This document shows positions 1 through 42,936 of a stretch of DNA of 42,936 bases, piece after piece. A program made the translations under genes and the position numbers. This DNA is from Pseudomonadota bacterium (GTDB lineage Bacteria > Pseudomonadota > Gammaproteobacteria > Pseudomonadales > Azotimanducaceae), in contig JACZXA010000010.1 in assembly GCA_022571865.1 (NCBI GenBank), positions 1-42,936 of the forward strand. The letters are read 5' to 3'. Each line of letters opens with the position of its first letter. The stretch's first letter is position 1. The notes beneath the pieces are model-generated. The model worked only from the letters and a program-made list of their open reading frames with translations. It had not been told where the DNA came from and did not search any database.

Positions 1-1433
1 CAATTTCGCGCGTACACGCCCGCGTTGCTGAAACCGACGGGTATCTCACCCAGCGACAAGACTCCGGCCAGGTCCTGGGCATTGAGGATCAGTCGATTGG
101 TGTTCGGATCGAACGCCGAGCCACCCCATTCCGCGCCGCCGTCATACCAGGGGTAGAAGAGCACCGTCCCCACCTTGGGCGGCGCCCATTTGCGCAGATC
201 CCAATCTTTGATCTGCTCGGCAACAAACGCGGTGGCTTCCTCGTTACGCGTCGTGATTTCGAATTTCTGGCGACTGAAAGCGATACTCGAGACAGTTTGA
301 GTCGGTGCGACAACTTCTCCCGGTAACGTACTCGGCAGGGTCGCTTCTTCGATGAGCGGATACATGGACTCACCCGTATCGCGATCGAATACGTAGAGGT
401 GGCCTGATTTTGTGGTGATCGCAACTCCGTCGACGGTTTTGCCGTCACGTTCAAGCTGCACCAGTGTCGGGGGCGCCGGGTTGTCCCGATCCCAGAGGTC
501 GTGCTTGAACATCTGGTAGTGCCAAATGAGTTCGCCCGTTCTCGCATCGATGGCCAGGAGACAGTTTGCGTACAAGTTGTCGCCCACCCGGCTTGCGCCG
601 TAGAAATCCGGTGTCGCAGACCCTGTGGGCACGTAAAGTATTCCGCGCTCGTCATCCAGAGCCATTCCTGTCCAGGTGTTCGCGCCACCGGCTTTTTCGA
701 GCGAGCCTTCGGCCCAGGTTTCGGATCCCGGCTCGCCGGATAACGGAATGCTGTTGAACTGCCAGACCAGTTCACCGGTGACCGTGTGAAACGCCTGGAT
801 GCGACCTGGCAGGGCGTCGGCCCCTTCGGTGGTTGAAAATCCCAGCATGATCAGGTCTTCAAAGACGATCCCAGGCGCGGTCACAACCATGAAGCCCGTC
901 CGATCGGACAGGCTGATGTCGACCTTGCCGTGGCTTCCGAAACTCTCGATAGCCGTACCGGTTTTTGGATCTACCGCGATGAGATGGTGAGCTGCCGTGT
1001 AGAACAAACGTGTTTCGCCGTCCTTTTCCCACCACATCAATCCCCGTTGCGCGGATCCAGGGATTTCGGGGTCGAATCGCCAGAGCTCTTCACCGGTCGC
1101 TGCGTTCAACGCGAATGCCACGAGTTTTGGCGACAAGCCGTATAACACGCCATCGATAACAAGCGGGCTCGTGTACATGGAAGAACAGCCGACGCCTGAG
1201 CAACCCAGACCGCGTTCGCGTATTTCTCCCGAGTCATAAACCCAGGCCACCTGAAGTTCGCTGACGTTTTCTCGGGTGATTTGATCCAACTCCGAGTAGT
1301 GGCTCCGTCCGGAATCTCCCATGTAAACGGGCCAGTCCCCGCCCTTGGCGTAGGAGGCATAGGCATCGCTTGTGTCTTCCACTTCGGATGTGCAACCAGA
1401 CAACAACAATAGAGAGACGACGAGGTAACGCAT
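1..1433 (-). CDS. PQQ-dependent dehydrogenase lipoprotein (3' end outside window)
   Basis: The frame opens at the ATG at 1433 and runs without a stop to the window edge, giving 477 codons; the C-terminus is missing. The first residues form a lipoprotein signal ending in a lipobox (L11-S-G-C14), so the mature protein is probably anchored in the outer or inner membrane facing the periplasm. After that come WPVYMGDSGRSHYSELDQIT, a typical N-terminus of quinoprotein beta-propellers, and repeated blade motifs of the A-T-G-E-L-x-W type (ATGEELWRFD, TGELVWQFN, TGELIWHYQ). These match the PQQ-dependent glucose/alcohol dehydrogenase superfamily, which oxidises sugars or alcohols in the periplasm and passes electrons to quinone or cytochrome. 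The substrate cannot be told. It is the last gene seen on the minus strand here, 71 bp downstream of the crotonase gene, and may be cotranscribed with it. Confidence 0.85.
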   Translation of the reverse strand, partial: MRYLVVSLLLLSGCTSEVEDTSDAYASYAKGGDWPVYMGDSGRSHYSELDQITRENVSELQVAWVYDSGEIRERGLGCSGVGCSSMYTSPLVIDGVLYGLSPKLVAFALNAATGEELWRFDPEIPGSAQRGLMWWEKDGETRLFYTAAHHLIAVDPKTGTAIESFGSHGKVDISLSDRTGFMVVTAPGIVFEDLIMLGFSTTEGADALPGRIQAFHTVTGELVWQFNSIPLSGEPGSETWAEGSLEKAGGANTWTGMALDDERGILYVPTGSATPDFYGASRVGDNLYANCLLAIDARTGELIWHYQMFKHDLWDRDNPAPPTLVQLERDGKTVDGVAITTKSGHLYVFDRDTGESMYPLIEEATLPSTLPGEVVAPTQTVSSIAFSRQKFEITTRNEEATAFVAEQIKDWDLRKWAPPKVGTVLFYPWYDGGAEWGGSAFDPNTNRLILNAQDLAGVLSLGEIPVGFSNAGVYARN

Positions 1434-1504
1434 ACTCACAATGGCCTTGAGGAAAATTCAACACACACGATTTCAGTACGGAAGTCGCGCTGGATCGATC
1501 GACA

Positions 1505-2233
1505 CTAGTTTTTCACAGCCTTCGGCTTGACCCGCGCGCCACGGGTCAGGCTGGTCGCCCGGTCAAACCATTCATCAGCCGGTACGTTGTTGTAGGCGCG
1601 CATCAGAGCTTTGATCCGTGCATGGGCGCCATTGGGATAAGCGGCAAGCTCTTCAGCCAGCTCGCAGGCTCGGGTTACAACCGCGTCGTCGGCAACCGAT
1701 TCGTAGGCAACGCCCATCCCGGCCAATTCTTCGCCGGAAAAACGCCGCCCGGTGATGGTGAGTTTGGCGGTGACGTTTTCGCTGTGCCGGAGCCGGAGCC
1801 AGGCCATATTGTAGGGTGCGGCCATGCCAAGCTTGACCTCACCAACTTGTAGAAAAGAGGTGTTTCCGACGATCAGCAGATCGGCCGCGAGGGCAAGGGC
1901 CGCACCACCGTTGATTGCATAACGTTCGAGCGCTGCGATGATCGGTTTCTTCGATTCGTAAAGCGCTTTATGCGCACCTCGCCAGATCGTACCAAAGCTG
2001 GGCAACCAATCCGGCTCCGGGTCGGCATTGAAGGCTTTGAGATCGAGACCGGAACAGAAGGCGCCGTCGGCACCCCGGAGCACGATGACTTGCACATCGT
2101 CGTTGCCATCGACGTCGCGAAGCGCCGTGGCCAGGCATTCCCCCAGGGGTCCGTTTATCGAGTTTTTTGTTTCTGGCCGGTTGAGAATGACCTCGACCCA
2201 GCCGTCGTGCAGTATCGTTTCGACTTCTGCCAA
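1505..2233 (-). CDS. enoyl-CoA hydratase/isomerase family protein
   Basis: A 242-residue crotonase-fold protein. Both oxyanion-hole segments are visible: AFCSGLDL at about residues 58-65 and YAINGGAALALAADL at 105-119. The segment after it (QVGEVKLGMAAP) retains one acidic residue near the place of the first catalytic Glu of enoyl-CoA hydratases, but the GG-rich turn that normally follows is replaced by PYNMAW, so the exact reaction (hydration, isomerisation or other acyl-CoA chemistry) is open. The start is a TTG at 2233, chosen because a strong GGGGGAAG ribosome binding site lies 5 nt upstream and no ATG is available in frame. The 278 bp upstream (2234-2511) hold no gene that I can support and probably carry its promoter. 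A cytoplasmic fatty-acid or steroid-CoA degradation role is inferred. Confidence 0.85.
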   Translation of the reverse strand: MAEVETILHDGWVEVILNRPETKNSINGPLGECLATALRDVDGNDDVQVIVLRGADGAFCSGLDLKAFNADPEPDWLPSFGTIWRGAHKALYESKKPIIAALERYAINGGAALALAADLLIVGNTSFLQVGEVKLGMAAPYNMAWLRLRHSENVTAKLTITGRRFSGEELAGMGVAYESVADDAVVTRACELAEELAAYPNGAHARIKALMRAYNNVPADEWFDRATSLTRGARVKPKAVKN

Positions 2234-2511
2234 GTGTCTTCCCCCATATCACTGGCAATTCAGTTGGGTAATATAGCAAGTCTTGCGCTGGCTGGAGCAG
2301 CCAGGCGATCTTCAAAGTGTACTCAATCACTTAGGCGAGATTGGTAAATTTCGACGATCTCATCGAGGTATTCGCGAGACAGTGCGCCGCGCCACCGCCG
2401 GTGCAACGTCTGGTCGTGGCGCGAACTCGAACTTGCCATCGATACTCAACGATGACGCTGACAAATCAGGGGAATATCCGCGAGTTGTGGATAGTGAGAG
2501 CAGGAGAACTC

Positions 2512-3348
2512 CTAGCTGGGTTTGCCGCCTTTCACCACAAAACGATGCATGATGCGCGTCTCATCGTAATCGCCAATGGCGTAGTGCATCACCGAGCGGT
2601 TGTCCCACATCACGAGATCGTCCAGATCCCATTGGTGGCGGTAGGTAAATTCCGGGCGGGTGGCGTGGGCAAACAGCCGATACAGGAGTCGCTCGCTCTC
2701 GTCGTTGGTGAGACCGACGATGTGCTTGGTGAAGTTACCGTTCACGTACAACGCCTTGCGAGCGCTCTCATCGTGGGTTCGCACCACCGGGTGCACCGAA
2801 TCTTCGACATCCGGTCCGAATACTTTTCCGGTGTGGAAAGCCTCGAGGTCGGCGATTTGCTCCTTAGTCTCGTCGTCGAGGGTTTCGTAGGCGATGTGTT
2901 GGTTGGAGAAAGCGGTGTCTCCACCGGTCGAGGGCAACCGCCGGGCGTGTAACCCGGTGATACGAGGCGGTGTGGAGTGCCATGTCATATCGGAATGCCA
3001 GCCACCGCCAAAAGGGTGAACGCCCGGGAGCAACTTGAACTTTCGATTCTTGCCACCGATGAATTGCACGTAGTCGGTGTCCCGGTGTTTTGTGGCCGGG
3101 TGGGTCAGAAGCTCGCCCCACATCCGTCCGAAAGCTTCCAGTTCGATTGCGGAAAGCTTCTGGCCTGGAAACACCAGTAAGTGGTGTTCGAGCAGGAGGG
3201 AGCGAAGATGGTCGATCACCTCAATGCCGTGGTCGCGGGCAAGGTCGATTCCTTCGATGCGTGCACCCATCGCAACGCTTGCGGGACTCACGTTGAGGTT
3301 CTTAAACGAGACAATATCTGTGACGCTGGTTGCTTCGGCCATGGTCAT
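2512..3348 (-). CDS. TauD/TfdA family Fe(II)/2-oxoglutarate dioxygenase
   Basis: A 278-residue protein of the size normal for TauD. The iron triad is visible as H118-x-D120 in GGGWHSDMTWH and H255 in NRSVMHYAIGDY, and the 2-oxoglutarate-binding arginine lies in RIMHR (R265/R269). The family hydroxylates sulfonates, phenoxyacetates, alkyl sulfates or similar compounds with 2-oxoglutarate as cosubstrate and releases CO2 and succinate. The substrate is not evident, and no sulfonate transporter is adjacent. Two in-frame ATGs (3348 and 3342) are possible starts. It is a single gene on the minus strand between the crotonase and the TlpA operon, 88 bp downstream of the latter. Confidence 0.9.
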   Translation of the reverse strand: MTMAEATSVTDIVSFKNLNVSPASVAMGARIEGIDLARDHGIEVIDHLRSLLLEHHLLVFPGQKLSAIELEAFGRMWGELLTHPATKHRDTDYVQFIGGKNRKFKLLPGVHPFGGGWHSDMTWHSTPPRITGLHARRLPSTGGDTAFSNQHIAYETLDDETKEQIADLEAFHTGKVFGPDVEDSVHPVVRTHDESARKALYVNGNFTKHIVGLTNDESERLLYRLFAHATRPEFTYRHQWDLDDLVMWDNRSVMHYAIGDYDETRIMHRFVVKGGKPS

Positions 3349-3436
3349 GCGCTTTCGATGAGATCAATCATCGTCCTCTGTCATGTTGGGCCCGTCAAGC
3401 ACGTGCGTTGGCTGATCAAGGATCGCCATTGCCCAG

Positions 3437-3949
3437 TTACAACAGAGCGCGTATCTCAGCCTCGAATACCGGCGCCGGGGTAAACCCGGTGTGATGGTGG
3501 CAGATCATGCCGTCCCGCGTGATGATCACGGTTGTTGGAAACCCGACCATCGGCCCAAAGGCCGCTTTGACATCATCCCTGCCGTCACCGATGAGTACCG
3601 GGTAGTCCATTTGAAACTCATTCGCAAACCGTCTGATCGCGTCGGGACTGTCATTCACCGAAATTCCGACGACGGACAACCCCTCGGACTCGAGCGCGTC
3701 GAAGAGTTTGATGAAGCCGGGTATTTCTATTCGACACGGAGCGCACCAGGTCGCCCAGAAGTCGAGCAGAATCACCTTACCGGCATGTTGGCGAAGATCG
3801 TGATCGACGCCATTCATGTCGACGAGGGTGAAATCGAGGTTGGCGGGCTTCCCGGTAACCGAGCAGGTGGTTTTTGTTTCCTCAGAAGCCTCCGTGACAC
3901 TTCCCAAGAGCAGCACAACGCCAAGCGAGACGAGCGTAGCGATGCGCAC
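3437..3949 (-). CDS. exported TlpA-like thioredoxin-family protein
   Basis: A 170-residue protein with an N-terminal signal peptide (residues 1-21, ending near TEAS) and a TlpA/ResA-type thioredoxin fold. The redox motif is W-C69-A-P-C72 in DFWATWCAPC, and the cis-proline is in VGFPTTVII (P138). Such proteins act in the periplasm, usually as reductants of disulfides or in cytochrome c maturation. The start is a GTG at 3949, only 2 nt after the stop codon of the DUF3179 gene and without a clear ribosome binding site, so translational coupling is likely. Its position directly behind a protein with a putative U-x-x-C motif suggests it could be that protein's reductant; this is inference. Confidence 0.9.
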   Translation of the reverse strand: MRIATLVSLGVVLLLGSVTEASEETKTTCSVTGKPANLDFTLVDMNGVDHDLRQHAGKVILLDFWATWCAPCRIEIPGFIKLFDALESEGLSVVGISVNDSPDAIRRFANEFQMDYPVLIGDGRDDVKAAFGPMVGFPTTVIITRDGMICHHHTGFTPAPVFEAEIRALL

Positions 3950-3951
3950 AA

Positions 3952-4965
3952 TTATTCGAAGATGTCCGGGTGGGTAAACGTCAACGAAAACCCGTACCAG
4001 CGGGTGAACATCTGTTGTGGTCGGGTTAGGGGTGCCGATTCTCCATCGGCGCCATACAGTTGGCCCGCGATGATCTTCCTGCCGCCATCGAGCACGATGG
4101 CGTTGTCCTGAAAGCTCACGTCCGTCGCTTCGACAAATACCGCTCGAGGGGTCGAGGTAACCGGATCGAGGTAAATCAGCGTTTTCTGTCCGTCGAATTC
4201 ATCGAGAACATAGTTGCCGCGCTCGCGCAACGTTTCGAGTGGATAGTATCGCTGTGCACCTTCAGACCACACGCCCAGGCCCATATCCATGCGAGCACGG
4301 CGCTCATCGTCCTCGCCGAGCGTCTCTATGAACATGGGCCTCAGTTTCGCCTCGGAGCCCGAATATCGGGATTTGCGGCCGTCCAGGGAGAAGGGGCGCT
4401 CGGAAATGGCAATGCGCGTATTCGCGTCCATCTTCACCGCTTGCTCTGCGTTCATCTGGAGTAGGTTGCTCAACGGTAGCTGGATACCCGCCTGCTCACC
4501 GTAAATGCCTTGACCGGTAACGTGATGCCACAGGGTGGCCGTCTGGTCGTCCTTCATGACGAACATCCCGTCGTAAAGACCGGAGACCACGAAGCGATAG
4601 GTTTTGCCGTCGAGCGTGGGGATCAAACTGACCCCGCTGTTGCAAACGACTCAGAAGGTGGCCATCCAGTTTTTGCCGTTGTCCGTCCCTTGAGCGATGT
4701 GGTGGAACGACATTTGATCCTTGAGGAGTGCGAGCTTGCCTGCCGCGGTTTCCGTCACCAGGACTTCCATCGTCCCGTTCACCAGCCCTGAGTCGAGTGC
4801 GGACTGCAACAACTGGGTTTGCTCGACGTGAAACGTCTTGAACCAGCCTTCCCCGGCCGTACTGTAACGATTGATGTCGAACGACTCGGGTGTTGTTGCG
4901 TAAGTGCCCGGAACCCCGCCAGTAACTAGCAGAACAATCAGGAAACTCAGGAGCTTTACGATCAT
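3952..4965 (-). CDS. DUF3179 family exported protein with in-frame TGA: candidate selenoprotein (or pseudogene)
   Basis: A single frame from the ATG at 4965 (strong AGGAGGA site upstream) to TAA at 3952 reads through one TGA at 4653-4651, giving 337 residues. The half before the TGA has a signal peptide (cleavage after about T-Y-A23) and the half after it shows DUF3179 hallmarks: C-N-S-G, a V-x-G-L-Y-D-G block, T-A-T-L-W-H-H-V-T-G, and a Y-P-L-E-T-L segment near the middle. The TGA falls at residue 105 in N-W-M-A-T-F-[TGA]-V-V-C-N-S-G. From memory of the family, this position is the first Cys of a conserved C-x-x-C, so decoding as selenocysteine would give U105-x-x-C108. The frame is intact on both sides, no other lesion is seen, and a SECIS-like hairpin follows. 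The alternative is a TGC-to-TGA nonsense change or a sequencing error. Biochemical function of DUF3179 is unknown; a periplasmic thiol-redox role is inferred. Confidence 0.75.
4613..4638 (-). promoter_or_regulatory. SECIS-like hairpin downstream of in-frame TGA
   Basis: Counting from the base after the TGA (TGA at 4653-4651), nucleotides 16-19 GGGG pair with 30-33 CCCC, 20-21 UC pair with 27-28 GA, and U29 is bulged. The apical loop 22-26 is AGUUU. A lower helix AGC (13-15) can pair with GCU (36-38) across a 2-nt bulge. Bacterial SECIS elements sit just 3' of the UGA, have a bulged U, and have a G in the first two loop positions with the loop about 16-37 nt from the UGA; this element meets the loop and spacing criteria. 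The bulged U lies on the 3' side, unlike the 5' side in E. coli fdhF, which is a caution. Confidence 0.5.
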
Positions 4966-4989
4966 GGTCAGTCCTCCTCTGCAGGTCCT

Positions 4990-5898
4990 CTACAGGTACG
5001 GTAACAGCGGAACGGTTGGTGACGCCAGGGTATCACCGAGCTGCTTGCCGCCGACGATGCCTGTGAAGAACTCGCTTTGGACCAAGTCTGCGAAATACTC
5101 GACACCCGGGTAATAAACGATGACAACCTGGTCGAAGTCGGCATCCCCTTCGAGCGTAACGGCACGGCCGATGTGGGTCGGACCGTTGCCCATCTCGGCC
5201 ATCAACCCCAGCATTTCACTTCCGTAGCCCGAGTTGGCCTCGCGTTGCTCAGTACTTCCACTCTTGATGAAGTTCAACACGACGCAAGCGTCTTTTCCGT
5301 ACTCGCGGTTGGCGAGCAATCCTTCGACCAATCGCGAGCGTGGATCTGGCGTTTCGAGTTCAGCCTGTCCAGCGGCTTCGGCTTTTCTAAACGGATACCG
5401 GGCAGGGGTCAGTGTGACGATATCCATTATCCGTCTGCCTAACAAAACGATGGGTAGGGTGAGATTGAGCATTGCGGAGCGTTGCATGCCGAGCGCGTAA
5501 GTGTTTGCGAAGCTTGCACGGATTTCGGTGTAGCCGGGAGTTGCTGCGGCCGCATCATAAGCGTCTCGCGACGGGTACTGCGCGAGGACAAACGCGCTCC
5601 AGTTTTCCTGTGGGAGCTGTTTCGATTGCAGTGCAATGACCGCGATCTTGCCAGCGTAAACTACTGTCGCGCCATCGCGTTCGACGGCATCGACAAACGC
5701 TTTCACACCCGTGAGCAATGGTTGGTCGGGAGAAAGTGCAAGTAGCGTTGCCACGTGAAATACCGATGAAGAGTGAAATACGTCCTGTCGATCCATGACG
5801 ATATCCCGGCGTGTGCTCAAGTAGCGGAAGTGCTGCGCGGCGACTGCAAGTAACGCAACAATCAACAGGATCGATACCGTCCAGAAAAGCCACTTCAT
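4990..5898 (-). CDS. membrane-anchored tandem DUF1330-like protein
   Basis: A 302-residue protein with one N-terminal membrane segment (residues about 3-22) and the remainder outside. Two copies of a dimeric alpha/beta-barrel-like pattern are visible: FVLAQYPSRDAYDAAAATPGY in the first half and VVIVYYPGVEYFADLVQSEFF near the end. Both resemble the DUF1330 core, in which a beta strand is followed by P-S-R-x-A/Y and a helix ending in P-x-Y. DUF1330 proteins have no established general activity. The ATG at 5898 has a GGGGGAA site. It is the first gene of the operon with the DUF3179 and TlpA genes (24-nt gap to the next start), and is divergent from the beta-lactamase-fold gene. Family assignment is by motif similarity and moderate. 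Confidence 0.75.
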   Translation of the reverse strand: MKWLFWTVSILLIVALLAVAAQHFRYLSTRRDIVMDRQDVFHSSSVFHVATLLALSPDQPLLTGVKAFVDAVERDGATVVYAGKIAVIALQSKQLPQENWSAFVLAQYPSRDAYDAAAATPGYTEIRASFANTYALGMQRSAMLNLTLPIVLLGRRIMDIVTLTPARYPFRKAEAAGQAELETPDPRSRLVEGLLANREYGKDACVVLNFIKSGSTEQREANSGYGSEMLGLMAEMGNGPTHIGRAVTLEGDADFDQVVIVYYPGVEYFADLVQSEFFTGIVGGKQLGDTLASPTVPLLPYL

Positions 5899-6071
5899 CT
5901 CGTTCCCCCTTGTGCCGTGCGGTTCACCACCCCGGGCAGATTATGCCACTTGTGGGACTCGGAAGAATAATGGCCGAGGCAACGTACGTTCCTGAATGCA
6001 ACGCAGGCTTGTCGCCCAACTGCCCCAGGGTGCAGTATTGTACTGACACATTAGGGACAGGGGACGTATCG

Positions 6072-7340
6072 GTGGAAACTCACAGGGGAACAACGCGCAG
6101 TTTGATCGCGATTATCGCTGCGGCGCTGATGTCATTGTCGGTCTGGGCGGGCGAGCTGCCGACAAGCTCACCGGAAGCCGTTGGAATGAGCAGCGAACGG
6201 CTGCTGCGCATCAATACCGCGATGCAGCGACATATCGACGCGGGGGACATCCAGGGCGCCGTCACGGTGGTTGCGCGACGCGGCAAAGTGGTTCATTTCG
6301 AAACCCACGGCATGATGGATGTCGACCAGGGACGCGCCATGGAGAAGGACGCGATCTTTCGAATGGCCTCGTCGACCAAGCCGCTCCTCGGCGTGGCCGT
6401 GATGATGATGATGGAGGAAGGCTTGCTCCGCCCAAGCGATGAGATCTCGAAATACATCCCCGAGTTCAAAGATACTCAGGTTGCCGTACTGAAAGATCCT
6501 GCCGATGAGGACATCAGCCCTTATTCTGTCCGCGGTAACGTGCCCGAACATCGGCTCGTTCCCGCCGCACGCCCCATCACGATCCAACATCTGCTTACCC
6601 ACACGTCGGGCCTCGCCAGCGGGGGGCTGGGTACGGCGATTACCGGGCGCCTGCCTCGGGATTCCGAGACGACGCTCGCCAGCCACATGCCGAAATACGG
6701 TGCGGTGCCGCTGGATTTTCAACCCGGGTCGCGATGGTCTTATAGCCCGGGTGTCGGGCTGGATGTCATGGCCCGTATTGTCGAAATCGTTTCAAACCAG
6801 CCGTTTGACGAGTTTCTACGTGAGCGGATCTTCGAACCGCTCGGCATGGTGAATTCGTACTTCAACGTTCCTCCGGAAAAGGAATCGAAACGGGTTGTCA
6901 TACACGGTCGGGAACTGCCGGCATGGGTGAGTCGGGGCCCGACAAAATATTTTTCCGCCTCGGGTGGGTTGTCGAGTTCGGCGGAAGACTATCTCAGATT
7001 CGAGCAGATGTTTGCCAATGGCGGTGCGTTGTTAGGTAACCGCCTGCTCAGCCCGCGCTCGGTGGAGATGATGGCGAGCAATCAGCTTGGCGATCTTTAT
7101 CGTGGCTTCTCTCGTACTCAACAAGGTATGGGCTTTGGTTACACGGTCGCGGTGGTGTTGGATCCGATCACTTCGAACTCGCGCCGGAGCAAGGGCGCGT
7201 TTGGCTGGGGTGGTGCCTTCGGGACTCAGTCGTGGACCGATCCGCAAGAGGAACTGACCGCGGTAATCATGCTTCAGCAACCTTTTCGACCCGCACAATA
7301 CGACTTCGGGAACGCGGTCCGCCAGGCGATTATCGATTAG
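6072..7340 (+). CDS. exported serine hydrolase, class C beta-lactamase / family VIII esterase fold
   Basis: From a GTG at 6072 the product is 422 residues with a signal peptide ending at VWAG; the open frame reaches further upstream, but those residues are uncharacteristic and no signal would be N-terminal. The GTG has AGGGG about 9 nt upstream. Active-site motifs of the beta-lactamase-fold family are present: S100-S-T-K103 (SxxK), Y224-S-P (YxN-like), an HTSG segment at about 177-180, and a late GWGG block. Family members include class C beta-lactamases, DD-peptidases, esterases and 6-aminohexanoate hydrolases; the substrate is unassigned. It acts in the periplasm. The CPBP protease gene follows after 2 nt. 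Confidence 0.88.
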   Translation: METHRGTTRSLIAIIAAALMSLSVWAGELPTSSPEAVGMSSERLLRINTAMQRHIDAGDIQGAVTVVARRGKVVHFETHGMMDVDQGRAMEKDAIFRMASSTKPLLGVAVMMMMEEGLLRPSDEISKYIPEFKDTQVAVLKDPADEDISPYSVRGNVPEHRLVPAARPITIQHLLTHTSGLASGGLGTAITGRLPRDSETTLASHMPKYGAVPLDFQPGSRWSYSPGVGLDVMARIVEIVSNQPFDEFLRERIFEPLGMVNSYFNVPPEKESKRVVIHGRELPAWVSRGPTKYFSASGGLSSSAEDYLRFEQMFANGGALLGNRLLSPRSVEMMASNQLGDLYRGFSRTQQGMGFGYTVAVVLDPITSNSRRSKGAFGWGGAFGTQSWTDPQEELTAVIMLQQPFRPAQYDFGNAVRQAIID

Positions 7341-7342
7341 AT

Positions 7343-8359
7343 ATGGGGGTGTTGGCGGTTTTGCGAACCGTCGTTTTTTCCGGGAAAGAAAGTATCGAGA
7401 ACCGGAATACAGGCACACCATTTTCAACCTGGGTGAACGGCCACCAGACGCTTGTTTTCGTCTTTCTGGCCTATAGCTTGAGTTGGAGCGTATTCATCGG
7501 GCTGGCGGTCTTTCGGGTTGACAGCCCGCTGGTAATGTTGGGCGTGTACGGGCCTTCCCTGGCGGCGATCCTGCTGAGCGGATATCTGGTCGGCTGGCAG
7601 GGTATCCGCAATCTGCTTGTGCGTATCACCATTTGGCGCGTGGGTTTGCGGTGGTATGCCATCCTGTTGTTCGGCTTTGTGGCCATTGAAATAGCCGGAT
7701 ATGGGTTTTATCGACTGTCAGGTGGCGCCGCGTTGAGTATTACGGTGCCAACGCTGGCTTCGCTCCTGCCGGTATTGCTCATCCAGGTACTCGTCCCCGG
7801 CTTCGGCGAGGAGTTTGGTTGGCGCGGTTTCGTCCTGCCTAGGTTGCAAGCGCGGTGGAGTCCGGTCATCGCCAGTGTGGTATTGAGCCTGATCCATCTC
7901 TTCTGGCATTTTCCGACTTACTGGCTCGGGATTGGAACGCACAACGTCCCATTGGTTTTGATGATCGCATGGATTGTCCCGTTCACGATCTTGTACACCT
8001 GGATCTATAACAATACCCAGGGCAGCATCCTCATTGCGGTTTTGTACCATGCCCTGTTCGGGGTGACGCTGAGCTTTATGCCGTTCCTCCCGTCGGAGTC
8101 TGTCGTGCCGATCACGCCAACCTTGATCGGCACCTTCACGTTCACCAGCGTTTTTGGCCCATATCTCGCCGTTACCGCGTTGTTTTGGGTGGTGGCCATC
8201 GTCGTCGCGGTTGCGACCAGGGGGCGATTGGGTTATGTCGATAGGCTCGACCCGGTGGCTGCGTGCCTGCCTCGCAGACGGCCGAGCCAAACGCCATGCT
8301 ATTGCGCGCATCACGCCCGACCGCGCGCCGGTCATCACCGACGTTCAAAGGTCAGTTAA
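7343..8359 (+). CDS. CPBP family intramembrane metalloprotease
   Basis: A 338-residue polytopic membrane protein with about eight hydrophobic segments. The CPBP (CAAX protease / bacteriocin-processing) motifs are complete: E156-E157-x3-R161 in GFGEEFGWRGF, H185-x3-H189 in IHLFWHFP, and a later N-x-x-x-S-I-L with H236 in LIAVLYH. Such proteases cleave membrane substrates, and some confer self-immunity to bacteriocins. The ATG at 7343 lies 2 nt after the upstream stop and has no strong ribosome binding site, so coupling is likely. The last roughly 40 residues after the final membrane helix are Arg/Pro/His/Cys-rich and do not look like a conserved tail; the gene overlaps the convergent hydrolase by 4 bp. 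Confidence 0.88.
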   Translation: MGVLAVLRTVVFSGKESIENRNTGTPFSTWVNGHQTLVFVFLAYSLSWSVFIGLAVFRVDSPLVMLGVYGPSLAAILLSGYLVGWQGIRNLLVRITIWRVGLRWYAILLFGFVAIEIAGYGFYRLSGGAALSITVPTLASLLPVLLIQVLVPGFGEEFGWRGFVLPRLQARWSPVIASVVLSLIHLFWHFPTYWLGIGTHNVPLVLMIAWIVPFTILYTWIYNNTQGSILIAVLYHALFGVTLSFMPFLPSESVVPITPTLIGTFTFTSVFGPYLAVTALFWVVAIVVAVATRGRLGYVDRLDPVAACLPRRRPSQTPCYCAHHARPRAGHHRRSKVS

Positions 8360-9084
8360 TTCCCAAGCAACTCGGTCTTCAGCCAGGCGACCAGCGCGCC
8401 TTGGAGATCGGCGTTTTTCTCGAACATCGGCAGGCCGTGCTCGGTGCCTTCGTAGATCATGGCCGTCGAGTGCGGATGCGCAGAGCCGTCGACCGCACCC
8501 TGGAGTTTTTCCGCGACACCCGGGGTCACCGTGTCGCCTTTGGTTGCGGCGGCAAAAACCGCGAGCCCTGAGGTCGCCGCCATGTGCGCGACGGCTTCGT
8601 CGCTTGGAGGTCCTGACAACAGCATCAACGCCGTGACCCCGGTTTGCCGAGAGGCAAGACTCGCCGTCAGCATCGCACCACAACTTGCCCCACCAACTGC
8701 AACGCGTGTCGCGTCAACGCCGGACTGGCTCACAAGGTATGCGTATGCCATGTCGACGTCCGCGGTCGACGTCTTCAAGAACGCCGGGAAGCCAGAAGTC
8801 CGAAAATTTTCGCCTCCGCTGTCGCCGAATCCGCGCAGGTCCATCGTCAACACGTGTACGCCCGCCTCGACCAGCTGCGGCGCAATGACGCTCCATGAGG
8901 ACCGGTCCATGTTGCATTGGTGAATGAGCAGCATCGCCGGACCCGGTTGGCCGGGCGACATGTAAGTCGCCTTCAGGGTGACTCCGTCGGCTGCTTCGAG
9001 ATCGACGTCCATCGGCTTCGCCCATGCAGGAACGAGGGTGGTCAAGACAAGGGCCGTCGCAGCAATCAGGTTGTTGAACCGCAT
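8356..9084 (-). CDS. exported alpha/beta hydrolase
   Basis: A 242-residue protein beginning with a signal peptide (residues 1-22, ending PAWA). The start at 9084 was chosen over upstream codons because an AGGAGAGAG site precedes it and the signal peptide becomes N-terminal. The alpha/beta-hydrolase triad is visible as S134 in G-G-A-S-C-G, D184 in K-G-D-T-V-T-P and H216 in G-T-E-H-G-L-P-M-F, with an oxyanion segment LLIHQCNMDRSSW. It resembles dienelactone-hydrolase-like and general esterase families. The substrate is unknown. It is convergent with the CPBP gene and divergent from the DUF3604 gene, with 232 bp between them that hold only promoter space. Confidence 0.88.
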   Translation of the reverse strand: MRFNNLIAATALVLTTLVPAWAKPMDVDLEAADGVTLKATYMSPGQPGPAMLLIHQCNMDRSSWSVIAPQLVEAGVHVLTMDLRGFGDSGGENFRTSGFPAFLKTSTADVDMAYAYLVSQSGVDATRVAVGGASCGAMLTASLASRQTGVTALMLLSGPPSDEAVAHMAATSGLAVFAAATKGDTVTPGVAEKLQGAVDGSAHPHSTAMIYEGTEHGLPMFEKNADLQGALVAWLKTELLGN

Positions 9085-9316
9085 AACTCTCTCCTGGTAT
9101 CCAGATAAAGTCGCAACGCCTAACAAGGTATGGCGCTTTAACAAGTTGGAGGGTAAGTCGAGAAGATGACATAGATCAATCCCCGGGGTGGCATGAATGC
9201 GCCTTCAATTGCTGTGTGATTACTCGTCATGCCGCCTATCTTTCTCCCAAATAGCCTGTGCCAATGCCCACAATGAAGCTAGAGTGGGCGAACGTTGCTT
9301 CTGGGGAGGGGGCCAA

Positions 9317-11212
9317 ATGAACAAGTTCTTCAAATTTTCGTTAGCTGCGTGGGTCTTGGCAGGGTTTGCGACGGGATGTTCGCCTGAGCCGACAGAACAA
9401 GCGGCGAGCGAAGAACCAGCAGCGACGGTTTCTGATCCTGTGGCCGTCATAGACACCAATCCTTTGCGTAATGCCTATTTTGGCGATCTGCACGTGCACA
9501 CCCAACTGTCTTTTGATGCCTATCTGTTTGGTACTCGCCGCACGCCGGATGATGCCTATGAGTTTGCCAAGGGTGCCGCGATCGAACACGTCTCCGGTTT
9601 CAGTATGCAGATGAAGAAGCCGCTGGATTTCCTGGGCGTTGCCGACCATGCCTTTCTACTGGGGATGATGAGCACCGTGGCGGATCCGGACAGTGCGTAC
9701 GGTGAACACGAGATCGCCGAAGCGGTACGTGGTGCGACCGACGCCGCCGGTTCTGGTGCGGCCTTCGGGGCGGTGCTTGGCTACCTGGGTCGAATCGCAG
9801 GCGAAGGCAAAGAGATCGATCTCGATGATCGTGATGTCATGCGCAGCGCCTGGCAGGAAATTGTCGAAGCGGCCGAACGGCACAACGACCCGGGCAACTT
9901 CACCGCCTTCATCGGCTACGAATACACGAGTTCCGGGCCGGAATCCCAGAACCTGCACCGCAACGTGATGTTTCGCGGCAGCGAACATCCGAACCTGCCG
10001 TTCAGTCGTTTCGACTCGCTCAATCCAGAAGATCTCTGGGTATGGATGGACAACCAGCGCGCGCAGGGTATGGATGTTCTTGCCATTCCGCACAATTCCA
10101 ACGGCTCTGATGGCTGGATGTTCCAGACCACCAACTGGGCCGGTGAGCCCATCGATGCCGCCTACGCCGAACTGCGCATGCGTAACGAACCGCTGGTTGA
10201 GAACACCCAGGTCAAAGGCACCTCGGATACGCATCCGATGTTGTCGCCCAACGATGAGTGGGCGGACTTCGAGATCATGCCATTTCGCATAGCCAGCCAG
10301 TTGTCGTCACAAGCGCCCGGCAGTTATACCCGGGATGCCTATCTGAGAGGTCTGCTGATGGAAGAAGCGGACGGTATCAATCCGTACAAATTCGGGGTGA
10401 TTGGGTCGTCCGATACCCACAACGCCGCGGGTTCATTCGAGGAAGACAACTACTGGAGCAAAACGGGCCTGCTCGATATCGACCCCTTTCGCCGCGGCTC
10501 GGTTCCGTTGCCGACCTCTTCGCCTGATGAACCCGAGTATGGCGACCCGGCCTCTCAGTATTGGGGCGCGTCGGGTCTGGCTGGCGTGTGGGCTGAGTCG
10601 AATACCCGCGCATCGATCTTCGATGCGTTCCGCCGCAAGGAAACGTTCAGCACCAGTGGCCCCCATATCAAGGTTCGGTTTTTTGCGGGGTATGAAATAA
10701 ACGAGTCGTTGTTGTCCGCGGACAACAACATTGAATTGGCCTATGCAGCGGGTGTGCCCATGGGCTCGGACCTGTCCCGGGAGACCGAGGGTGCACCTCA
10801 CTTCTTTTTGTGGGCGGCGCGCGACGCCGACAGCGTTGCCTTGCAGCGACTACAGATCATCAAAGGCTGGATCGAAGACGGCGAGCCGATGGAAGCGGTC
10901 ATCGATGTTGCCTGTTCCGATGGCGGCGAGGTGGATGCAGAGACTCAACGTTGCCCGGACAATGGTGCGGGTGTCGACCTGAACACCTGTGCAACGACCT
11001 CGGGCAGCGGCGCGGGTGAATTGATGACGGTCTGGCAGGATCCGAATTTCGATCCCGAGCTCCGGGCTTTTTACTACTTGCGAGTGTTAGAGAACCCGAA
11101 GTGTCGCTGGTCGACGTGGGATGCCATTCGGGCCGGTGTCGCGCCGCGACCCGATATGCATACCACCATTCAGGACCGGGCGTGGTCGTCGCCGATCTGG
11201 TACCGCCCATAA
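9317..11212 (+). CDS. DUF3604 domain lipoprotein
   Basis: A 631-residue protein starting at the ATG at 9317, preceded by a very purine-rich GGGGAGGGGG site. An N-terminal lipoprotein signal ends in L-A-G-F-A-T-G-C21. The body opens with NAYFGDLHVHTQLSFDAY, the hallmark of DUF3604, whose D-x-H-x-H motif resembles metal-binding PHP-type hydrolases. Further features are VADHAFLLG, FIGYEYTSS, IPHNSNGSDGWMF, GSSDTHNAAGSFEED and a late CRWSTWDAIRAG block, all recurrent in this family. The activity is unproven; a metal-dependent hydrolase on the cell surface or in the periplasm is inferred. It stands alone between divergent and downstream operons. Confidence 0.88.
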   Translation: MNKFFKFSLAAWVLAGFATGCSPEPTEQAASEEPAATVSDPVAVIDTNPLRNAYFGDLHVHTQLSFDAYLFGTRRTPDDAYEFAKGAAIEHVSGFSMQMKKPLDFLGVADHAFLLGMMSTVADPDSAYGEHEIAEAVRGATDAAGSGAAFGAVLGYLGRIAGEGKEIDLDDRDVMRSAWQEIVEAAERHNDPGNFTAFIGYEYTSSGPESQNLHRNVMFRGSEHPNLPFSRFDSLNPEDLWVWMDNQRAQGMDVLAIPHNSNGSDGWMFQTTNWAGEPIDAAYAELRMRNEPLVENTQVKGTSDTHPMLSPNDEWADFEIMPFRIASQLSSQAPGSYTRDAYLRGLLMEEADGINPYKFGVIGSSDTHNAAGSFEEDNYWSKTGLLDIDPFRRGSVPLPTSSPDEPEYGDPASQYWGASGLAGVWAESNTRASIFDAFRRKETFSTSGPHIKVRFFAGYEINESLLSADNNIELAYAAGVPMGSDLSRETEGAPHFFLWAARDADSVALQRLQIIKGWIEDGEPMEAVIDVACSDGGEVDAETQRCPDNGAGVDLNTCATTSGSGAGELMTVWQDPNFDPELRAFYYLRVLENPKCRWSTWDAIRAGVAPRPDMHTTIQDRAWSSPIWYRP

Positions 11213-11316
11213 ATTCCGGGTCGGGTTAACCCCTGTGACGGTTCGGGATAACTTTAGCGGGGAGTAGGTCGGGTGCGCCGTGGTCTTTTGCTGGCAGACG
11301 TTGACCTCACCCCAGC

Positions 11317-11335
11317 CTGACCCCCTTTACACTCT
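11317..11335 (+). repeat. degenerate copy of the TGACCC/TTTAC repeat
   Basis: The 19 bases CTGACCCCCTTTACACTCT resemble one arm of the perfect inverted repeat at 40076-40179, which carries TGACCCTTTACTCTGACCCC. The copy is imperfect and lacks an inverted partner. It lies in the 200-bp gap between the DUF3604 gene and the ECF operon. Confidence 0.3.
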
Positions 11336-11370
11336 AAAAGTCAGCCGACCCGCTCAACTCTCCTGCCTCA

Positions 11371-11399
11371 TGTAACCTTTCTTTTCGACGACAGTCTTT
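11371..11399 (+). promoter_or_regulatory. candidate ECF-type promoter of the sigma factor operon
   Basis: TGTAACC at 11371-11377 and GTCTTT at 11394-11399 are separated by 16 nt. This is the shape of many autoregulated ECF promoters (an AAC-containing -35 and a GTC-type -10). It lies 14 nt before the GTG of the sigma factor gene, so the leader would be very short. Autoregulation by the downstream sigma factor is inferred. Confidence 0.5.
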
Positions 11400-11412
11400 A
11401 TACCCATTAACG

Positions 11413-11997
11413 GTGGATCGTGGTTTGAACGTTACAGACGTTTTCTCTGACAACGAACTCATGCTGCGCGTCCGCGATGGTGACAATGTCAGGTTGGGTA
11501 TGCTTTTTGAGCGACATCACAAGAAGCTCTTCAACTTCTTTTTGCACACGGCCGGAAAACGGCAAGTCGCCGAAGACCTGGTACAAGAGGTTTTTGTTCG
11601 CATGCTCAAATACAAACACACCTATCGAGGTGAAAGTGGGTTTGGGCCGTGGATGTACCGCATGGCCAGGAATGTGAGGAGCGATCAATTTCGCAAGCGC
11701 GGCAACGCACCATTCGACAGCGCGAATGTCGAGACCGTAGAACTCGCGGATGAAAGGCCGGCGCCCGCGGAGCTGTTGGAAACAGACCAGTCGATCGGGC
11801 TTTTGCGAACAGCCTTAGCGCAGTTGCCGATTGAGAAACGTGAGTTGCTCATCATGGCCCGCTTTGAACTCCTCAAACAGGACGAGATCGCCTCTTTGTT
11901 GGATTGCAGTGTTGCCACCGTCAAGGTGCGCATTCACCGGGCGATCAAAGAGCTGAGCCGGATTTATCATCAAATAACTTGTGAGGTCCGCGCATGA
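11413..11997 (+). CDS. ECF subfamily RNA polymerase sigma factor
   Basis: A 194-residue ECF sigma factor. Region 2 is visible as SDNELMLRVRDGDNVRLGML, LVQEVFVRMLKY and WMYRMARNVRSDQFRKRG (residues about 12-97). Region 4 is the helix-turn-helix DEIASLLDCSVATVKVRIHR (about 157-176). Regions 1.1 and 3 are absent, as usual. The start is uncertain: GTG at 11413 or TTG at 11425, neither with a strong ribosome binding site. The stop overlaps the start of the anti-sigma gene by 4 nt (ATGA). It probably directs transcription of its own operon in response to an envelope signal. Confidence 0.93.
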   Translation: MDRGLNVTDVFSDNELMLRVRDGDNVRLGMLFERHHKKLFNFFLHTAGKRQVAEDLVQEVFVRMLKYKHTYRGESGFGPWMYRMARNVRSDQFRKRGNAPFDSANVETVELADERPAPAELLETDQSIGLLRTALAQLPIEKRELLIMARFELLKQDEIASLLDCSVATVKVRIHRAIKELSRIYHQITCEVRA

Positions 11998-12773
11998 ACT
12001 GCGAAGAAATCTCCGAACTCGTGTACGACTACCTCAACGAGCGGTTGGATGCCGATTGCGCGGTAAGTTTTACGGTGCATATGGATGGATGCGCCGAGTG
12101 CCGCGAACAGGTGTCGGACCTGCAACACACCTGGACGGGTTTGGCAGACCTGCCGCAGGAAGAACCGAGTAGCGAACTCAAGGCTCGCTTCTATTCGATG
12201 CTCGAATCCCAACAGGTTGCGGCGAAGCCGCGACCACTCGCCACCTGGTTCCAGAACTTGGCCGTCTTTCCGCTGATCCCCCAGGGGTTGGCTGCCGGTG
12301 TACTGCTGTTTGCAGGCATCCTGATCGGTGCGCAGATAGAAAGTGGGGAGAACGTCGACGAACTTCGTCGCGAAGTTCGGTCGCTGAGTCAACGCGTAAC
12401 GCTTTCATTGCTGCAACAAGATTCGGTAAGCGAACGGCTCAGGGGCGTACGTTTCAGTTACCAGAGTGCCGTGTACGATGAAGAAGTCATCATCGCGTTG
12501 ATTGACGCGGTTGGCTACGACAAGAGCGTCAACGTCCGCCTTGCAGCAATCGATGCACTGAAACCCTACCTTTCGCAGCAGCCAGTGCTCAACAGCATGG
12601 TTACCTTTCTCGGGAAGGAGAGGTCGCCGCTCGTTCAGGTGTCACTCATAGATGCCCTTTTTGGCACGAATGGTGGGGAGACGCTGGAGACTCTACGAGT
12701 CATGTCCAATGATGCGCAAGTGATTGATTCCGTTCGCGAGCATGTACGAACCCTGCTGGAGGAGTCGGTGTGA
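11994..12773 (+). CDS. zinc-finger anti-sigma factor with HEAT-like C-terminal domain
   Basis: A 259-residue protein. The N-terminus has a ZAS-type zinc site: C3 in MNCEEISELVYDYL and H29-x3-C33-x2-C36 in HMDGCAEC. One membrane segment lies at about residues 94-112 (FPLIPQGLAAGVLLFAGILI). A coiled-coil-like stretch follows (VDELRREVRSLSQRV), and the C-terminal 100 residues look like HEAT repeats (RLAAIDALKPYLSQQPVLNS, VQVSLIDALFGTNGGETLET). It should bind and restrain the sigma factor encoded just upstream, with the C-terminal part sensing a periplasmic or membrane signal. The gene overlaps both neighbours by 4 nt, indicating tight coupling. Confidence 0.88.
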   Translation: MNCEEISELVYDYLNERLDADCAVSFTVHMDGCAECREQVSDLQHTWTGLADLPQEEPSSELKARFYSMLESQQVAAKPRPLATWFQNLAVFPLIPQGLAAGVLLFAGILIGAQIESGENVDELRREVRSLSQRVTLSLLQQDSVSERLRGVRFSYQSAVYDEEVIIALIDAVGYDKSVNVRLAAIDALKPYLSQQPVLNSMVTFLGKERSPLVQVSLIDALFGTNGGETLETLRVMSNDAQVIDSVREHVRTLLEESV

Positions 12774-13630
12774 ACACACGTCAACTCGTTCCCCTGGCGA
12801 TCGTCTGCTCGTTACTGAGTATGTCTGCAGCGGTTCCCGCGCAGAGCGAACACATCAAACAGCAGACAATCGAGCGATCCTTCCCGGTCAACCCCGGATC
12901 GCGTGTCGTGATCGACAGCGTTAACGGCTCAATCCGGGTGCAGGGTTACTCGGGTAAAGAGGTTCGAGTGGTTGTACACGAAGAGATGCGAGGAAGGAGT
13001 GCGTCAGATCTGCAGCGGGCTGTTGAGGAGATCGTGCTGGAAATCGAATCTGATGACGACGAAATCAGTTTCTATGTCCGCACACCGGGCAGGGACTGCA
13101 CAAGGCAGTGTTACAGGTCCCGCAACCGCCATTACAGTTATTCTCACAATTTCGAGCTGCAGGTACCTTATGGAGTGGCCCTCGAACTTCGCACCGTCAA
13201 CGATGGTGACATTCGAGTGGACGATGTTCGCAGCGTCGTTGAACTCGAGAACGTCAACGGCAAAATTGAAGCCTTTGGCATACTGGGAATCAACAACGTC
13301 AGAACCGTCAACGGAGAAATCGTTCTCGAGTTCCTCGAAATACCGCGCGACGGAGGGAGTGTGGTTACGGTAAACGGCGATGTCGAACTGGCGTTCCCTT
13401 CCACGCCGGATGTGCATGTGAGCATGAAAACGTTCAATGGCGGGCTCTTCTCGGAATTCGCTTATAAGCTTCGCGACAACACCTCCCACATCGAGAGCAA
13501 ACGTTCAGATGGCACGTACGTCTACACCTCGAGCAGTGCAACTGAAATCAGTATCGGGAAAGGAGGGCCGCACTGGTTTCTCGAAACCCTCAACGGCGAT
13601 ATTTATATACGTAAGGATGACAGGAGTTAG
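12770..13630 (+). CDS. exported DUF4097 beta-strand repeat protein
   Basis: A 286-residue protein starting with GTG at 12770, overlapping the anti-sigma stop by 4 nt. A signal peptide (about 1-25, ending VPAQ) is followed by repeated beta-rungs containing V-N-G or V-N-D turns: SVNGSIRVQGYSG, TVNDGDIRVDDV, NVNGKIEAFGI, TVNGEIVLEF, TVNGDVELAF, ETLNGDIYIRKD. This is the DUF4097 (putative adhesin / polymer-like beta-helix) pattern. A cysteine pair lies in RDCTRQCYRS. The function is unknown; cell-envelope localisation under control of the ECF sigma factor is inferred from the operon. Confidence 0.88.
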   Translation: MNTRQLVPLAIVCSLLSMSAAVPAQSEHIKQQTIERSFPVNPGSRVVIDSVNGSIRVQGYSGKEVRVVVHEEMRGRSASDLQRAVEEIVLEIESDDDEISFYVRTPGRDCTRQCYRSRNRHYSYSHNFELQVPYGVALELRTVNDGDIRVDDVRSVVELENVNGKIEAFGILGINNVRTVNGEIVLEFLEIPRDGGSVVTVNGDVELAFPSTPDVHVSMKTFNGGLFSEFAYKLRDNTSHIESKRSDGTYVYTSSSATEISIGKGGPHWFLETLNGDIYIRKDDRS

Positions 13631-13632
13631 TG

Positions 13633-14577
13633 ATGAGTATGAGTAGCTACAACTTCGCATGTTTGGCACGAGGGTTCGTGCTGGCAATACCTCTGATCTG
13701 CGTAGCTCAGACGGGCGTCACCGCAGCGGCGGCTGCGCCCGAAGTTACCACCGTAACTGTACCGTTCAGCGACCCATCGCGACCCGGGTTGCTGAAGATA
13801 GATCTGCTCTCCGGTTCTATAACGGTCAGCGTTCACGCGAAACCCGACGTTGTGTTCGAGTACTCGTCAAGCCCGCCCGAGCGGAATCATGAGGGGCACG
13901 AAGAAAACGACTTGTATCACGCGCTCGCCCACGAATTGAACAAGACAAAATTGTTCGACAGGGCCGACCGGGAAAGCGATGGGATGTTTGTCATCAAAAA
14001 CAATGCGTTCAGCTTCGAGGTCACCGAAAACGACAACGTCATGAATTTCGAGATGGATTCGTGGATGAAACAGCGGGTGTCGATCAACGTCAAAGTCCCC
14101 GTCAATACCTCGCTCAAGTTGGAGTCAGTGAATAACGGTGATCTCCGTGTGGAGGGAGTGACGGGAGATGTGGAGTTATCGAGCGTCAATGGCAGCATCG
14201 AGGCGACCGGTATCTCGGGGACCGTGGTCGCTGAGACTGTCAATGGCAGCGTGAAGGTGGTGTTCGACAAGATCACGCCTGATCGGTTTATGGCGTTCAG
14301 CACGCATAACGGAGTGATCGACGTCACCTTCCCGCCAGACGTGAAGGCCGACGTGTTCCTGGATACGGAGATGGGAACGATCTACAGCGATTTCAAAATC
14401 GAACTCGAGCGCTCAGCGGTTGTCGTTTCCGAGGATAAGGACGAACGCGGTACCCGTATCAAGGTGGACAAGCAAATGCGCGGTACGCTCAATGGCGGCG
14501 GACCCGAGATACGCTTCGAAACGTACAACGGCTCCATATACATCCGCAGTTCAGCCGGCCGGGAAAGCGATCGATGA
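13633..14577 (+). CDS. exported DUF4097 beta-strand repeat protein, second copy
   Basis: A 314-residue protein. The ATG at 13633 has AGGAG 6 nt upstream; a GTG at 13630 overlaps the previous stop and is the alternative. The signal peptide ends near TAAAAA. The rungs repeat as in the preceding gene: SVNNGDLRVEGVTG, SVNGSIEATGISG, TVNGSVKVVF, STHNGVIDVTF, ETYNGSIYIRS. Between the first rung and the main repeat block lies an extra charged segment rich in His, Asp and Glu (about residues 75-125) absent from its neighbour. It is the last gene of the sigma operon and looks like a diverged duplicate of the gene before it. Confidence 0.88.
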   Translation: MSMSSYNFACLARGFVLAIPLICVAQTGVTAAAAAPEVTTVTVPFSDPSRPGLLKIDLLSGSITVSVHAKPDVVFEYSSSPPERNHEGHEENDLYHALAHELNKTKLFDRADRESDGMFVIKNNAFSFEVTENDNVMNFEMDSWMKQRVSINVKVPVNTSLKLESVNNGDLRVEGVTGDVELSSVNGSIEATGISGTVVAETVNGSVKVVFDKITPDRFMAFSTHNGVIDVTFPPDVKADVFLDTEMGTIYSDFKIELERSAVVVSEDKDERGTRIKVDKQMRGTLNGGGPEIRFETYNGSIYIRSSAGRESDR

Positions 14578-14644
14578 CACATTTGGCGCATCGGTGGTCC
14601 CTCGATCTCCAGATGGATCATCGTTCGCGCAAATGTGACCTTTT
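14578..14644 (+). terminator. possible hairpin terminator of the ECF operon
   Basis: CACATTTGGCGC (14578-14589) can pair with GCGCAAATGTG (14627-14637) with a single bulged G, and TTTT follows at 14641. The loop is long (37 nt), so the call is weak. It begins immediately after the stop codon of the last operon gene and would also separate it from the convergent peptidase gene. Confidence 0.35.
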
Positions 14645-14668
14645 ATTGGAGAGTCGAAACGAGTCCGA

Positions 14669-16138
14669 TCAGTCGCCCGAACCGCCCAACGTCAGCACCC
14701 GCACGTAGGTTCGCACTCCCTGGGCGAGATTTCGCACACCGATCTTCTCGTTGGTTCCGTGAAAACCGGTGATGTCCTCCTGAGTCACCACCATCGGGTT
14801 GAACCGATAGGCGTTGTCCGCCACCTTCCCGTAGTGGCGTGAATCGGACCCGGCAATCATCAGACCGGGTGTGACCACGACTTCACCGTATACCTCACGA
14901 ATCGCCTGTTCGATGACGGCGAATCCGGGTGCTTCCCAACTCGATACAACGGATGCGGCACGCCCGGAACCTTCAGATAGGCGCACCTCGACGTTTTCAC
15001 TCTCGACAACGCTTCGAACGTGCGCGACAACGCTTGCCACGGTGTCTCTCGGATGGACTCGAAAGTTGACGGTCGCAATGGCCTCGATCGGTAGAACGTT
15101 GACTTTGACGCTGCCTGTCAGCATGGTCGGCGCGGTGGTGGTGCGGAGCATGGCGTTGCTGAAGCTCACCGCACTCAAGCGCTCCTCGAGGATGGTCCCG
15201 AACAACCACTGGTTGGCAAACAGCATCCGGTAGGTGAACGACATATGCCGGCTTGCCGCATCGAACATCTGTGCGCCCAGCCCCGACAGGCCGCCGGGGA
15301 CCGGGTTGTCTTCCAGTTTGATAATTGCCCTGGCCAGAATGCCGACGGCAGTCTGTTTGGGTGGCATGGATGAGTGTCCACCCGCAGAGAGAGCGACCAC
15401 CTGCAGGGTGACACTGCCTTTTTCGGCGACATTGATGGCGGCCAACAGCGGCTCAACGCCGGGTAACAAACCGTCGAACAGAAATGAACCTTCATCGAGT
15501 GACCAGGCGAGCTGAACGCCTTCTGCGGCGAGGTGGCTTGTCACCGACCCTGCCCCTTGTGAACCGCCAATCTCCTCGTCGTGACCGAAACTGAAGTAAA
15601 TGGTGCGCTGCGGCTCGAATCCTGCCCGCAAAAGATGGGTCGCGGCTTCGAATTGAGCAACGACGGCGCTTTTGTCGTCCAGTGCACCGCGCCCCCAGAT
15701 AATGTCGTCGTCGATGACACCGGCAAACGGCGGATGTCGCCAGTCGGCTTCACTTCCCGGGATAACGGGAACCACATCGTAGTGTGCTGTCAGCAGAATG
15801 GGCGCGAGAGTCGCATCCCTTCCCCGCCAGCGGTAAAGCAGGGTGTAGTTGCCATGGCGGCTCAGATCCATGGTCTGATGCACTTCCGGATAGGTGGCTT
15901 CGGCCCAGGCAATGAAACCTTCGAACTGGTCGGCCTCGAATTCATCTGCGCGCTGATGAGACACGGTGCGAAATCGAATCGCTTCCGCCAGGTGCTCGGC
16001 AATTGCCGCCTCGTCGACGCTGATGGTTTGCGGTTCGACCGCCGGGACGTCGACGGGTGTGTGCAGTAGTGTTTGCACCAGAACGATCGCTACGATACCC
16101 AGTACGATGGCTGAGAGACTGGCTGCAAGAATCTTCAC
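14669..16138 (-). CDS. M20 family metallopeptidase, membrane-anchored (carboxypeptidase S-like)
   Basis: A 489-residue protein with an N-terminal hydrophobic anchor (about 5-25). Dinuclear zinc ligands of M20 are recognisable: H119-x-D121 in LLTAHYDVVPV, D154/D155 in GRGALDDKSA, E188-E189 in FGHDEEIGG (catalytic Glu plus ligand), and H460 in TGFHGTNE. The dimerisation/lid domain lies between about 240 and 370 (SAGGHSSMPPKQTA). The layout and length match the carboxypeptidase Pss1/PM20D1-like branch, which hydrolyses N-acyl amino acids or dipeptides. It would face the periplasm. It is a single gene, convergent with the ECF operon. Confidence 0.9.
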   Translation of the reverse strand: MKILAASLSAIVLGIVAIVLVQTLLHTPVDVPAVEPQTISVDEAAIAEHLAEAIRFRTVSHQRADEFEADQFEGFIAWAEATYPEVHQTMDLSRHGNYTLLYRWRGRDATLAPILLTAHYDVVPVIPGSEADWRHPPFAGVIDDDIIWGRGALDDKSAVVAQFEAATHLLRAGFEPQRTIYFSFGHDEEIGGSQGAGSVTSHLAAEGVQLAWSLDEGSFLFDGLLPGVEPLLAAINVAEKGSVTLQVVALSAGGHSSMPPKQTAVGILARAIIKLEDNPVPGGLSGLGAQMFDAASRHMSFTYRMLFANQWLFGTILEERLSAVSFSNAMLRTTTAPTMLTGSVKVNVLPIEAIATVNFRVHPRDTVASVVAHVRSVVESENVEVRLSEGSGRAASVVSSWEAPGFAVIEQAIREVYGEVVVTPGLMIAGSDSRHYGKVADNAYRFNPMVVTQEDITGFHGTNEKIGVRNLAQGVRTYVRVLTLGGSGD

Positions 16139-16369
16139 GTTGAGGTCCGTTCGGGTTTTCCGGACGCTGACAGGTTGTCAGGAGATTCTCAAGCGTCTCC
16201 ATACACGCCAACATGGGTTTCTTTTGAGGCGCTGAGTGGCGTTACGCAACGAAAAAGAGCGCAAATATGGACCGCTGTGGTGCTTTCGCAGTAGGAATCT
16301 TTTCTACCGAGCAGACTCCCCGGCAAGGGGAAAGGAGTTACATTCGCAGTGAAGCCTTCCGGAGGTCCT

Positions 16370-16951
16370 ATGCAGCGTTTGATAACCGTTGCGCGTGAAG
16401 CGCGTGGGTGCACGCTGTGCGAAGCGCACCTGCCGCTGGGTCCAAGGCCGGTCTTTCAGGTATCTCGAGAAGCGCCCGTGCTCATAGCCGCACAGGCACC
16501 GGGTTTGAAAGTGCATGAGTCCGGCGTGCCGTTTGATGATCCCAGTGGCGACCGGTTGCGCGACTGGCTGGGTATCGACCGCGTGACCTTCTATGACGAC
16601 CAGCGCATTGCGCTGTTGCCCATGGGGTTTTGTTACCCGGGGCGGGGAAAATCCGGGGACTTACCGCCGCGGCCAGAGTGCGCGCGCACCTGGCGGGAGC
16701 GGTTCATGAATTGTCTGGATGGCGTGCGCATGACGTTGGTCATCGGTCAGTATGCCCACCGTTGGCATCTTAGAGATGCGACGAAGTCGAATTTGACCGA
16801 AACCGTTCGGGCGTGGCGGGAGTTTGCGCCGTCGATATTCCCGCTGCCTCATCCAAGCCCGCGCAACAACATCTGGTTGAAGAAGAATCCCTGGTTTGTC
16901 AGCGAGGTTGTTCCGGAACTGCGCCAATCGATCAAACGGGTTCTGGAATGA
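16370..16951 (+). CDS. uracil-DNA glycosylase superfamily protein
   Basis: A 193-residue protein. The start at 16370 has a GGAGG site 4 nt upstream; a GTG at 16349 is the alternative. The UDG-fold motif I appears as LIAAQAPGLKVHESG with a following F-D-D-P-S-G-D-R-L-x-x-W-L-G (about 39-68), and motif II as L-P-H-P-S-P-R-N-N near the C-terminus. Cysteines at 14, 17, 88 and 104 give the spacing C-x2-C...C-x15-C, which fits the [4Fe-4S] ligands of family 4/5-like enzymes. Cytoplasmic DNA repair (uracil removal) or a related activity is inferred. The stop overlaps the cupin gene start by 4 nt. Confidence 0.85.
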   Translation: MQRLITVAREARGCTLCEAHLPLGPRPVFQVSREAPVLIAAQAPGLKVHESGVPFDDPSGDRLRDWLGIDRVTFYDDQRIALLPMGFCYPGRGKSGDLPPRPECARTWRERFMNCLDGVRMTLVIGQYAHRWHLRDATKSNLTETVRAWREFAPSIFPLPHPSPRNNIWLKKNPWFVSEVVPELRQSIKRVLE

Positions 16952-17340
16952 AAGAGATTCCAATCCAGGTGAATTCGGTGAAACCCCAGGAGAAGGAATA
17001 CGATCACCTGGCGCCCGATGGCTCCGAGATCAGGTTGCTGGTGCGTACTGCGACCTCGAGCACGGTCCATTGCCGGCTTCGCGCGGGCGGCGTTGCGAAA
17101 GCCGTGAGGCACAGAACGGTCGAAGAAATCTGGTACGTGTTGTCCGGGGTTGGCGAGTTCTGGTTGAACGGAAATACCGAGATCATCAACCTGGTCGAGG
17201 GATTGTCGTTCAACGTACCGGCGAGAACGGCGTTTCAATTTCGAGCCCGGACAGATCTCGACGTGTTGATAACGACGACTCCAATGTGGCCGGGATCGTC
17301 AGAGGCAGAGTGGGTGGATGGATACTGGAATACCGGTTGA
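16948..17340 (+). CDS. small cupin-domain protein
   Basis: A 130-residue single-domain cupin. The conserved beta-barrel core is seen in VRHRTVEEIWYVLSGVGEFW (motif 1 with H and E as possible metal ligands) and VEGLSFNVPARTAFQFRA (motif 2, where the usual His is replaced by a Phe-rich stretch). The metal site may therefore be incomplete. The gene starts with an ATG overlapping the UDG stop (ATGA), so the two are translationally coupled, although no functional link between them is evident. The activity is unknown. Confidence 0.85.
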   Translation: MKEIPIQVNSVKPQEKEYDHLAPDGSEIRLLVRTATSSTVHCRLRAGGVAKAVRHRTVEEIWYVLSGVGEFWLNGNTEIINLVEGLSFNVPARTAFQFRARTDLDVLITTTPMWPGSSEAEWVDGYWNTG

Positions 17341-17387
17341 CCGTGTTTGACTGTATGAGCTTTCTTGTGAGTTCGAGGCAGTCGGAC

Positions 17388-19082
17388 TCAACTCAGCTTG
17401 AAGCCCTCGTACCCGTTTGCCACCACCTGCTCACACCGCTCCCGATATCTCGGATAACCCCCGACATAGGGCATGAAGACTCTCGGTTTGCCGGAGACGT
17501 TCGATCCGAGGTACCACGAGTTGCAGCTGGGTCGCGTATACATGGTGCCTTGGGCCACTTCGTTGACGTGTGCGACCCAGTCCACTTCCGCCTCGGGCGT
17601 CGGTTCGATTCTCTGCAGGTTGGTGCTGCCGAGGTGTTCGATGCAGTCGCCGATCCAGTTTACATGCTGTTCTATCGCAACCAGCATGTTGCTGAGCACC
17701 GATGGGCTGCCAGGACCGGTGATGGTGAAGAGGTTCGGAAAACCGTGCATCTGCAAGCCGAGATACGCAACCGGTCCGTCGCGCCACTTGTCCGCCAGCC
17801 GTAAACCATCCCGCCCCTGGATGTTCGCTTTCAACAGGGCGCCCGTCATCGCGTCGAATCCTGTGGCATAAATCAACACATCGAGATCGTAGTGTGTTTT
17901 GCTCGTGCGGATTCCTTTGGCAGTTATCGTCTCGATGGGGGTTTCGATCACGTCTACCAGGGTGACATTGTCGCGGTTGAACGTGTCGTAGTAGTCCCTG
18001 TCCAGAACCTGACGTTTGCATCCGAGGCCGTAGGTTGTGGGTGACAGGAGCTGGCTCACCTCGGGATCATCGATCATATTGCCTATTGCATCCCGAAAGG
18101 TCTGATTGGCCGCCTCGTTGGCTTCCGGATCCGTATAGACGTCACGAAAGGTCAGCAGCATGTTCAATCCGCGTGCGGTGACCAGCCGCAAACGCTCTTC
18201 TGGCGTCAGGCTCAGAATATTATTTGGCGCCAACGCCGGGGCGGATAGAGAGGAAGCCGGTAGCGACGTGGCGGGAATTGCGGTGGCCGACTCCGATTCG
18301 GAAGACTCCGTGACAGGGCGCTTGACGCTACGCACCGGGCGGAAATTTGAAATCCCCCCGGCGTTGTTCTGCTGCATTTCCCGTATGGCGCGGTAGTTGT
18401 CGCGAAACTCCTGCTGGACGTCGGCGCGCATACGTTTGCGGTTGGCGGGTACGGTGTAGACGGGTGTTCGTTGAAAAACGGTGAGATGCCCGGCAAGCCT
18501 CGCAAGCTCGGGGATCGCCTGCACACCCGATGAACCGGTGCCAATGATGCCCACTCGACAACCCGTGAGGTCCACCGTTTCTTTGGGCCAGAGCGCGGTG
18601 TGCAACACGGTGCCTTGAAAGCTGTCGGCTCCGGGAATTTCCGGCTTGTTGGGGACCGACAGGCAGCCGGTGGCCATGACGCAGAACTGCGCTTCGAACC
18701 GTTCGCCCCGTTCGGTGGTGGCGCGCCACACATTGTCCGACTCCAGGTACTCGAGTGCGGTTATTGTTGTGTCGAAGCGGATGTCACGGCGAAGATCAAA
18801 ACGGTCGGCAACGTGATTGGCGTACTTCAGGATGTCTGGCTGCGCGGAGAAAACCTCGGGCCAGTCCCACTCCTGTTCCAGCGCTTCCGAAAAACCATAG
18901 GAGTACTCGAGGCTCGGTACATCGCAGCGCGCGCCGGGATAGCGATTCCAGTACCAGGTGCCGCCCACGTCGGACCCCGCTTCCACCACCGCGACATTGA
19001 GTCCCTGGTTGCGGTAACGGTACAGCGCATACATACCGGCAAAACCGGCACCGACTACCAGCACGTCAGAATGATTCGTCAT
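17388..19082 (-). CDS. Baeyer-Villiger-type flavin monooxygenase with Ser/Ala/Pro-rich insertion
   Basis: A 564-residue FAD/NADPH monooxygenase. The FAD-binding GAGFAGMY (11-18), the NADPH-binding GTGSSGVQ (181-188) and the fingerprint F155-Q-G-T-V-L-H-T-A-L-W-P166 (FxGxxxHxxxWP) are all present, followed by the YATGFD and GPGSPS motifs typical of cyclohexanone/phenylacetone/steroid monooxygenases. They insert oxygen next to a ketone to form esters or lactones, using NADPH. An unusual low-complexity segment at about 257-288 (Ser/Glu, then Ala/Pro/Leu/Ser) sits where homologues have a helical lid. No strong ribosome binding site precedes the ATG at 19082. Substrate unknown; ketone or steroid catabolism is inferred. 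Confidence 0.92.
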   Translation of the reverse strand: MTNHSDVLVVGAGFAGMYALYRYRNQGLNVAVVEAGSDVGGTWYWNRYPGARCDVPSLEYSYGFSEALEQEWDWPEVFSAQPDILKYANHVADRFDLRRDIRFDTTITALEYLESDNVWRATTERGERFEAQFCVMATGCLSVPNKPEIPGADSFQGTVLHTALWPKETVDLTGCRVGIIGTGSSGVQAIPELARLAGHLTVFQRTPVYTVPANRKRMRADVQQEFRDNYRAIREMQQNNAGGISNFRPVRSVKRPVTESSESESATAIPATSLPASSLSAPALAPNNILSLTPEERLRLVTARGLNMLLTFRDVYTDPEANEAANQTFRDAIGNMIDDPEVSQLLSPTTYGLGCKRQVLDRDYYDTFNRDNVTLVDVIETPIETITAKGIRTSKTHYDLDVLIYATGFDAMTGALLKANIQGRDGLRLADKWRDGPVAYLGLQMHGFPNLFTITGPGSPSVLSNMLVAIEQHVNWIGDCIEHLGSTNLQRIEPTPEAEVDWVAHVNEVAQGTMYTRPSCNSWYLGSNVSGKPRVFMPYVGGYPRYRERCEQVVANGYEGFKLS

Positions 19083-19127
19083 CGGGTAGTTATAACACTG
19101 AGAGTGATTCCTCGTACAATCGTCTCA

Positions 19128-19205
19128 ATGAACCTGACCGAATCGATCCTCGCTGCGACCATCACCGATTTCGCTGAACCGACGGCGGCACCCACAGGCA
19201 GTTAA
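19128..19205 (+). CDS. possible 25-codon leader ORF coupled to the permease gene
   Basis: An ATG at 19128 opens 25 codons whose stop TAA (19203-19205) overlaps the ATG of the permease gene (TAATG). The peptide MNLTESILAATITDFAEPTA... has no recognisable domain or signal. It may be a translational leader for the transporter operon or a chance frame; the overlap is the only evidence. Confidence 0.25.
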   Translation: MNLTESILAATITDFAEPTAAPTGS

Positions 19206-20122
19206 TGGCCCGTTACATCACCAAGCGAGCTTTACAGGGCCTCATTGCGATTTTCGGGGCGCTGTTGATCGTGTTCGTTGCGCAACGCCTGTCGGGGGAT
19301 CCGGTGGCGCTGATGCTGCCGATGGATGCGAGCGAGGCCGACTTCGCCGCCATGCGCGAAGCGCTCGGCCTCGACAAACCGTTGCTCGTTCAATTTGCCA
19401 TCTTTCTCGGTAATGCCCTCACCGGCGACTTTGGTCAATCGTATCAGTGGAATGCGCCGGCGATGGGTTTGTTGATCGATCGCCTGCCAGCGACACTCGA
19501 GCTCGCCATGGCGGGACTCTTTTTTGCGGTGTTGCTCGCCGTGCCGCTGGGAGTCTTTTCCGCCGTGCATCGCGGCGGCTGGGTCGATCGATCTGCGAAA
19601 ATATTTGCCATGCTCGGCCAGGCCGTACCCGGATTCTGGATTGGCCTTTTGCTGATTCTATTCATCGCGGTGGAACTTCAGTGGTTGCCGGCGTACGGGC
19701 GCGGCACGCCGGCGCATCTCGTTCTTCCGGCGATTGCGCTCGGCTGGTATCCGGTGGCCGCCATGACGCGCACCCTGCGCTCGTCGATGCTCGATGTGTT
19801 GGAGAGCGACTATGTGCGCATGGAACGTGCGATCGGGCTGCCGGAGCGCACCATCATCTGGCGTTATGCACTCAGGAACGCGGCCGTTCCACTGGTCACC
19901 ATGGTGGGCGTGTATTTCGCCAACATGCTGGGTGGCGCGTTTGTGATCGAGGTGGTATTCGCCTGGCCGGGTGTTGGCCGTACCGTGGTCGATGCGGTTT
20001 TTGCCCGCGATTTTCCCGTGGTGCAGGCAGGCGTGATGTTGTCTGCGGTGGTGTTTGTCGTGATGAACCTGCTCGTTGATCTGAGTTACGGCTTCATCGA
20101 TCCAAGGATTCGTCGTGGTTGA
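19205..20122 (+). CDS. peptide-type ABC transporter permease (DppB/OppB-like)
   Basis: A 305-residue permease with six membrane helices. The N-terminal ARYITKRALQGLIAIFGALL and the EAA-loop region RTLRSSMLDVLESDYVRMER..GLPERTI are typical of the DppB/OppB/GsiC family. It forms the inner-membrane channel with the permease encoded next, energised by the ATPases at 21010 and 25395, to import oligopeptides, nickel or glutathione-like substrates. The gene ends 8 nt inside the next gene. The substrate-binding protein that normally opens such operons is not present in the window. Confidence 0.92.
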   Translation: MARYITKRALQGLIAIFGALLIVFVAQRLSGDPVALMLPMDASEADFAAMREALGLDKPLLVQFAIFLGNALTGDFGQSYQWNAPAMGLLIDRLPATLELAMAGLFFAVLLAVPLGVFSAVHRGGWVDRSAKIFAMLGQAVPGFWIGLLLILFIAVELQWLPAYGRGTPAHLVLPAIALGWYPVAAMTRTLRSSMLDVLESDYVRMERAIGLPERTIIWRYALRNAAVPLVTMVGVYFANMLGGAFVIEVVFAWPGVGRTVVDAVFARDFPVVQAGVMLSAVVFVVMNLLVDLSYGFIDPRIRRG

Positions 20123-21005
20123 AGCGCTCTCCTATTTGAGCCGCTTCGGTATCAAGGTGTTGCACCGCAACAAGGTATCAAGTGGGTTCCCGTACGTTGC
20201 AAGCTTAGTGCTCGCCCTGGTGGTGATCTCGGCGCTGTTCGGCCCCTGGATCGCCCCGTATCAAGCGACATCCATCTCGCTCGCCGACGCGATGACGCCG
20301 CCTGCCTGGCTCGATGGTGGCAGTGCCGCCCATCTCCTGGGCACCGACAATCTTGGCCGCGATATCTTGAGCCGCATTATCGCGGGTGCCCGCGTCTCGA
20401 CGGTTGTTGCGTTCTACGCGATCGTCCTTTCCGGCTTGATCGGCACCGGGTTGGGCATGGCGGCCGGATATTTTGGCGGTATTGTCGATGCCGTGATCTC
20501 GCGCATTATCGATACGCAGATGGCGGTGCCGTCGATTCCGCTGGCGATGTTGTTTGCGGCCGTGTTACCGCCGGGTGAGGCGATGGTGATTTTCATCATC
20601 GTGCTCAGTTATTGGACCTGGTATGCCCGCATCGTGCGCGGAGAGGTCTTGAGCCTGCGGGAACGTGACTTCATTGCGCTCGCAAAAGTTGCCGGTGTCG
20701 GTACCCCGACTATCTTCGTGCGTCACCTGGCGCCAAATTTGTTGAATACATTGTTAGTTCTCGCGACGTTGCAGTTTGGCAGCGTCATCGTTTTCGAGGC
20801 GGGTTTGAGCTTTCTCGGGCTGGGCATACAACCGCCGCAGGTATCGTGGGGCGGCATGTTGTCCGATGGTCGAAACTTCATCGAGGTCGCCTGGTGGCTG
20901 ATTACCATGCCCGGCCTTGCCATCATGGCCGCGTGTCTCGCCTCCAATCTACTCGGCGACTGGTTGAGAGATACGTTTGACCCGCTCCGTCGTCAGGTCT
21001 TCTAG
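20115..21005 (+). CDS. peptide-type ABC transporter permease (DppC/OppC-like)
   Basis: A 296-residue permease starting with GTG at 20115, overlapping the first permease by 8 nt. DppC/OppC features include the N-terminal helix followed by a periplasmic domain ending HLLGTDNLGRDILSRIIAGA and the EAA loop EVLSLRERDFIALAKVAGVG. Six helices are expected. It pairs with the product of the preceding gene. The ATPase gene follows 4 nt after its stop. Confidence 0.92.
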   Translation: MVEALSYLSRFGIKVLHRNKVSSGFPYVASLVLALVVISALFGPWIAPYQATSISLADAMTPPAWLDGGSAAHLLGTDNLGRDILSRIIAGARVSTVVAFYAIVLSGLIGTGLGMAAGYFGGIVDAVISRIIDTQMAVPSIPLAMLFAAVLPPGEAMVIFIIVLSYWTWYARIVRGEVLSLRERDFIALAKVAGVGTPTIFVRHLAPNLLNTLLVLATLQFGSVIVFEAGLSFLGLGIQPPQVSWGGMLSDGRNFIEVAWWLITMPGLAIMAACLASNLLGDWLRDTFDPLRRQVF

Positions 21006-21009
21006 TCGA

Positions 21010-21981
21010 ATGCTCCAGGTACGCGATCTCAAAACCTATCTGTATCTGAAACGTGGCGTCGTAAAAGCCGTTGATGGGGTGAGCTTCGACCTCGCATCGG
21101 GTGAAACGCTGGGTTTGATTGGAGAATCCGGCAGCGGTAAAACCATGATGGGTTTGTCGCTTTTAGGGTTACCGCCGAAACCAGCCGGCCGCATCGTTGC
21201 GGGTTCGATCAAACTCGATGGGCGGGAACTCGTGGGACTCGATGAGGAGGTGCTGTCACGAGAAGTGCGCGGCCGGCAGATTGCGATGATTTCCCAGGAT
21301 CCGATGACCTCGCTCAATCCGGTGTTCACGGTGGGCGATCAGGTGGCGGCACCTATTCGTGCCCATCATCTGGCGGGCGAAAGATCGGCGATCGACATGG
21401 CGGTCGCCGAACTCGATCGGGTTCGCGTCCCGTCCGCGAGAGAGCGGGCAGGTGATTATCCGCATCAGTTCAGTGGCGGAATGCGCCAGCGGGTGGTTGC
21501 CGCCATGGCGATTGCCTGCCGCCCGCGTCTGTTGATCGCAGATGAGCCGACCAGCGCGCTGGATGTGACCATCCAGGTGCAGTTCATGGATCTGATCGAG
21601 AAGATTCAGGCCGATACGGGCGCGGGGATTTTGTTCATCACCCACGATCTGGGCGTTGCCGCGAGTCTCTGCCACCGCATTGCCGTCATGTACGCGGGGC
21701 GCATCGTCGAAATGGCAGGCGTTGATCGGCTGTATTCGGATCCGCAACATCCCTACACCCAGGGGTTGCTCGATTCGGTGCCGATTCTCGGGCGCCGGCA
21801 GAAACGTCTGAAATCGATACTCGGCAGCCCACCAGATCCTCTCTCACCCCCGGGCGGCTGTGCGTTCCATCCTCGCTGTCCGCATGCCATGGAGGTCTGC
21901 CGTCAGCAAGTGCCCCCAACGGTGGCGATGTCGGATGGCGGGCACGTGGCCTGCTGGTTGAAGGTGGACTCGACCGCTTGA
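21010..21981 (+). CDS. peptide-type ABC transporter ATPase (DppD/OppD-like)
   Basis: A 323-residue ATPase starting with ATG at 21010, just after the stop of the permease gene. Walker [10 protein letters not shown]-loop [11 protein letters not shown], signature FSGGMRQR, Walker B LLIADEP and the switch H in FITHDLG are complete. The C-terminal oligopeptide-transport extension is present, with a cysteine cluster in [18 protein letters not shown] that resembles the [4Fe-4S]-binding end of DppD/OppD. It hydrolyses ATP at the cytoplasmic face. Its usual partner (the DppF/OppF type) lies at 25395, separated by 3.4 kb. Confidence 0.93.
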
Positions 21982-21983
21982 GC

Positions 21984-22041
21984 CGCGATTATTCATCGCG
22001 ATTATTCATGAACAAGCGCAGTAGCCCGTGCATGAATAATC
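21984..22041 (+). terminator. bidirectional terminator with 13-bp tandem repeat
   Basis: CGCGATTATTCAT is repeated twice head to tail (21984-21996 and 21997-22009). GATTATTCATG (22000-22010) pairs perfectly with CATGAATAATC (22031-22041) over 11 bp with a 20-nt loop. It lies exactly between the convergent ATPase and MFS genes, so a shared terminator is likely, although no clear T-run follows. The core CATGAATAATCC recurs at 35548. Confidence 0.5.
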
Positions 22042-22053
22042 CGGCCTCGGGAT

Positions 22054-23505
22054 TTATGCTCGCAACATGTCAGCACGTTTGACCTCGAGCTGTGCCTGGA
22101 TTTCCGTGTAACGCTTTTTGTTGATGCGGTAGCCGGCGTAGATGCCTGCGGCGATCAGACCCGGAATGATCGTAATCGGAGAATCCACCAGGCCCAACCA
22201 GTAGATCACGTCTGCATCCACTTCGCCGGGCGTCGATTTCACCGGGAACTGGATCAAGTCGAGCGCGATGCCTGCCAGGAAATGGCCCAGCGCCATATCG
22301 GCCTTCGAGAAAAACGTTCTTGCAGCGAAGAGTACGCCTTCCTGGCGGCGTCCATAAAGGAGTTCGTTTTCGTCCGCCAGATCGGCAAGCGCCGACATCA
22401 CGCTGATGTTCAATACCCCAAGGCCGATACCTGACAAGCCGGCGAACGCGATCATGGTTGGCAGCAGCAGCGGCGTGTGGTTGTCGGGAAAGTACCCCGC
22501 CATTCGCAACATCACGGGTAACGCGGGGATGATGGAAAGACAGATCGCCGAGACAACGATGGTCGCGCGCTTGTCGAACAGTCTGTGCATGTGAGTCGTC
22601 AGCGCAAACGCGCCGACGTAACCCACCGCCGAACCAAATACGTAATAGGCGATCTGCTCTGGCAGGAGTTCGAAGTAGTAGATGTTCATGTAGAGATTAA
22701 GCGCGGCCCGAGTTCCCAGCATGATGCTCAGGAAAAACAGCCCGAGGAGTAGAAAAACGTAGTTGCGGTTGACCAACACGGCCTTGATGTCGGACCAGAA
22801 CTCGAACAACGAGAACTTAGGCTGATTCTCCGACGGCTGGGAAAGGCGTGGAATTTGATCGCGTGTGAACCACGCGGACGAATACAGGATTAACACGACG
22901 ATAACCGCAGCGATTGCTGAAAAAATCGGGTAGGCGCCGGGGTTCAGCAGTCCATTGGCATACTCTAAGGTCGCGGCAAAGGCGAACGTCAACGCGACAT
23001 AGTGTGTCCCCGCGGCGCCGACCCAGCCGAAAAACATGTTGTAGCTCATGATCTGCGAACGCTCCAGGTAGTTCGATGAGAGTTCGCCGCCGAGCGCCAG
23101 ATGTGGCACGTGGAATAACGTCATGAATGTTCTCAGCGCTACGGCAAACCCGGTGAACCACAGGAACAGACCGAAACCCTCGAGCGAATCGGGTGGATTG
23201 AAGATCGCGAAAAAGCAGAGTGCGATAGGCACCGGGGCGAAGAACATGAACGGATGGCGTCGTCCCCATTTCTTGGCTTTGAATCTATCTGAAATAGAGC
23301 CCATCAGTGGATCGGAGACGGCATCGAACACGAGAGCGAGGGTTGGGGCGAGGCCTGCCAGGGTTGCACTCAGGCCGAGCACCTGGTTGTAGTAGAGCAT
23401 CGACAAGAGACCAAAAGAATATAGACAGATCTGCTCTGCTGCCGTACCGCTGCCGAAAAAGAGCCTGGTACGTAGCGAAACCTGCCTGACTTCGGTCTCA
23501 GCCAT
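22054..23505 (-). CDS. MFS transporter, GPH (melibiose-like) cation symporter family
   Basis: A 483-residue transporter with about 12 membrane helices. The GPH-family signature DAVSDPLMGSISDRFK followed by K-W-G-R-R-H-P (about 60-88) is clear, as is the partner-like loop TFMTLFHVPHLALGGELS. GPH members import sugars or sugar-like solutes, often with Na+ or H+. A conserved RRQEGVLFAARTFFSK segment lies in the second half. The ATG at 23505 has an AGGAACC site. It is divergent from the IPNS-like gene; the two may share the 166-bp region between them. Confidence 0.9.
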   Translation of the reverse strand: MAETEVRQVSLRTRLFFGSGTAAEQICLYSFGLLSMLYYNQVLGLSATLAGLAPTLALVFDAVSDPLMGSISDRFKAKKWGRRHPFMFFAPVPIALCFFAIFNPPDSLEGFGLFLWFTGFAVALRTFMTLFHVPHLALGGELSSNYLERSQIMSYNMFFGWVGAAGTHYVALTFAFAATLEYANGLLNPGAYPIFSAIAAVIVVLILYSSAWFTRDQIPRLSQPSENQPKFSLFEFWSDIKAVLVNRNYVFLLLGLFFLSIMLGTRAALNLYMNIYYFELLPEQIAYYVFGSAVGYVGAFALTTHMHRLFDKRATIVVSAICLSIIPALPVMLRMAGYFPDNHTPLLLPTMIAFAGLSGIGLGVLNISVMSALADLADENELLYGRRQEGVLFAARTFFSKADMALGHFLAGIALDLIQFPVKSTPGEVDADVIYWLGLVDSPITIIPGLIAAGIYAGYRINKKRYTEIQAQLEVKRADMLRA

Positions 23506-23625
23506 CGTCAGGTTCCTGCACCTTGAATCATCGTCGTCCCCCCTGCGCCTTGGTCGCGGTCAAGTCACCTTAGCAGATAGACCACGGCGTGGGTCAGAGG
23601 TTTGTCCCGACACGACTGCGGCACA

Positions 23626-23645
23626 ACGGATGTCGTAACATCCGT
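23626..23645. promoter_or_regulatory. perfect 8-bp dyad between divergent genes
   Basis: ACGGATGT CGTA ACATCCGT is a perfect inverted repeat with a 4-bp spacer. It lies 26 bp upstream of the IPNS-like gene and in the shared upstream region of the MFS gene. A regulator operator is the likely reading; a hairpin in the mRNA leader of the plus-strand gene is the alternative. Confidence 0.45.
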
Positions 23646-23671
23646 GGAAGAACTCGAACAAGGCGGTTGGT

Positions 23672-24595
23672 TTGAAAATCCCGGTGATAGACGTGCACCA
23701 GTTCAGGAATGATGATCACCTGCGTGAATTGGATGTGGCCTGTACGGAGTGGGGCTGTTTTCAGATAACCAATCACGGAATGCCGCAGGTTGTGATTGCT
23801 TCACTGCACACACAGATGGGTGCATTTTTCGATTTGCCGTTGACGACGAAAAAGACCATCGAACGAACCAGGACCAACCCGTGGGGATTTTTCGACCAGG
23901 AACTCACGAAAAACCTTCGGGATTCGAAAGAAATTTTCGATGTGGGACCCGGGACCGATACCGGTCCGCTCGCGGGGAGTGCACCACAGTGGCCTGAAAA
24001 CATACCGGCATTCAAATCGGCGATTCTCGGGTTTTACGATGCATCTCAGTCGATTGCGGAAAAAATCCTGATGGGGATCAGCCGGAATCTGGGTATGCCC
24101 GGCGATTTTCTGACCTCCGATTTTGGCGAACGACAGACGAGTTTTCTGAGACTCAACTATTACCCGCTGTGCGATCAAGCTGAGGAAAATCTCGGGATCA
24201 GCCATCACACGGACGCGGGCGCGGTTACGGTGATGTTTCAGGACATGAATCCGGGTCTGCAAATTCGTCGTAAGGATGAGTGGCATACCGTCGTGCCGCG
24301 AGCGGATGCGCTGGTGATCAATATCGGTGACATCGTGCAGGTGTGGTCGAACGATCGCTATGTAGCCCCCCTGCACCGGGTGCTGGCGAGTGTCGAAGCA
24401 AAACGTTACAGCGCACCCTTCTTTTTCAACCCCGACTATGATCTCGACTATGCGCCGGTTGACGGTGTTGTTAGTGAAGATAGTCCCGCGCACTATCGAG
24501 CAATTAATTGGGGTGAATTTCGGGCGGGTAGGGCTGCGGGGGATTATGCGAACTATGGTGAAGAAATTCAGATTTCCCACTATCGTCTGGACTGA
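23672..24595 (+). CDS. isopenicillin N synthase-family Fe(II)/2-oxoglutarate oxygenase
   Basis: A 307-residue oxygenase. The DIOX_N segment is seen in ACTEWGCFQITNHGMP (about 23-38). The iron triad is H179-x-D181 in GISHHTDAGA and H235 in APLHRVLAS, and R245-Y-S247 is the 2-oxoglutarate-binding RxS motif. The family oxidises a wide range of small molecules (ethylene-forming, gibberellin-like, amino-acid or sulfur compounds). The start is a TTG at 23672; no ATG exists in frame nearby. Substrate unknown. It is divergent from the MFS carrier, which may transport its substrate. Confidence 0.9.
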   Translation: MKIPVIDVHQFRNDDHLRELDVACTEWGCFQITNHGMPQVVIASLHTQMGAFFDLPLTTKKTIERTRTNPWGFFDQELTKNLRDSKEIFDVGPGTDTGPLAGSAPQWPENIPAFKSAILGFYDASQSIAEKILMGISRNLGMPGDFLTSDFGERQTSFLRLNYYPLCDQAEENLGISHHTDAGAVTVMFQDMNPGLQIRRKDEWHTVVPRADALVINIGDIVQVWSNDRYVAPLHRVLASVEAKRYSAPFFFNPDYDLDYAPVDGVVSEDSPAHYRAINWGEFRAGRAAGDYANYGEEIQISHYRLD

Positions 24596-24629
24596 TACCT
24601 GCCGCCAGCTTAGACGCTGGATCGGCTAT

Positions 24630-24884
24630 CTAACCGTCTCGCCGATGTCCAACCTTCAAGATGATGATGATGAGGCGTCTATCTTCGACGCTGTACAAGA
24701 TTCGATAAGTGCGGACTCGAATGCGATAGACATCATCGTATCTGAGTAGTTTTCGTGATCCCTGTGGTCGGGGTTGGGTTGCCAGCTCCCGAATACGTCT
24801 GATAATGGCTAGCTGATCTTTTTGCGGGATTTGCCGAATCTGCTTCTCGGCAGTTGCAGATATTTCAATGTCATATCTTGCCAT
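24630..24884 (-). CDS. RelE/ParE-family toxin
   Basis: An 84-residue protein with the RelE fold pattern: S-A-T-A-E-K-Q-I-R-Q-I-P at the N-terminus, RRIRELATQPRPQGSRKL in the middle and YRIRVRTYRILYSVED with a basic C-terminal strand ending V-G-H-R-R-D-G. These correspond to the basic residues that cleave ribosome-bound mRNA in RelE toxins. The C-terminus is a few residues shorter than usual (most end H-R-R/K-D-V-Y-R). The gene overlaps the antitoxin stop by 14 nt. Expected role: type II toxin-antitoxin module. Confidence 0.9.
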   Translation of the reverse strand: MARYDIEISATAEKQIRQIPQKDQLAIIRRIRELATQPRPQGSRKLLRYDDVYRIRVRTYRILYSVEDRRLIIIILKVGHRRDG

Positions 24885-25095
24885 TGAGCCTGAGGCTTTT
24901 TATGACCTCGGCGAGAGGTCGCGTCGGTTCAAACCGAATTCGCGTCAGATCCTCAATATCTTCCAGCTCTTCTAGTTTGTCGATCAATGCGTCTTCGATG
25001 AAGCGGTTCATTTTCAGCCCGCGGGATTCACATAGTGTTTCCACCGCTTTTTTCACTTCCGAGTCAATCCGCGTTGCGAGTTGAATTTGTGGCAT
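24871..25095 (-). CDS. ribbon-helix-helix antitoxin
   Basis: A 74-residue protein. The start at 25095 gives MPQIQLATRIDSEVKKAVET, a beta-strand-helix of the ribbon-helix-helix type, followed by the helix GLKMNRFIEDALIDKL. The acidic C-terminal tail LEELEDIEDL..FEPTRPLAEV is suited to wrap the toxin. A further upstream start (25125) is possible but would add residues that cover the putative operator. As an antitoxin it would bind and neutralise the RelE-like protein and repress its own promoter through the repeats at 25116. Confidence 0.88.
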   Translation of the reverse strand: MPQIQLATRIDSEVKKAVETLCESRGLKMNRFIEDALIDKLEELEDIEDLTRIRFEPTRPLAEVIKSLRLNGKI

Positions 25096-25115
25096 GGCGC
25101 CTCTCAAGTTTGTAC

Positions 25116-25144
25116 ATGCTATCATTAGCTATCATATGCTAGCA
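25116..25144. promoter_or_regulatory. repeated GCTATCAT operator candidate of the TA module
   Basis: GCTATCAT occurs twice with a 10-bp period (25118-25125 and 25128-25135), and the complement half-site TAGC follows in each interval, ending in the palindrome TGCTAGCA (25137-25144). One-turn spacing of half-sites is typical of ribbon-helix-helix operators. It lies 21 bp upstream of the antitoxin ATG. The remaining 250 bp up to the next gene (25145-25394) show nothing that I can support. Confidence 0.5.
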
Positions 25145-25394
25145 GACTTTGCGATGAGTGTCTCCGCACATAACTTTGCCAAGACGCGTAGACCACGAAT
25201 TGTTGCAGGACGAGCCCTGGAGTCCGTTGCTAAGCTGATACCGTGATAACGTATCCCGATCCATTGTATTCACCACCACTACCGCTGGTTGTGCGTTTTA
25301 TCCCCAGGGGCTGGTGAGCGGCTGAAGCGGTTTGCAAGGCGATGCTGCCTGGGCGGTTGGTTAAGTTGACTATGGTAGGTGAAAGGCTGACTCC

Positions 25395-26369
25395 GTGACT
25401 CTGCTCGCACTCGAAGATGTTGCCTGTCATTTTGTGACGCGTAGCGGCGTGGTACGTGCCGTTGACGGTGTCACCCTGGAGATTGCCGCCGGCGAAACGT
25501 TCGCTCTTGTGGGTGAGTCCGGCTGCGGCAAGAGCACGCTCGCCCGGTTGATCCTCGGTCTCCACCCGCTGACCCGTGGGCGTATTTTGTTCGATGGGCA
25601 GGACATCAGTGGGCTTCGCGGGCGCGATGCCAAACGGTATCGTGCCCGGGTACAGGCTGTGTTTCAGGATCCCTACAGTTCGCTGAATCCGCGACTCAAG
25701 GTGCGTACGATTCTAGCTGAGCCGCTCCGAGCCCATGGCGCTACTCGGCGGGATATCGAGTCGAAGGTTGATCGCGCCCTATCGCTTGTGGGGTTGCCTG
25801 AGATGAGTGCCGATCTATATCCACACGAGTTTTCAGGGGGTCAGCGCCAGCGTATTGCGATCGCACGGGCGTTGATTCTGGAACCGGATCTCGTGGTTCT
25901 CGATGAGCCGATCTCGGCGCTGGATGTTTCGATTCGCGCGCAGATGCTCAACCTGTTACAGGATCTGCAGAGTGAACTGGGTCTCACCTATCTCCTCATT
26001 GCACACGATCTCGCCCTGGTCGAGCACGCGGCCAATCGCGTTGCGGTGATGTACTTGGGCGAAATCGTTGAGCATGGCCTGGTCGAGGCACTGTTCGAGC
26101 GACCGCGGCATCCCTACACACAGGCTTTGCTGGCAGCCGTCCCGCGGCCGGATCCTTCGCACCCGCGCGCGTCCGGGCAGATACACGGAGAGGTGGCAAC
26201 GGCACTTGCGGTACCGAATGGTTGCCGGTTCCACCCACGCTGTCCAGAGTGCATGAATGTATGCACAGAGACGGCGCCCGCGGTCGTCGTCGTGGCGCCA
26301 GAACACGAAGCGATGTGTCACCTGCTCGACGCTCGAGATGTGGGCTCAACTCACCGTGATACTATTTAA
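25395..26369 (+). CDS. peptide-type ABC transporter ATPase (DppF/OppF-like)
   Basis: A 324-residue ATPase starting with GTG at 25395. Walker [10 protein letters not shown]-loop [12 protein letters not shown], signature FSGGQRQR, Walker B LVVLDEP and the switch H in [10 protein letters not shown] are all intact, as is the C-terminal cysteine-containing oligopeptide domain ([15 protein letters not shown]). It should form a heterodimer with the ATPase at 21010 to drive the two permeases. Three unrelated gene units (MFS, IPNS-like, toxin-antitoxin) separate it from the rest of the transporter. Its TAA stop (26367-26369) lies inside the left end of the palindromic element, so its last residues may have been set by that insertion. 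Confidence 0.92.
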
Positions 26370-26594
26370 CCCTGATGTGACAACAATCCACGGCGCAGAC
26401 CGCCTACGGCTCGCGTTATAACAGGCAAACTACGCACTTCTGCCACGCGCGTGCTGATTTTCACTCAGGTCACATAACCTAGCGTATACTCCCATCGCTG
26501 CGTACGCGCGAAATCTGTGCGAGCACTACGTCCGTACGCATTTTGCCTGTTATAACACGTCTGCGAGCGCGCATTATTGTCACATCAGGGTTAA
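26366..26594. mobile_element. 229-bp TTAA-bounded palindromic element (MITE-like)
   Basis: The ends are TTAACCCTGATGTGACAACAAT (left, 26366-26387) and, on the other strand, TTAACCCTGATGTGACAATAAT (right, 26594-26573), differing at one position of 22. A second inverted pair, GTTATAACAGGCAAA (26415-26429) and TTTGCCTGTTATAAC (26542-26556), is perfect over 15 bp. The sequence between the pairs is also partly complementary, so the whole element could fold into one long hairpin. It carries no gene. Both ends start with TTAA, which may be a target duplication. It is a non-autonomous element whose transposase is not in the window. Confidence 0.7.
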
Positions 26595-26628
26595 TCTTGA
26601 CGCCGGTTGGTTCCGAGGGAGATAGACC

Positions 26629-28317
26629 ATGCACGACTTAGTCATCCGCAACGCCACCATCGTCGATGGCACGGGTAACCCCGCGAAAAGCGGCGACGTT
26701 GTAGCAGACAATGGGAAAATCGTCGAAGTGACCGAGGTGGGTAACAGCCCGGCAAAAGCCCGTCGTGTCATCGATGCTCAGGGCGACCTGCTCACACCGG
26801 GGTTCGTCGATATTCACACCCATTATGACGGTCAGGTGTGCTGGGATAAGCAGGTTACGCCGAGCAGCTGGCACGGTGTGACCTCGATTGTCATGGGCAA
26901 CTGCGGAGTTGGTTTTGCGCCCGTGCGACGAGGTTCCGAAGACGAATTAATCTCGCTCATGGAGAGCGTTGAAGACATTCCGGGCACCGCCCTGCACGAG
27001 GGTATTCCCTGGGGTTGGGAGACGTTTGCGGAATATCTCGAATGCATCGATACCCCGTATACGGTGGATGTAGGAACCCAGGTGCCTCATGTGGCGATGC
27101 GCGCCTACGTGATGGGTGAGCGTTGTTACGATGATGCGACCACCGAAGACATGGCCGCGATGCGCGCGATTACCCGCACGGCGCTCGAGGCCGGCGCGCT
27201 TGGGTTCTCTACCTCGCGTTTTTACGGGCACGTCGACAAGGCAGGCAACATGGTGCCTGGCACCCGGGCATCGGCAGAGGAGATGATCACGATTGCCGAC
27301 GCTTTTTCCGGGCTCAATTATGGAACGATGGAGTTTGTCTCGGACGGCCTGAACAACCCGGAAGAGTTGGCGTGGATTGAGCACATTGCCCGCACCACGG
27401 GATGTACGGTGACACCGTTGGTTACCGCCGGCATGGGCCCGGTGTGGACTCTGGCCGAGCAGCTTCACGCCGACGGGTTCAGCTTGAGGCCACAAGTGGG
27501 TGCGCGGCCGGCTTCCATTCTGATGATGTTGGACGGCACGATCAATCCCATGCGGCAATTCCCCGCCTATCGAGAAATTCACGACCTACCTCTGGCAGAA
27601 CGTCAGGCGCGGCTGAAAGACCCGGCTTTTCGTCAGCGTGTTCTCACCGAGGAGCCGGTACTGCCGAAGAACAAAGATGCTGCGCGCTTCATGACGGATT
27701 ACGAATACATCTACGTCCTGGATGACGAACTCACCTATGAGCCGAGTTCTGATGACACCCTTGCCGCCGTTGCGCGTGCGCGCGGTGTAGACCCTCGAGA
27801 AGTGATGATGGACGTTCTCTCCGGGGGTCGGCCTTTGCTTATCCTGTTTGGCAGGTATGACGGAGACCTGGAAGGTCAGCGCGAAGTCATCGAACATCCA
27901 CAAAGCGTGTTCGGGCTGTCTGATGGAGGCGCGCACTGCGGCGTGCTGGTCGATGCGGGCGTGCCGACCTACATGTTGAGTTATTTCACCCGGGACAGAA
28001 AACGCGGCCCGCTGATGTCGCTCGAGTTCGTCGTACACAAACTCACCCAGAATTCCGCAGAGGTGTACAGTTTGCGCGACCGCGGCGTGATCGCTCCCGG
28101 ATACACGGCGGACTTCAATCTGATTGACTATGACGCGTTGAAACTGCATCAACCAGAGATGGTTTACGACCTGCCGGCAGGGGGCAAAAGGCTGATACAG
28201 AAGGCGGACGGTTACCGTCTGACGATCAAGTCGGGTGAAGTGACCTATGAAAAGGGTGAGCACACCGGGGCGATGCCAGGTCGGCTGATTCGAGGTTGTC
28301 AGCGTGCACCCGGTTAG
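26629..28317 (+). CDS. N-acyl-D-amino-acid deacylase family amidohydrolase
   Basis: A 562-residue amidohydrolase-superfamily enzyme. The metal site is visible as H63-x-H65 in GFVDIHTHYDGQ, with the family-specific C92 in MGNCGVGFAP, a Cys that also ligates zinc in D-aminoacylases. Later family motifs are ALGFSTSRF and GLSDGGAHCG (with the catalytic Asp/His), and the C-terminal beta-sandwich resumes with R-G-V-I-A-P-G-Y-T-A-D-F. It hydrolyses N-acyl-D-amino acids or related amides in the cytoplasm. A GGGAG site precedes the ATG at 26629; the promoter may lie within or beside the palindromic element, whose edge is 34 bp upstream. Confidence 0.92.
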   Translation: MHDLVIRNATIVDGTGNPAKSGDVVADNGKIVEVTEVGNSPAKARRVIDAQGDLLTPGFVDIHTHYDGQVCWDKQVTPSSWHGVTSIVMGNCGVGFAPVRRGSEDELISLMESVEDIPGTALHEGIPWGWETFAEYLECIDTPYTVDVGTQVPHVAMRAYVMGERCYDDATTEDMAAMRAITRTALEAGALGFSTSRFYGHVDKAGNMVPGTRASAEEMITIADAFSGLNYGTMEFVSDGLNNPEELAWIEHIARTTGCTVTPLVTAGMGPVWTLAEQLHADGFSLRPQVGARPASILMMLDGTINPMRQFPAYREIHDLPLAERQARLKDPAFRQRVLTEEPVLPKNKDAARFMTDYEYIYVLDDELTYEPSSDDTLAAVARARGVDPREVMMDVLSGGRPLLILFGRYDGDLEGQREVIEHPQSVFGLSDGGAHCGVLVDAGVPTYMLSYFTRDRKRGPLMSLEFVVHKLTQNSAEVYSLRDRGVIAPGYTADFNLIDYDALKLHQPEMVYDLPAGGKRLIQKADGYRLTIKSGEVTYEKGEHTGAMPGRLIRGCQRAPG

Positions 28318-28668
28318 ATTCTGGTTTGCTTTTAGACGCGAACTGAAGTCGGGTTAAGCGGAAAGAATCGCCACAAGCTGTATTGGATCTCGATCGGAAG
28401 CTTGCCGATCCTTGGTAACACCAGGTGGTGATCAAGGGTAATAAGCTTCGTTCGCAGCCGTGATTCTATGGGTAGACCAACGGAATCGAGGTCTGGATCT
28501 CCCTATCCAACGGCCAACGACGGTGGCCTGAGTGCCCCGCAGGCGGTGGCTTGGTATTTGCTCGTTGACTTGCTCACGGTCCTCAGACAGATTTCGCTGG
28601 GCACCGCTATCACCGCTATCACCGCTACATGAGAACTGGGCAACGGGAAGGCGGCAACTCCAGCAAGT
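28318..28668. other. 351-bp intergenic region with small dyads and a 9-bp tandem repeat
   Basis: Convergent genes flank this stretch. GATCGG (28392-28397) pairs with CCGATC (28405-28410), and CACC-AG-GGTG-type symmetry lies just after it; these could end the deacylase transcript, although there is no T-run. At 28603-28629 ACCGCTATC is repeated twice with a third degenerate copy. No gene was found that I can support on either strand. Confidence 0.4.
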
Positions 28669-29841
28669 TCAGAACAAGAAAGTCTCAGACTCCATCCCGA
28701 GCAGCACCCTGCCTACGGCCTCGGTGTACTGAGGTGAAACCATAATATGCTGGCGCACCACGAGTACGTCCCGCATGCTGCGTTCCAGTGGGCTCGATAG
28801 AAAGTTGGCGCTGGCGCCGGCCGCCGAGTACAGCATCTCCACCGCCTTGACCGCTTCGTTGGCGGCGCCGGAACAGCTCAGTTGCACGATGGCTTTCTGT
28901 CTGTCTGTTGGCTTGTCACCGTTTTCGATCGTATCCCACATATCGGTAACGGCTTCGAAGACATAACTTCGAGCAGAACCAACCAGTCTTTCCGCTTCGG
29001 CAACGGCGCGTTGCGCATCGACTCTGTCTTTCAGCAGATTGCGCGAGCCACGCGGCTTTTTTGCACTGGCGAGTTCAATAAACTGGTTGATGGCGGCCTT
29101 TGCGATCCCTGTCGCGACGCCTACCTTGTTGTAGGCCAGACGGCTGTATATGGGCAGGCGGTAGAGCGTGCCCGGCTCGACAGGTATCTGGCGCTGCACC
29201 TGGCTGATGTACTCGTTCGAAACGAACACGTCCTGTAGACGTACATCGTGACTGCCTGAACCTCGTAAGCCCGAAACATGCCAGGTGTCCAGAACCTCAA
29301 TTTGTGACACGGGGACCATGGACTCGCAAAAAACGAACCCGCGTTCGTCTTTGAGACGTTCCCCGTCTTTCTGGACGATGCTCTGGCTCCAGAAGTACTG
29401 GGCGTTGTGTACTCCGCTCGCAAACGGCCACTGTCCGGTGATGCGATATCCGCCTTCGCACGGGACTGCCTCGCCTTGCGGATTCAGGGTTCCGGATATG
29501 ATGAGTTCAGGGTCTGCGTAGAGTTTTTCCATGACCGACCGGGTGAAGGTACCGCCGAGAATACCCATGGTTTCAATGCCGATCATCAGGTTCCAACCGG
29601 CGGACCCGTGAATTTCGGAGACCGCTTCGATGGTTTTGATCTGGGTTATCGGATGAGCCTCGGCACCGCCCAGACTGCGGGGTACGGCAACGCGGTAGAG
29701 GCCTGCCAGTGCCATGGACCGCGCCACCTCGGTAGTGAGGTGGCGTTGTTCTTCTGCCTCATCGGCGTGAGCTTCAATGATCGATTTGAGCTCGGCTATC
29801 TGCCGTGCTATTTCACCGAACTCATCTCGGCTTGTACTCAC
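28669..29841 (-). CDS. acyl-CoA dehydrogenase-fold flavin monooxygenase (HsaA/HpaH-like)
   Basis: A 390-residue protein with the acyl-CoA dehydrogenase fold, but of the group D flavin monooxygenase type: LYRVAVPRSLGGAEA, then GWNLMIGIETMGILGG, TGQWPFASGVHNAQYFW, and DTWHVSGLRGSGSHDV (the flavin-binding loop). The C-terminal domain is helical and ends in a short tail. Members such as HsaA and hydroxyphenylacetate hydroxylases use reduced flavin from a separate reductase to hydroxylate phenols; no reductase gene is adjacent. The start is a GTG at 29841. It lies 36 nt downstream of the second crotonase gene and is probably in the same operon. Confidence 0.88.
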   Translation of the reverse strand: MSTSRDEFGEIARQIAELKSIIEAHADEAEEQRHLTTEVARSMALAGLYRVAVPRSLGGAEAHPITQIKTIEAVSEIHGSAGWNLMIGIETMGILGGTFTRSVMEKLYADPELIISGTLNPQGEAVPCEGGYRITGQWPFASGVHNAQYFWSQSIVQKDGERLKDERGFVFCESMVPVSQIEVLDTWHVSGLRGSGSHDVRLQDVFVSNEYISQVQRQIPVEPGTLYRLPIYSRLAYNKVGVATGIAKAAINQFIELASAKKPRGSRNLLKDRVDAQRAVAEAERLVGSARSYVFEAVTDMWDTIENGDKPTDRQKAIVQLSCSGAANEAVKAVEMLYSAAGASANFLSSPLERSMRDVLVVRQHIMVSPQYTEAVGRVLLGMESETFLF

Positions 29842-29877
29842 ACCGGTCGTCTCGCCATCGTGATACCGGCCGCTACG

Positions 29878-30711
29878 CTAGTCCTCACCCAATCGCTTGA
29901 ACTTCGGCAGTCGTTTTTCCATGAACGAACTCACGCCTTCCTTGAAGTCTTCGCGTTTGAGCGATTCCGCCATCCACGTGTTGGTCTCGGCCATTGCTTC
30001 ACCCAACTCCATGTTGAGATGACGATAAACCTGCGCTTTGATCACTTTCAGCGATGTGGGTGAAACGACGCTCGCAAGTTGTTTGATGTAGTCGATGGCG
30101 GCCTGAAGCGATTCGCCCTCTTCCACCAGGCGCTCTGCCAGACCAAGTTCCTTCGCCTCCTCGCCGGTGAATTTACGCGCGCTCCACAAGAGATCCAACG
30201 CACGACCCGCGCCGATCAGACGCGGCAATATCCAGCTCGACCCGTGTTCGGCGATGAGTCCGCGTTGCGAAAACGCCGTGGTGAACTTTGCCTGTCTCTC
30301 CACAATCCGCATGTCTGCCAGACAGGCATAACAGAAACCCAGTCCTGCGCATGGCCCGTTAATTGCCGCAATCAGTGGTTTCTGCAGGGCCAGTAAATAG
30401 GTATAGGTAATTTCGAAGTTGGGGCCCATGTCTGGATTTCCGGGACTCGCTTCCAGATCTGAAAGATCCACCGCCTCGCCGCGTTCGCCTGAGGCGGTCG
30501 CATTCAGTCCAGCCATGTCCGCCCCGGCGCAGAAACCGCGTCCCGCGCCGGTCAACACCATACCCACCACCGCCGGATCTTTTTCCGCCGCGGCGAACGC
30601 ATGGCGCATCTCCGCCATCATGCGCCCGGTCAGCGCGTTGAGCTGATCGGGCCGGTTCATCGTGATTATCGCGACCGGATCTTGCACTTCGTACAGAATA
30701 TCTTGATACAT
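29878..30711 (-). CDS. enoyl-CoA hydratase/isomerase family protein
   Basis: A 277-residue crotonase. The start at 30711 has a strong GGGGAGGAAA site and gives MYQDILYEVQDPVAIITMNR, the usual N-terminus. The oxyanion segments are GRGFCAGADMAGL and INGPCAGLGFCYACLADMRI. The segment AFSQRGLIAEHGSSWILPRL shows one acidic residue at the position often used by isomerases and hydratases. An insertion of about 20 residues (ATASGERGEAVDLSDLEASP) follows the first motif. It would act on acyl-CoA intermediates in the cytoplasm. It is the first gene of the two-gene operon with the flavin monooxygenase, and is divergent from the VOC gene. Confidence 0.9.
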   Translation of the reverse strand: MYQDILYEVQDPVAIITMNRPDQLNALTGRMMAEMRHAFAAAEKDPAVVGMVLTGAGRGFCAGADMAGLNATASGERGEAVDLSDLEASPGNPDMGPNFEITYTYLLALQKPLIAAINGPCAGLGFCYACLADMRIVERQAKFTTAFSQRGLIAEHGSSWILPRLIGAGRALDLLWSARKFTGEEAKELGLAERLVEEGESLQAAIDYIKQLASVVSPTSLKVIKAQVYRHLNMELGEAMAETNTWMAESLKREDFKEGVSSFMEKRLPKFKRLGED

Positions 30712-30880
30712 GCCTTTCCTCCCCTGTTTGATACTCCTATGAGAGCGCAAACCGCGCCGCAAGGCCAGCGTGTTGTGAGAAGCCGTTTGCAGCTCGTTAT
30801 TTGCGTTGGAATAGACCGGCGCGCGATATAGGCTCTTGTCAGCGACGGACACCTATTGAGGATATGGAAGGGGGACGACT

Positions 30881-31663
30881 ATGACCATACATCTGCGACA
30901 GATCTGCCTGGTTGCTCGCGAGCTCAAGCCGGTGATTGACGATCTCACCCACGTGTTGGGGATCAACACCTGCTTCATAGATCCGGGAGTCGGCAAGTTT
31001 GGCCTGGAAAATACGCTGATGCCTATCGGGCGAAACTTTCTCGAGGTGGTGGCACCTGTCGAAGAGAATACGGCCGGGGGCCGGTACCTGGATCGCCGCA
31101 ACGGCGATGGCGGCTACATGGTGATCACTCAGCTCGATACCCTCGAAAATCAGCGGGCCGTCCGCCAGCGGGCGCTCGACAATGGTGTACGGGTCGCCAA
31201 CGAAGCCGAGCGCGATGGCTGGCACCTCTGCCAGCTTCATCCCGGCGACATGATTGCCTCGTTTCTCGAGATCGAATACGACAAGTTCGAAGAGTTCGAC
31301 GGTAACTGGATGCCGGTGGGTGGCACCGGGTGGGAAGACAAGGTAAAGCAGGACGTAACCCTCGACTACCTCGGCGTCGAACTGCAAAGCGCCGACCCGG
31401 TGACGCTTGCCGAACTTTGGGGAAAGGTTGCGGGGCTTGCGGTGGAACGTGATGGCGCCGAGTTGTCCATGCGCATGAACAACGCCACCATCCGGTTTGT
31501 CGAAGCCGAAGACGGACGTGGCGCGGGTCTTGGCGGGCTCGATATTGCCGTCAAAAACCGCGAGCATATCTTGGCCGCGGCACGAGACCGGGGGTGTTAT
31601 GTGAGCGACGATCGCGTCGACATCTGTGGTACGCGTTTTTATCTGCACGACCTGGAGGCGTGA
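30881..31663 (+). CDS. glyoxalase-like (VOC superfamily) protein
   Basis: A 260-residue protein with two VOC-type modules. The first runs from IHLRQICLVARELKPVIDDL through MIASFLEIEYDKFEEF, the second from DYLGVELQSADPVTLAELWG to GTRFYLHDLEA. The N-terminal module carries a possible metal-binding H and E pair (H4 or H28 and E133-like positions), but I could not assign ligands with certainty. VOC proteins include glyoxalases, extradiol dioxygenases and epimerases. The ATG at 30881 has a GGAAGGGGG region upstream. It is divergent from the crotonase operon; a role in the same catabolic pathway is plausible only by context. Confidence 0.8.
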   Translation: MTIHLRQICLVARELKPVIDDLTHVLGINTCFIDPGVGKFGLENTLMPIGRNFLEVVAPVEENTAGGRYLDRRNGDGGYMVITQLDTLENQRAVRQRALDNGVRVANEAERDGWHLCQLHPGDMIASFLEIEYDKFEEFDGNWMPVGGTGWEDKVKQDVTLDYLGVELQSADPVTLAELWGKVAGLAVERDGAELSMRMNNATIRFVEAEDGRGAGLGGLDIAVKNREHILAAARDRGCYVSDDRVDICGTRFYLHDLEA

Positions 31664-31746
31664 TTCCCGGACGTTGAGCGACTGCCCCTCAGGGTCGTAA
31701 GTAGATCTTAGCCACTGTTCGCTGTCTTTGTGCAGCCCGCGGGCTA

Positions 31747-32499
31747 TCAGTACTGCTCGATGGTGTTTTCGAAAACGAAACCACCTTTTGCCAGCAACAG
31801 GCGGTGACGGTGTCCCTCAACGTCTGCGTCCCAATCGTCGTAACCGGCATCGCCGTGCCAGAGTGCTACCCGGCTGCCGTCAGCGGCTTTCACCACTCTC
31901 GTCGAGTACACCTTGGTTTTGTTGTCACCGAAATGTTGCAACATCGAACTGACGGGTTGATACCGGGACAGGTGATATAAGGTCACCCAGGTGGGTGGAA
32001 CGATGTCGATTTCACCTGCGCGATGACGAGTCAGCGCATCCGCGGGTCGAATCCAGGTGTGATCCTCGATTTCACCCTCATCGACCTTGATATCGTGGGT
32101 TTCGATTAGATGTGCGGCGAAAAACCAGGTGGCAAAACGCTTTTGCGGCCCCGGTGGTGGCGTCCAGTGGGCAAAACAGACGAACTCGTCAGGTTTGAGT
32201 TCAATGCCTGCCTCTTCCGCCGCCTCACGTGCCGCGGCCGTTCGAGCCGCAGCCTCCAGATCGCCATCGACCGGGTAGTCTTCGGGGTCGATTTTCCCAC
32301 CCGGAAAAACCCACATGCCGCCAAATGTGATTTTTGAGTTCTTGCGCAGCATCAGAACTTCGGGACCGTTATCACTGTCCCTCAACAACACGACGGTCGC
32401 GGCCGGAATAGGCGGCGAAACGCCTTCCTCGTCCTCGCGGCGGTTGTCGATTTTTCCGTACGTATCGTTGCGATGCTGAGTTTTTTTACCTTCAGCCAT
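31747..32499 (-). CDS. Nudix hydrolase with extended Nudix box
   Basis: A 250-residue protein. The Nudix box is present as G67-G-K-I-D-P-E73 and R91-E-A-A-E-E-A-G-I, but 17 residues (rich in Ala and Asp) separate the two halves instead of the usual 7, as in NUDT7/NUDT19-type CoA-diphosphate hydrolases. The N-terminus has a hydrophilic segment before the barrel (PAATVVLLRD), and the C-terminal half contains a WTPP..RFATWFFAA strand pair. It should cleave a nucleoside diphosphate-linked compound; a CoA or acyl-CoA substrate is a reasonable inference. It is convergent with the VOC gene; a 12-bp palindrome AGCCCGCGGGCT lies at 31734-31745 just beyond its stop. Confidence 0.88.
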   Translation of the reverse strand: MAEGKKTQHRNDTYGKIDNRREDEEGVSPPIPAATVVLLRDSDNGPEVLMLRKNSKITFGGMWVFPGGKIDPEDYPVDGDLEAAARTAAAREAAEEAGIELKPDEFVCFAHWTPPPGPQKRFATWFFAAHLIETHDIKVDEGEIEDHTWIRPADALTRHRAGEIDIVPPTWVTLYHLSRYQPVSSMLQHFGDNKTKVYSTRVVKAADGSRVALWHGDAGYDDWDADVEGHRHRLLLAKGGFVFENTIEQY

Positions 32500-32599
32500 T
32501 CAAGGGGACTCCTGGAATCGTTCACTGAGATTTGGCAAATCGAAACACCCGGCGAAAAAGGGACGGAATGCTATCAGTTCCTGGCCGGGCTTGGCAGAA

Positions 32600-32803
32600 C
32601 TACTTCCTGGAGGCTTTCAATACCCACGCACCGAGAAAGACGATGGTGACTCCGGAGGAAATGATGACGGCGGTTGTGACGATGGCTTTGGAACTCACGC
32701 CCGCAAGGTACGCAAGATAACAGCCGATGCTCACACAGACGATGATCCAGAGGCTGAATCCGAAAGGGGACTTTTCAAGCGGAGTGGTCAAGATCTGGAC
32801 CAT
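32600..32803 (-). CDS. small two-helix membrane protein, candidate immunity partner
   Basis: A 67-residue protein with two hydrophobic segments at about 17-34 (FSLWIIVCVSIGCYLAYL) and 41-62 (IVTTAVIISSGVTIVFLGAWVL) and a basic C-terminus. It has no recognisable family. Its start overlaps the end of the upstream small membrane gene by 16 nt, and the GG-leader peptide gene precedes both. Small membrane proteins in this position often serve as bacteriocin immunity proteins, which is inference here. Confidence 0.6.
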   Translation of the reverse strand: MVQILTTPLEKSPFGFSLWIIVCVSIGCYLAYLAGVSSKAIVTTAVIISSGVTIVFLGAWVLKASRK

Positions 32804-32982
32804 CGACGCATGGTTCGTGCGAGCAGTTTACCCAGGGTCATGCCGATAACGGCGGAACCGATGAGCATACTGGTTTGGGTGGAGTAAATGCTCATCGCCA
32901 GAACACCCAGACAGGTAAAACCCAACATGTAGATGGCTTCACGCAGATCGGTTCGGAAAAAGCTGGTTGGTTCGTTGTTCAT
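32788..32982 (-). CDS. small two-helix membrane protein, candidate immunity partner
   Basis: A 64-residue protein starting with ATG at 32982 (AGGTGAT site upstream). Two hydrophobic segments are seen at about 17-32 (IYMLGFTCLGVLAMSI) and 38-54 (SMLIGSAVIGMTLGKLL), with a basic tail RTMRRWSRS. It has no recognised family. It overlaps the next gene by 16 nt and lies 90 bp downstream of the GG-leader peptide gene, so the three genes probably form one transcript. Confidence 0.6.
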   Translation of the reverse strand: MNNEPTSFFRTDLREAIYMLGFTCLGVLAMSIYSTQTSMLIGSAVIGMTLGKLLARTMRRWSRS

Positions 32983-33072
32983 GTCATCACCTGGATTGTT
33001 GGTAAAACTCAATGTACAAAGACGGAACAAGGACCGGAAGTGTGGGGCCTGAGAAAGACCCCACGCCGTTCT

Positions 33073-33252
33073 TTACGAGTCCAGATACATGGCAGCTCCA
33101 ATGGTGCTCGCAATCAGCCCCGCTGAACTGATCGCCCAGGCGAGCGGTCCGCTGAATCCTGCTATATGACCGGCAAACGACAATCCGAATGCGACGAGTG
33201 GCAGGAAACCACCACTGACCTCTTCGATCTCTTGTGCGTTGAGTTCACGCAT
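33073..33252 (-). CDS. class II microcin-like bacteriocin precursor with double-glycine leader
   Basis: The ATG at 33252 (GGAG 11 nt upstream) opens 59 codons ending in TAA at 33073-33075. Residues 1-15 are MRELNAQEIEEVSGG, a canonical double-glycine leader like those of class II microcins (microcin V type) and class IIb bacteriocins. The 44-residue core starts FLPLVAFGLSFAGH and is hydrophobic, Gly/Ala-rich, and carries small-xxx-small patterns (GLSFAG, AGFSG, SSAGLIAS) typical of helix-helix interacting pore-forming peptides. The leader should be cleaved after GG by a C39-peptidase ABC exporter, which is not in the window. Two small membrane protein genes follow. The gene is too short for usual cutoffs and easily missed. 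Confidence 0.8.
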   Translation of the reverse strand: MRELNAQEIEEVSGGFLPLVAFGLSFAGHIAGFSGPLAWAISSAGLIASTIGAAMYLDS

Positions 33253-33546
33253 GTTGCGTCTCCAAATGTTTAGGGGACGCTGACGCTTACATCCGCGAGG
33301 TGGTTCGTCAACGTTTGAACCTCGATCTCCAAGCTATCTTCAGTTTGCGATGTCAAAGTGGCATCAGCAGATAGCCAGGAGATGACAAATTGTTCGTTTG
33401 TTGTTGGTTGCGGCGCACGTGGACTCTGGCGAATAACCGTCGGCTTCACCTGATGAGAACGACTGGTGTCCCGATGAGTAAATTGTTACCGACAGCCTTG
33501 AACGTGTTTTCGGTGTTGAGTTGCTTGTTTCATCGAGTTACTCGTT
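33253..33546. other. 294-bp region upstream of the peptide gene
   Basis: This stretch holds the upstream region of the minus-strand peptide gene and the 3' side of the minus-strand LLM gene. A TTGACA hexamer on the minus strand (33358-33353) could be a -35 element, but no good -10 was found. I saw no second GG-leader peptide; very short frames on both strands are not supported. Confidence 0.3.
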
Positions 33547-34407
33547 TTAAGCCAGCTCGAGTTGTTGTGCGGTGTCTTCAATGAACCGGCGGATACCATC
33601 CAATGGTGAGTCAGCGTCACTCACCGGTCTTGGCAGCAGGATCAGTCTGGATACGCCAAGATCTTCATAACGTTTTACCCGATCAGCGTCGATGGCACCT
33701 CGCGGCGTGATGGAAATCTCGAGTTCATCGAATCTCGCTTCCTTATCCGCGGCGCGGGCCGCCTCCCGCAACCCCTCGATCGAGGCGGCAGCTTCGTCTT
33801 CGCTCTGGTTGAAACCGTACCAGCCGTCACCGTGAGCGATCGCGCGACGATAGCCGGCGGGCGACATCCCACCGATGATGATAGGCGGATGGGGTGACTG
33901 CACCGGCATCGGTTTCGATTGCACGCCGGAAATCTGGGTGAACCGACCATCGAATACGGGTTTGTCCTGGGTCCAGAGCGCACGAATTGCTTCGATGTGT
34001 TCGCTGGTACGGGCACCACGCTCTTCATAAGGCACACCGATAACCTCGAACTCGCGTTTTATGTACCCAACGCCTACGCCAAACAGCAACCGACCCTTAG
34101 ACAGCACATCGATAGTCGCCAGTTCCTTAGCGAGCACCACCGGATTACGTTGCGCAAGGAGAATGATTCCGGAACCCAACTTCAATTTCGAAGTGACTGC
34201 CGCTGAGAACGCGAGCGTTGCCACCGTATCGAGCATCGGGAACTCCGGTGGCACGGGCGAGGGTGGTTCCTGCGGGTCGATCACGACCACGTGTTCACCG
34301 GTCCAGGCGGACTCGAACCCTGCGTCTTCGGCACATTTGAGCAAACTTGCGATCGAGTCGGGTTGTGCCAATGGGCCGTTGTTGAAACCGAAGTAGCCAA
34401 TTTTCAT
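33547..34407 (-). CDS. LLM class flavin/F420-dependent oxidoreductase
   Basis: A 286-residue luciferase-like protein, starting at 34407 with GGAGG 8 nt upstream. It shows the TIM-barrel pattern of the LLM family: IGYFGFNNGP at the N-terminus, CAEDAGFESAWTGEHV, LGSGIILLAQRNPVVLAKELATI, SKGRLLFGVGVGYIKREFEV, and PHPPIIIGGMSPAGYRRAIAHGDGWYGF. Such enzymes use FMN or F420 to oxidise or reduce small organics; the TIGR03619-like subgroup (actinobacterial and proteobacterial) fits best by length. Divergent from the HpcH/HpaI-family gene with 159 bp between. Substrate unknown. Confidence 0.88.
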   Translation of the reverse strand: MKIGYFGFNNGPLAQPDSIASLLKCAEDAGFESAWTGEHVVVIDPQEPPSPVPPEFPMLDTVATLAFSAAVTSKLKLGSGIILLAQRNPVVLAKELATIDVLSKGRLLFGVGVGYIKREFEVIGVPYEERGARTSEHIEAIRALWTQDKPVFDGRFTQISGVQSKPMPVQSPHPPIIIGGMSPAGYRRAIAHGDGWYGFNQSEDEAAASIEGLREAARAADKEARFDELEISITPRGAIDADRVKRYEDLGVSRLILLPRPVSDADSPLDGIRRFIEDTAQQLELA

Positions 34408-34566
34408 GCAGTTAACCTCCACGGTGATGTCCGCTAATCCGTGCGTAAGGGGTAATTTTCATATTGCCCAAAAAAATAATCAGCAGCCGATTCGTCATAG
34501 AACCACCAGTCTATTCATTTTTGTTCTAATGTTCTGTCCGAAATTGAACCGCCCTGGGAATTTGCC

Positions 34567-35364
34567 ATGATCATGCAGAACACTTTTCGCGAAACGCTCG
34601 ACTCATTTGGTTCCACCCTTGGCACCCACTTTCTCTTCGCTGATCCCGACATCCCGGAAATCATCGGCGACACCGGTTTATTCGACTATGGCGAGTTTGC
34701 GGCCGAATACTCGACTCTGGACATGAAGCAGCTCTACCACATGGCGCGTGCGGGCCAGTGCGGCAATTTGCCGCTGATGATCAAGCTCGATCAGGAAAGT
34801 CAGGGTTTCTGGGCGCAAGCGGCACTTGGGGCTGGCTTCAAGTCTGTGCTGTTCACGGACATTCGCACGCCGGCCGACGTGGACGACTGTCACCGTGCCA
34901 TTGCCCCCGATACGCCTGAGGCTCGCGGCGCGATGGGAGTGAAGCTCCGCCGCCCTGCGTTGTCGAATTACCAGAGTGAAAGTTACCTGGAGGATCTCGA
35001 GTCGATCGTGTTTCTCATCATGATCGAAAAAAACGTCACGGTGGACGGTATCGATGAAGTACTCGCCCGGGCCAGGGAAAAGGGTGTAGACATGACCCAG
35101 TGGGGTCCGGCGGACTTCGGTTTCTCTCGGGGTGAACCCGGCTTGATGGCGACGCCTGAGATTCGCCCGTTTGAGGAACGGGTGATCAAGAAGTCATTCG
35201 AGTACGGGATTCATCCGCGCATCGAGATCGGCGCTGTCGAGCAGGCGAAACGATACATCGATCTCGGGGTCAGGCATTTTTGCATCGGCTGGGATCGGTT
35301 CATATACCGCGCCGCGTTGATGGAACTCGGCGAGGGAATGAAAAAATTGATCGAGGAGCTGTAG
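34567..35364 (+). CDS. HpcH/HpaI aldolase/citrate lyase family protein
   Basis: A 265-residue TIM-barrel protein. The metal-binding residues are recognisable as E154 in VFLIMIEKNVTVDGIDE and D183 in QWGPADFGFSRG, the order found in HpaI-like class II aldolases. The N-terminal F-D-Y-G-E-F-A-A-E-Y-S segment matches the usual F-D-W/Y-x-x-x-D/E-x-E-H. The catalytic Arg that normally stands in the strand P-x-V-R-V is replaced here (P-L-M-I-K73-L), so the reaction may differ from the classic pyruvate aldol chemistry. ATG at 34567 or 34573 are both possible starts. It is divergent from the LLM gene, and the two could belong to one pathway. Confidence 0.85.
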   Translation: MIMQNTFRETLDSFGSTLGTHFLFADPDIPEIIGDTGLFDYGEFAAEYSTLDMKQLYHMARAGQCGNLPLMIKLDQESQGFWAQAALGAGFKSVLFTDIRTPADVDDCHRAIAPDTPEARGAMGVKLRRPALSNYQSESYLEDLESIVFLIMIEKNVTVDGIDEVLARAREKGVDMTQWGPADFGFSRGEPGLMATPEIRPFEERVIKKSFEYGIHPRIEIGAVEQAKRYIDLGVRHFCIGWDRFIYRAALMELGEGMKKLIEEL

Positions 35365-35752
35365 CAGCCATTCACGAACAACCCTCGTTTTTCTCGCCCG
35401 GACATTGCGCGAAGACGCAGAGTTTCGGGTGCGGATCGTGGTCGTCATGACGGCTCGTGACCGAAAGCGTAACCGTATACGGCATTGAGGCTTCGCATAG
35501 CGAACGCGCTGAATATCTGGCGGTCTTGGCGACCGCAGTAGCTTGATCATGAATAATCCAGGCTAGGTTACCCGCGCAGGCGATTGTCGGAGTGAGGGGT
35601 GTTGCTGCCTGAACTGAAGTTTTTGGGCCGTAAAGGCCCAAATGTGGCGCCAGGACGTGAAGAAGCCCAAATTTCGCAAGATTTTTTGCGTTAAGATTCG
35701 TAGACTGGAGCGTTACCTTTCGTATCACTCCGAATTCGAGCGATTTTCGACC
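35365..35752. other. 388-bp intergenic region with repeat core and hairpin
   Basis: CATGAATAATCC at 35548-35559 is identical to the 12 bases at 22031-22042 in the terminator between the ATPase and MFS genes. TTTGGGCC (35622-35629) and GGCCCAAA (35635-35642) form a perfect 8-bp stem with a GTAAA loop but no T-run. The remainder, up to the adaptor gene, probably carries the efflux operon promoter. No gene is supported here. Confidence 0.45.
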
Positions 35753-36910
35753 ATGACACGAATGTTGAAGGTAGTTCTGCCGATCGTATTTATCGTCCTG
35801 GCGATCGGTGCATCTTTCGTGATGGTCCAGTCGCGTCCCGCGGCTATGCAGAAGCCCGTGTCACTTCCCGCGTTACGCGTTTCGGTCAACACCGCCGTTC
35901 GAACACCGGTTACCTTCGTGGTGCGCTCGCAAGGTTCGGTTTCACCTCGCACCGAGACGATTCTGATGTCCGAAGTTTCAGGACAGATCATCGATGTTTC
36001 GCCCGCTTTCGTCAGCGGCGGTTTTTTCAAACGCGGCGACATTCTCGTTCGTATCGACCCGCGCAACTATCGCTCCGCGGTCAAGCGGGCGAAGGCCGGC
36101 GTCGCCAAAGCGCAAACGCAGGTTGCGACGGAAAGTGCACTCGCCGGTTACGCATATGAAGATTGGCAGCGATTGCGGGAGTTCGACCGAGCCTCACGAG
36201 AGGCTTCGTCGCTGGTGCTCAGAAAGCCGCAGTTGCAGGCGGCGATTGCCGAACTCGAGTCGAAGGAAGCCGATCTCGAAATGGCTCAGGAAGACCTGAA
36301 CCGCACAATCATTCGCGCCCCTTACAATGGCATGGTGCGAGAAAAAATCGCCGATATTGGCCAGTTTGTGGGCGTCAGTGGGCAGCTCGCACGAACGTTC
36401 GCCGTAGACCGCGCTGAGGTTCGCCTCCCACTGACACAAAACGATCTGCGATTCCTGGATTTGCAGAGTCTGAGCGCCGGCGTAAGGCTACCAGTGACGT
36501 TGTCAGCCGATATTGGCGATCAAACCTTCACCTGGAACGCCCAGATCGTGCGTTCGGAAGGTGTATTCGACGCGACCAGCCGGGTGTTGTATGTAGTCGC
36601 ACAGATTGAGGACCCCTACGGTCTCGAATCTGAAGGTCGCGAACCGCTTCGTATTGGCACCTTTGTTACCGCGGAAATTACCGGTAACTCTGGCGGTGAA
36701 TTATTTGCTGTTCCTCGGTATGCTCTGTCACGCGGCAAGACCTTGTGGCTCGTCGACGACGAGTTTCGTATTCACCCGAGCGACGTGCACATCGTTCGAA
36801 TGGATGAAAACTTTGCTTATATCGACGAAGGTCTCGAGGAAGGCGACCGCTATACGATCACGCCCATCGATCAGCCGCTGCCGGGTATGAAGGTCCGCTT
36901 TGATGGTTAA
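35753..36910 (+). CDS. RND efflux periplasmic adaptor (membrane fusion protein)
   Basis: A 385-residue protein starting at ATG 35753, with one N-terminal membrane anchor (about 7-25). The architecture is that of RND adaptors: a lipoyl-like half motif SEVSGQIIDVSPAFVSGGFF, an alpha-helical hairpin (about 105-175, rich in Ala, Glu and Lys), the returning half DLNRTIIRAPYNGMVREKIA, and then beta-barrel and membrane-proximal domains. It links the inner-membrane pump encoded next to an outer-membrane channel, which is not in the window. The pump gene begins 40 nt downstream. Confidence 0.92.
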   Translation: MTRMLKVVLPIVFIVLAIGASFVMVQSRPAAMQKPVSLPALRVSVNTAVRTPVTFVVRSQGSVSPRTETILMSEVSGQIIDVSPAFVSGGFFKRGDILVRIDPRNYRSAVKRAKAGVAKAQTQVATESALAGYAYEDWQRLREFDRASREASSLVLRKPQLQAAIAELESKEADLEMAQEDLNRTIIRAPYNGMVREKIADIGQFVGVSGQLARTFAVDRAEVRLPLTQNDLRFLDLQSLSAGVRLPVTLSADIGDQTFTWNAQIVRSEGVFDATSRVLYVVAQIEDPYGLESEGREPLRIGTFVTAEITGNSGGELFAVPRYALSRGKTLWLVDDEFRIHPSDVHIVRMDENFAYIDEGLEEGDRYTITPIDQPLPGMKVRFDG

Positions 36911-36949
36911 TCCTGATCTTTTGTGCTCACAATAAATCCGGTGGGATAA

Positions 36950-39900
36950 GTGCCTGATCAAAAAGTTCGTGGGCTGATCGGTTGGTTTGCGACTAACCAC
37001 GTTGCCGCCAACCTGCTGATGTTCTTCATACTCGGTATGGGCATCTACTCTCTCGTGGTCATGAAAAAGGAGATGATGCCGGAGTTTCGGTTCGACATCA
37101 TCACCGTCCAGATGTCCTACCTCGGCGCCGCACCCCAGGAAGTGGAAGAGGGTGTGATCATCAAGATCGAGGAAGCCATCAAGTCCATCCAGGGTATTCG
37201 CAAGATCAATTCGATTGCGGCCGAAGGTTTCGGGCGAGTCATGATCGAGGTAGAGGATGGTTACGAACTGGGGGAAATTACCGACGAGTTGAAGCTTGCG
37301 ATAGACGGGATCTCAACCTTCCCGGCTGAGACGGAACGGCCAACGTACTCGAAACAACTCTTCCGACGCGGCGTGATCAACGTTCAGGTGCACGGCAACC
37401 TCGACGAACGCACCATGAAGGAGCTTGCGGATCAGATTCGTGAGGAGATTGTTGCTCTGCCTGATGTGACTTACGCCGAGGTTATGGGGTCACGGCCTTT
37501 CGAAATTTCGATCGAGATTTCCGAAAATACATTGCGCCAGTACGGAATGACGTTAAACAGAGTCGCGCAAACGATCAGGCTCTGGTCGATTGACCTGCCG
37601 GGCGGATCGATTCGCTCCGAGTCGGGCAACATTCGTTTACGAACGAAGGGCCAGGCGTACACGGGCGAGGATTTCGCCAAGATAGTTCTTTTGACACGGC
37701 CCGACGGCACCCGGGTCACCCTCGGCGACATCGCATTGATCCGCGACGAGTTCGCGGAGGTCGAGAGTTATTCGTTCTTCGATGGTGAACGAAGTTTCGG
37801 CATCACCGTGATGTCGAACAGAGAAGAGAGCGAACTGGACATCGCCGTGGCCGTCAACGAATACGTTGATCAACGTCAAGCGACGCTACCCGATGGGGTA
37901 AAGCTCACCGCCTGGATGGACGGGACCTATTACCTTAGGGGTCACCTGAACATGATGCTGGGAAACATGGCGATGGGCGCCATCCTCGTGTTCGTCATTC
38001 TCGGGGTTTTTCTGCACGTGAAGATCGCGGCGTGGGTAATAATTGGTCTGCCCGTCGCGTTTCTTGGCGCCTTCATGATGTTACCGCTGCCTTTTGTCGG
38101 CGTAACGATCAACATGATGAGTCTGTTTGCGTTCATCCTGGTGCTTGGCATCGTCGTTGACGATGCAATCATCATTGCCGAGAGCGCGTACACCTATACC
38201 GAAAAGCACGGTTACAACCTGCCGAACATCGTCGCGGGCGCGCAACGGGTTGCAGTGCCGGCAACGTTTGGCGTCCTCACGACCATGATGGCATTCTTCC
38301 CGATGCTGTTCGTGGACGGACCGACGTCTGAATTTACTGCGGCTATCGCGTTTGTGGTGATTTTCTGTCTGTTCTTTTCGCTCATCGAATCGAAGCTCAT
38401 CCTGCCTTCCCACCTTGCAATCATGAAATCTTCCCATGGAGACAAATCGGGAATTGCGGATTGGGTGGATCGTAGGCTCAAACACTTCATCAATAACGTC
38501 TATGCACCGTTTCTCGCAAAGGCGATCGAGTTTCGATATGCAACGCTCGCATTCTTTTTCAGCCTGCTTATATTGACGGTGGGTCTGGTTGGAAGCGGAC
38601 TGGTACGTTTCGTTTATTTTCCGGAAATGGACCAGCCTTATGTGATGGCCACCATCGAACTGCAGGAAGGTGCGCCAGAGTCTCTGATCAGGGAAATCGT
38701 TGAGCAGATGGACGCGAAGTTGGCTGAAATCAACGAGGAGATCAAAGCGGAGACGGGAACCGATCTCAACGCCGCCGAGCATCTGTTTGCGTATATCCAG
38801 GACGGCACGAAGGGTCAGTTGCAGGTCGAACTCAACCAGAGTGGCGAGCGGATCGTGTCACCGAAGGAGATTGAGCGACGCTGGCGCGAGAAAGTCGGCA
38901 CGATCCCCGGCACCAAGGCATTGCGGTTCTCATCGGGCATGCACATGGGTGGAGGTCCACCGGTGGCGTTCGCCTTGAAAGGAAACAACTACCAGCGTTT
39001 GGAAGCGGCTGCAATCGAACTCGTCGAGCACCTTAAAACCTTCGAAGGGCTCTACGAAGTGGAAAGCTCGGCAAACGCGGGCCCCGAGGAGATTGAACTC
39101 AAGATCAAACCCGAAGCCGAGGCGCTGGGTGTTACGCTTTCCGATCTAGCCCGACAGGTTCGCCAGGCGTTCTACGGTGCCGAGGCGCAGCGAATCCAGC
39201 GTGGCGATCAGGAAGTGAAGGTGATGGTGCGTTACCCGCGCTCGGAGCGTTCATCCATCGGCAATCTGGAAAAGATGTGGATACGCCTGCCCGATGGACG
39301 TGAGCTACCTTTTTCCGTCGTTGCCAGCTACGAAATGACCCGGGGCTACGACACCATCGAACGCCTCGATGGACAGCGTACGGTTTCTGTGACATCGAAC
39401 GTCAACCTGTCTGTTGCAGAACCCATGCAGATCGTTCGCCAGATTGGTCGCGATTTCATGCCCGAACTGCTGAGTCGTTATCCCGGTATCAAATACGAAC
39501 TCACGGGCAGTTCCCATGAGGAAGAGATGGGGCTGATGCAAACGGGTTATGCGTTCGTCGCAGCACTTTTTGGCATCTATGCGTTGATGGCAATCCCGCT
39601 GAAGTCCTATGTGCAGCCGCTTATCGTCATGAGCGTGATTCCGTTCGGCATCATTGGTGCGGTTGTCGGGCACATGTTTCTCGGTATCGCTATCAGCTCT
39701 CTCTCACTCATCGGCATCATTGCCTTGTCAGGCGTGGTGGTTAACGATAGCTTGATCATGGTGCATTTTGTCAACCGCGCCGTTGCCGAGGGCGCAACAG
39801 CCTCTGAAGCAGCGATTGAGTCCGGTATCGTCCGTTTCCGGGCCATTCTGTTGACCTCGCTAACCACGTTTTTCGGCCTGTTGCCAATCGTTCTGGAAAC

Positions 39901-40072
39901 CTCCCTGGAAGCACAGATGATAATTCCAATGGCGGTGTCGTTGTCGTTCGGTATCGTGTTCTCGACCGTCATCACGCTGATTCTCGTGCCTTGCCTGTAC
40001 AACATTGTTGGGGATTTCCGAAAAACGCCGAAGCCCGTAGTAACTTACCCAGAGCAACAACAAGCTTCGTAA
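36950..40072 (+). CDS. RND efflux transporter permease
   Basis: A 1040-residue inner-membrane pump of normal length for the HAE/HME-like RND family, starting with GTG at 36950. The N-terminal helix NHVAANLLMFFILGMG is followed by the large periplasmic loop, then helices with the proton-relay pair in LGIVVDDAIIIAES, where AcrB has D407-D408. A second loop and helix set include SSLSLIGIIALSGVVVNDSL. It exports drugs, lipids or other amphiphiles using the proton gradient. The adaptor gene is directly upstream; no TolC-type gene is seen. Confidence 0.93.
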   Translation: MPDQKVRGLIGWFATNHVAANLLMFFILGMGIYSLVVMKKEMMPEFRFDIITVQMSYLGAAPQEVEEGVIIKIEEAIKSIQGIRKINSIAAEGFGRVMIEVEDGYELGEITDELKLAIDGISTFPAETERPTYSKQLFRRGVINVQVHGNLDERTMKELADQIREEIVALPDVTYAEVMGSRPFEISIEISENTLRQYGMTLNRVAQTIRLWSIDLPGGSIRSESGNIRLRTKGQAYTGEDFAKIVLLTRPDGTRVTLGDIALIRDEFAEVESYSFFDGERSFGITVMSNREESELDIAVAVNEYVDQRQATLPDGVKLTAWMDGTYYLRGHLNMMLGNMAMGAILVFVILGVFLHVKIAAWVIIGLPVAFLGAFMMLPLPFVGVTINMMSLFAFILVLGIVVDDAIIIAESAYTYTEKHGYNLPNIVAGAQRVAVPATFGVLTTMMAFFPMLFVDGPTSEFTAAIAFVVIFCLFFSLIESKLILPSHLAIMKSSHGDKSGIADWVDRRLKHFINNVYAPFLAKAIEFRYATLAFFFSLLILTVGLVGSGLVRFVYFPEMDQPYVMATIELQEGAPESLIREIVEQMDAKLAEINEEIKAETGTDLNAAEHLFAYIQDGTKGQLQVELNQSGERIVSPKEIERRWREKVGTIPGTKALRFSSGMHMGGGPPVAFALKGNNYQRLEAAAIELVEHLKTFEGLYEVESSANAGPEEIELKIKPEAEALGVTLSDLARQVRQAFYGAEAQRIQRGDQEVKVMVRYPRSERSSIGNLEKMWIRLPDGRELPFSVVASYEMTRGYDTIERLDGQRTVSVTSNVNLSVAEPMQIVRQIGRDFMPELLSRYPGIKYELTGSSHEEEMGLMQTGYAFVAALFGIYALMAIPLKSYVQPLIVMSVIPFGIIGAVVGHMFLGIAISSLSLIGIIALSGVVVNDSLIMVHFVNRAVAEGATASEAAIESGIVRFRAILLTSLTTFFGLLPIVLETSLEAQMIIPMAVSLSFGIVFSTVITLILVPCLYNIVGDFRKTPKPVVTYPEQQQAS

Positions 40073-40075
40073 AGA

Positions 40076-40179
40076 TTGGGGTCAGAGTAAAGGGTCAGAG
40101 TAAAAATGGGGCTCTAAAGGGAGTCATAAGCGAAGGCTTTTTACCCCATTTTTACTCTGACCCTTTACTCTGACCCCAA
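40076..40179. repeat. perfect 36-bp inverted repeat (REP-like palindrome)
   Basis: The arm at 40076-40111 starts TTGGGGTCAGAGTAAAGGGT and the arm at 40144-40179 is its exact complement over all 36 bases, with a 32-bp loop. Each arm itself contains GGGTCAGAGTAAA twice. It begins 3 nt after the pump gene stop, so it may act as a terminator, but its perfection and internal duplication resemble REP elements mobilised by RAYT-type transposases. No transposase gene is in the window. Confidence 0.75.
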
Positions 40180-40204
40180 CCTATACATGACCCCAACCTA
40201 TACA
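40171..40204. repeat. 17-bp tandem repeat abutting the palindrome
   Basis: TGACCCCAACCTATACA occurs twice in tandem (40171-40187 and 40188-40204), overlapping the right end of the 36-bp inverted repeat. The second copy ends 2 bp before the stop codon of the convergent small gene. It looks like a duplicated flank of the palindromic element. Confidence 0.7.
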
Positions 40205-40206
40205 AC

Positions 40207-40452
40207 CTAGGCAGTGGCACTCTCGAACGCGAGCTTCAGCGCGGCTATTTCCGCATCAATCTGCGGTGGGTCGGGTAGCGTTCGTTCGGCACGCGCGTAC
40301 CAGTGACCCGCGTTTTTGAGATCCCCCTCCATGGTGTGAACAATCCCGTGGGCCCAGCTACCCAGTCGTGACGAGTCAGCCTGCACGATGCCGTGGGCCG
40401 ATTCCCAGTCTCCGTTCTCCAGATGTTGTATTGCGTCATTGAAGGTTGCCAT
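40207..40452 (-). CDS. small TPR-like protein of unknown function
   Basis: An 81-residue protein with two helix-turn-helix TPR-like units: A-I-Q-H-L-E-N-G-D-W-E-S-A-H-G-I-V-Q and W-A-H-G-I-V-H-T-M-E-G-D-L-K-N-A-G-H-W-Y-A-R-A. The W/Y and His positions recur between the units. No signal or membrane segment is seen. It is encoded 11 nt downstream of the GHKL ATPase gene on the same strand, and they are probably cotranscribed. Function unknown. Confidence 0.7.
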   Translation of the reverse strand: MATFNDAIQHLENGDWESAHGIVQADSSRLGSWAHGIVHTMEGDLKNAGHWYARAERTLPDPPQIDAEIAALKLAFESATA

Positions 40453-40463
40453 AGGTTTGTTGG

Positions 40464-42284
40464 TTATCTTAAGTTTTCTTCCATATAGAGCGTCAACTCG
40501 ATCATTCGTTCGAGCAGATCTCCAGCGCTCGCACCTGGGAAGTTTCTTTGTACGAGCTCTTTTGCGTACAGGCGCGCGATGTATCGTAGCTTGAGCGCGG
40601 TATTGCGGTTGGCATACACGAAGTCGCGATGGCCGTTGTTTACCACGATCAGGTTTCGCTCCGCATCGTAGCGAGACCGCCAGAGTATGTTAGGTGCATG
40701 CTCGAGAGTGTAACCAGGAAGGCCCTGAGCCGGTGTTGACCGGTGACCCCCGTGAGCGTCCAGCAACTGATCAGTGATTGTCACTGCGGCCTCGTCAGAA
40801 CAAGAGACATCACCCTGGGTCACCGTGACACGGATGCGTACGAGACCCGGGTCAGCGGGTGCGGTGAAGGTCAACATTTCGTCATTTTGCGTCGTGAATA
40901 CTGCGGTACCTTCGATGAGCTCCCAACTAAACGTGAGTCCATCGTTAACAGTGCGCCGCGACTTGTCACGGCATACCGCGCGCAACGTGTGCGATTGCCC
41001 AACCGGAGCGATACTCGAAACGGGCGAAATACGTACACTGAATAACGGACCAGGAAACTCGAAGAAATCCTTCTGCGTACGGTCCGCGGCGGCTTGTCCG
41101 GGGAAAGCCTCATCGTCCAACGACTCTGCTGAATAGTCTCCATCTGCGCCGTTGCTGACGTCGTGACCTTGCCCGCTCGCGTGGACCTGCTTGTGAATCT
41201 CGAACCAGTCATAGTCTTCGACCGGTAGTGATAGAATGGCTTCTCGGAACGCGCGTCGCAGTCGCTTCAACATGCGCTCACTCGAGCGTTCGTCCTCGGC
41301 GCGACGGTGTTCTTCCACGATCTGTGTGAGGTGCTGTGTAAGTGGCACCAATGCTTCGCTGAAGGTGAGAAACTGAGCATCGCGGATGAGTCCACTGCGC
41401 GTGCCTGGGGTCAACGTAAGAAAGGGTGCGTCGACGATTCCTTCCAGGTTGCCACTATCCCACACGGAGTTGGATGTGGTTTCGAGATCGGCGAAGTTGG
41501 TAAGTACCCGTGTGCCTGATCGGTACAATCCAACCTCACCCCGCCCGGAGTTGGTCAGATACAGTTCCAGATAAATTTCGCCGTTGGGTGTGGGTATGCT
41601 CGGCAGTTGATGGAGTAGTTTACCGTCGAACTGGCGGGGGACTACCGAGTACTGTTTACGTGTCTGGCGGTCTATGACCGTGATAAGTACGCCGGAATCA
41701 CGGATGCGATCCCGTAACTCGCTCGCCAGAAACAACTCCAGCTTCTCGCCGGTAAACGAGCGGATGCCCGGTAACAATGGCTTGACCTTGAGCTCAGTGC
41801 CTTCACAAGGCAGGAGGCTGCGTAGCGTCTTTATACGGTAACTGGGATCGTCACGGTCCATACGCATCTGGTAGTTGCGCCCGGCCGTACTAGACGAAGC
41901 CAGGTACAAGGTCTCGCCAAGCGTCCAGAAGCTCAACAGCCCAATGCCGAATTCACCCTGAATAGCCCGGATACCGTCTGCCTTGATATTTTTTTTGAAC
42001 GAATCGCAGATGTGCGTCGCCACGAACCGGAAGTCGGGTACGCCGTCTACGTTTTTGCGAATCCCCTCGCCGTCGTCGGTAATCAGGAGATAGGATTCAC
42101 CTTGCTCTTTGCCACGCACGATGGTGATGTGCCTGGCCCCTGCATCGATGCTGTTTTCGACGAATTCGGCAACCGCTTTCAGTGGATTCGATTGCGCAAG
42201 CGCAATGATCGAGATCGCGTTCCAGTCGTTGCCAATCCGTAGTTTCCCCGTGGTCCGTGTTTTACTTTTGCGAGTCGCTTTCAT
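40464..42284 (-). CDS. GHKL-type ATPase with internal Ig-like domain
   Basis: A 606-residue protein (start 42284 chosen; 42308 is the alternative). The GHKL nucleotide fold is complete: N-box A-E-F-V-E-N44-S-I-D-A-G-A, G1 box D70-D-G-E-G, and G2 box G-E-F-G-I-G with following LLSFW, as in Hsp90, MutL and MORC ATPases. An S5-like middle domain follows. After a charged, disordered linker comes a beta-rich Ig-like/PKD-like domain (about 415-505; SPVSSIAPVGQSHTLRAVCR then FSWELIEG..FTAPADPG), then a helical C-terminus. No signal peptide is seen, so an intracellular role is expected. It belongs to no family that I can name with confidence. A DNA- or chromatin-related or defence role is possible. 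Confidence 0.8.
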   Translation of the reverse strand: MKATRKSKTRTTGKLRIGNDWNAISIIALAQSNPLKAVAEFVENSIDAGARHITIVRGKEQGESYLLITDDGEGIRKNVDGVPDFRFVATHICDSFKKNIKADGIRAIQGEFGIGLLSFWTLGETLYLASSSTAGRNYQMRMDRDDPSYRIKTLRSLLPCEGTELKVKPLLPGIRSFTGEKLELFLASELRDRIRDSGVLITVIDRQTRKQYSVVPRQFDGKLLHQLPSIPTPNGEIYLELYLTNSGRGEVGLYRSGTRVLTNFADLETTSNSVWDSGNLEGIVDAPFLTLTPGTRSGLIRDAQFLTFSEALVPLTQHLTQIVEEHRRAEDERSSERMLKRLRRAFREAILSLPVEDYDWFEIHKQVHASGQGHDVSNGADGDYSAESLDDEAFPGQAAADRTQKDFFEFPGPLFSVRISPVSSIAPVGQSHTLRAVCRDKSRRTVNDGLTFSWELIEGTAVFTTQNDEMLTFTAPADPGLVRIRVTVTQGDVSCSDEAAVTITDQLLDAHGGHRSTPAQGLPGYTLEHAPNILWRSRYDAERNLIVVNNGHRDFVYANRNTALKLRYIARLYAKELVQRNFPGASAGDLLERMIELTLYMEENLR

Positions 42285-42428
42285 GGCCGTTCCCCAACCG
42301 AGAATCATCGCATACCTTGAAACCTATTGTTCAGGGAGAAACACCGATGCGGATAACCTATGCGGGTTGTTGGTCAGTGAAATTACGTCAAGAAATATGC
42401 ACGTTCTTTCCGCGGAAAGTGAGATTGT

Positions 42429-42936
42429 TTAACGACTGTTTTTCTTAAAGTACTCCAGTGGGTCTGTGTAGTCGACGCCGCCATAGAGGAAGTTCACCTT
42501 CTGAAACCCCAGCAGTCGCTGCAGCCGTTCCGGCATCGACAACCAGATATCGCGCGGAATGCCGATGTACTGATTTTCCTGTTGCCTCAGCCACGACAGG
42601 TTGAAGTTCAGATTGATGGATCGGCGGCGGCGATCGGTGGTGGTATTGCCGCCACCCCCGTGCCAGAGCGCGCCGTCGAACACCAGCAGGGAACCGGCCG
42701 GCATTTCGGCATAAACGACCTTGGTGTCCAACTCGACGGCTTTGGTCCACGTGTGACTGTTGGGGACGACCATCGTTGCGCCGTTTTCACGGGTAAAGTC
42801 GTCGAGTGCAATCAGCGTGTTGGCGATGAGTGGCATGTGTGGCCGCGGTAGCGGGTAGTGTCCGTCGTCCTGGTGCAGGTGTTGCGGATCGACGCCGGGT
42901 TCGGGGCACATTGCCGTTGACACGGACATCTGGAAT
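42429..42936 (-). CDS. phytanoyl-CoA dioxygenase family protein (5' end outside window)
   Basis: The frame continues beyond the window edge at its N-terminal side; an internal ATG at 42929 is not the real start because the frame remains open upstream. The 168 visible residues carry the PhyH iron site H-L-H-Q-D-D-G-H-Y-P (HxD) and the distal His in ALWHGGGGNTTTD, with R-R-R-S-I-N-L-N-F as the likely 2-oxoglutarate-binding Arg region. The C-terminus ends Y-F-K-K-N-S-R. The family hydroxylates acyl-CoA or other lipophilic and alkaloid substrates. It is transcribed in the same direction as the GHKL gene with 144 bp between them. Confidence 0.88.
   Translation of the reverse strand, partial: FQMSVSTAMCPEPGVDPQHLHQDDGHYPLPRPHMPLIANTLIALDDFTRENGATMVVPNSHTWTKAVELDTKVVYAEMPAGSLLVFDGALWHGGGGNTTTDRRRRSINLNFNLSWLRQQENQYIGIPRDIWLSMPERLQRLLGFQKVNFLYGGVDYTDPLEYFKKNSR

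Follow-up and report, generated by a model that had tools for sequence, protein, structure and literature searches.

A probable selenocysteine-containing DUF3179 protein with a SECIS-like hairpin and a TlpA/ResA-like neighbor

The locus and its genes

The window (the whole 42,936-nucleotide stretch of DNA that we analyzed) contains a gene of the DUF3179 family, interrupted by one in-frame TGA codon and adjoined by a gene for a thioredoxin-fold protein. The features of this locus are the following:

3437..3949, minus strand: TlpA/ResA-like thioredoxin-fold gene with a WCAPC motif and a signal-like N terminus (Pfam, NCBIfam)
3952..4965, minus strand: DUF3179 gene, probably encoding a selenoprotein; 337 codons from ATG to TAA, with predicted selenocysteine (Sec) at codon 105
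4619..4635, minus strand: SECIS-like hairpin with a 7-bp stem and a 3-nt GUU loop (folds and conservation)
4642..4644, minus strand: codon of Cys108, the second residue of the UxxC motif (translation and alignment)
4651..4653, minus strand: TGA codon, probably read as selenocysteine, U105 of U-V-V-C (TGA in relatives, Cys codons in homologs)
4894..4965, minus strand: N-terminal hydrophobic segment, signal-peptide-like (translation, judged by eye)
4990..5898, minus strand: upstream gene with a weak DUF1330 match (Pfam)

The initial annotation had proposed a minus-strand frame broken only by the TGA at 4653-4651, and our analysis confirmed it: the 337 codons run from 4965 to 3952, and the single in-frame TGA falls at residue 105. 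By eye, an AGGAGG motif lies 7 nt upstream of the ATG at 4965; the gene ends with TAA at 3954-3952. The read-through protein of 337 residues matches PF11376 (DUF3179) over residues 63-291 (Pfam; E 8.9e-20), scoring 71.7 bits against a gathering cut-off of 27. Searched against NCBIfam, this protein matched zero models at E 0.01, and ORF calling under table 11 divides the frame into two ORFs of 104 and 224 residues. Because of these two properties, annotation can easily mistake such genes for truncated ones. Rfam, applied at gathering scores, returned nothing in the window.

The downstream gene starts 2 nt past the TAA of the DUF3179 gene. Its product shares with TlpA/ResA/DsbE-like thioredoxins the WCAPC motif and redoxin-family Pfam matches, those to AhpC-TSA and Redoxin being above the cut-off. 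It matched 17 NCBIfam models, each with a score under the curated cut-off, the best being for the ResA subfamily (91.2 bits against 170 for ResA, and 65.2 against 230 for TlpA); we therefore describe it as TlpA/ResA-like only. The upstream gene lies on the same strand and shows no sign of belonging to the unit, and at the locus of the nearest relative (L053) the upstream ORF begins with a sequence that, judged by eye, is unlike it. Ordinary neighbors elsewhere in the window include a beta-lactamase-family gene (PF00144, 5811-7340) and an efflux pair of HlyD and AcrB type (35642-40072).

Probable selenocysteine at the first motif position

The TGA was said in the initial annotation to occupy the place of the first Cys of the family CxxC motif, and comparison with ordinary, Cys-type DUF3179 proteins bears this out. 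These proteins have the same domain as the window protein, and their first motif Cys aligns with the window Sec. We aligned 56 of them, drawn from retrieved loci only and leaving out repeats of the window gene or of another locus. All 56 have Cys where the window has TGA; at the second position of the motif, 52 have Cys, two Thr, one Ala and one Ser. With 23 further loci (20 of the long type and three classic), the residue is Cys in all 79 homologs, encoded by TGC in 49 and TGT in 30. Two of the Cys-type genes belong to the window's own genome (contigs C228 and C231). In the alignment, the U-x-x-C of Sec105 and Cys108 replaces the C-P-L-C typical of most ordinary DUF3179 proteins. The window protein differs from these in its branch as well, falling in a divergent branch of long proteins (support 100/100) with the motif U-x-x-C-N-S-G-V-S; this branch has Cys members too, of which we examined 20.

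A scan of genome contigs gave 12 stretches with a pattern match, of which seven were confirmed as relatives (38-74% identity over the best segment). All seven carry TGA at the same codon, making eight of eight with the window gene, so the homologs with TGA at this codon for which the initial annotation had proposed a search do exist among close relatives. Six of these loci come from metagenome-assembled genomes (MAGs) whose titles read Proteobacteria or Gammaproteobacteria, and the seventh, L058, comes from an Anaerolineales MAG. The seven lie on separate contigs in six genomes, L054 and L059 sharing one (G658). In the order to which the Anaerolineales genome belongs, a search of 154 genomes gave matches in 91, and four of the matches listed have one in-frame TGA: L058 itself, its paralog L117 in the same genome, L113 in another genome and L118, a gene of the classic branch. 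Corresponding searches of the window's order (25 of 293 genomes matched) and class (64 of 369 matched) found an in-frame TGA, among the matches listed, only in the window. None of 51 pattern matches on viral contigs was confirmed, and three plasmid records gave weak matches (25-40% identity). Two MAGs hold more than one gene of interest. The proteobacterial G658 carries a pair of Sec-type DUF3179 genes, only one of which has a TlpA-like neighbor. In the Anaerolineales genome G662 (L117, L119, L124/L097), two long DUF3179 genes are of the Sec type and at least one is of the Cys type.

Substitution patterns were compared on the two sides of the TGA. Between the window gene and L053, Ka is 0.18 and Ks 0.76 before the TGA (103 codons), and Ka is 0.142 and Ks 0.94 after it (232 codons). 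In the pairs L054/L055 and L056/L059, too, Ka is far smaller than Ks both before and after the TGA, and Ks is saturated or nearly so in the three pairs that are more divergent. These comparisons of sequence indicate that both halves are coding and that purifying selection continues beyond the TGA. The assembly is fragmented (315 contigs), and from one gene alone a TGA introduced by faulty sequencing or assembly, or by a nonsense mutation of recent date, would look the same. Both possibilities are contradicted by a same-codon TGA in seven of seven relatives, whose contigs are distinct and distributed over six genomes, and by the selection that persists past it, and we regard them as vanishingly unlikely.

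The window genome encodes the machinery for selenocysteine insertion. Its tRNA-Sec scores 70.9 bits and is called by ARAGORN as tRNA-SeC with anticodon TCA; selB (381 bits), selA (540.5 bits) and selD (268.4 bits) each exceed their curated cut-offs. All four of the genes for which the initial annotation had suggested looking in the source genome (selA, selB, selC and selD) are thus present. Three of them, selC, selB and selA, stand side by side on contig C185 (6318-9657). The selD match (C233, 3388-4290) lies within an open frame of 766 codons and the selD model has 311 positions, which suggests a fusion.

Among the six genomes holding the seven relatives, ARAGORN identified tRNA-Sec in five. 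All six have an RF01852 match over the cut-off, the match in G657, the genome of L053, being called tRNA-Ser by ARAGORN. We found selA above the cut-off in six of eight genomes searched (G659-G662, G762 and G694), with none in G657 and no match in G658, and selB above the cut-off in three of four (G658, G694 and G762). G657 also has neither selB above the cut-off nor tRNA-Sec by ARAGORN. One missing contig could remove its sel genes, because three of them share one small cluster in the window genome; the result remains contrary evidence. In G694, the genome of L118, selA and selB are side by side, and tRNA-Sec was not found above the cut-off. Across a set of 16 genomes, matches barely above the RF01852 cut-off of 47 bits were not counted as tRNA-Sec; among the 14 of these chosen for a Cys-type long gene (G762 and G694 excluded), nine have a match of more than 60 bits, so Sec machinery alone does not predict the Sec form.

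Translation might instead end at the TGA, the locus being either a two-part gene, perhaps with a restart at the downstream TTG (224-residue ORF, 3952-4626), or an old pseudogene. The 104- and 224-residue pieces given by ORF calling suit this reading, as does the MAG of the nearest relative with its lack of detected Sec machinery. However, the stop would fall on an invariant Cys within a conserved motif, purifying selection acts on both halves, ARAGORN finds tRNA-Sec in five of the six relative genomes, and the conservation of the hairpin described below is left unexplained; we consider termination very improbable. We give similarly little credence to a reassigned TGA or one read as another amino acid (Trp, Gly or Cys) without Sec. 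The frame would be open under any code in which TGA specifies an amino acid, but of 28 long window ORFs that we selected from the ORF list, 10 terminate at TGA, which is therefore not reassigned; moreover, the position is never Trp or Gly, being Cys in 79 of 79 homologs, and the complete Sec machinery argues against readthrough without Sec.

In our assessment, the window gene very probably encodes a selenoprotein in which the TGA specifies selenocysteine; UGA codon 105 would be read with the residue supplied by SelB and tRNA-Sec. The protein joins a family already on record. A table in PMC9312934 carries the entry 'DUF3179 domain-containing protein, pfam11376, UxxC/T', with its reference 63 as the source, and a table in PMC13188914 gives DUF3179 (PF11376) the same UxxC/T entry as a prokaryotic selenoprotein family, crediting it to its reference 60, the study by Zhang and Gladyshev 2007 of the Olavius algarvensis symbiont. 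Example sequences given for the listing are MBW1804167.1 and MDJ0986319.1. PMC9230427 names DUF3179 only in a gene table. The window's U105-V-V-C108 has the UxxC form that the reviews give for DUF3179 selenoproteins, and the listed proteins share with it the Pfam family and a UxxC Sec, a comparison that extends to family and motif only, not to branch. The initial annotation had called the gene a candidate new selenoprotein, naming among the findings that would refute it a genome lacking Sec machinery and a lack of TGA at this codon in related genomes; neither was what we found. The selenoprotein part of this claim is strongly supported by the machinery, the TGA in relatives, the hairpin and selection past the TGA; the idea of a new selenoprotein family was rejected because these two reviews already list DUF3179 as UxxC/T. 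The window gene adds a well-supported new member to a selenoprotein family that was already known, and it reveals no new family or mechanism.

Our sequence comparisons add three things: one well-defined clade of Sec genes, proteobacterial and Anaerolineales, within a divergent branch of DUF3179; a recurring TlpA-like neighbor; and a possible second Sec case in the classic branch. Our search, which covered open-licence literature, turned up no publication addressing either this clade or the TlpA-like neighbor. A little-studied family thereby gains Sec members in Proteobacteria and Anaerolineales, together with a hairpin that is strongly conserved and Cys genes for comparison, and this Sec/Cys dataset makes both SECIS function and the redox role testable.

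A conserved hairpin downstream of the TGA

The loop of the hairpin, GUU or GUC across the genes, begins 22 nt after the TGA; bacterial SECIS (bSECIS) loops are reported at 16-37 nt from the UGA (PMC13188914). The hairpin shares this spacing, and a G in the first two loop positions, with bSECIS elements. A scan with a generic SECIS rule based on loop, spacing and energy assigns the window hairpin -10.5 kcal/mol. The z-score of its fold is a modest -1.69, with 13 of 200 shuffles as good.

Codons 111-113 (GGG GTC AGT) make up the 5' arm of the stem plus the two leading loop bases and do not vary among the eight genes, although only 44% of synonymous codon comparisons among the eight are identical over the whole gene. 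Among 65 invariant degenerate residues, five use one codon in all eight genes, and codons 111-113 are the only run of three. All seven stem pairs can form in nine of 11 TGA genes (nine of ten in the window's branch) versus one of 79 Cys genes, counts that are not independent, the genes being related. The sole Cys gene with seven pairs, L099, belongs to the same long branch. Within the first eight genes, stem substitutions fall on a single side. In L113, both sides of one stem pair have changed, from C-G to T-A. L117 shows A-T at a pair that is G-C or G-T in the rest of its branch. L117 retains five of seven pairs in the common register, and a bulged stem appears possible by eye. The classic-branch L118 has one of seven pairs in this register and a different hairpin of five pairs with its loop at 20 nt.

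We rejected the generic SECIS rule as evidence, since across the 11 TGA and 79 Cys genes it is non-specific: at -7.5 kcal/mol it passes 46 of the 79 Cys genes and fails two of the 11 TGA genes (L057 and L118), and in L054 the best hairpin by the rule differs from the conserved one. The rule alone not being specific, the case for a SECIS element is made because the hairpin is conserved across TGA genes. With this strong comparative support, the hairpin at 4635-4619 would act as the SECIS element of the gene.

History and possible function

Our tree of 41 proteins separates 11 classic rows (ten of Cys type plus L118, for which just 25% of the row is filled) from 30 long-type rows (100/100). The ten long-type Sec rows form one group (99/99), inside which the seven proteobacterial Sec rows form a group of their own (100/100), with the three Sec genes of the Anaerolineales order outside them. 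L113 forms a long branch in this tree and the sampling is limited. An earlier tree without the long Cys rows also placed all eight Sec rows on one side. This topology fits a single Sec origin in the long branch and transfer between phyla, with the root and direction as we infer them. L118 (G694, contig C558) has a classic-branch U-P-L-C with TGA at the first Cys, and its frame is open for 105 codons before the TGA and 234 after. If real, it would represent either a separate Sec gain, possibly a second origin in the family, or a very old gain. As a tentative scenario, Sec may have arisen once in the divergent branch, which in Anaerolineales (Chloroflexota) includes genes of both the Cys and the Sec type; the gene, accompanied by its SECIS hairpin, may then have moved into Proteobacteria and there joined its TlpA-like partner, and a second, independent gain may have occurred in the classic branch with L118.

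The TlpA/ResA-like gene recurs beside the DUF3179 gene. A protein 56-81% identical to the window's is encoded directly downstream at L053, L056, L057 and L059, giving five of eight loci including the window. It was not found at L054 and L058, two of the six relatives with enough downstream sequence, and the contig of L055 ends 135 bases after the DUF3179 gene.

We lean slightly toward a redox model, in which Sec105 and Cys108 would cycle between the selenol/thiol and selenenylsulfide states in an oxidoreductase, as the motif suggests. The protein is probably exported, judging from the signal-like N termini, and the recurring neighbor suggests that the TlpA/ResA-like protein from the adjoining gene may re-reduce the Sec protein. 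If the tentative evolutionary scenario above is also true, the DUF3179 and TlpA-like pair would be an exported selenoenzyme system that brings along a dedicated reductant. A function based on structure was dropped from consideration: a PDB sequence search gave no relative at E <= 1, the structure model built from eight sequences was poor (mean pLDDT 59), and a Foldseek search of the PDB with it gave no match at E <= 0.001.

The selenoprotein could also use its Sec in a non-dithiol role (for example, metal or substrate binding), with the TlpA-like neighbor incidental. The UxxC motif and the thioredoxin-like neighbor in the window and four relatives argue against this, but several observations favor it: the literature searched gave no stated function for DUF3179, and there is neither a solved relative nor a usable fold match; the second motif Cys is Thr, Ala or Ser in four of 56 homologs; and L054 and L058 lack the neighbor. 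On this evidence, we view a non-dithiol role as possible, if somewhat improbable.

A tblastn search with the TlpA-like protein across 91 loci, many with about 1.5 kb of flanking sequence, gave one further match, at L023 (36% identity). There, a thioredoxin-like stretch (about 2671-3021) lies approximately 1 kb from a Cys-type DUF3179 gene in the window's own genome, hinting that the pairing of DUF3179 with thioredoxin-like proteins may be wider.
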